Shown here: positions 1 to 34,717 of the stretch, piece after piece
How the letters are laid out: every line of letters begins with the position of its first letter
How positions within the stretch are numbered: position 1 is the stretch's first letter
Assembly: GCF_000153345.1 (NCBI RefSeq)
Contig: NZ_CH724125.1
Span: 1,865,374-1,900,090, forward strand
Direction of reading: 5' to 3'
Source of the DNA: Neptuniibacter caesariensis
Lineage (GTDB): Bacteria > Pseudomonadota > Gammaproteobacteria > Pseudomonadales > Balneatricaceae
DNA: 34,717 bases
Position numbers and translations under genes: made by a program
The notes under the pieces: generated by a model
What the model saw: the letters and a program-made list of their open reading frames with translations, nothing else
Databases searched by the model: none
Told to the model about the DNA's origin: nothing

Positions 1-22
1 TACTCAGCCCTTAACTCAGTTC

Positions 23-44
23 AAAAGCCGCCTTAATTTGCGGC
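23..44 (-). terminator. Hairpin plus short U-run just downstream of the stable-RNA promoter
   Basis: On the minus strand GCCGC and GCGGC (44-40 and 31-27) form a 5-bp stem with an 8-base loop, followed by four T (26-23). It looks like a weak intrinsic terminator or leader hairpin about 15 nt after the predicted start. Its function is uncertain: it could be a leader structure or an attenuator. Confidence 0.35.
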
Positions 45-65
45 CTCCCTAAGCAAGGACGGCGA

Positions 66-125
66 ATTCTACAGACATCTCAGAAAGGGTCAACACCCCA
101 ATGTAAAAAAACTTAAAAAAACCGT
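66..125 (-). promoter_or_regulatory. Strong stable-RNA (rrn P1-like) promoter with UP element, pointing out of the window
   Basis: Read on the minus strand there is a -35 TTGACC (93-88), a 16-base spacer and a -10 TAGAAT (71-66), followed by a GC-rich discriminator. Immediately upstream (94-125) is an A/T-tract region like an UP element. The start would be near 59. This architecture is typical of rRNA P1 promoters under stringent control. In Pseudomonas a 16S gene lies next to tyrS (from memory), so an rRNA operon just left of the window is likely; a tRNA or other stable RNA is the alternative. No RNA body is visible inside the window. Confidence 0.65.
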
Positions 126-218
126 AAAAAAGTGAAGAAACCGTTTAAATCGATTAAAGAACAATCAGAGCTGATTATTTGGTGTACAAACTCAGCTCAG
201 AGACAGCGATTAGAAATA

Positions 219-243
219 AAAAAGGCGCTTTAGAAGCGCCTTT
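219..243 (-). terminator. Intrinsic terminator of tyrS
   Basis: A perfect 10-bp stem (AAAGGCGCTT, 221-230, with AAGCGCCTTT, 234-243) and a 3-base loop lies 33 bases past the tyrS stop. On the minus strand it is followed by a T-rich run (TTTTTTATTT). It separates tyrS from the stable-RNA promoter. Confidence 0.9.
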
Positions 244-275
244 ATAGGATGATTAAATAATCTATTCGTTAGCTA

Positions 276-1574
276 TTACACTAACCAGAACAGATGGTGT
301 TTCTTTTTACCTAGTTTAACCAGGAAATATCTCTCGAACAGGGCTGCGTCTTTCGAAAAGACACCCGTCGCATTCATAATGTCATCAAGCCCATGCGCCT
401 TGCCATTAACAATAACTGCGTTACGTTGAAGAGCATCTTTAACCTGTTTCCCACTTGGCGCCATACCCGCATCCGACAGAATTGTTGTCAAAGGCTGCTC
501 TGCCACAGCAGATACATCCAATTCAGATGAAGGCAAGCCGTCTTGAGCCAACTGAGCATAGTCCTGCTCACTCAGATTAGAAGTATCTCCTGAGAACAAT
601 GCTTCAGTAATACGTTTAGCTGCAGCCAGACCTTCTTCACCATGTACCAGGTGTGTAACTTCTTCAGCCAATACACGTTGAGCTTCAGGACGCCCCTGCC
701 TTTCAGCATCTTCTTTTTCCAGCGCGTCGATTTCCGACACAGAAAGGAAGGTAAAGTACTTCAGAAAACGGTATACGTCCGCATCTGCTGTCTGTAACCA
801 GAACTGATAGAAAGCGTATGGCGAAGTTTTATTTGCATCCAGCCAGATTGTTCCAGATTCTGTCTTACCAAACTTAGTACCATCTGATTTTGTAATCAGT
901 GGCAGCGTCAGACCAAATACCTGATTGCCATTCATACGACGAGTTAGTTCTGTACCACCGGTAATGTTACCCCACTGGTCAGATCCACCAATCTGCAATG
1001 TACAGTTATGGGACGCATTCAGTTGCTGGAAATCATATGACTGAAGAATCATGTAGGTAAATTCAGTGAAGGAGATACCTTCACCTTCACGATCGATGCG
1101 TTGTTTCACCGATTCTTTTGCGATCATCTGATTGACAGAGAAATGCTTACCGATATCGCGCAAGAATGACAAGATATCTACATTCTGCGTCCAATCCAGG
1201 TTATTCACTACTTCTGCGCTGTTAGCGCCACTTTCAAAGTCAACAAACGCACTCACCTGCGCCTTCAGCTTCTCCACCCAGCCAGCAACCGTTGAATCAT
1301 CGTTCAGCTTGCGTTCCTGAGCCTTAAAGCTTGGATCGCCGATCAAACCAGTTGCACCGCCCACCAGCGCCAGCGGCTTATGACCAAACTCCTGAAAGCG
1401 TTTTAATGTCAGTAGTGGAACAAGGCTACCAATATGCAGACTATCGGCTGTCGGATCAAAGCCGCAATAGAGTGTCACACTGCCTTCAGCAAGATGTTTT
1501 TCCAGTTCTTCTTCACTGGTCATCTGCGCAACCAGTCCGCGCGCTTTAAGGTCTTGTAAGAGTGTTTCGCTCAT
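276..1574 (-). CDS. tyrS: Tyrosyl-tRNA synthetase
   Basis: This class I synthetase charges tRNA(Tyr) with tyrosine in the cytoplasm. The HIGH-type motif is seen as HIGS (about residues 47-50) within [14 protein letters not shown]. The KMSKS-type loop is KFGKT, as in E. coli TyrS. Between them are [10 protein letters not shown] and GGSDQWGNI, which shape the tyrosine pocket. A C-terminal S4 RNA-binding domain (about 360-432) ends in a basic tail. The length of 432 aa is close to the usual 424. The ATG start has a promoter-like TTGTTT-N17-TAAAAT about 50-70 bases upstream. A strong terminator follows the gene, so it is probably monocistronic. It is divergent from mepM. Confidence 0.98.
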
Positions 1575-1619
1575 TGCTTTACTGTGCCCTTTGAGTATTG
1601 GCTATATAAAAGAGCCGCT

Positions 1620-1648
1620 ATTTTAGCCGCAGCTCGCCCTGCAAACAA
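1620..1648 (-). promoter_or_regulatory. Candidate sigma-70 promoter of tyrS
   Basis: The minus strand reads TTGTTT (1648-1643), 17 bases, then TAAAAT (1625-1620). The predicted start is near 1613, about 40 bases before the tyrS ATG. Confidence 0.5.
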
Positions 1649-1711
1649 ACCCGTTCTTTCTATTCTTAAGTTGATTTTGGTTAAGCTGTGCTTAAGTTTT
1701 GATCAAATACG

Positions 1712-1740
1712 CCGACATTATTGTTATTAAATGGCATAAT
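1712..1740 (+). promoter_or_regulatory. Candidate sigma-70 promoter of the mepM-anmK unit
   Basis: CCGACA (1712-1717), 17 bases and CATAAT (1735-1740) give a start near 1747, 42 bases before the preferred GTG start of the peptidase gene. This position also argues against a TTG start at 1699. Confidence 0.45.
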
Positions 1741-1788
1741 GCGCGTTTATTTAGCAGCCCAATAAAAGCTATAACGAAGGGGAACAGG

Positions 1789-3141
1789 GTGCTTAATCGC
1801 TTTCATAAACTCCGGGGGCAGTTTCCGACTGTGCACCTGGTAGCTGTCAGTGCGTGTGTTTTTATTTTAAGCCTGACATTAACTTTACTACCGTCTCAGG
1901 AAGTTGAGGCCATGCGCGGTGATCTGCCCGCACCACTTCCGCTTAAGGTTATTTCCATCTCAGATACAGCGCCCGCTAAATCTGGCGCGAACAATCTCAC
2001 TACGCCAGAAGCTGATCCATTACCTGCCCAAGAAAACTGGGTAACCTACACAGTCGGCTCGGGTGACAATCTCACAAGTATCTTCAAGAAAGCAGGTCTG
2101 AGTAACCGCGATGTCTTTCGCGTTGCAAACGCAGGAAAATCCCAAAAAGCTTTTACCCGGATTTTCCCTGGACAAGAATTCTCTTTCCTTATTCAAAACG
2201 GCAAGCTTACTCAACTTAAGCATATTCAATCTAAGCTTAAACAAACCCACCTGATTGAATCAGATACAGGCTACCAAGTTACCGAAGTCATTCGCGAACC
2301 GAGCCTCAAACAACGCTATACCTCAGGTACCATTAAGGACTCTCTATTTCTTGCCGGTGAAGAAGCAGGATTATCCAGCAAAAAGATCATGGAGCTTTCC
2401 AGCATATTTGGCTGGGATGTGGATTTTGTACTCGACATTCGTAAAGGGGATCACTTCAGCCTGATCTATGAAGAGAAGTTTCTCGATGGTGAAAAAATTG
2501 GCGAAGGCCCTATTATTGCTGCCCAATTCACTAACCGTGGGAAACAGTTTACCGCTTTACGATACACAACTATTGATGGCGACAGCAGTTATTACACCCC
2601 TGAAGGGTATAGCATGCGTAAAGCCTTCCTTCGCTCCCCTGTCGACTTTGCCCGTATCAGCTCTCGGTTTAACCTGAAACGAAAACACCCTGTGCTTAAC
2701 CGAATCCGAGCTCACAAAGGCGTCGACTACGCTGCTCGAACCGGCACACCGATAAAAGCGGCCGGGGATGGCAAGATCATCTTCCGTGGCCGTAAGGGCG
2801 GGTATGGCAATGTTGTGATCGTTCAACACGGCAGCAACATCACCACGCTCTATGCACACATGAATAGCTTTAAGCGCGGCCAGAAAAACGGTACTCGCGT
2901 TAAACAGGGCCAGGTCATCGGCTTTGTCGGAAAAACCGGCCTAGCAAGCGGGCCTCATCTGCATTACGAATTCCGTCTAAACGGCGTTCATAAAAACCCG
3001 TTAACTGTGAAGCTTCCGCAAGCATCACCGATTGCCAAAAGTGAAAAGAGCGCTTTCAAGACGGCGGCCAGTACAATGCTTGCTCAGCTAGAGACATATC
3101 AGGCAACAACATTGGCAGCAAACAGCCAGACAGTAAAATGA
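1789..3141 (+). CDS. mepM: Membrane-anchored M23 murein endopeptidase (MepM-like)
   Basis: Likely a D,D-endopeptidase that opens peptidoglycan cross-links in the periplasm. I start it at GTG 1789, behind the SD-like AAGGGGA; a TTG 30 codons upstream lies before the predicted transcription start. From this start (450 aa) a basic N-terminus leads into one membrane segment (about 14-35). A LysM/OapA-like domain follows (about 84-130), then a linker domain, then the peptidase M23 fold (about 300-405). The zinc ligands are visible as HKGVD (H309, D313) and HLH (H390, H392), with YAH at 355-357. The stop overlaps the anmK ATG by 4 bases, so both are probably translated together; pairing with anmK links wall cleavage to recycling. 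E. coli MepM is similar in size (about 440 aa). Confidence 0.92.
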   Translation: MLNRFHKLRGQFPTVHLVAVSACVFILSLTLTLLPSQEVEAMRGDLPAPLPLKVISISDTAPAKSGANNLTTPEADPLPAQENWVTYTVGSGDNLTSIFKKAGLSNRDVFRVANAGKSQKAFTRIFPGQEFSFLIQNGKLTQLKHIQSKLKQTHLIESDTGYQVTEVIREPSLKQRYTSGTIKDSLFLAGEEAGLSSKKIMELSSIFGWDVDFVLDIRKGDHFSLIYEEKFLDGEKIGEGPIIAAQFTNRGKQFTALRYTTIDGDSSYYTPEGYSMRKAFLRSPVDFARISSRFNLKRKHPVLNRIRAHKGVDYAARTGTPIKAAGDGKIIFRGRKGGYGNVVIVQHGSNITTLYAHMNSFKRGQKNGTRVKQGQVIGFVGKTGLASGPHLHYEFRLNGVHKNPLTVKLPQASPIAKSEKSAFKTAASTMLAQLETYQATTLAANSQTVK

Positions 3142-4244
3142 CCGCAAATATCTATATTGGCCTGATGTCAGGTACTAGCCTGGACGGCATTGATGCAGTT
3201 GCCGTTCGCTTTACGCCTGACTGTCATATTATTGCCAGCCATAGCGAGCCATTCCCCAGTGACCTTAAACAGCAGATTTTACGTTTAACCCAGCCCGGAG
3301 ATCGCGAAATCGATCTGATGGGCCAGATAGACATTCAACTGGGTGAACTCTTTTCACATTCTGTAATGCAACTTTTACAGAAGAATGGACTAAAAGCTGA
3401 ATCCATTGCAGCAATTGGTAGCCATGGTCAAACGATTCGCCATCGCCCCGAGCACGGCTTTACTCTACAGATTGGCGATCCAAACATTATTGCAGAGCGC
3501 ACCGGCATTACCACCATTGCTGATTTCAGACGTCGTGATATGGCCGCTGCCGGCCAGGGTGCCCCTTTGGTACCTGCATTCCATCAGGCGATGCTACACA
3601 ACCCCGACATGGACCGTGTCCTTCTCAATATCGGGGGCATGGCAAACATAACTCATCTTCCGCAGGACCCAACCAAAGCCATTAGTGGATTCGATACCGG
3701 ACCGGGAAACATACTATTGGATGCCTGGATCAATGAGATCAAAGGCCTACCATTTGACAAAGATGGAGCCTGGGCTTCGAGCGGCAAGATCAATTCCGCA
3801 CTGCTTAATGACCTGCTGAGCCTTGATTATTTTCAAGAAGCGCCACCCAAAAGCACAGGACGAGAACAGTTTAATCTGGCGTGGCTGCAGAACACCCTGG
3901 CGACACATCAAGATATCGCCAATAAGGATGTCCAGCGAACCCTGCTAGAGCTAACAGCTGCAACCATTGCCGATGCGCTTAATAAGTATGTTAACTGCGA
4001 TCAGTATGACTTATTCGTATGTGGTGGAGGCAGCAGAAACCACCAACTAACCCAACGCATTCAAGACCTTCTACCAAATGTAGTCATGCAGACCAGTGAT
4101 AAAGCAGGTATAGATGCAGATTGGATGGAAGCAGCGGCTTTTGCCTGGCTGGCCAAATGCTGCCTGGGGGGCTCTTGCGGTAATGCCCCATCGGTAACAG
4201 GCGCAAAGGGCAATCGTATTCTAGGGGCTATATACCAGGCTTAG
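3138..4244 (+). CDS. anmK: 1,6-anhydro-N-acetylmuramic acid kinase
   Basis: This cytoplasmic enzyme hydrolyses the anhydro ring of anhMurNAc and phosphorylates it to MurNAc-6-phosphate during peptidoglycan recycling. The family signature [16 protein letters not shown] is at the N-terminus, followed by [30 protein letters not shown] and GFDTGPGN, all typical AnmK blocks of the sugar kinase/actin fold. [10 protein letters not shown] near 295 is the C-terminal phosphate-binding glycine segment. The length of 368 aa is normal. It overlaps the peptidase gene by ATGA and converges with the DsrE-like gene, sharing 4 bases at the stop codons. Confidence 0.97.
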
Positions 4245-4693
4245 AAATAGAGATAACCATCCCGACGTAAGCGAACTTCCTCTGCCGGCCCAAGCGGCAC
4301 TGTATCGACAAAATCAGGAAGTTCGGAACGCTCTACCCCATTGATGCGCATCCAGGTTTCACAGATCCGAATATCGATCACATTATTCGCCTCTAGACGC
4401 TGGGCCAAAGCGAGCAAATCTTTGTACTGATCCATATTGCGATGCCGGAAAGCATGCGCCTCATCCCCATGAAGCACAAATACAATCGGTTCGTAAGAAC
4501 TCAGATTATCAACCTCTTCAGCCAGCATACTTGCTCGCTTAAAGAGCATCTCTACTTCACTAGGGGAATTCTTCTTGATCAGCGCCAGATAGCGGGAATT
4601 TTGCACTTCAGGCGCAACCGGCGACTGCTGAGGCTCAGCTTGAACTGAAAAGGAAACACAGATAAAGAGAAAAAAGTTCGCCAAAAACCGCAT
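4241..4693 (-). CDS. Exported DsrE/DsrF-like small protein
   Basis: A 150-aa protein when started at ATG 4693, which puts a typical signal peptide ([16 protein letters not shown]) at the N-terminus; a GTG ten codons upstream (4723) is possible but has no good RBS. The mature part contains [15 protein letters not shown] and [18 protein letters not shown], resembling the DsrE-like sulfur-relay fold with a single Cys in the ICETW segment. E. coli-type DsrE partners (DsrF, DsrH) are absent. A gene of unknown function occupies a similar place near anmK/erpA in Pseudomonas (from memory). The exact role is unknown; a periplasmic location is inferred from the signal peptide. It is co-directional with erpA, with a hairpin between them. 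Confidence 0.75.
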
Positions 4694-4747
4694 TAATGCC
4701 CCCGAAAGGATCTTAGAAATCACTTATATAAGAGCAAAAGGTATATG

Positions 4748-4781
4748 AATAGGTTATGAACTTGCAAGCCCATAACCTATT
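4748..4781 (-). terminator. Hairpin after erpA
   Basis: An 11-bp perfect inverted repeat (AATAGGTTATG, 4748-4758, and CATAACCTATT, 4771-4781) with a 12-base loop lies between the erpA stop and the DsrE-like gene. On the minus strand only a loose T-rich stretch follows, so termination may be partial. Confidence 0.5.
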
Positions 4782-4793
4782 TTCAGCAGGGAT

Positions 4794-5150
4794 TTAGATA
4801 GAGAAAGAGGAGCCGCAACCACAAGTTGTCGTTGCGTTAGGGTTGTTGATAACAAACTGAGAACCTTGCAGCCCTTCTTTGAAATCGACTTCAGAACCAA
4901 CGAGATACTGGAAACTCATTGGATCAACCACCATTGTTACACCATCACGCTCAATCACGGTATCGTCATCGGCAGCGCTTTCATCGAAGGTAAAACCATA
5001 GGAGAAGCCTGCACAGCCACCACCCGTAATAAATACGCGTAGCTTCAGGCTATCGTTCTCTTCTTCTTCGATTAGCGATTTAACTTTTGCAGCTGCAGAC
5101 GCGGTAAACGCCATTTCCTGCTCTAGACCTGGTTCAACTGTTTCTATCAT
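4794..5150 (-). CDS. erpA: Iron-sulfur cluster insertion protein ErpA
   Basis: An A-type carrier that delivers Fe-S clusters to apo-proteins, notably enzymes of the isoprenoid pathway and respiratory proteins. The three ligand cysteines are in place: C46 ([11 protein letters not shown]) and C110/C112 (TTCGCGSSF). The ErpA-like features are [26 protein letters not shown] and the conserved C-terminus. It is 118 aa, the standard length. It lies 60 bases downstream of argC on the same strand with no clear terminator between, so co-transcription is possible. IscA is the close alternative, but an isc operon context is missing and the N-terminus fits ErpA. Confidence 0.95.
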
Positions 5151-5210
5151 AAGACCATACTCACATTTGCTGGGCGCATTATTACCTTAACCAAGCAATT
5201 CAGTCAAGTA

Positions 5211-6245
5211 TTAAGGCATCAACCCAACAATATTAAGCCCGGCCGTTTCTTCAAAACCGAACATAATATTCATATTTTGAACAGCCTGGCCCGCTGCACC
5301 TTTAACCAGGTTATCGATAACCGATAGCACAACTACGGTGTCATCACCCTGTGGACGATGCACGCTGATCCGGCACATATTCGCCCCTTTCACGCTACGC
5401 GTCTGCGGATGGCTACCCGCTGGCATCACATCTACAAACGGCTCATCAGCATAACGCTCTTCAAACATCGCCTGTAAATCGTGATCAACAGGATCTTTAA
5501 GCACGCCATAGCAGGTCGAATGAATACCACGAATCATGGGCGTCAGGTGCGGTACAAATGTTAAATGTACTGGACGCTCTGCCGCTAGCGCTAAGCCCTG
5601 CTTGATCTCTGGAAGGTGACGATGTCCATGCACACCATAAGCCATCATGCTCTCACTAGCTTCACAAAGCAGCATACCTACTTTAGCGCCACGCCCAGCA
5701 CCACTGACTCCAGATTTACAATCAGCAATCAGGCGACGGTGATCGATCAGCGTATTTTCCAGCAGAGGCAGGAATGCAAGCTGCGTAGCTGTCGGGTAGC
5801 AACCTGGGCAAGCAATCAACTGTGCATCTTTAATCTGTTCACGGTTAACTTCTGGAAGACCATAAACCGCTAATTCAGCCATTTCAGGCTGTGTATGTTC
5901 CATTGCATACCACTGAGACCAAAGCTCCAGGTCTTTAATACGGAAATCCGCACCCAGATCGATGACCCGCACACCTTTACCAACCAGTTCAGCCGCCATA
6001 TTCATAGCAACACCGTGCGGCGTTGCAAAGAAAACCACATCGCAACCGCTCAAAGTTTCCACATCAGGGACGGTGAATCGCAGATCGTGGTGTCCTCGCA
6101 AGTTTGGATACATGTCAGCCACGCTAACACCTTCCTCAGAACGGGAAGTAATCACCTCAACTTTAGCCTGTGGATGATTTGCCAACAAACGAAGTAACTC
6201 AACACCGGTGTAACCGGTTCCACCTACAATACCGACCTTAATCAC
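5211..6245 (-). CDS. argC: N-acetyl-gamma-glutamyl-phosphate reductase
   Basis: This NADPH-dependent enzyme reduces N-acetylglutamyl-5-phosphate to the semialdehyde, the third step of arginine synthesis. The N-terminal Rossmann motif [17 protein letters not shown] is present. The active-site cysteine is C149 in [10 protein letters not shown] conserved HGHRHLPEI segment and the C-terminal [18 protein letters not shown] follow. At 344 aa it is the long-type ArgC of normal length. It is divergent from the chloride channel gene across an 88-base gap. Other arg genes are not in the window, as is usual when the arg genes are scattered. Confidence 0.98.
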
Positions 6246-6280
6246 AGTAACCTCTCATAAGGGATGAAAAACTGGTAACG

Positions 6281-6286
6281 TATAAT
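6281..6286 (+). promoter_or_regulatory. Possible -10 element ahead of the ClC gene
   Basis: A perfect TATAAT lies 48 bases before the ATG in the argC/ClC divergent gap. No convincing -35 stands at 16-18 bases, so this is only a candidate. Confidence 0.3.
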
Positions 6287-6333
6287 ACTACAAAGCAACC
6301 CAGACAATGACTATTAATAAGTAAAACTACTCC

Positions 6334-8058
6334 ATGTTTCGTAACGCTTTTTCAATGGAACACTTCCGTCACCGTCTTGCGCACAGTGAAGCACTGCCGC
6401 AAATGGTGGTCCTTGGGATTATCTGCGGCCTGCTTTGCGGAGTCGTGTTAGGTAGTTTTCGTCTTCTTTTAGAAGTTCCCTTAGCTCACCTATTACCGGG
6501 CGGTGAGAGCGAAAACTTCGAAGAACTATCAGGCTGGTACCACTTCTTTTTACCTGTGATAGGTAGCCTGATCATCATCGCTATACTTTCCAGGGTCACG
6601 CCTCTAACAAGGAAAGTCGGTGTTACCCATTTACTTGAGCGTATGGCTTATCACCAAAGCAATCTTCCTTTAAAAAATGCCATTGTTCAGTTTCTAACCG
6701 CATCAACAGCACTTCTGTTTGGGCACTCGGTCGGGAAAGAGGGGCCTGCGATCCATTTAGGCGCGACCTGCGGCAGTCAGTTAGGCCAAAAACTGAATCT
6801 ACCTAACAACACATTGCGCATTCTAGCCGGGTGCGGAACAGCCGCGGGGATTGCTGCCACTTTTAACACCCCTTTAGCCGGTGTTGTATTCGCGATGGAA
6901 GTTGTCCTACTCGAGTACACTGTGATCGGCTTCATGCCGGTTATGGTCGCGGCAGCTACAGGCGCGCTGGTTATGCAATTTATGTTCGGCCAGGAGTTAG
7001 TGCTTACTGTTCCTGCAATGCAGATAGAATCGTTAAGTGAGATTCCCTACGTCGCGTTTCTTGGCGGCATGATCGGCCTGCTTGCGGTAGCCTTTATCTC
7101 ACTGATGCGTGAGACAATGCGCTGGTCCGATCATTCCGTTTTAACGTACAAAACAAAGTTAATCATTGCTGGGCTCTTCACCGGTAGTGTTGCGGTGTTC
7201 GTACCTCAAGTAATGGGGGTGGGTTACGATACCGTCACTTCCGTTCTGAATGGAGAACTAGGACTCGGCATTTTAATAGCAATACTGATAGCTAAATGCT
7301 TGCTAACCCCGGTTGTTCTTGGCCTTGGTATACCCGCTGGCTTGATTGGCCCGACGTTTTTTATCGGCGCCATTGCAGGAGGCCTTCTGGGGATACTCGG
7401 AGCCGGCGCAGTTAATGAGCAAGTCGCCAACCCCGGTTTTTACGCTTTACTGGGAATGGGGAGCATGATGGGTGCTGTCGCTAACGCTCCCATGGCAGCA
7501 CTGGTTGCAATATTGGAACTCACAGGAAACCCAAACATTATTTTCCCTGCCATGATATCCATTGTCGTATCGAATTTGATCGCCAGGTATGTCTTTAACA
7601 TGCCTTCCATTTTTGTGACGAGCATGAATCTCCAGGGAATGGACTACAGGTACCAACCACTCACCCGAGTATTAAGCAGTGCCGCCGTGCAAAGCCTTAT
7701 GAGCACCAGCTTTGTAAAGTGTGATCCAATCATATCCTGTGCAGGAGCGAAAAGCGCTTTAGACACTGAGCCCAGCTGGATAGTTATTAACAACAAGGGC
7801 AGATACACCCTGCTGTCACCTGGTGACCTACATTCAACGACACGCGATATTGCATCGGATACAAGCGATATCGATATGCTGAACATCCCCGGTCTTCGTC
7901 TGGACACAGGTTTTATCGATACCAAAGCGACACTGCAACAGGCATTAGACAAAATGACAGCCGACGGCATGGACGCACTCTGTATCAGAGACAACAATGA
8001 ACAGGTCATCGGGCTATTAACCCGCGACCAGATAGAAGAGTTTTACCGGAAAAGCTAA
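6334..8058 (+). CDS. ClC-family chloride channel with C-terminal CBS region
   Basis: An inner-membrane anion protein of 574 aa with about ten hydrophobic helices (20-440) and a soluble tail (about 455-574) that looks like CBS domains. The gating glutamate is present (GKEGP, E136). FNTPLAGVVFAMEVV aligns with the E. coli ClcA segment that ends in two glutamates: E189 keeps the first, but the second, the proton glutamate, is Val190. The GSGIP chloride motif is replaced by GVTH (96-99), and the GxFxP region reads GLIGP. These changes suggest a channel or atypical transporter rather than a ClcA-type Cl-/H+ exchanger. thiE starts 2 bases after its stop, so the downstream genes are probably in the same operon. 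Confidence 0.9.
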   Translation: MFRNAFSMEHFRHRLAHSEALPQMVVLGIICGLLCGVVLGSFRLLLEVPLAHLLPGGESENFEELSGWYHFFLPVIGSLIIIAILSRVTPLTRKVGVTHLLERMAYHQSNLPLKNAIVQFLTASTALLFGHSVGKEGPAIHLGATCGSQLGQKLNLPNNTLRILAGCGTAAGIAATFNTPLAGVVFAMEVVLLEYTVIGFMPVMVAAATGALVMQFMFGQELVLTVPAMQIESLSEIPYVAFLGGMIGLLAVAFISLMRETMRWSDHSVLTYKTKLIIAGLFTGSVAVFVPQVMGVGYDTVTSVLNGELGLGILIAILIAKCLLTPVVLGLGIPAGLIGPTFFIGAIAGGLLGILGAGAVNEQVANPGFYALLGMGSMMGAVANAPMAALVAILELTGNPNIIFPAMISIVVSNLIARYVFNMPSIFVTSMNLQGMDYRYQPLTRVLSSAAVQSLMSTSFVKCDPIISCAGAKSALDTEPSWIVINNKGRYTLLSPGDLHSTTRDIASDTSDIDMLNIPGLRLDTGFIDTKATLQQALDKMTADGMDALCIRDNNEQVIGLLTRDQIEEFYRKS

Positions 8059-8060
8059 TT

Positions 8061-8696
8061 ATGCAGTATCAGCTACAAGGCCTTTATGGGATAACCGATG
8101 CCGAATTAATGCCCTCGACCGAGGTCATGCTTAAAAAAGTAGAGCAAAGCATTAAAGGCGGTGCGAAAATTATTCAGTACCGCGATAAGTCTTCCGACTT
8201 ACAAAAAAGAGTTGAGCAAGCCTCGGCCGTTAATCACCTCTGCCAAAACCACAAAATTCCTCTTTTAATTAATGATGATGCAGGGTTAGCAGCGGGAATT
8301 GGAGCCGCAGGTGTTCATTTAGGCCAAAGCGACGGGGCCATCCCTGAAGCCCGTGAGATGCTTGGTGAACAAGCCATTATCGGGGTAACCTGCCATGACT
8401 CATTAGCTTTTGCACTGCAGGCGGCAGCCGAAGGTGCGGATTATATTGCCTTTGGCGCATTCTTCCCTTCTAAGACTAAACCTAATGCGACACCCGCCCC
8501 TTTAGAGCTATTAATGCAGGCTAAGCATGAAGTAAACCTTCCAATAGTAGCGATTGGAGGCATTAGCGTGGATAATGCAGCCCAGATTATTGATGCAGGT
8601 GCCGATATGGTTGCTGTCATTCATGCGCTTTATGCGCAGAACAATATCAAAGCAACCGCGCAACAATTCCACCAGCAATTCAGCAACAGAATTTAG
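8061..8696 (+). CDS. thiE: Thiamine-phosphate synthase
   Basis: Joins hydroxymethylpyrimidine diphosphate and the thiazole phosphate to make thiamine phosphate. The TIM-barrel motifs are clear: GLYGITDAELM at the N-terminus, IQYRDKSSD for pyrophosphate contacts, LLINDDAGLA, GVHLGQSDG, IGVTCHD, YIAFGAFFPSKTK and VAIGGIS for the phosphate of the thiazole. The length of 211 aa is normal. It sits 2 bases after the ClC gene and 12 before hemL. No thiD, thiC or thiG is nearby. No TPP riboswitch is seen upstream, which fits its internal position in an operon. Confidence 0.96.
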   Translation: MQYQLQGLYGITDAELMPSTEVMLKKVEQSIKGGAKIIQYRDKSSDLQKRVEQASAVNHLCQNHKIPLLINDDAGLAAGIGAAGVHLGQSDGAIPEAREMLGEQAIIGVTCHDSLAFALQAAAEGADYIAFGAFFPSKTKPNATPAPLELLMQAKHEVNLPIVAIGGISVDNAAQIIDAGADMVAVIHALYAQNNIKATAQQFHQQFSNRI

Positions 8697-8708
8697 AGAG
8701 AATAAAAG

Positions 8709-9992
8709 ATGTCCCGTTCAGAAGAACTCTTTCAGGCAGCTCAAGTACATATTCCAGGCGGCGTTAACTCCCCGGTTCGAGCCTTCAAAGGTGTGGGCGG
8801 AACACCGGTTTTCTTCAAACGCGGTGAAGGGGCCTACCTGTTTGATGAAGACGATAACAAATATATCGATTATGTCGGCTCATGGGGCCCCATGATTCTG
8901 GGCCACTGTAACAGCGCTGTTATCGATGCGGTTCGCAATTCTCTGGATAATGGCCTGGGCTTCGGCGCGCCTACAGAAATTGAGATCGAGATGGCTAATA
9001 AAGTCTGCGAGATCATGCCATCACTGGATATGGTACGCATGGTCAGCTCAGGTACTGAAGCAACCATGAGTGCAATCCGCCTGGCTCGCGGCTATACCAA
9101 GCGAGACAAAATTGTAAAGTTTGAGGGCTGCTACCACGGTCACTCTGACTCGCTATTAGTAAAAGCTGGTTCTGGCATGCTAACTCTGGGTGAACCAAGT
9201 TCGCCGGGCGTACCCGCTTCGCTAGCTGAACACACAATAACACTCACCCACAATGACATCGAAAGCGTCCGCAAAGCATTCGCCGAGATGGGTGATCAGA
9301 TCGCATGCATCATTGTTGAACCGGTTGCCGGTAACATGAACTGTATTCCTCCTGTTCCGGGCTTCCTTGAGGGCCTTCGTGAAGTCTGCGATGAATACGG
9401 CACTGTTCTGATTTTTGACGAAGTCATGACCGGATTCCGTGTTGCTCTGGGTGGTGCTCAATCTGTCTATAACGTTCAGCCAGACCTGACAACGCTTGGC
9501 AAAGTCATTGGCGGCGGCCTTCCTGTCGGCGCCTTTGGTGGTAAGAAAGAGATTATGGAGCATATCGCCCCGCTTGGAGCGGTCTATCAGGCAGGGACCC
9601 TTTCAGGTAACCCATTAGCAATGGCAGCAGGTCTGGCGATGCTTAACGCAGTATCCGAGCCAGGCTTCTATGAGCAGCTTGGCGCCAAAGTAGAGCTTCT
9701 CACTGAAGGACTTCAGGCAGTCGCTATGGCAAACGGTATTCCATTTACCACTAGCCGAGTTGGCGGCATGTTCGGCTTATTCTTCACCGAGCAGGAAAAA
9801 GTCACAAGCTTTGCTGAAACGATGAAATGTGATGCTGATCGTTTCTCCAAATTCTTCCATGGCATGCTTGAACAAGGTGTGTACCTGGCGCCTTCTGCAT
9901 TTGAAGCTGGTTTCGTTTCTGCTGCACACACTCAGGATGACATTGAAGCAACATTAGCCGCAGCAGATCAGGTTTTTGCCAGCCTGAAATGA
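8709..9992 (+). CDS. hemL: Glutamate-1-semialdehyde 2,1-aminomutase
   Basis: A PLP enzyme that isomerises glutamate-1-semialdehyde to 5-aminolevulinate, the first tetrapyrrole precursor in the C5 pathway. The PLP lysine is K265 in [12 protein letters not shown], the same number as in E. coli. [51 protein letters not shown] and [13 protein letters not shown] are all standard. The length of 427 aa is normal. An AGAGAG-rich RBS lies in the 12-base gap after thiE. The stop overlaps the start of the next gene by ATGA. Confidence 0.98.
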
Positions 9993-10594
9993 GCAGTCTG
10001 TTTCTAACCAACTGCCTTTTGATTATCTGCGCCCTCTACTTAGCAGGCCGTAGCTATAAACAAGGCGAGAGCCGTGACCATACTGCGAGTATGGTCATCA
10101 GTTTATCGGCCGCTTTTATTGCTTGTGCTGCAGCTGGCAACATTTTGCTTCAAAGTCCTGATCAGGACACACAAACACTAAAGCGAATCTTAGATAACCT
10201 GGCTTATTACGCTGCGATTCCTCTCATTGCTAGCGCGATGGTTGATAGCGCATGGAAATATGAGTGGAGCCGGGCGGCCTGGGGAAGATGGCTACTCGCC
10301 CTGTTTGCTCTCTTTGAGCTTTGTCGGCGCAGTGAAGTTGGTATTGAATACAGCCAGATCATGGCTGCGCTAAGTGCCGGAGCCATTCTGATTAGCGCTC
10401 TTCGCTTGCAAGCTTTAGCCTGTAAAGTGGCAGGCACTCTCGCAGCAGTCACCCTGGCTATAAGCTTATTGGTATATAGCCCGACAAGCTTAATCCCGGA
10501 TCAACAAGACGCAGGCTTTTTCGCTACTGGTTTGAGTGTTTTCTTAATACTCATTGGCGCAACAATACCTAAAACCAACCGCAGCAATGCCTAA
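9989..10594 (+). CDS. Integral membrane protein of unknown function
   Basis: A 201-aa hydrophobic protein that I do not recognise. About six membrane segments can be drawn (3-19, 34-52, 70-86, 98-112, 123-160 in two passes, 177-194), joined by short polar loops. A charged loop with [12 protein letters not shown]-like aromatic/basic residues (about 88-100) lies mid-protein. No cofactor motif or catalytic signature is visible. Its ATG overlaps the hemL stop by 4 bases, so translation is probably coupled. A strong bidirectional terminator follows directly, making this the last gene of the ClC-thiE-hemL run. Conservation of its place beside hemL would be the best clue to function. Confidence 0.7.
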
Positions 10595-10598
10595 GTAA

Positions 10599-10627
10599 AA
10601 AAGGCCAGATCATAGATCTGGCCTTTT
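10599..10627. terminator. Bidirectional intrinsic terminator
   Basis: A perfect 12-bp stem (10600-10611 with 10615-10626) and a 3-base ATA loop sits between the convergent membrane-protein gene and lpoP-like gene. A-run and T-run flank it on both sides, so it can end transcripts from either direction. Confidence 0.9.
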
Positions 10628-10628
10628 G

Positions 10629-11195
10629 TTAATAACTCAACGCTTTTTGCCTGGCCTTTTGCGCACCAGAACGATCGCCTGAGCTGTCTTTAATATCAGC
10701 AATCAATAGCCACAGACGACGCAGCATAATCGCATCACCTATCGCCATATTCGTGCCTTTAAGCGCTAACTGTTCAGCCTGAAGCCAACGACCTTCCAAA
10801 CGGCGAATATCTGCCCATTGGTAATAGATCTCTGGATCACGAGGAGCAATTCGCTGCGCCCGCTCAAGACTACTTTCTGCTGCTTGCATCGCCCCGTTTA
10901 CCTTCTGGCGATTAGCAGTATCCAACAAGGCAATGACCGCAGGGTTCTTTGCTCTCGTCGTCACTGGCGTTGGCACAGGCACAGCAACCGGCTGTTCAGT
11001 ACGAGATTGGCGAACAACCGCAGGGCTCATATCTACCCCTCTTGCAGCAGGTTCAACTGACTGGACAACACCGCCTGAACCGGCTCTATCCTCAACCGGA
11101 GGGCGATAGCCTCCTGTTCCACTTACACATCCAGCCAAGCCCGTTACCAGTAGAGTAACAAGCAGCGCCTTACTACGTTTATTTACCTGAACCAT
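10629..11195 (-). CDS. lpoP: TPR lipoprotein, probable PBP1b activator (LpoP-like)
   Basis: A 188-aa outer-membrane lipoprotein candidate: a basic N-terminus and hydrophobic segment end in the lipobox LAGC. A proline- and Val-rich linker follows (about 28-80), then TPR-like helices (about 85-188, with LLDTANRQ.., AESSLERAQRIAPRDPEIYYQWADIRRLEGRW). I start it at ATG 11195; a TTG at 11207 is in frame. The gene begins inside the last codons of mrcB, overlapping it by 13 bases. In Pseudomonas the PBP1b activator LpoP is a TPR lipoprotein unrelated to LpoB (known from the literature, recalled). Domain plan and position suggest the same job here; this is inference, not proof. Confidence 0.75.
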   Translation of the reverse strand: MVQVNKRSKALLVTLLVTGLAGCVSGTGGYRPPVEDRAGSGGVVQSVEPAARGVDMSPAVVRQSRTEQPVAVPVPTPVTTRAKNPAVIALLDTANRQKVNGAMQAAESSLERAQRIAPRDPEIYYQWADIRRLEGRWLQAEQLALKGTNMAIGDAIMLRRLWLLIADIKDSSGDRSGAQKARQKALSY

Positions 11196-13513
11196 TGTTT
11201 GAACCAATCCAGTGACTCACTTTGCTGTCGATTAGCACACTCAGCATATTCCTGCGGAGCTGTACCTTTTATGAACGGCAATTGTCGCACACCCTGACAG
11301 TGTTCGGCAGCAACCCTACCGGTTTTTTCTTCAATCCAGTGATACTCAATATCTTCAGGTTGATACGCCATAAATGGTTGAGGTTGTTCCTTAACCATCA
11401 ATTCGGTCCAAACCCTTAAAGCGCCTCCGGAACCGGTAAATGGCAGTTTTTTATTATCATCTAAGCCTAACCAGACTACCGCTAAGCGATCACCCGCAAA
11501 ACCGGCAAACCAGCTATCTCGCTGATCATTACTTGTACCGGTTTTGCCTGCGACATTTAACCCGGCCGGAAGACGGCTATATACATAGCGCCCAGTGCCT
11601 TCACGGGTTACAGCTTGCAATGCATATTGAATCAGATGCATATTTTCAGCTGACACCACCTGCTTAACCTCAAACGGATATCTGGATAACTCATTCCCCT
11701 CAACATCCGTGACTAAACGAATCGCACGCATCGGTGTTCGGAATCCGTTTGCAGCAATGGTCTGATAGATCGCAGCAATCTCAAAGGGGCTCATCGACTC
11801 TGCTCCAAGCAAGAGTGACGGGTAAGGTTTCGGATCACGCTCAATCCCTAAACGCTCAAGCAGATCAATGACATTTGAAAGGCCGACATCCATACCCAGT
11901 TGCGCGGTGCTCTGGTTGTAAGATTTCGCTAACGAAAGATAAAGCGGCACTTTACCGTGGCTCACCCGATCAAAGTTCTGCGGCACCCAGCTTGAACCAT
12001 CTGACAAAGGCACGCTGATCGGCTGATCATCCAGCATTGTTGATAGGGTATACCCTTCTTCAAGCCCCGCCAGGAAGACAGCTGGCTTAACCAATGAACC
12101 TATCGGACGGCGTGCATCAAGGGCCCGATTGAACCCCTGGTAACGGGCGTTTCGCCCGCCAACCAACGCCAGCACCTCACCTGTTTGAGGATCAGTTACA
12201 ACAATCCCCCCTTGCAGATCAATCACAGGCTTACCATAGCGTTTTTGTAGTTTAGCAATTGTCTGAGTCAAAGCCGCTGCCGTATTAGCCTGAACCATCG
12301 GGTCCAAACTAGTGAAAACCCGCAGCCCTTCAGAGCTAAGCACCTCTTCAGGATACTCCTCGCGAAGCTGACGTTTAACCAGATCCAGGTACGCCGGGTA
12401 GCCCCCTTTATGCAAGCTTTTCTGTTTCACAACACCTAAAGGCTGTTTCTCGGCATCGAGGCGCTGCTTCATTGAAATAGCACCCTGCTCCTGCAACACT
12501 TTCAGCACCAGATCACGACGCTTTTTCGCCCTTTCAGGCTGCCGGCGCGGATCATAATAAGATGGTCCTTTAACCATACCGGCCAACAGTGCAACCTGAT
12601 GAAGCTTTAACTCATGAATAGGTTGGGCAAAATAGTATTGACTGGCCAGGCCAAAACCATGCACAGCTCTGGCACCAGATTGCCCCAGGTACACTTCATT
12701 CAGATAAGCTTCAAGAATTTCATCTTTGTCGTAATGAAGATCCAGCAACACGGCCATTGGGATCTCCATCAGCTTACGCGCCAAGGTACGATCAGACGTC
12801 AGATAGAAGTTCTTAATGAGCTGTTGCGTCAGCGTACTTCCACCCTGAACAAAACGCTTAGCCTTAATATTGACCCACATAGCACGAGCAATACCGCGTA
12901 ACGAAATACCAAAATGCTCATAGTAATCACGGTCTTCAATCTGAATGAGCGCATCGATCAGATATTGAGGCGCTTGATCTAAACGAATCAGATCACGATC
13001 TTCATTATCTCTGGGGTAAATTCCGCCAATTAAAATTGGCTCTAAGCGACTCAGATTCACCGGTTGACCACGATCATCTTTTATCGACGCCAGTTGATCC
13101 CCCCGAAAGGTAAGTAACAAACGTTGAGCCGATTCATCAGCATCCGGAAAACTAAAGCCTCGGGTATAAACCCGGGCGCGACTGGAAGCCCATTCAACCA
13201 TACCAGGCTTATCAGCCCGGTTAACAAACCGATATCCCAGACCTTTAAGCTCTGCTTTGAACGCTTGACGATCCAGTACCTGCCCTGGATACAGCTCTAA
13301 CGGACGAGCATAAACCTTAGCCGGTAATGCCCAACGTTTACCTTCAAATTTTTGCTTAACCTGGACATCAAGATAAATCAGGCCGATCCCGCCAATAACT
13401 ATGCCCAGCAAGGATAGTTTAAACAGGAAAATGAATAGTTTTTTCAGGAAACTGCGTGGCTTTTTAACGGATTTGCCACGACTTGACGATTTTGGTGCTC
13501 TCTTTTTTGCCAT
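11183..13513 (-). CDS. mrcB: Bifunctional penicillin-binding protein 1b
   Basis: A class A PBP that polymerises lipid II and cross-links peptidoglycan at the inner membrane. A Lys/Arg-rich cytoplasmic tail (1-24) precedes one membrane helix (about 25-48). A UB2H-like regulatory domain follows (about 60-150), the docking site for LpoB/LpoP activators. The GT51 domain shows the catalytic glutamate in QIEDRDYYEHFG (E193) and GGSTLTQQLIKN (from 224). The transpeptidase has SLVK (S473, K476), SYN (531-533) and KTGTS (657-661). The length of 776 aa fits PBP1b. It is divergent from the kinase-like gene, and its end is overlapped by the lipoprotein gene. Confidence 0.97.
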   Translation of the reverse strand: MAKKRAPKSSSRGKSVKKPRSFLKKLFIFLFKLSLLGIVIGGIGLIYLDVQVKQKFEGKRWALPAKVYARPLELYPGQVLDRQAFKAELKGLGYRFVNRADKPGMVEWASSRARVYTRGFSFPDADESAQRLLLTFRGDQLASIKDDRGQPVNLSRLEPILIGGIYPRDNEDRDLIRLDQAPQYLIDALIQIEDRDYYEHFGISLRGIARAMWVNIKAKRFVQGGSTLTQQLIKNFYLTSDRTLARKLMEIPMAVLLDLHYDKDEILEAYLNEVYLGQSGARAVHGFGLASQYYFAQPIHELKLHQVALLAGMVKGPSYYDPRRQPERAKKRRDLVLKVLQEQGAISMKQRLDAEKQPLGVVKQKSLHKGGYPAYLDLVKRQLREEYPEEVLSSEGLRVFTSLDPMVQANTAAALTQTIAKLQKRYGKPVIDLQGGIVVTDPQTGEVLALVGGRNARYQGFNRALDARRPIGSLVKPAVFLAGLEEGYTLSTMLDDQPISVPLSDGSSWVPQNFDRVSHGKVPLYLSLAKSYNQSTAQLGMDVGLSNVIDLLERLGIERDPKPYPSLLLGAESMSPFEIAAIYQTIAANGFRTPMRAIRLVTDVEGNELSRYPFEVKQVVSAENMHLIQYALQAVTREGTGRYVYSRLPAGLNVAGKTGTSNDQRDSWFAGFAGDRLAVVWLGLDDNKKLPFTGSGGALRVWTELMVKEQPQPFMAYQPEDIEYHWIEEKTGRVAAEHCQGVRQLPFIKGTAPQEYAECANRQQSESLDWFKQWFR

Positions 13514-13521
13514 CGGCTCAG

Positions 13522-13527
13522 TATAAT
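13522..13527 (+). promoter_or_regulatory. Possible -10 element for the kinase-like/AAA gene
   Basis: TATAAT lies in the short mrcB-divergent gap and overlaps the first possible ATG (13526). If used, transcription starts near 13534 and favours the ATG at 13559. The -35 position is poor (TCTCTT at 17 bases). Confidence 0.3.
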
Positions 13528-13558
13528 GCCTTTCCTTAGCAGGTTACCTAATAGATTT

Positions 13559-15082
13559 ATGACGTTAATCGACTCTTTACAACAACCGGATTTTTATCCA
13601 CACCCCGTCGACAAGATCGAGGTGATAGAAACCCATATATCCTGGCTGATCTTAACAGGCGAGTATGCCTATAAGATTAAAAAGCCGGTCGATTTTGGTT
13701 TTCTGGATTTTACCACGCTCGAGAAACGTCAGCACTTCTGCGAAGAAGAATTGCGCCTTAATCAGCGTCTGGCCCCTGATATTTATCTAGAAGTCATCAC
13801 AATTGGCGGCTCTCCTGAAGCACCGGTATTTAACGCGACTAGTGAAGATGCGATAGAGTTTGCTGTCAAAATGACTCAATTCGATCATCAGCAACGGCTC
13901 GATCTGCTACTGAACAACAAACGCTTTGAAGCCAGCTGGATCGACACGCTTGCTGAAAAAATTGCGGAGTTTCATAGCCGAATACCGATCGTCGCTCAGG
14001 ACAGCCCCTGGGGTGAAGCTGAGACGATCTGGGATGTCGTTTCGGATAATTTCACCCACATTACGGATGTGATTTCAGATCTGGATGACTGTCAAAAAGT
14101 TCAGCATCTGTCTAATTATACTGCCCAACAGTTCCGCAGACTCACGCCGTTAATTGAGACCCGTAAACAGCAAGGTCATATTCGTGAGTGTCATGGTGAT
14201 CTGCATCTGGCTAACATCACACTCTTTCACGAGGAACTTCGCCTTTTTGATTGTATTGAGTTCAACCTTCAGTTCCGCTGGATAGATACCATATGCGACC
14301 TCGCCTTTCTTCTGATGGACCTTGAAGCGAATGGTGAATTCCGTTGGGCGAATCGCTGTCTAAACCGTTACCTTGAAATTAGTGGTGACTATCAGGCCCT
14401 ACCACTATTGAACTTTTATAAGGCTTACCGCTCGATGGTTCGAGCAAAAGTAGCAGTTCTCGGAGGAATGAATGACATTCAGACCCTGAGGCGATATTTA
14501 CGCTTAACGGATTACTATGCCCGCCGCCCTAAACCGGCCCTGTTTTTGATGCATGGCGTTTCCGGGAGCGGAAAAAGCCATCTAAGCCAACAACTAGTTG
14601 ATCAAACCGACACGATCCGGATCCGTTCTGATGTCGAACGAAAGCGATTATTCAGAGAGCTTAGCCTGAAAGGTGAAAAGATCGATTTATATGGGCCACA
14701 GATGAATGCCCACACCTTTAATCTGCTCCACGACACCAGCGCCGACCTGCTAAGAAATGGCTATTCAGTCATTGTTGATGCAACGTTTATCAGACAGCGC
14801 ACACGCCAGAGTTACATTGAACTGGCTGAACAACTAAATATCCCTATTCGAATCATTAGCTGCACATGTGAGCAGAAGCTGATAGAGGCACGCCTCAAAC
14901 GCCGGGAGAGCGAGGGTAATGATGCTTCTGATGCAGATATCCGTGTTATGCGAGATCAAATCCAGCATCAGCAACCACTGACAGAAGAAGAGCAAACTAT
15001 GGCCATCCATATCGATACTGATGACGATGATGCAATCAGCCGATTGCTTGAACAGTTGCGGGTTCAAGAGGTTATTTTCTAA
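13559..15082 (+). CDS. Kinase-like/AAA fusion: aminoglycoside-phosphotransferase-type domain plus P-loop ATPase
   Basis: A 507-aa two-domain protein if started at ATG 13559, where family members usually begin (MTLIDSL.., recalled). An ATG 11 codons upstream overlaps a -10-like TATAAT. The N-terminal part (about 1-320) is APH/protein-kinase-like: YAYKIKKPVDFGFLDF carries the ATP lysines, HGDLHLANI is the catalytic loop and FDCIEFN the metal site. The C-terminal part is a P-loop kinase with Walker A GVSGSGKSHLS (about 341-351) and SVIVDATFIRQRTR, like gluconate- or zeta-type small-molecule kinases. Substrate is unknown; it should not be read as an antibiotic resistance gene. Its stop overlaps the Rieske gene start by one base. 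Confidence 0.85.
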   Translation: MTLIDSLQQPDFYPHPVDKIEVIETHISWLILTGEYAYKIKKPVDFGFLDFTTLEKRQHFCEEELRLNQRLAPDIYLEVITIGGSPEAPVFNATSEDAIEFAVKMTQFDHQQRLDLLLNNKRFEASWIDTLAEKIAEFHSRIPIVAQDSPWGEAETIWDVVSDNFTHITDVISDLDDCQKVQHLSNYTAQQFRRLTPLIETRKQQGHIRECHGDLHLANITLFHEELRLFDCIEFNLQFRWIDTICDLAFLLMDLEANGEFRWANRCLNRYLEISGDYQALPLLNFYKAYRSMVRAKVAVLGGMNDIQTLRRYLRLTDYYARRPKPALFLMHGVSGSGKSHLSQQLVDQTDTIRIRSDVERKRLFRELSLKGEKIDLYGPQMNAHTFNLLHDTSADLLRNGYSVIVDATFIRQRTRQSYIELAEQLNIPIRIISCTCEQKLIEARLKRRESEGNDASDADIRVMRDQIQHQQPLTEEEQTMAIHIDTDDDDAISRLLEQLRVQEVIF

Positions 15083-15396
15083 TGCATACGCTCTGCCAAC
15101 TAACTGATATTCCTGAGCCTGGAGCAAAAGGCTACGAAGTTGAAGGCCGTAAACTGTTTGCCGTTCGCTATAGAGGCGAAGTCTATGTCTACGAAAACAG
15201 CTGCCCGCACCGCAGCATCCCTCTGGAGTGGAATCCTGATCAATTCCTTGACTACGATAAGCTCTACATCCAATGCGCCACACACGGTGCACTGTTCAGA
15301 ATAGATACCGGTGTCTGCATCTCAGGCCCCTGCGTTGAAGACAGCCTCTCACCCGTCGCTTTCCAGATTGAACAGGAAAGTATCATTCTGATTTAA
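15082..15396 (+). CDS. Small Rieske [2Fe-2S] protein
   Basis: A 104-aa single-domain Rieske ferredoxin. The cluster motif is C-P-H ... C-A-T-H (CPHRSIPLEW and IQCATHGALF), giving two Cys and two His ligands, followed by the usual GP turn (ISGPCVED). It has no membrane helix or signal peptide, so it is probably cytoplasmic. Such proteins serve as electron donors for oxygenases or act alone with unknown roles. No oxygenase is nearby. The start codon shares one base with the stop of the upstream kinase-like gene (TAATG), so the two are translationally coupled; the pairing itself may hint at function. Confidence 0.9.
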   Translation: MHTLCQLTDIPEPGAKGYEVEGRKLFAVRYRGEVYVYENSCPHRSIPLEWNPDQFLDYDKLYIQCATHGALFRIDTGVCISGPCVEDSLSPVAFQIEQESIILI

Positions 15397-15496
15397 CCGA
15401 CCGTTCTTGTAAAGTTTTCTGCAGCAGAGGCCAACACACCTCATAGCGAAGTGGCTCTTCCCAATAAACCGCACAAGTGTAAAGCTGAGCTTTTAG

Positions 15497-15679
15497 TCAG
15501 AGATAACCTTCACGCCTTTCCGGCTGAAGGTCTTGAATTTTCTTTACGATTGCCAGCACCTCGGAAACGGAGCAGGACTGAGCCTGCATAGCATAAAGGC
15601 AGTTTGTTAGCTCGGAATATAGCGCCCACAATTCCCGATTCATGTCCGTTCCCGAAAGATCTAAACTCGCGTCATACAT
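15497..15679 (-). CDS. Small hypothetical protein downstream of sfsA
   Basis: A 60-aa acidic protein starting MYDASLDLSG, with a central helical part rich in Leu/Ala (ELWALYSELTNCLYAMQAQ) and ending in a charged PERREGYL tail. I do not recognise a family. Support for a real gene: an AGAGAG Shine-Dalgarno (15691-15686) overlaps the sfsA stop and stands 6 bases before the ATG; the gap to sfsA is 10 bases; the direction matches the operon. No membrane segment or known motif is visible. Possible translational coupling with sfsA is inferred. The region 15397-15496 beyond it has no clear terminator. Confidence 0.6.
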   Translation of the reverse strand: MYDASLDLSGTDMNRELWALYSELTNCLYAMQAQSCSVSEVLAIVKKIQDLQPERREGYL

Positions 15680-15689
15680 TCAATTCTCT

Positions 15690-16391
15690 CTACAGAATGA
15701 CTGGAAGCTCCTGACTGATTCTAATCTGCTCGGGAGTAATTTCCGCCCCGTAAGCCAAGACTTCTACCCCGGCTGCATGGGCTTCACGTAACAGCCGCCC
15801 ATATTCCGGATCTATATGATCCGCAGGCGACACCCTATCAATGCCTGTATGAGGTACACAGAACAACATAACGGCCCGATCACCTTGCTCGACCATTGCC
15901 ATCAATTCCTGCAAATGCTTAGCACCACGTTTAGTTACCGCATCAGGAAAGGCACCTTGTCCGGCTTCTTGAAGTAAGGTGACATTTTTAATCTCTACCC
16001 AGGTGCGCGCTTTATTCTCGTCCTCTAACAGAAGATCGATCCGGCTATTTTCACCGTACTTGACCTCCTGCCGTATGGAACCATAACCCTGCAGTTGGCC
16101 TATCACACCCGATTCGATACCTTCTTTGATCAACTTATTTGCGCGAGCGGTGTTGATACAAGCCAGAAATTGCCCCTCAACTTCAACCAATTCCCAGCCA
16201 AAGCGATATTTACGTTTGGGGTTTCCGCTATCCTGAATCCAAACACGACTGCCCGGTTCAGCACAGTTTTTCATCGACCCAGTATTCGGGCAATGTACTG
16301 TAATTTCCTGCCCGTCTGGCAGTTGAATATCCGCCAGAAAGCGCTTGTAACGTTTAATCAGGCGACCCTCTGTCATCTGCTCTAAACGCAT
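15690..16391 (-). CDS. sfsA: Sugar fermentation stimulation protein SfsA
   Basis: A 233-aa SfsA-family protein; the E. coli member was linked to maltose metabolism and DNA binding, and the fold includes a nuclease-like core. Family blocks are seen: LIKRYKRFLADI at the OB-like N-terminus, CPNTGSMKNCAEPGSRVWI, RANKLIKEGIESG, YGENSRIDLLLED and WVEIKNVTLL, FPDAVTKRGAKHLQEL. The D..E.K pattern in these blocks resembles PD-(D/E)XK nucleases. The ATG overlaps the aminotransferase stop by 1 base (TGATG). The true cellular role remains unclear in the family. Confidence 0.95.
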   Translation of the reverse strand: MRLEQMTEGRLIKRYKRFLADIQLPDGQEITVHCPNTGSMKNCAEPGSRVWIQDSGNPKRKYRFGWELVEVEGQFLACINTARANKLIKEGIESGVIGQLQGYGSIRQEVKYGENSRIDLLLEDENKARTWVEIKNVTLLQEAGQGAFPDAVTKRGAKHLQELMAMVEQGDRAVMLFCVPHTGIDRVSPADHIDPEYGRLLREAHAAGVEVLAYGAEITPEQIRISQELPVIL

Positions 16392-17560
16392 CAGCCATGG
16401 ATCCTTTTCTGTAAACGATCCAGCATTAACTCAATACGGTCATATCCGGTTGTGTAAGAGAAGCGGATAAATTCATTACAACGGTGACGTCCAAAGTCCA
16501 GTCCCGGCGTTGTCGCGATATGATCCTCTTCCAACATCGACCAGCAATAATCGTAAGTATTATCCGTCAGATGTTGCGCCCCGGCATAAACATAAAACGC
16601 ACCTTCCGGTGATATTGGCAGATCAAATTTAAGCTCCCGAAGACCACTAACAAGCAGGTCTCTGCGAAGTTCAAACTGCGCCTTACGCTCCTCAAAAATT
16701 GCTAAGGATTCAGGCTTAAAAGCCGCTAAAGCTGCATACTGCGATACCGTATGCGGTGAGATCATCAGGTTTTGCGCAAGTTTTTCCAGTTCAGGCGCCG
16801 CCGCTTCAGGCGCAACCAACCAACCCAGTCGCCAGCCAGTCATTCCAAAGTATTTTGAAAAACTGTTTATAACAAACGCATCCGGATCCACTTCCAATAC
16901 TGAAGGCGCATCATCGCCATAGGTCAGCCCATGATAAAGCTCATCAACCACCAGATGACCACCTAACTGCTTTATCTGATTGGAGATCGCTCTAAGTTCA
17001 TCCTTGTGCACCACAGCGCCAGTCGGATTAGCCGGAGATGCGAGCAAAGCTCCTGCTGTTTCAGGGCACCAGTTATCACGAATCAGCTGGGCATTAAGCT
17101 GAAAGTTCTGCTCAGCATTGACCGCCACCAGCTGGGATTTCGCATCTAAAAACTGCAGGAACTGTCGATTACAGGGATAGCCGGGATCCGCCATCATAAA
17201 TGACTGTCCCGCATCAGCTAACAGAGAAAACACCATCAACAGTGCACTGGAAGCACCGGTTGTCACAATGATCCTTTCCGGAGAGATCTCAAGATTGTAC
17301 TTCGTTTTGTACCACTGACTTATCGCGGTCCTCAACTCGGGAATGCCCGCGGCAGGCGTATATTGGGTCAAGCCTTTATCTATAGCAGCCTTAGCAGCTT
17401 CAGCAATAGGTGCTGCTGTTGCAAAGTCAGGCTCCCCTGCCTCCATATGGATCACATCAAAGCCTTCAGCATCCAGCTGCTTAGCTCGCTTGAGAAGGTC
17501 CATAACTTTAAAGGATTCTATTTCAGCAACACGCTGAGAAGGACGAAACACCATTTTCAT
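16391..17560 (-). CDS. PLP-dependent class I/II aminotransferase
   Basis: A 389-aa fold-type I aminotransferase. The PLP lysine is K236 in INSFSKYFGMTGWRLGW. The pyridine-contact segment VVDELYHGLTYG, ASPANPTG and the C-terminal arginine in NEFIRFSYTTG are in place. The N-terminal part (VIHMEAGEPDFATAAPI) matches aspartate/aromatic-type or alanine-type enzymes. The substrate cannot be told from sequence alone. A gene of this family sits next to dksA in Pseudomonas (recalled). It is the first gene of an aminotransferase - sfsA - small-protein operon and is divergent from dksA. The ATG at 17560 has a second ATG two codons later. Confidence 0.93.
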   Translation of the reverse strand: MKMVFRPSQRVAEIESFKVMDLLKRAKQLDAEGFDVIHMEAGEPDFATAAPIAEAAKAAIDKGLTQYTPAAGIPELRTAISQWYKTKYNLEISPERIIVTTGASSALLMVFSLLADAGQSFMMADPGYPCNRQFLQFLDAKSQLVAVNAEQNFQLNAQLIRDNWCPETAGALLASPANPTGAVVHKDELRAISNQIKQLGGHLVVDELYHGLTYGDDAPSVLEVDPDAFVINSFSKYFGMTGWRLGWLVAPEAAAPELEKLAQNLMISPHTVSQYAALAAFKPESLAIFEERKAQFELRRDLLVSGLRELKFDLPISPEGAFYVYAGAQHLTDNTYDYCWSMLEEDHIATTPGLDFGRHRCNEFIRFSYTTGYDRIELMLDRLQKRIHG

Positions 17561-17743
17561 ACCCGCTATAACAACAAAGCGCCAGTATACCTCAGACCAT
17601 TTGTGAATAACTCCCCCAAGCCCTTAATTTACAAGCGTTCGGAGCTGGGCTAAAACTAATAGGATGTCTATTTAATGTCCAGATTTGAATTTAGGGCTAG
17701 CGAAACGGTATGGCATCTGGTAATTTGCCTGCCTTCCATGCTA

Positions 17744-17798
17744 AATGCATTCTTTTGCATTATTAACACAGGCAAGTGAAGTCATCCGTCGATGACTT
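17744..17798 (+). other. Paired hairpins in the dksA leader
   Basis: Two perfect inverted repeats lie upstream of dksA: AATGCA/TGCATT (17744-17761, 6-base loop) and AAGTCATC/GATGACTT (17779-17798, 4-base loop). The second ends 24 bases before the ATG. They may be RNA structures in the 5' leader or operator sites; I cannot tell which. No clear promoter could be assigned in 17561-17743. Confidence 0.4.
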
Positions 17799-17822
17799 AC
17801 GAAAGAGAGTGAGGCAGCGCTT

Positions 17823-18251
17823 ATGCCAAACAAGAGCGAATCTTTCACACATTTTGAACCTTACCCAATTGTTGAGGGTGAGGAGTACATGAATGAGAAA
17901 CATAAGGACCATTTCCGTGCCATTCTAGGTGCATGGAAACAGGAGTTGATGGAAGAAGTCGACAGTACCATCCATCATCTTCGAGAAGAGCCTTCTAACT
18001 TCGCTGACCCAAGCGATCGTGCAAGCCAGGAAGAAGAATTCAGCCTTGAGCTTCGTACCCGCGACCGTGAGCGCAAACTGATCAAGAAGATTAACGAATC
18101 TCTTGAACTGATCGATGAAGATGACTATGGATACTGTGATGCCTGTGGCATCGAGATTGGTATCCGACGCCTTGAGGCTCGTCCGACAGCATCGCTGTGC
18201 ATCGACTGCAAAACTTTGGCTGAAATCAAAGAAAAACAGCTCGGCGGCTAA
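17823..18251 (+). CDS. dksA: RNA polymerase-binding transcription factor DksA
   Basis: Works with ppGpp in the secondary channel of RNA polymerase to adjust rRNA and amino-acid promoters. The 142-aa protein has the coiled coil (about 25-100) with acidic tip NFADPSDRAS (D62 and D65, matching E. coli D71 and D74). A four-cysteine zinc finger follows (C105, C108, C126, C129, spacing C-x2-C-x17-C-x2-C). GIRRLEARPTASLCIDCKTLAEI is nearly identical to E. coli. The RBS GAGTGAGG precedes the ATG. A terminator-like hairpin follows. The leader holds two stem-loops. Confidence 0.98.
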   Translation: MPNKSESFTHFEPYPIVEGEEYMNEKHKDHFRAILGAWKQELMEEVDSTIHHLREEPSNFADPSDRASQEEEFSLELRTRDRERKLIKKINESLELIDEDDYGYCDACGIEIGIRRLEARPTASLCIDCKTLAEIKEKQLGG

Positions 18252-18258
18252 CCCAGTC

Positions 18259-18287
18259 AAGCCAGCCTTAATCAGGCTGGCTTAATT
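18259..18287 (+). terminator. Terminator-like hairpin after dksA
   Basis: A perfect 9-bp stem (AAGCCAGCC, 18259-18267, with GGCTGGCTT, 18275-18283) and a 7-base loop, followed by TAATTT. The T-run is short, so some readthrough into gluQ is likely. Confidence 0.7.
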
Positions 18288-18300
18288 TGGAACACAACGT

Positions 18301-19182
18301 TTGAGTTATATCGGCCGTTTTGCCCCGTCACCAACCGGGCCACTTCATTTTGGCTCACTCCTCGCTGCACTCGCGAGTTTTTTGGACGCCAGAGCACACC
18401 AGGGTGAATGGCTTCTGCGTATTGAAGACCTTGACCCCCCTCGTGAACAAGCAGGCGTAAAAGATCAATTCCCGGATATTCTCGAAGCCTTCGGACTTTA
18501 TTGGGATGGCGAACTAAGCTTTCAAAGCGAGCGCCTTGATCATTATCAGGACGCCTTACAACAGCTTATTAGCCAACATCACGCATACTATTGTAACTGC
18601 TCGAGAAAACAGATCATCGAGCGTTGCGATAATATCGTCTATGACAGACACTGCCTGAACAATCCCCCTAAGGATCAACAGGGTTGCGCGGTCAGGGTCA
18701 AAAGCATGGATTCTCTGATCAGTTTCAGGGATATGATTCAGGGGCCCATGGCTTACAATCTGAATTCAACCGGCGATTTTGTGGTATTTCGTCGCGACGG
18801 TTTATTTGCCTATCAACTTGCGGTGGTCGTTGATGATTACCTCCAGGGCATCACCCATGTTGTCAGAGGGTCAGATCTGCTCGACGAAACAGCCCGGCAG
18901 ATACATCTGCAACAGCTACTCGGTTACCCGACGCCAAGCTACGCACACATACCGGTTGCCACCAACGCTCAGGGCCAAAAGCTAAGTAAACAAACCTTTG
19001 CTAAAGCACTCAACCTTGCAGACCCCGAACAGGAACTTCTGAAAGCACTCCAATTTCTTAATTTACAACCACCTAAAGATCTGAGCTGCAAAAGCCGCCA
19101 TGAGATCCTGAATTGGGCAATTGAAGAGTGGGATATCAACAAACTCCCCAAAACAATGGGCATAGCTCTGGGAGATAATTAA
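18301..19182 (+). CDS. gluQ: Glutamyl-Q tRNA(Asp) synthetase
   Basis: A truncated GluRS paralogue that attaches glutamate to queuosine-34 of tRNA(Asp). The HIGH-type motif is in RFAPSPTGPLHFGSL (about 6-20). The zinc cluster is C-x-C ... Y-x3-C (YYCNCSRKQI to YDRHCL). The KMSKS-like motif is KLSKQ. At 293 aa it lacks the anticodon-binding domain, as expected. The start must be TTG: an in-frame stop lies 18 bases upstream and the first motif begins within a few residues. A weak GGA is the only RBS. It is conserved beside dksA in Pseudomonas and E. coli (recalled). cbrX starts 2 bases after the stop. Confidence 0.96.
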   Translation: MSYIGRFAPSPTGPLHFGSLLAALASFLDARAHQGEWLLRIEDLDPPREQAGVKDQFPDILEAFGLYWDGELSFQSERLDHYQDALQQLISQHHAYYCNCSRKQIIERCDNIVYDRHCLNNPPKDQQGCAVRVKSMDSLISFRDMIQGPMAYNLNSTGDFVVFRRDGLFAYQLAVVVDDYLQGITHVVRGSDLLDETARQIHLQQLLGYPTPSYAHIPVATNAQGQKLSKQTFAKALNLADPEQELLKALQFLNLQPPKDLSCKSRHEILNWAIEEWDINKLPKTMGIALGDN

Positions 19183-19184
19183 GC

Positions 19185-19355
19185 ATGTACTTTCACCGCG
19201 TATTGGTACTGCTTATTCCAGCGATTTACATGGTCTTACCACTCGTCATTGATAGCTGGCAGAGTGTAAACACCCCTTGGTATCTGCCTTTTATCGCCTG
19301 GCTATGCGTCATCATTCTGGCCTTCATTATTGAGAGGAGGCACAGGGATGTTTAG
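19185..19355 (+). CDS. cbrX: Small membrane protein CbrX, coupled to cbrA
   Basis: A 56-aa protein with two hydrophobic helices (about 6-22 and 32-49) and a basic tail ERRHRDV. It lies between gluQ and cbrA: the ATG is 2 bases after the gluQ stop, with GGAGAT as RBS. Its last codons overlap the cbrA start by 8 bases. The cbrA Shine-Dalgarno (AGGAGG) lies inside it. Pseudomonas has a similar small gene, cbrX, before cbrA, whose translation is coupled to cbrA (recalled). The sequence also resembles DUF3311 small subunits that accompany sodium:solute symporters (inferred). It may therefore aid the SLC5-like part of CbrA as well as set its translation. Confidence 0.85.
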   Translation: MYFHRVLVLLIPAIYMVLPLVIDSWQSVNTPWYLPFIAWLCVIILAFIIERRHRDV

Positions 19356-22275
19356 CTTACCCTGGTTAATATTAATTGGCGTCGCCTATCTGTTTTTTCT
19401 CTTCGGCACTGCCTACCTGACAGAACGTGGCATTCTACCCAAACGGATTGTCCGCAACCCTTACACCCACGTACTGTCCATTGGCGTTTATGCCACTGTC
19501 TGGACTTTCTATGGTGCCTTCGGCCTCGCACAGGAATCAGGGTATAACTTTTTAGGCTCCTACTTAGGGGCGGTCATTACCTTTGTCCTTGGTCCCGCAC
19601 TTCTGATACCGATCCTGCGTATTACCCGAACCTATCAATTAAGTTCACTCTCAGACCTTTTCGCTTTCCGCTTTCGCAGTGGCAGCGTGGGCACCTACAC
19701 AACGATCCTGTCGGTACTTGCTACCTTACCGATGCTATCCATTCAGATTCAGGCGGTAACCGATGCCATGTACCTGCTGAATGATCAATTCAGCGCTGAC
19801 CAGATCGGACTGGGCTTCTGTTTTGTCATTGCCCTGTTTTCTATATTGTTTGGCGCACGACATGCCTCATTAAGAACAAGTCATCAGGGGCTCATGGTCG
19901 CTATGGCTGTCGAATCGTTGATTAAGCTAGCCGCCCTACTCATCATCGCCTGTTTCGCAATTTTTGGAGTACTTGGCGGCATTTCTGGAGTAGAAGGGTT
20001 CATTATCAGCCACCCGGAAAGCATTCAACAACTTCAGGCACCGGTGAATAGTGAGGCATGGAGAACTTTGCTGTTGTCATTCTTTACCGCTGCGATTGTC
20101 ATGCCGCATATGTTTCATATGCTATTTACAGAAAATGCTTCCGATGAAACCCTCTATAAAGCCACCTGGGCAATGCCGCTATTTCTATTCCTGCTAGCTG
20201 CCGCTGTCCCACCCATTCTCTGGGCGGGTGAATCCCTTGGTGTTGGCGGTGAGGCTCAATTTATCATTCTCAACATGGGTTTGATGCTGGAATCAAGCTG
20301 GTTGACGATCCTGGCATTTATCGGCGGCTTATCCGCAGCAACAGGCATCATGATTGTCGCCACGGTTTCCATGGCTTCAATGGTACAAAACCACATCATT
20401 CTGCCGCTGATCCCAAAACCCAAAACACCCCGATTTTATGCCTGGCTCTTATGGCTACGCCGCAGCCTGATTATGGCGATGCTTCTGGCCAGCTACCTTT
20501 TCTACCGTCAGGTGGGCAATGACTATGATCTTCACCAAATGGGGGTCGTTGCGGTCGTCGCTTTCCTACAGTTTTTACCTGGTCTACTGGTCACGCTATT
20601 CTGGCCAAAGGCCAACCGATGGGGCCTGCTTTCCGGGCTCACCGTTGGCATGGGCATCTGGCTGTTCAATATGCTATTACCGCTTTTCGAGTCCCCTGCC
20701 CTGGAGATAACTCCTTTCAATCTGGACAATAACAATTGGGACCAGATCGCCATCTTTTCCCTGTTGCTAAATACAGTCGTAATGACTGCCGTCTCACTAT
20801 TGTTTAAACAGTCCGCAGAAGAGAGTAATGCAGCACAAGCGTGCCTTTGGAATGCTTTACAAAAACCCAGCGCAATTGACCTACGCGCCTCCCGCACCGA
20901 TGACTATGTCAATCTGCTCGCCAGCCGACTAGGTAGAAAAGCGGCGGAACGAGAGGTACAAAAAGCGCTGGAAGGGATGAATCTACAACCCGATACTATT
21001 CGCCCTGTAGACCTGCTTCGCCTCAGAACCGTTTTAGAGCAAAACCTGTCCGGTTTGCTGGGCCCCATTGAAGCCGCAGCGTTACTTGAACCGTTAGATC
21101 AACCAACTGATCCGATGGACTTCAAGGCCAGTAATGTTCATCTGATTGAAAACCAACTGGAAAACTATCAGGAGCAGCTAACTGGCCTGGCAGCCGAACT
21201 CGATGAAATGCGCCGTTACCACAGGCTAACCCTTCAGAAACTTCCTGTCGGTGTTTGCACTCTGGATACCGAAGGCAGAGTCTTGTTCTGGAACAACGAA
21301 ATGGCAAGGCTCACTCAACTAAGCGGCGATGAAATTATCGGCTCCCAGTTAACAGAAGAGCAGTCCCCCTGGTGCCAAACACTCTATGAATTTGCGCAAA
21401 CTGACATAGAACACCAAATCAGCCAGAAGCTGATTATTGCCGAGCATACCCACTGGTTTAGCCTGCACAAATCGATCTTAAAAGAGCGCCGAGATATAGG
21501 CATGGTGATTCTTCTTGAGGATGAAACCGACAATAAGTCGATGCAAGATAAACTCGCTCATAACGAACGCCTGGCTTCTATCGGCCGCTTCGCGGCCGGT
21601 GTTGCCCATGAGATAGGCAACCCGGTAACCGGTATCGCCTGCCTTGCGCAGAACCTGAAACTGGAAACAGGCAATGAGTATATTCTCGAAACCGGCGATC
21701 ATATTGTCGATCAGACTAAACGTATCAGCCGTATAGTGCAGTCTCTGGTTCGTTTTGCCCATGCCGGGAAGCCGGATGCTGACCGAGAACAACTCCCGGT
21801 TTCTCTGGCTCAATGTGCAGAAGAGGCAATCCACCTACTATCCCTTGATAGCCATGGTAAGCAACAAAACTATATCAATCAGATCCCTGATAATCTGCGC
21901 ATCAATGGTGATCCTCAACAGATACAGCAAGTCTTTGTGAACCTTCTGCAAAATGCCAGTGACGCCTCTGAGGATGGTGATGCAATCTGGTTAAATGCAG
22001 AGGAAAATACCGAAACAGTCACTCTGCGCGTCACCGACGAGGGCTGCGGAATTGAGGCAGAATCTCAAGACCGTTTATTCGAACCCTTCTTTACCACAAA
22101 AGACCCAGGTCAAGGAACCGGATTAGGACTCTCTTTGGTGTACAACATAATCGAAGAACATTATGGTAGTATTGAAATAATTAGCCCTGCCAACAACAAA
22201 CAGAAGAAAGGCACTCAAGTGGTAATAACGCTTCCAAGGTTGAAATGGACTGAAGATCCTGTCGACCTGGAATAG
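19348..22275 (+). CDS. cbrA: CbrA transporter-type sensor histidine kinase
   Basis: A 975-aa kinase that senses carbon/nitrogen status and phosphorylates CbrB. I start it at ATG 19348 behind a perfect AGGAGG; a TTG six codons upstream is unlikely. The N-terminal half is an SLC5/SSS-like transporter domain with about 13 membrane helices (1-490). Then come a STAC-like linker (about 510-590), a coiled coil, a PAS domain (about 630-730, VGVCTLDTEGRVLFWNNEMARL) and the kinase core. The phospho-accepting H754 lies in AHEIGNPVTG. The N-box is NLLQNASDAS (about 868), with DEGCGIE and GTGLGLSLV as G1/G2. CbrA of Pseudomonas is similar in size and layout. cbrB follows 19 bases after the stop. Confidence 0.96.
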   Translation: MFSLPWLILIGVAYLFFLFGTAYLTERGILPKRIVRNPYTHVLSIGVYATVWTFYGAFGLAQESGYNFLGSYLGAVITFVLGPALLIPILRITRTYQLSSLSDLFAFRFRSGSVGTYTTILSVLATLPMLSIQIQAVTDAMYLLNDQFSADQIGLGFCFVIALFSILFGARHASLRTSHQGLMVAMAVESLIKLAALLIIACFAIFGVLGGISGVEGFIISHPESIQQLQAPVNSEAWRTLLLSFFTAAIVMPHMFHMLFTENASDETLYKATWAMPLFLFLLAAAVPPILWAGESLGVGGEAQFIILNMGLMLESSWLTILAFIGGLSAATGIMIVATVSMASMVQNHIILPLIPKPKTPRFYAWLLWLRRSLIMAMLLASYLFYRQVGNDYDLHQMGVVAVVAFLQFLPGLLVTLFWPKANRWGLLSGLTVGMGIWLFNMLLPLFESPALEITPFNLDNNNWDQIAIFSLLLNTVVMTAVSLLFKQSAEESNAAQACLWNALQKPSAIDLRASRTDDYVNLLASRLGRKAAEREVQKALEGMNLQPDTIRPVDLLRLRTVLEQNLSGLLGPIEAAALLEPLDQPTDPMDFKASNVHLIENQLENYQEQLTGLAAELDEMRRYHRLTLQKLPVGVCTLDTEGRVLFWNNEMARLTQLSGDEIIGSQLTEEQSPWCQTLYEFAQTDIEHQISQKLIIAEHTHWFSLHKSILKERRDIGMVILLEDETDNKSMQDKLAHNERLASIGRFAAGVAHEIGNPVTGIACLAQNLKLETGNEYILETGDHIVDQTKRISRIVQSLVRFAHAGKPDADREQLPVSLAQCAEEAIHLLSLDSHGKQQNYINQIPDNLRINGDPQQIQQVFVNLLQNASDASEDGDAIWLNAEENTETVTLRVTDEGCGIEAESQDRLFEPFFTTKDPGQGTGLGLSLVYNIIEEHYGSIEIISPANNKQKKGTQVVITLPRLKWTEDPVDLE

Positions 22276-22294
22276 TGGGATATAGGTAGAGCCG

Positions 22295-23683
22295 ATGAGC
22301 CGAATTCTGATTGTCGAAGACGAAACAATTATTAGATCTGCCCTACGCAGATTGCTTGAAAAAAATCACTTCCAGGTGGACGATGCAGCATCAGTCGATG
22401 AAGCCACCAGCCGATTTAAACTATCTGACTTTAACCTGATTATTAGCGACCTGCGCCTTCCTGGCGCCCCAGGTACTGACCTTATCGAGTTAGCTAAATC
22501 GGTCCCCGTTTTAATCATGACAAGCTATGCAAGCCTGCGCTCTGCGGTTGATGCGATGAAGATGGGTGCTGTCGATTACATAGCCAAGCCCTTTGATCAT
22601 GAGGAGATGATCTCATCGGTACAGAAGATTCTCGCTTCAAACAGCAATCAAACGACACCAATGCCAACTGAAGAAGAGCCAGGCTGCAACAAGGACAATT
22701 CCGAAATGTTTGGATCCTGCCCACCGATGCAGGAACTCTATAAACGTATTGGCAAAGTCGCGAAAACCTCAGCGACGGTTTTGATTCAGGGCGAATCCGG
22801 TACAGGTAAAGAGCTGGCTGCCCGGGCTATTCACGAGCAAAGCAACCGCGCCGATACGCCTATGATCTCGGTTAACTGCGCGGCTATTCCTGAAAGTCTG
22901 ATTGAGTCAGAACTGTTTGGTCATGAAAAAGGCTCCTTTACCGGCGCTTCAACAGCGCGAAGCGGCCTTCTGGAAGCCGCCGATGGAGGCACTCTGTTTC
23001 TCGATGAAATAGGTGAGCTACCCCTCGAAGCCCAGGCACGCCTGTTGCGCTTTCTTCAGGAAGGTGAGATCCGCCGGGTTGGATCGGTGCAATCTAAGAA
23101 AGTTGATGTCCGCTTAATCGCCGCTACACATCGAAATCTTAAAGAACTGGCGAAACGCAACGAATTCCGCGAAGACCTCTATTACCGTCTTTATGTTATG
23201 GAGTTAAGAATTCCTCCATTACGTGAACGGGGCAATGACATTCTGGAAATTGCCGACAAGCTGATGGACAAAGTCTGTGATCGGATGCAGATGGATAAAC
23301 TCTGTTTTGCTCCCGATACTCGAAATACCATGCTGACTTACAACTGGCCAGGTAATGTCAGAGAACTTGAAAACGCAATTGAGCGTGCTGCTATTCTGGC
23401 TGAATCTAATACCATCTCAACTGACCTACTTGGCCTAGACATCCCCAAAAGCAGTCTGGATGAACTGGAAAATCAGTTTGCCGCAATGAACAGTGAGCCA
23501 AACCAGCCACTCAGCAAAGAAGAGCAGGCCAACCTGTCTCTGGATGACTACTTCCAACGCTTCGTTCTGGAAAATCAGGATCAACTTAGCGAGACAGAAC
23601 TGGCTAAAAAGCTAGGGGTCAGTCGAAAATGCCTCTGGGAAAGAAGACAGAAATTAGGGATTCCCAGAAAGCCTAAAAAGTAG
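22295..23683 (+). CDS. cbrB: CbrB sigma-54-dependent response regulator
   Basis: Activates sigma-54 promoters when phosphorylated by CbrA. The receiver domain (1-110) has E8/D9, phospho-site D52 (SDLRLPG), T76 and K98. The AAA+ domain (about 140-375) has Walker A GESGTGKE (166-173), the sigma-54 contact loop GSFTGA (213-218; an A-to-S variant of GAFTGA) and Walker B LFLDEIG. The C-terminal FIS-type helix-turn-helix is ETELAKKLGVSRKCLWERR. It is 462 aa, close to Pseudomonas CbrB. It shares an operon with cbrA. Its predicted target, a CrcZ-like sRNA promoter, lies directly downstream. Confidence 0.97.
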   Translation: MSRILIVEDETIIRSALRRLLEKNHFQVDDAASVDEATSRFKLSDFNLIISDLRLPGAPGTDLIELAKSVPVLIMTSYASLRSAVDAMKMGAVDYIAKPFDHEEMISSVQKILASNSNQTTPMPTEEEPGCNKDNSEMFGSCPPMQELYKRIGKVAKTSATVLIQGESGTGKELAARAIHEQSNRADTPMISVNCAAIPESLIESELFGHEKGSFTGASTARSGLLEAADGGTLFLDEIGELPLEAQARLLRFLQEGEIRRVGSVQSKKVDVRLIAATHRNLKELAKRNEFREDLYYRLYVMELRIPPLRERGNDILEIADKLMDKVCDRMQMDKLCFAPDTRNTMLTYNWPGNVRELENAIERAAILAESNTISTDLLGLDIPKSSLDELENQFAAMNSEPNQPLSKEEQANLSLDDYFQRFVLENQDQLSETELAKKLGVSRKCLWERRQKLGIPRKPKK

Positions 23684-23736
23684 TCATTGAGGCTTTTACA
23701 ACGACTATAGCCTTTAGTTTAATGCAGCTTTTTTAA

Positions 23737-23832
23737 GTAACACTCTGGATACATTCAGGTAACACTTAAGTAACATTTCCAGTGTTACCTTACTACCCAC
23801 AACGCAGTACCAAAACGTAACAAGCGGTAACA
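23737..23832 (+). promoter_or_regulatory. Cluster of GTAACA/TGTTAC half-sites, probable CbrB enhancer
   Basis: GTAACA occurs at 23737, 23759, 23770, 23817 and 23827, and TGTTAC at 23783. Direct pairs are spaced 11 and 10 bases (one helical turn). The cluster ends 74 bases before the sigma-54 promoter, a usual distance for activator sites. GTAACA-type half-sites are known for CbrB at the Pseudomonas crcZ promoter (recalled). The flanking stretch 23684-23736 holds no clear cbrB terminator, only a weak AGGCT/AGCCT pairing and a T-run at 23729-23734. Confidence 0.75.
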
Positions 23833-23905
23833 AAACCTGTACAAAAGTAGGTAATAGAAACCGCTAAAAATCATAACCCATTGATTTTAAACAAAATAAA
23901 AAAAC

Positions 23906-23921
23906 TGGCACACGCCATGCA
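23906..23921 (+). promoter_or_regulatory. Sigma-54 promoter of the CrcZ-like RNA
   Basis: TGGCACACGCCATGCA shows GG and GC exactly 10 bases apart, and matches TGGCAC-N5-TTGCA except for one base in the -12 box. The start should be about 12 bases past the GC, near 23932. It stands downstream of the GTAACA cluster and of the gene for a sigma-54 activator. Confidence 0.8.
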
Positions 23922-23931
23922 ACATTAATAC

Positions 23932-24150
23932 GCGAAAACAAAAAGAAGCACGTTTCCGAATCTAGACCGCCAATAAAAATAAAAACTGGAATAGAGTAGA
24001 GAAGCACCCGCCTCGAATAAAAATAATAATGAGGTTTAGAAAGCTGGTCGTAACGAAGATGTGACGGTCATTTTGCTCTTAGAAAAAAAACAACAAGCTA
24101 AGAACTAGCGTTGTTACCTGAGATGCGATCAGCTCCCCATCTCCTCTTAA
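23932..24150 (+). ncRNA. crcZ: CrcZ-like Hfq/Crc-sequestering small RNA
   Basis: The 630-base cbrB-pcnB gap has no plausible protein gene. After the sigma-54 promoter come four A-rich elements of the AANAANAA type bound by Hfq with Crc: 23935-23948, 23972-23985 (AATAAAAATAAAAA), 24016-24030 (AATAAAAATAATAAT) and 24083-24096 (AAAAAAAACAACAA). The second and third sit between short complementary arms (CCA/TGG and CCTC/GAGG), so they may be shown in loops. The location between cbrB and pcnB is that of crcZ in P. aeruginosa (recalled). Predicted role: when CbrAB is active, the RNA soaks up Hfq-Crc and lifts catabolite repression. The 3' end is uncertain; a GAGATG/CATCTC hairpin (24120-24143) is only a weak terminator. 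Confidence 0.72.
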
Positions 24151-24196
24151 AATCTTGATCCAAACCTCCTAAAGCTCCCATAACAGTGTCCAACAA

Positions 24197-24205
24197 TGCT
24201 ATCAT
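24197..24205 (+). promoter_or_regulatory. Candidate extended -10 promoter of pcnB
   Basis: TGC followed by TATCAT gives an extended -10 element with a start near 24212. No -35 is visible. It would let pcnB be expressed apart from the upstream sRNA. Confidence 0.35.
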
Positions 24206-24314
24206 TGCGCACCCGATGTAATTAAGGACTGCTGTACAGGGGTTGACCCATATCCATCGATACAATCTCTTTACCCTCCTTAACTGTATTTAATCCTATT
24301 GAGAAGGCACCACC

Positions 24315-25718
24315 TTGCTTAAATCCATTAGCAACGCGCTGAACAAAGTCTTTGGCGGCGGTAACAGTAAACCAGACTCTCAGACTGAAGAGATCATCAC
24401 CACTGTCAGCAAGCGCCTGATCAATGAAGAAGAACATAAAATTTCTCGCCGCTTTCTCGATGATAATGCATTAAAGGTAGCCTACCGCCTGCAGGACGCA
24501 GGGTTCGAAGGCTATCTAGTCGGCGGCTGCATCCGTGATCTGCTATTAAAGAAACGCCCAAAAGATTTCGATGTTGCGACAGATGCGCACCCTGAAGAAG
24601 CTGCGGAACTGTTCCGTCGCGCCCGCCTGATTGGCCGACGCTTTAAACTCGTGCATGTACGCTTCGGCCGTGACCTAATTGAGGTTGCCACCTTCCGCGC
24701 CAGCCATGACTCCCAGTCTGAAGAGGGCGAGGGTGAACAGGGTAAACAATGCGATAGTGGTCTTATTTTACGTGACAATGTTTACGGCACGATCGAAGAT
24801 GATGCATTGCGCCGGGACTTTACTGTCAACGCACTTTACTACTGCCCTAAAGATCATTGCGTATATGATTTTGCCAACGGATATGAAGATCTGCAGAAGG
24901 GTATTCTGCGCATGATTGGCGATCCGGAAGCACGTTATAAAGAAGATCCAGTCCGTATGCTGCGTGCCGCTCGTTTTGCCGCTAAACTGGATTTCACTAT
25001 TGATCCTCAGTCTGAATTGCCCATTATCCCTCTGGCGCCCATGCTGAAACGCATAGCTCCTGCTCGGCTTTTTGATGAAGTACTAAAGCTTTTCCAATCA
25101 GGACACGCGGTTCAATCCTATGAACAACTACGCCGCCTGGAATTGTTTGAACCTCTCTTTCCTCTGGTCCATCGTACGCTTCAGCAAGAGCAGCTTGATG
25201 TTCCTTTGGAAAACCTGATTAATAACGCGCTTAAGAATACTGACCGCCGTCTGGCGCAGCGTAAGAGCGTAACCCCAGCATTCCTTTTTGCTGCCATTCT
25301 CTGGTACCCAACCCAGATTCGTATGCAGCAGCTCATGAAAGAGAAGAAAATGCCGCCTTTACCGGCCATGCATGAAGCGGCTAACGAGATTCTCGGAGAG
25401 CAGGTTAAATCCACAGCGATACCCAGACGCTTCTCAACACCCATTCGCGAAATTTGGGAGATGCAACTGCGTTTACCAAGGAGACAAGGTAACCGTGCCG
25501 CTCGATTGATGGAGCACCCGAGGTTCCGAGCAGCATATGACCTTCTACTGTTGAGAGAAAACAGCGGTGAGGATCTGGGCGGCTTAAGCCAGTGGTGGAC
25601 CGATTACCAAAATGCGAATGAGCAGAACCGCGATCAGATGATCAAACATCAAGGGTCGGATAAACCCAAACGCCCGCGCCGTCGCCGTAGCAAACCACGT
25701 AAAGAGACGCCTCAATGA
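24315..25718 (+). CDS. pcnB: Poly(A) polymerase I
   Basis: Adds 3' poly(A) tails that mark RNAs for decay. The nucleotidyltransferase core shows LVGGCIRDLLL with the metal-binding KDFDVATDA (about 83-91), then RLIGRRFKLVHV, TFRAS, RRDFTVNAL and YKEDPVRMLRAARFAAKL, all class II PAP/CCA motifs of the PcnB type. The C-terminus is highly basic (KPKRPRRRRSKPRK), typical of PcnB. At 467 aa it is normal. The start is TTG: an in-frame TGA lies 15 bases upstream and GAGAAGG gives an RBS. E. coli pcnB is also limited by a non-AUG start codon (recalled). folK overlaps the stop by ATGA. Confidence 0.97.
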   Translation: MLKSISNALNKVFGGGNSKPDSQTEEIITTVSKRLINEEEHKISRRFLDDNALKVAYRLQDAGFEGYLVGGCIRDLLLKKRPKDFDVATDAHPEEAAELFRRARLIGRRFKLVHVRFGRDLIEVATFRASHDSQSEEGEGEQGKQCDSGLILRDNVYGTIEDDALRRDFTVNALYYCPKDHCVYDFANGYEDLQKGILRMIGDPEARYKEDPVRMLRAARFAAKLDFTIDPQSELPIIPLAPMLKRIAPARLFDEVLKLFQSGHAVQSYEQLRRLELFEPLFPLVHRTLQQEQLDVPLENLINNALKNTDRRLAQRKSVTPAFLFAAILWYPTQIRMQQLMKEKKMPPLPAMHEAANEILGEQVKSTAIPRRFSTPIREIWEMQLRLPRRQGNRAARLMEHPRFRAAYDLLLLRENSGEDLGGLSQWWTDYQNANEQNRDQMIKHQGSDKPKRPRRRRSKPRKETPQ

Positions 25719-26200
25719 GCTCTCCTCAGATCTGCTATATTGGCCTGGGTAGTAATCTGGAGCAACCGATTGAGCAAGTCAGTTCGGCAATAGAAGAGCT
25801 GGCTTTGCTACCCGAGACAGAGCTACTCACAACATCTGTTCTGTATCGCTCCGCGCCAGTCGGGCCTCAAGACCAACCGGACTTTATTAATGCGGTTGCC
25901 CAGATCGAAACCAGCCTTAGTCCACTATCTTTACTCGATAAGCTGCAAGAGCTCGAACAAAACCACCAGCGAGTGCGAGAGCGGTACTGGGGACCGAGAA
26001 CGCTGGATCTGGATATTTTGCTATATGGTGACCTGACCATTAACAACGATAGGTTAACGGTACCTCATGCTTTTATGCATGAACGCAGCTTTGTGCTTTA
26101 CCCTCTTTCAGAAATTTCTCCTGGGCTCCAGATGCCAAATGGAGAAAATTTGTCTTCTCTATTAGTTGCATGCCCTCTGGGCAGCTTGGCAAAGATATAG
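25715..26200 (+). CDS. folK: 6-hydroxymethyl-7,8-dihydropterin pyrophosphokinase
   Basis: Transfers pyrophosphate from ATP to hydroxymethyl-dihydropterin in folate synthesis. The 161-aa protein begins with the usual YIGLGSNLEQP. SAPVGPQDQPDFINAVAQIET binds the pterin, and RYWGPRTLDLDILLYGD holds the two metal aspartates (LDLDILL). VPHAFMHERSFVLYPLSEISP is the conserved C-terminal block. It overlaps pcnB by 4 bases, as in Pseudomonas and E. coli where pcnB-folK-panB-panC are neighbours (recalled). A -10-like TATAAT just after the stop may give panB its own promoter. Confidence 0.97.
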   Translation: MSSPQICYIGLGSNLEQPIEQVSSAIEELALLPETELLTTSVLYRSAPVGPQDQPDFINAVAQIETSLSPLSLLDKLQELEQNHQRVRERYWGPRTLDLDILLYGDLTINNDRLTVPHAFMHERSFVLYPLSEISPGLQMPNGENLSSLLVACPLGSLAKI

Positions 26201-26201
26201 G

Positions 26202-26207
26202 TATAAT
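26202..26207 (+). promoter_or_regulatory. Possible -10 element for panB-panC
   Basis: A perfect TATAAT immediately after the folK stop, 33 bases before the panB ATG. No good -35 at the right distance, so it is tentative. Confidence 0.3.
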
Positions 26208-26239
26208 CGCGCCAACGCGTAATAAAGGAAGCTGATTCC

Positions 26240-27034
26240 ATGAGCAATATTACTCTGCACACGTTGTCTTCAATGAAACAGGCAGGCGAAAAATTTGCAG
26301 TACTCACTGCATACGACGCATGTTTCTCACACCTGGTTAGTTCCGCAGGTACGGAAGTAATTCTGGTCGGTGATTCGTTGGGCATGGTGCTTCAGGGCAA
26401 CGACAGCACATTACCTGTGACTGTTGAAGAGATGGCCTACCACACTCAGGCTGTCGCTAAAGGAAACCAAGGAAGCCTGATCATGGCTGACCTGCCCTTC
26501 ATGAGCTACTCGACGCCTGAACAAGCTATGGACAGTGCAGCAGCACTGATGCAGGCCGGTGCGAACATGGTGAAACTTGAAGGCGGCGCATGGCTGGCAG
26601 ACACAATCTCAATGCTAGCTGAACGCGGCATTCCGGTCTGCGCACATCTCGGACTGACACCACAAACCGTCAACAAGCTCGGCGGTTATCGTGTACAGGG
26701 AAGAGATCAGGAAACTGCGCAACAGATGATCAACGACGCAGTTCTCCTGCAAGACGCTGGCGCAAGTATCATTCTTCTGGAGTGTGTACCTGCTATTCTG
26801 GCAAAAGAGATCACCCTGGCCCTTGATGTCCCAGTCATTGGTATCGGGGCAGGCGCTGATACAGATGCTCAGGTACTCGTACTACATGACATGCTAGGAA
26901 TCACACCAGGTCGCAGCCCTAAATTCGTTAAGAATTTCATGGCTGATGCAGATAGCATTGAAGCCGCGGTTCAGCTGTACGTTGCCGAGGTTAAAGCGGG
27001 TACATTCCCTGCCCAAGAGCATGGGTTCGCGTAA
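26240..27034 (+). CDS. panB: 3-methyl-2-oxobutanoate hydroxymethyltransferase
   Basis: First step of pantothenate synthesis: adds a hydroxymethyl group from methylene-THF to 2-oxoisovalerate. The 264-aa protein has [25 protein letters not shown] (metal-binding Asp), [24 protein letters not shown] and [11 protein letters not shown]. The catalytic glutamate region is IILLECVPA, and [21 protein letters not shown] closes the barrel. AAAGGAAG gives a good RBS. panC starts 2 bases after the stop. panD is absent in this window, so aspartate decarboxylase must be encoded elsewhere or be replaced. Confidence 0.98.
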
Positions 27035-27036
27035 TT

Positions 27037-27885
27037 ATGATTACGATCCATACGATAGCTGAACTTCGCGCAGCGCTTAGCAAAGAACGCTTTCAAGGTA
27101 AGCGCATCGGTTTCGTCCCAACCATGGGCAACCTTCATGAAGGCCATCTGCAGTTAATTGACCAGGCGAAGGCCAACAGCGATATTGTAGTGTCCTCGAT
27201 CTTTGTGAACCCGCTGCAGTTTGGCGCCAACGAAGATCTGGATAACTACCCTCGTACCCTGCAAGATGATCAGGCAAAACTGGAATCACGAGGCTGCGAC
27301 TTCCTGTTCGCACCGACTGATGCTGAAGTCTACCCACACGGTCGCGAAGCACAGACTCAGGTTGAAGTTCCGGTAATTTCCGACCTATATTGCGGTTCCA
27401 GCCGTCCTGGGCACTTCCGTGGCGTAGCGACTGTAGTGACCAAACTATTTGGTATGGTACAGCCAGATGTTGCCATTTTTGGAGAAAAAGACTTTCAGCA
27501 GCTAATGGTTATTCGTCGTATGACCGAAGACCTGAGCTTGCCGGTTGAGATTCAAGGTGCTCCCATTGCCAGAAACCCGCAAGGGCTGGCTCTGAGTTCA
27601 CGCAACGGCTACCTTTCCGCAGAGGAAATTGAAGTTGCTGCCAATCTCAACCGCACCTTGCGTGATGCGGCTGAGCAGATAAAACAAGGTAACAAGCAGT
27701 TTGCCGAGCTAGAAGAGCAGGCACAAAGCCAGCTGGAAGAGGTCGGCTTTAAACGCGATTATTATGTAATTTGTCGCCGAGATGACCTTCAACCGGCAAA
27801 TGAAAGCGACACTGCGCTGGTGATTCTGGCCGCTGCTTATCTGGGCCCAGCCCGTCTGATCGATAATATTCAAATCGATCTATAA
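27037..27885 (+). CDS. panC: Pantothenate synthetase
   Basis: Joins pantoate and beta-alanine with ATP. It belongs to the HIGH-type nucleotidyltransferase fold: FVPTMGNLHEGH carries H34 and H37, FVNPLQFGANED is the family loop, FGEKDFQQL and LALSSRNGYLS are the ATP/KMSKS-like parts, and CGSSRPGHFRGVATVVTKL lies mid-protein. The length of 282 aa is normal. It is in an operon with panB (2-base gap). A GC-rich hairpin with a T-rich tail follows the stop. Confidence 0.98.
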   Translation: MITIHTIAELRAALSKERFQGKRIGFVPTMGNLHEGHLQLIDQAKANSDIVVSSIFVNPLQFGANEDLDNYPRTLQDDQAKLESRGCDFLFAPTDAEVYPHGREAQTQVEVPVISDLYCGSSRPGHFRGVATVVTKLFGMVQPDVAIFGEKDFQQLMVIRRMTEDLSLPVEIQGAPIARNPQGLALSSRNGYLSAEEIEVAANLNRTLRDAAEQIKQGNKQFAELEEQAQSQLEEVGFKRDYYVICRRDDLQPANESDTALVILAAAYLGPARLIDNIQIDL

Positions 27886-27891
27886 TCTCCA

Positions 27892-27924
27892 TTCGGGTGA
27901 GCCCTGCTCGCCCGGAACTCTTTT
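27892..27924 (+). terminator. Terminator after panC
   Basis: A GC-rich hairpin (TTCGGGTGAGC, 27892-27902, against GCTCGCCCGGAA, 27906-27917, with one bulge and one G-U pair) followed by CTCTTTT. Confidence 0.7.
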
Positions 27925-27963
27925 CGAACATCGACCTTTTTCCGTTAACAACGCAACCATTGC

Positions 27964-28083
27964 TGCACTGCAATAATTCGCATTACCTCCACAAGTCTTA
28001 TATAGCCCCCTACTTTCGTGGCTTGACAAGGAGGGGCTTGCTACCGCAGACTGCTAGGACGATGAGTTCTTGCACTGCAATAA
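27964..28083 (+). repeat. Repeated TGCACTGCAATAA element ahead of the thiolase gene
   Basis: The 13-base sequence TGCACTGCAATAA occurs at 27964-27976 and again at 28071-28083, a spacing of 107 bases. The second copy lies in the perfect palindrome TTGCACTGCAA; the first in ATTGC-N6-GCAAT. These look like operator sites for a regulator. PhaR-type repressors of polyhydroxybutyrate genes bind TGC/GCA-rich sites (recalled), which would suit a beta-ketothiolase gene, but this is inference. The rest of the 378-base gap 27886-28263 holds the panC terminator and one doubtful small ORF. Confidence 0.5.
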
Positions 28084-28103
28084 AAACAATAAAGGTTGTA
28101 TAA

Positions 28104-28271
28104 GTGCTCAGAAAAACGGATTTGACCGCCATGGAGCATCAGGACGATTCATACGGTCACAGTAAAACGCCGCTTTTCACTTGCAATACCCGGGTCATGT
28201 TTATGGCCTATGATCATCATCGTGGACGAACTTTGTACATAGCTAAGCTAAGAGGCATTTCGAATGCGTGA
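28104..28271 (+). CDS. Doubtful 55-codon ORF overlapping the thiolase start
   Basis: GTG at 28104, preceded by AAAGG at 8 bases, opens a 55-codon frame that ends in TGA at 28269, overlapping the thiolase ATG by 8 bases. The product is hydrophilic with no recognised motif (it ends KLRGISNA). The overlap geometry resembles coupling as in cbrX/cbrA, but a frame of this length can arise by chance. Treat as a candidate only. Confidence 0.25.
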
Positions 28272-29445
28272 CGTTGTAATTGTTGCTGCCGGTCGTACCG
28301 CAGTTGGCACATTTGGTGGTTCCCTATCTAAAGTACCTGCATCTGATCTAGGTGCAGCTGTTATTAAAGGTCTATTAGAAAAAGTAGATCTGGACCCTGC
28401 AAAAGTAGACGAAGTTATTCTGGGTCAGGTTCTGACAGCCGGTTGCGGCCAGAACCCTGCCCGTCAGGCGACACTTAACGGTGGTCTGCCAATTGAAGTT
28501 CCTGCAATCACAATCAATAAAGTTTGTGGTTCTGGCCTGAAAGCCGTACAGATGGCGACTCAGGCTATTCGCTGTGGTGATGCGGACATCATTATTGCTG
28601 GCGGTCAGGAAAATATGAGCCTGTCCGCTCACGTTGTACCTAATTCCCGTAATGGCGCGCGCATGGGCGACTGGAAAATGGTTGATACCATGATCAAAGA
28701 CGGCCTGTGGGATGCGTTTAATGACTACCATATGGGTATCACGACTGAGAATATCGTAGAGAAATACGGTTTCACACGTGAAGAGCAGGATGCTTTTGCT
28801 GCGGCCTCTCAGAACAAAGCCGAAGCAGCAGTGACTTCAGGCCGCTTTAAAGATGAGATCATCCCTGTATCGATTCCACAACGTAAAGGCGACCCAATCG
28901 TCTTTGATACTGATGAGCAGCCACGTTTCGGCTGTACTGCAGAAGCACTTGGCAAATTGCGCCCAGCATTCAAGAAAGACGGCACAGTAACGGCAGGCAA
29001 TGCCTCTACCATTAACGATGGTGCTGCTGCTGTGATTGTGTGCTCTGAAGAGAAGGCGAAAGAATTAGGCCTGCCAATTCTGGCACGCATCAAAGCTTAC
29101 GGTAATGCAGGCATCGATCCAGCGATCATGGGTACAGGTCCAATTTGCGCCACCCAGAAAGCACTTGAGAAAGCAGGCTGGACTGTAGATGACCTTGAAC
29201 TGGTTGAAGCGAATGAAGCTTTCGCAGCCCAGGCAATGTCTGTGAATAAAGATCTCGGCTGGAACACTGACATCGTCAATGTCAACGGCGGTGCGATTGC
29301 GCTTGGCCATCCGATCGGTGCTTCAGGTTGCCGTGTATTCGTAAGCCTGATCCACGAAATGAATAAGCGAGATGCTAAGAAAGGCCTGGCCACCCTGTGT
29401 ATTGGTGGGGGTATGGGTACTGCACTGGCAATCGAACGGGACTAA
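28264..29445 (+). CDS. phaA: Acetyl-CoA C-acetyltransferase (beta-ketothiolase)
   Basis: Condenses two acetyl-CoA to acetoacetyl-CoA or the reverse. The 393-aa protein has all catalytic residues: nucleophile C88 (VCGSGLKAV), H349 ([14 protein letters not shown]) and C379 (LCIGGGMG). NEAFAAQ and QENMS are typical of the biosynthetic/AtoB group rather than Fad[24 protein letters not shown] is the substrate loop. AAGAGG precedes the ATG. No phaB or phaC is adjacent, so the path could be PHB synthesis, ketone use or amino-acid breakdown; atoB is the alternative name. A palindrome and a strong terminator follow. Confidence 0.93.
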
Positions 29446-29446
29446 G

Positions 29447-29462
29447 CTAGACTTAAGTCTAG
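29447..29462. other. 16-bp perfect palindrome after the thiolase gene
   Basis: CTAGACTTAAGTCTAG begins one base after the stop codon, ahead of the terminator. It may be an extra 3' hairpin or a protein-binding site; no further evidence. Confidence 0.4.
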
Positions 29463-29484
29463 TTACACCGTCCTACTACATTTT

Positions 29485-29511
29485 AAACCGCAGCCTGGCT
29501 GCGGTTTTTTT
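29485..29511 (+). terminator. Intrinsic terminator of the thiolase gene
   Basis: AAACCGCAGC (29485-29494) pairs perfectly with GCTGCGGTTT (29498-29507), followed by a T-run to 29511. The stem may also serve the convergent PTPS-like gene on the minus strand. Confidence 0.92.
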
Positions 29512-30346
29512 ATGCTTCTGCAATCGCACCTTTGCCCACGCCTTCATAGGCGCGCACCATCACTCGCTCTTCAGGGTGAACCTTTTTCAGTTCTTTAGCC
29601 AGGTGAGCGGCTATCAGTTCCACCGTGCTGTCCGTATCAATCAGGTAACAAACAGATGAAGGCAAGGCGATTGCAAACTCGCCCTGAGGTGCCTGGTAGG
29701 CATAATGGTGAATATCTTCACACTTTTCGACCAGATGCGATTCAGAACCTATATAAATATCTTTAAATCGCTCTGCCCACTCAGCTTCAAGCGCTTGCTC
29801 ACGCTGATCATTCAGGTAGATCTCAATTTTTGAACGATGCCCATGTGCGATACGTTGACAATTCCCGTCATGCTTCTGCAAACCATGACTGTAATGATAG
29901 AACGCACCATCGATACGCTCGGGAACAAAACTAATCTTTAGACCTTTCACCTCTTGCGGGAACAGTTCCAAAAGCTTATCCCTGCACCATTCTGCCAGGG
30001 TATGCTCATTGATCTCAGGCATTCCAACCAAACAAATCGCCTGCTCAGGAGAACGACAGTAAAAACGTTCACCGTTTGCATAAAGCCACTCCACTTCGGT
30101 ATAACCCTCTGATGTCGAATGACTTAACCGGGGCATACCCGTTGGCACCACCAGCGCATGATCAACCCAGAGGTCAAACCAACGCTTAACCTCTTTCTTT
30201 ACAATGCCAAAATCACAGATCATTCCCTGCTCATTCAAAGAGCCATCCAGCTCTAACTGCACAAGCCAAGACTCACCCATCAATCCACGTTGAGGGTGCA
30301 GATAAGAGAAATCAACATTAGTCAGGTTATCAACAAACAGTTTCAC
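29510..30346 (-). CDS. Tandem 6-pyruvoyl-tetrahydropterin synthase/QueD-like protein
   Basis: A 278-aa protein made of two PTPS-like halves. The first half (about 1-145) keeps GMICDFGIVKKEV and VDHALVVP, which match the middle of QueD. Its zinc part is altered: FSYLHPQRGLMGESW replaces the usual His-rich motif. The second half (about 148-278) has a full zinc set, H154, C163, H168 and H170 (HYSHGLQKHDGNCQRIAHGH), and ends with STVELIAAHL and YEGVGKGAIAEA. It is thus about twice the usual 120 aa of QueD. A role in queuosine or pterin synthesis is possible, but no queC, queE or folE is near. It is transcribed toward the thiolase gene. Confidence 0.8.
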   Translation of the reverse strand: MKLFVDNLTNVDFSYLHPQRGLMGESWLVQLELDGSLNEQGMICDFGIVKKEVKRWFDLWVDHALVVPTGMPRLSHSTSEGYTEVEWLYANGERFYCRSPEQAICLVGMPEINEHTLAEWCRDKLLELFPQEVKGLKISFVPERIDGAFYHYSHGLQKHDGNCQRIAHGHRSKIEIYLNDQREQALEAEWAERFKDIYIGSESHLVEKCEDIHHYAYQAPQGEFAIALPSSVCYLIDTDSTVELIAAHLAKELKKVHPEERVMVRAYEGVGKGAIAEA

Positions 30347-30470
30347 AGAGAGGCTCCAAATTTGAAGGCGCTATATTAACTGAAAACCTGAGACGAAAAA
30401 ACGTTGCAGGCTATAGGGTCTCTAGAAGTTGAGCTATAATGGCACGTTTTAAAATAGCTGCTATTTCTCC

Positions 30471-31163
30471 ATGCGCCTAGATAAATACCTAGCACAATCC
30501 ACCGGTTTTTCACGAAAAGAAGTCCGTCGCTTTATGAAAGCAGGCGAGGTCGTTGTCAATGACCTGGAAATTAAGGACCCTGCTCTGCATATCTCAGATG
30601 AAGACGACGTTTATCTGAGCGGCTACCCGGTAGAGGCACCGGGCGAAAAGTACCTAATGCTTCACAAACCATTGGGCTGTGTTTGCTCTAATGACGACAG
30701 CACTCACCCAACGGTACTTAGTTTACTGGATCTCCCTCGCGCTGAAGAGTTGACGATTTGCGGTCGATTGGATGTTGATACCACAGGCTTGGTTCTCATA
30801 ACCTCTAATGGCAAATGGGCACATAAAGTGACTTCGCCAAAGCATAAAACCGGTAAACGCTATCAGGTGACTACTGCTGATCCTATTCCACAAGACGCGA
30901 TAACCAAATTCGCTAAAGGGCTGATGCTAATCAATGAGAAAGAGCGCACTAAACCGGCAGAGTTAACCATTATCGGTGAATACGAAGCTGAAGTCGTTCT
31001 TACTGAAGGGCGCTATCATCAGGTGAAGCGTATGTTTGCCGCGATTGGCAACAAGGTAGAAGAACTGCACAGGGTCAGCATCGGCGCGATAAGCCTCGAT
31101 GAAGACCTGGAACCGGGCGAATTCAGATTCCTGACTGACGAAGAGATAAACAGCATTCAATGA
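30471..31163 (+). CDS. rsuA: 16S rRNA pseudouridine(516) synthase
   Basis: Converts U516 of 16S rRNA to pseudouridine. An S4 RNA-binding domain is at the N-terminus (MRLDKYLAQSTGFSRKEVRRFMKAGEVVVND), then a short linker and the catalytic domain. The catalytic aspartate is D101 in CGRLDVDTTGLVL. YLMLHKPLGCVCSNDD and LTEGRYHQVKRMFAAIGNKVEELHR are RsuA-family motifs. At 230 aa it matches E. coli RsuA. RluE/RluB are related, but the domain layout and LDVDTTGLVL fit RsuA best. Its stop overlaps the start of the methyltransferase gene by 4 bases. Confidence 0.95.
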   Translation: MRLDKYLAQSTGFSRKEVRRFMKAGEVVVNDLEIKDPALHISDEDDVYLSGYPVEAPGEKYLMLHKPLGCVCSNDDSTHPTVLSLLDLPRAEELTICGRLDVDTTGLVLITSNGKWAHKVTSPKHKTGKRYQVTTADPIPQDAITKFAKGLMLINEKERTKPAELTIIGEYEAEVVLTEGRYHQVKRMFAAIGNKVEELHRVSIGAISLDEDLEPGEFRFLTDEEINSIQ

Positions 31164-32200
31164 GCGATACAGCCTTTAATCAGTTAGTACCTTTTCTGCA
31201 GAAAGCCGAGGGGCGATACCTCTGGATTGCTGATGAAAATCTACTTAGCGCCCAGCTTTCACCTAGCGATAACATTCAGGTCATCACAAACAGGATCGAC
31301 CTTGAAGCGAGACTGCTCAACCAGGGCTGGAAGGTATTTTTTTCCGATTATGACTTCAGCATCATAGAAGATAACAGCCTGGATTCGATTATCTACCGGG
31401 TCTCCAAGGAAAAACCGGTTGTCCATCACGTCATCAACGAATCTTATCGTTGCCTAAAGCCTGGCGGGCAACTGATTATGGCTGGAGATAAAGGCGAGGG
31501 TATCAAAACTTACTTCAGTAAAGGTAAGAAACTGTTTGGTGATGGGCAGAGTGTTAAAGCCACAAAAGACATATGGCAGGTTACGCTACACAAACTGAAA
31601 TCTGATAAAGCTGAACCGCTAGATGATAAGGACTATCCAACCCTTCGGGTAACAGTCGCCGATGAGCAATTCGACTATTACAGCAAACCCGGTGTTTTTG
31701 GTTGGGACAAGGTCGATAAAGGTAGCGCTTTTTTGATCGAGCACCTCGATCAGTTTTTGATGACCCTGCCTGAACCACCTAAAAACGCTCTGGATCTGGG
31801 CTGCGGATACGGCTATCTATCACTCAATATCAGTCAACTGGATATACCTGTCACAGCATCTGATAATAATGCCGCTGCGATTCTTGCCTGCCAGCGGAAC
31901 TTCGATCGCTATCCAATAAATGGCAAAGTGATTCCAGCAAGCTGCGCTGAAGGCATTTCCGAAAAATTCGATCTGATTATCTGCAACCCACCTTTTCATG
32001 CCGGGTTTTCCGTAGATGGCGATCTGACAGATAGATTCTTAAAGGCAACTCACGATCGTCTCAATGAACGCGGTGTAGCCTGCTTTGTCACTAATCTCCA
32101 TATCCCTCTCGAACGCAAAGCACTCCAGTACTTTCACCAGGCAGAATGCATTGCTGCAAATGGTAACTTCAAGCTGGTAAGGCTAACCCATAAGGCATGA
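31160..32200 (+). CDS. rsmC: 16S rRNA (guanine1207-N2)-methyltransferase
   Basis: Makes m2G1207 in the 30S subunit. It has two methyltransferase-like halves: a degenerate N-terminal domain (about 1-160, with YRCLKPGGQLIMAGDKGEG) and the active C-terminal domain. The SAM motif is ALDLGCGYGYLSL (about 211-223), and the catalytic NPPFH lies in LIICNPPFHAGF. The length of 346 aa equals E. coli RsmC within a few residues. Coupling to rsuA by ATGA puts two 16S rRNA-modifying enzymes in one unit. A GC hairpin follows. RlmG is the nearest relative but differs in its N-terminus. Confidence 0.93.
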   Translation: MSDTAFNQLVPFLQKAEGRYLWIADENLLSAQLSPSDNIQVITNRIDLEARLLNQGWKVFFSDYDFSIIEDNSLDSIIYRVSKEKPVVHHVINESYRCLKPGGQLIMAGDKGEGIKTYFSKGKKLFGDGQSVKATKDIWQVTLHKLKSDKAEPLDDKDYPTLRVTVADEQFDYYSKPGVFGWDKVDKGSAFLIEHLDQFLMTLPEPPKNALDLGCGYGYLSLNISQLDIPVTASDNNAAAILACQRNFDRYPINGKVIPASCAEGISEKFDLIICNPPFHAGFSVDGDLTDRFLKATHDRLNERGVACFVTNLHIPLERKALQYFHQAECIAANGNFKLVRLTHKA

Positions 32201-32205
32201 TAAGC

Positions 32206-32219
32206 GGGGCCTCCGCCCC
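32206..32219. terminator. GC hairpin between rsmC and the EamA gene
   Basis: GGGGC (32206-32210) and GCCCC (32215-32219) with a 4-base loop lie between convergent genes. No T-run follows, so the termination role is uncertain. Confidence 0.35.
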
Positions 32220-32235
32220 ACTCAGCCTGCTCTGT

Positions 32236-33156
32236 TTAACTATCCGATTTACCTGCCGGTTCTTTTACTGCTTTGTTATTGCTGTTAAATCTAACCGCTA
32301 AATAGACCCCGAATACTGCCACCAGGATACCGAGGATAGCTGTTAGATTTAGCTGCTCATCAAAAAGCAGCCAGGCCTCAATTGCGGTTAAAGGCGGTAC
32401 CAGATAAAAGTAACTGGCAACTTTACTGGCTTCACCCTCACGAATCATGATCAATAGAAGCAGGATTGCAATCACGGATAATGCAATAACCATCCAGACG
32501 AGCGCCCCAATTAAAGTCCAGTTCCATTGGATAACACCGCTATCAAATTGATAAGCCAGAATAGCCATCACAATTGCGGTGGACAGGTATTGGTAAAAAG
32601 CCCCTACCATAAGGTCTACCCCCGCCCCGAAACGTTTTTGATAAAGCGTGCCGACAGAGATAGCAACCAGAGCAATAATCGCAGCTATCCAGGCAACCGG
32701 CTCAACAGAAGTAACATCTCCGGTTAAGTTTTGCGATACCACCAGCAACACACCGAACAACCCAAGGTATAAGCCAATCCACTGTGTTAGGTTCAGCCTT
32801 TCTGATAACCATAACCAACCAATAAACGCTGTTAGAAGCGGCTGGACACCCATAATAATTGCGGTAACCCCAGCAGGTAATGACCAGTCTATCGCAGCAA
32901 AAACTCCTCCCAGGTAACATGCATGGACCAGAAAGCCTACGATCATCTGATGTCCTGCCTGAGGCAGAGAGCACCATTGCGGTTTTCGCCACCAAAGCAG
33001 ACCTGCAAAAACCAGCAACGTTAGCAACATCCGCGCGAGCAAAACACTGAAGGGCTCCATATAAGGGACGGCATATTTAGCTCCGATAAAACCGGTGCTC
33101 CATATGCCTACAAAGCCCCAGGGAACCAAGGCCAGACGCTGCTGTTTAGTTAACAT
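32236..33156 (-). CDS. EamA/DMT-family transporter
   Basis: A 306-aa inner-membrane exporter-type protein with ten membrane helices in two EamA repeats (about 10-140 and 155-290). The repeats are visible as WGFVGIWSTGFIGAKYAVPYMEPFSVLLAR and later VPPLTAIEAWLLFDEQLNLTAILGILVAVFGVYLAVR. I start at ATG 33156 with GAGGGTAAGTGAG just upstream. A longer frame would begin at 33252 but adds 32 residues that do not look like the family. Substrate is unknown; amino acids or related metabolites are usual. It is divergent from a MocR-type regulator, a pairing often seen for regulator and target. Confidence 0.9.
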   Translation of the reverse strand: MLTKQQRLALVPWGFVGIWSTGFIGAKYAVPYMEPFSVLLARMLLTLLVFAGLLWWRKPQWCSLPQAGHQMIVGFLVHACYLGGVFAAIDWSLPAGVTAIIMGVQPLLTAFIGWLWLSERLNLTQWIGLYLGLFGVLLVVSQNLTGDVTSVEPVAWIAAIIALVAISVGTLYQKRFGAGVDLMVGAFYQYLSTAIVMAILAYQFDSGVIQWNWTLIGALVWMVIALSVIAILLLLIMIREGEASKVASYFYLVPPLTAIEAWLLFDEQLNLTAILGILVAVFGVYLAVRFNSNNKAVKEPAGKSDS

Positions 33157-33292
33157 CTCACTTACCCTCACATAATAAGTCAGTGACTTTAAAAGCTTGT
33201 CAGCAATCGATAAAGGCACACAAACCGGGATATTTATGGGGTACAGAAACAAATCTAATGCAGCTTACTATCAAAAATAATATTCTGTAACC

Positions 33293-34702
33293 ATGAAAAG
33301 ATATCTGGCTCTGGCAAAACAACTACAACAGCGCATCGAACTGGGCGAAATACACCCTGGCACCCGAATACCTTCGATTCGTGCTCTGAGCCAACAGCAC
33401 AACCTAAGCAAAAACACTGTAATAAGAGCGTTGTCAGAGCTTGAAGACCAACAACTGATTGAAGCACGTCCCAGACAAGGTTTTATTGTCTGCCCTCCGC
33501 AGCAGGCAACCGCGGAACTGGCACCGAGAAAGGTTCAATTAGGCGCAACAGCTTTCAGTGTATTAGGCGATGCCAATCAACCAGGGAAGCTAGCCCTAGG
33601 TTCAGCCTACCCGGATGCTCGCTGGCCGACCGTAAGCTGGTACTACCAACAACAGGCACGCACAGCCAAGCGCTGGGCGCAGCAAGCTTACAAACGTCAA
33701 AGCCATTACAGTACACCGCCTGGGGATCCGGATCTCCGTAGGGTTCTGGCAGATTATTTCAACGCCACTACGTTTAGCTGCAACAGCGAAGAGATTGTTA
33801 TCACTCAGGGCACTCAGGAAGCTGTTTCACTCTGCTTACACGCGGTAGCAGAACCTGGGGATATTATCGCGGTAGAATCCCCATGTTACTACGGCACTTT
33901 GCAGTGCATTGAAGCTCTGGGCTTGAGAGTGCTTGAGCTGCCTTCAGATCCGCTTAATGGAACCAATATTAACGCGCTGGAAAATGCCCTGAAGCAATGG
34001 CCAATTAAAGCAGTATTAACCAACCCCAGTTTCAATAACCCGCTCGGGTTCAGTCTTTCCCTGCAAAATCGTCAGCGTTTAATACAGCTCGCTAATCAAT
34101 GGGATATTGCCATCATAGAGGATGATGTAGCGGGAGAGCTAAGTTACAACAACCAGCGACCTAGCCCGCTTAAAGCGCTGGATACTGAGCAACGGGTTTT
34201 ATACTGCGGATCACTCTCCAAAACTATTGATGTGGACATCCGCCTTGGCTGGGTACTTCCCGGTCGTTACTACGACCCTATCAACTATTATAAATTTGTT
34301 ACCAGTATTGCTTGCCCCGCCCTCACCCAACAAAGCATCGCAGAGTTGTTAAAAGGTCGACGTTATCGCCGCCATCTTAAGCAGATCACTACTGCCTATG
34401 CAGAACGCTGCCAACATCTTACGGAAGACGTCTATCAACATTGGCCTAAAGAGACAATTTTGATCCAACCCCAAGGAGGAATCCTGCAATGGTTCGAGCT
34501 GAATAAAACGGTCGATAGCGACCAGTTATTCCAGTCCGCCCTAAAACAAGGCATTGGTATTGCCCCTGGCAATCTATTCTGTGCCGACCAGAGATTTAAC
34601 CATCATATACGGCTCTGTTTTGCTCATTACACACGTACAAAAGAACAGTTAAAAGCGATCGTATCCCTGGGAGAAATGATCGAGAATTCGGCAGTTTACT
34701 AA
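33293..34702 (+). CDS. MocR-type regulator: GntR HTH fused to aminotransferase
   Basis: A 469-aa transcription factor. The winged helix-turn-helix is at the N-terminus (LAKQLQQRIELGEIHPGTRIPSIRALSQQHNLSKNTVIRAL..), followed after a linker by a fold-type I aminotransferase domain (about 100-465). The PLP lysine is in YCGSLSKTIDVDIRLGWVLPG; LTNPSFNNPLGF and IIEDDVAGEL are the other cofactor contacts. Such proteins usually use PLP or an amino-acid-PLP adduct as effector rather than catalyse transamination. It is divergent from the EamA transporter (137-base gap), its likely target. The frame ends 15 bases before the window end and looks complete. Confidence 0.93.
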   Translation: MKRYLALAKQLQQRIELGEIHPGTRIPSIRALSQQHNLSKNTVIRALSELEDQQLIEARPRQGFIVCPPQQATAELAPRKVQLGATAFSVLGDANQPGKLALGSAYPDARWPTVSWYYQQQARTAKRWAQQAYKRQSHYSTPPGDPDLRRVLADYFNATTFSCNSEEIVITQGTQEAVSLCLHAVAEPGDIIAVESPCYYGTLQCIEALGLRVLELPSDPLNGTNINALENALKQWPIKAVLTNPSFNNPLGFSLSLQNRQRLIQLANQWDIAIIEDDVAGELSYNNQRPSPLKALDTEQRVLYCGSLSKTIDVDIRLGWVLPGRYYDPINYYKFVTSIACPALTQQSIAELLKGRRYRRHLKQITTAYAERCQHLTEDVYQHWPKETILIQPQGGILQWFELNKTVDSDQLFQSALKQGIGIAPGNLFCADQRFNHHIRLCFAHYTRTKEQLKAIVSLGEMIENSAVY

Positions 34703-34717
34703 CCATCATTTTACACT

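Follow-up and report, generated by a model that had tools for sequence, protein, structure and literature searches.

What lies in the 631 bases between the stop codon of cbrB (23683) and the TTG start of pcnB (24315) in Neptuniibacter caesariensis? The window analysed here is a 34,717-nucleotide stretch of contig NZ_CH724125.1. The first-pass annotation had described a gap of about 630 bases without a convincing gene, and had proposed that positions 23932-24150 encode a CrcZ-type decoy RNA in a lineage outside Pseudomonas. The gap is indeed devoid of plus-strand ORFs of at least 20 aa, since all six ORFs of that length that overlap it are on the minus strand, and both its non-coding character and its position between cbrB and pcnB are those of the CrcZ class. 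From the sequence analyses described below, we consider it very probable that a CrcZ-type sRNA, a sponge for Hfq-Crc driven by CbrB and sigma-54, is encoded from 23932 to about 24134. The features of the locus are the following.

19330..22275, plus strand: cbrA, sensor kinase (PAS, HisKA and HATPase_c domains)
22295..23683, plus strand: cbrB, sigma-54-dependent response regulator (Response_reg and Sigma54_activat domains)
23737..23832, plus strand: six exact CbrB half-sites (GTAACA at 23737, 23759, 23770, 23817 and 23827; TGTTAC at 23783)
23874..23886, minus strand: exact sequence match to WATCAANNNNTTR, the IHF consensus
23906-23921, plus strand: predicted sigma-54 promoter TGGCACACGCCATGCA, with an exact GG-N10-GC box
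23932..24134, plus strand: candidate CrcZ-type sRNA core, about 203 nt, from the predicted start to the end of the closing stem
23937..23947, plus strand: A-rich tract 1 (AACAAAAAGAA), at the predicted 5' end, with almost no 5' flank
23972..23985, plus strand: A-rich tract 2, in the loop of SL1 (23961-23995)
24016..24029, plus strand: A-rich tract 3, in the loop of SL2 (24010-24035), whose stem covaries
24042..24051, plus strand: 5' arm of the long closing stem P3, eight pairs with 24125-24134 in the covariation count
24083..24096, plus strand: A-rich tract 4, in the loop of SL4 (24078-24102)
24125..24134, plus strand: 3' arm of P3, from the covariation count
24135..24165, plus strand: C-rich, G-poor tract, by its base composition a possible Rho loading site
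24315..25718, plus strand: pcnB, poly(A) polymerase (TIGR01942, 532 bits)

The sigma-54 box, already reported by the first-pass annotation, is the sole match to TGGCAC-N6-TGCW in the window (0.20 expected), and the predicted RNA start lies 12 bases past its GC. Because at least one such match appeared in 16 of 100 shuffles, the box by itself is only mildly unusual, and it is its conservation that makes it convincing. The CbrB half-sites and the IHF match, both absent from that annotation, lie upstream of it, and a sigma-54 box preceded by CbrB half-sites is the promoter arrangement of the CrcZ class; in P. putida, GTAACA and TGTTAC are described as the experimentally dissected CbrB subsites of crcZ and crcY (PMC6296734). 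A scan of 23600-24400 returned one sigma-70 promoter (1.5 expected) and no intrinsic terminator (0.9 expected). Within 300 bases after the predicted start there are exactly four non-overlapping AANAANAA tracts, the number claimed previously, and none on the opposite strand; dinucleotide shuffles lead one to expect 1.23 (P about 0.015, 200 shuffles). Several such sites on the transcribed strand are again typical of the CrcZ class. Taken by itself, then, the window sequence is modest evidence, and the frequencies of the box and of the tracts in shuffles are what could be said for a chance sigma-54 box in an A/T-rich spacer. That reading is refuted by the conservation, the covariation and the controls with 0 false matches presented below, and we give it practically no credence.

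To follow the locus through the family, 60 genomes were surveyed, of which 48, the window genome included, encode CbrB (E 1e-150 or better), and the DNA downstream of cbrB was read in all 48. The module is kept there in 45 of them: the sigma-54 box was found in 43 by the first pattern, and G035 and G036 were added with CGC in place of TGC. The gap copy has been lost in three of the four genomes of genus g9, two of which have dispersed copies; the third (G049, 71% complete) gave no match. pcnB follows further downstream in 44 of the 48 genomes, and in four genomes of genus g3 it lies beyond the stretch read. The 45 promoters contain 1-6 exact CbrB sites each (mean 4.02 vs 0.11 in shuffles); judged by eye, they frequently lie close to -80, -102 and -123 relative to the sigma-54 box. 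An IHF site with at most one mismatch is present in the last 100 nt of 36 of these 45 promoters, with a mean of 1.04 mismatches overall vs 1.96 in mononucleotide shuffles. The first 300 nt of each copy hold 3-8 A-rich tracts (43 copies counted) and the opposite strand 0-1, and the predicted start falls 1-6 nt ahead of tract 1 in 44 of the 45 copies and 17 nt ahead of it in the other.

The fold of the RNA is conserved as well. The structure alignment, a sequence-only MAFFT alignment, comprised 29 of the 45 family copies, with genera g6, g12, g14 and g15 and six further sequences omitted. Two covarying helices of 14 pairs in all emerged from it, in which 99.0% of the cells are standard pairs and 11 of the 14 pairs have changed on both sides. 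Four of the five covariation measures were reached by none of 500 shuffles and the fifth (further pair types) by 11. Slid versions of the helices had 24-42% paired cells vs the 99.0% of the actual ones, which are favoured in this comparison, having been derived from the same alignment. Selection thus acts at the RNA level on the sRNA core. The CTTAG/CTAAG pairs of SL4 form in 19-23 of the 29 aligned sequences, and in the window's own minimum-energy fold part of tract 4 is paired instead of looped; the window RNA (23932-24142) folds at -42.8 kcal/mol, with a z of -2.25.

The expectation that the A-rich motifs are partly held in hairpin loops was borne out for motifs 2-4. In a flank-swap test with the 45 family copies, a stem of at least 4 pairs enclosed tract 2 in 44/45, tract 3 in 44/45 and tract 4 in 41/43, and the mismatched flanks obtained by swapping gave stems at frequencies of 0.62, 0.87 and 0.55, respectively. 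Tract 1 has a spanning stem in just two of the 45 copies. Outside the family, stems around the tracts were found at 0.48 vs 0.34 in controls; in two f37 genomes the values were 0.92 vs 0.62, and in f7 hairpins are visible by eye. The hairpin display of A-rich sites is therefore strongest in the window's family and is not exclusive to it.

Tract 4 could be masked by pairing of its CAACAA with a GUUGUU further downstream, at 24110-24115 (24083-24115). GUUGUU or UUGUUG occurs within 45 nt in 13 of the 23 family RNAs with CAACAA in tract 4 vs 1 of the 22 without it (Fisher P 0.0002 over the 45 RNAs, with kinship ignored), and tract 4 is a possible bistable Hfq site.

Where does the RNA end? The interval proposed by the first-pass annotation agrees with the predicted start and with the end of the closing stem at 24134. 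In the 29 family members the first 30 nt past P3 average 42% C and 5% G, and a simple test found no intrinsic terminator within 150 nt past the closing stem in any of the 29; the transcript may end by Rho action and be trimmed back to the closing stem. With pcnB on the same strand, 383 nt downstream of the predicted start, and no intrinsic terminator found, the element could instead be a sigma-54-driven 5' leader of pcnB, controlling poly(A) polymerase, and not a free sRNA. The additional copies of the RNA bear on this. We built a covariance model, R1, from the 29 aligned family RNAs (its E-values are rough). R1 matches the window at 23959-24134 with 137.6 bits, the window copy being one of the 29 model sequences, and finds the RNA in 55 of the 60 family genomes, as a single copy in the window genome. 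Of its further matches, 22 in 20 regions were read and others (e.g. G008:C19, G023:C34) were left out; 13 of the 22 are in CbrB-bearing genomes, six in genomes without CbrB and three in genus g2. Among the 13, a sigma-54 box and CbrB sites accompany 12, and the remaining one is a partial second match in L202. Moreover, two or three complete promoter-plus-RNA modules stand in tandem downstream of cbrB in 8 of the 48 relatives (three in G018), where the upstream copy precedes another promoter and not pcnB (pcnB lies beyond the stretch read in four of the eight). A Gilvimarinus copy also appears by eye to end in a strong hairpin and T run; the Pseudomonas copies, likewise by eye, have a hairpin without a clear T run. 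Because tandem and dispersed copies have promoters of their own, a pcnB leader does not fit, and we regard it as a distinctly improbable explanation next to a free sRNA.

In two genera (G005 and G014) the RNA is longer, and ATATTTAAAGCGATCTGTTT is common to both on its 3' side:

L117 from 723, plus strand: longer RNA bearing ATATTTAAAGCGATCTGTTT
L118 from 708, reverse strand: longer RNA bearing ATATTTAAAGCGATCTGTTT

What surprises most is the wide occurrence of the circuit across the order. A 2022 review describes CbrAB as unique to Pseudomonadaceae (PMC8871633), and a 2018 regulon study likewise confines it to Pseudomonadaceae or pseudomonads (PMC6296734). CbrB orthologues (E 1e-150 or better) are nevertheless present in 171 of the 244 sampled genomes of the order and in 86 of 113 genera. 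Outside the family we examined 64 CbrB-bearing genomes from 32 families, made up of the 24 best matches with loci and 40 chosen for spread among the matches listed, and scored as a module a sigma-54 box followed by at least two A-rich tracts. From these listed matches, the module was found in 58 of the 64 genomes and in 31 of the 32 families, so that promoter, CbrB sites and A-rich motifs recur in relatives, as the first-pass annotation had required of a genuine element, and over a wider range than it had guessed. Family f21 is probably Pseudomonadaceae, because the Rfam CrcZ model scored above its cut-off in both f21 loci searched; without its nine genomes the module is present in 49/55 genomes and 30/31 families. 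Applied to all 112 gaps (64 and 48) with a CbrB-site condition, a detector of the same kind returned 103 modules on the forward strand, 0 on the reverse strand and 0 in 20 shuffles. Downstream of NtrC-type paralogues, where 41 of 74 loci offered enough sequence, it returned 0 of 41. Dropping the CbrB-site condition gave 103 forward, 1 reverse, 0.15 shuffled and 0 in the paralogue regions.

The module went undetected in six of the 64 genomes. Four (G257, G276, G108 and G066) show none; in G060 the gap is cut by a contig end, and in G065, where A-rich hairpins and CbrB sites are present, the box lacks the GC. Among ten named genomes searched, nine have CbrB and eight of the nine the module, including Oceanospirillum multiglobuliferum, Billgrantia bachuensis, Marinimicrobium agarilyticum, Gilvimarinus agarilyticus and a Bermanella MAG. 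Gammaproteobacteria 45_16_T64 (L286) has CbrB and no module within 1000 nt, and a Pseudomonadaceae MAG (L002) encodes a CbrB relative of 62% identity, but neither a box within 700 nt nor an Rfam CrcZ match was found. The Oceanospirillum and Billgrantia modules have ATTGTTTTGAATACGAGGCGGTC in common in their 3' part (about 645 nt after cbrB in L281 and about 565 nt in L288), which is perhaps a different conserved CrcZ domain.

A search with the Rfam CrcZ model, one of the checks suggested at the outset, went against the proposal: RF01675 gave 10.2 bits (E 2.2) here, where the cut-off is 95 bits, and the gathering-threshold scan of the window contained no match. The CrcZ family search of the window's own genome yielded none at E 1e-3, a weak result, as 14 controls also gave none, and R1 did not match Pseudomonas CrcZ (11 bits, E 0.86). 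We read the failure of the Rfam model as divergence. Over the order its score declines gradually, through 357 and 309 bits (f21), 102.5 (f2), 66.9 (f35) and 39 and 36 (f44, f20), to 27 bits or less, or no match, elsewhere (33 loci searched); three loci of the window's own family gave none. R1 scores of at least 90 bits are restricted to the window's family, and in 145 genomes of the order R1 matched 13, namely five family members and eight others at 28-40 bits. Homology to CrcZ is based on synteny and promoter, not on RNA sequence, and the RNA would most simply be a CrcZ orthologue that holds the CrcZ locus and works like CrcZ, although by sequence it falls outside RF01675.

Compared with its Pseudomonas counterpart, the window element has in common the cbrB-RNA-pcnB locus, the sigma-54 box, the CbrB half-sites, several A-rich sites, Crc and Hfq. 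Pseudomonas CrcZ has six A-rich sites in 407 nt (PMC4063720), whereas four are seen in the predicted 203-nt core of the window RNA. It is a variant CrcZ, with one site at the 5' end and the other three in hairpin loops of a compact core with a long covarying closing stem, and, unlike Pseudomonas CrcZ, it has no detected intrinsic terminator and its closing stem is followed by a C-rich tract. The extra copies with their own CbrB/sigma-54 promoters in some relatives parallel CrcY and CrcX, known from Pseudomonas and Azotobacter; as a difference, some relatives also have tandem copies directly after cbrB, and in the window genome R1 detects a single copy. The Gilvimarinus and Marinimicrobium modules match the window in locus, promoter and CbrB sites, but their RNAs are dense poly-AAN, 300 nt of which hold 14 and 13 non-overlapping motifs, respectively, and in Gilvimarinus and its kin (four genomes; f16, f17, f22) hairpins rarely span the tracts (0.28 vs 0.17 in controls).

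In the open-licence literature searched we recognised no report of CrcZ outside Pseudomonas or Azotobacter. In the accessible part of an Acinetobacter Crc paper (PMC8312277) CrcZ is mentioned in two reference titles only, a term search of PMC13022988 was without match, and a marine metatranscriptome study mentions cbrAB transcripts without placing them in the portion available (PMC5073097).

A CrcZ-type circuit also needs its partners, and the check for crc and hfq suggested by the first-pass annotation was positive: as in the CrcZ class, the genome encodes CbrA, CbrB, RpoN and Hfq, together with a Crc that has lost nuclease residues. The window CbrB shares 62-67% identity with its counterparts in Pseudomonas, Serpens, Gilvimarinus and Oceanospirillum. 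CbrA is 47% identical over residues 8-970 to the product of the gene upstream of cbrB in P. fildesensis; despite this identity to the Pseudomonas protein, Pfam at E 1e-3 detected no solute-symporter domain in it. The Crc homologue, flanked by genes that by eye resemble rph and pyrE, is 46% identical to P. aeruginosa Crc:

L111:1504-2301, minus strand: Crc homologue, above the NCBIfam cut-off for exodeoxyribonuclease III

In the alignment with the exonuclease 2jc5, it has T and H at the D and N (GDWN to GTTH) that we take to be catalytic. Since these nuclease-site residues are replaced, the NCBIfam name may mislead and may hide Crc in annotations. A Crc match is present in 58 of the 60 family genomes, and 30 of the family sequences were examined by residue. 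A78, K135, R138, R140, R141 and R229, which are among the contact or interface residues reported for Crc (PMC6422490), are identical in 30/30. Counting against the sponge reading, other residues named in that paper vary: E142 is E or D (D in 16/30), K mostly replaces R196, R230 and R233, and E193, K155, M156 and F231 lack conservation.

The family genomes without CbrB are informative about the promoter. G055 and five genomes of g4 have no CbrB at E 1e-150 and keep the RNA, with four tracts in 6/6. Their gene order is dksA-gluQRS-RNA-pcnB-folK-panB (the L198 contig breaks off after the RNA), with neither cbrA nor cbrB between gluQRS and pcnB. In none of the six do the 300 nt before the RNA contain a sigma-54 box or exact CbrB sites. 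All six have there a sigma-70-like promoter matching 9-10 of 12 positions, whose -10 box ends 8-10 nt before tract 1 (single-sequence shuffle P 0.01-0.10); a score of at least 9 at that place occurs in just 3 of the 45 sigma-54 copies. Crc is kept in all six. Of the other six CbrB-less family genomes, three gave no R1 match and the three of genus g2 (L199-L201) short weak ones, at 31-34 bits, in a different gene context and without a sigma-54 box.

The presence of Crc in genomes without CbrB counts against the circuit and, together with the persistence of the RNA without CbrAB, would suit an RNA that binds Hfq and not Hfq-Crc, either as a general Hfq titrator or as an Hfq-dependent antisense sRNA; the A-rich tracts need just the distal face of Hfq. 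However, this genome has a Crc that keeps most of the basic residues that contact RNA and Hfq, and the stereotyped multi-site design would suit a sponge better than a seed-pairing sRNA. We hold binding of Hfq without Crc to be unlikely. For the Hfq-Crc sponge, the history that we favour with fair confidence is that the CbrAB-CrcZ-Hfq/Crc switch is ancestral to the order, with a fast-evolving RNA while promoter, A-rich sites and locus stay. The family form would be a four-site sponge with three sites on hairpin loops, tandem in some genera, that outlived the lost cbrAB through a sigma-70 promoter at the same start.

We propose the following mechanism. On poor carbon sources, activated CbrB would bind the GTAACA/TGTTAC sites, IHF would bend the promoter DNA and sigma-54 polymerase would start at about 23932. 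The resulting RNA would draw Hfq with Crc off the mRNAs whose ribosome sites Hfq-Crc blocks, and so derepress them. If this is true, many non-Pseudomonas lineages, among them Oceanospirillum, Billgrantia and Gilvimarinus, use a CbrB-driven RNA decoy in their Hfq-Crc catabolite control. In its hairpin form the RNA would be a natural Hfq sponge whose sites can be counted, and the exchanged promoter in genomes without cbrAB allows a direct test of how the sRNA is uncoupled from the two-component system.

A search for targets covered 310 genes, taken from home-made gene calls on 20 stretches of 20 kb (400 kb in all) of the window's own genome. AANAANAA peaks at -40 to -20 from the start codons (33 counts). 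In these 310 genes, A-rich tracts near start codons were no commoner than composition-matched permutations of the motif: it occurred in 8 genes inside the region and 12 in the five outside bins, and several permutations did equally well or better. The test thus gives no support for Hfq/Crc targeting. Among the eight genes inside are, as an anecdote, two porin-like proteins and one periplasmic binding-like protein, named by eye.

Finally, the Rfam match to the P36 'sRNA' just after cbrB in Pseudomonas (L001 5477-5537) covers TGTTAC, GTAACA and GTAACG. The P36 family may therefore model the crcZ enhancer, that is, the CbrB half-sites, and not an RNA.
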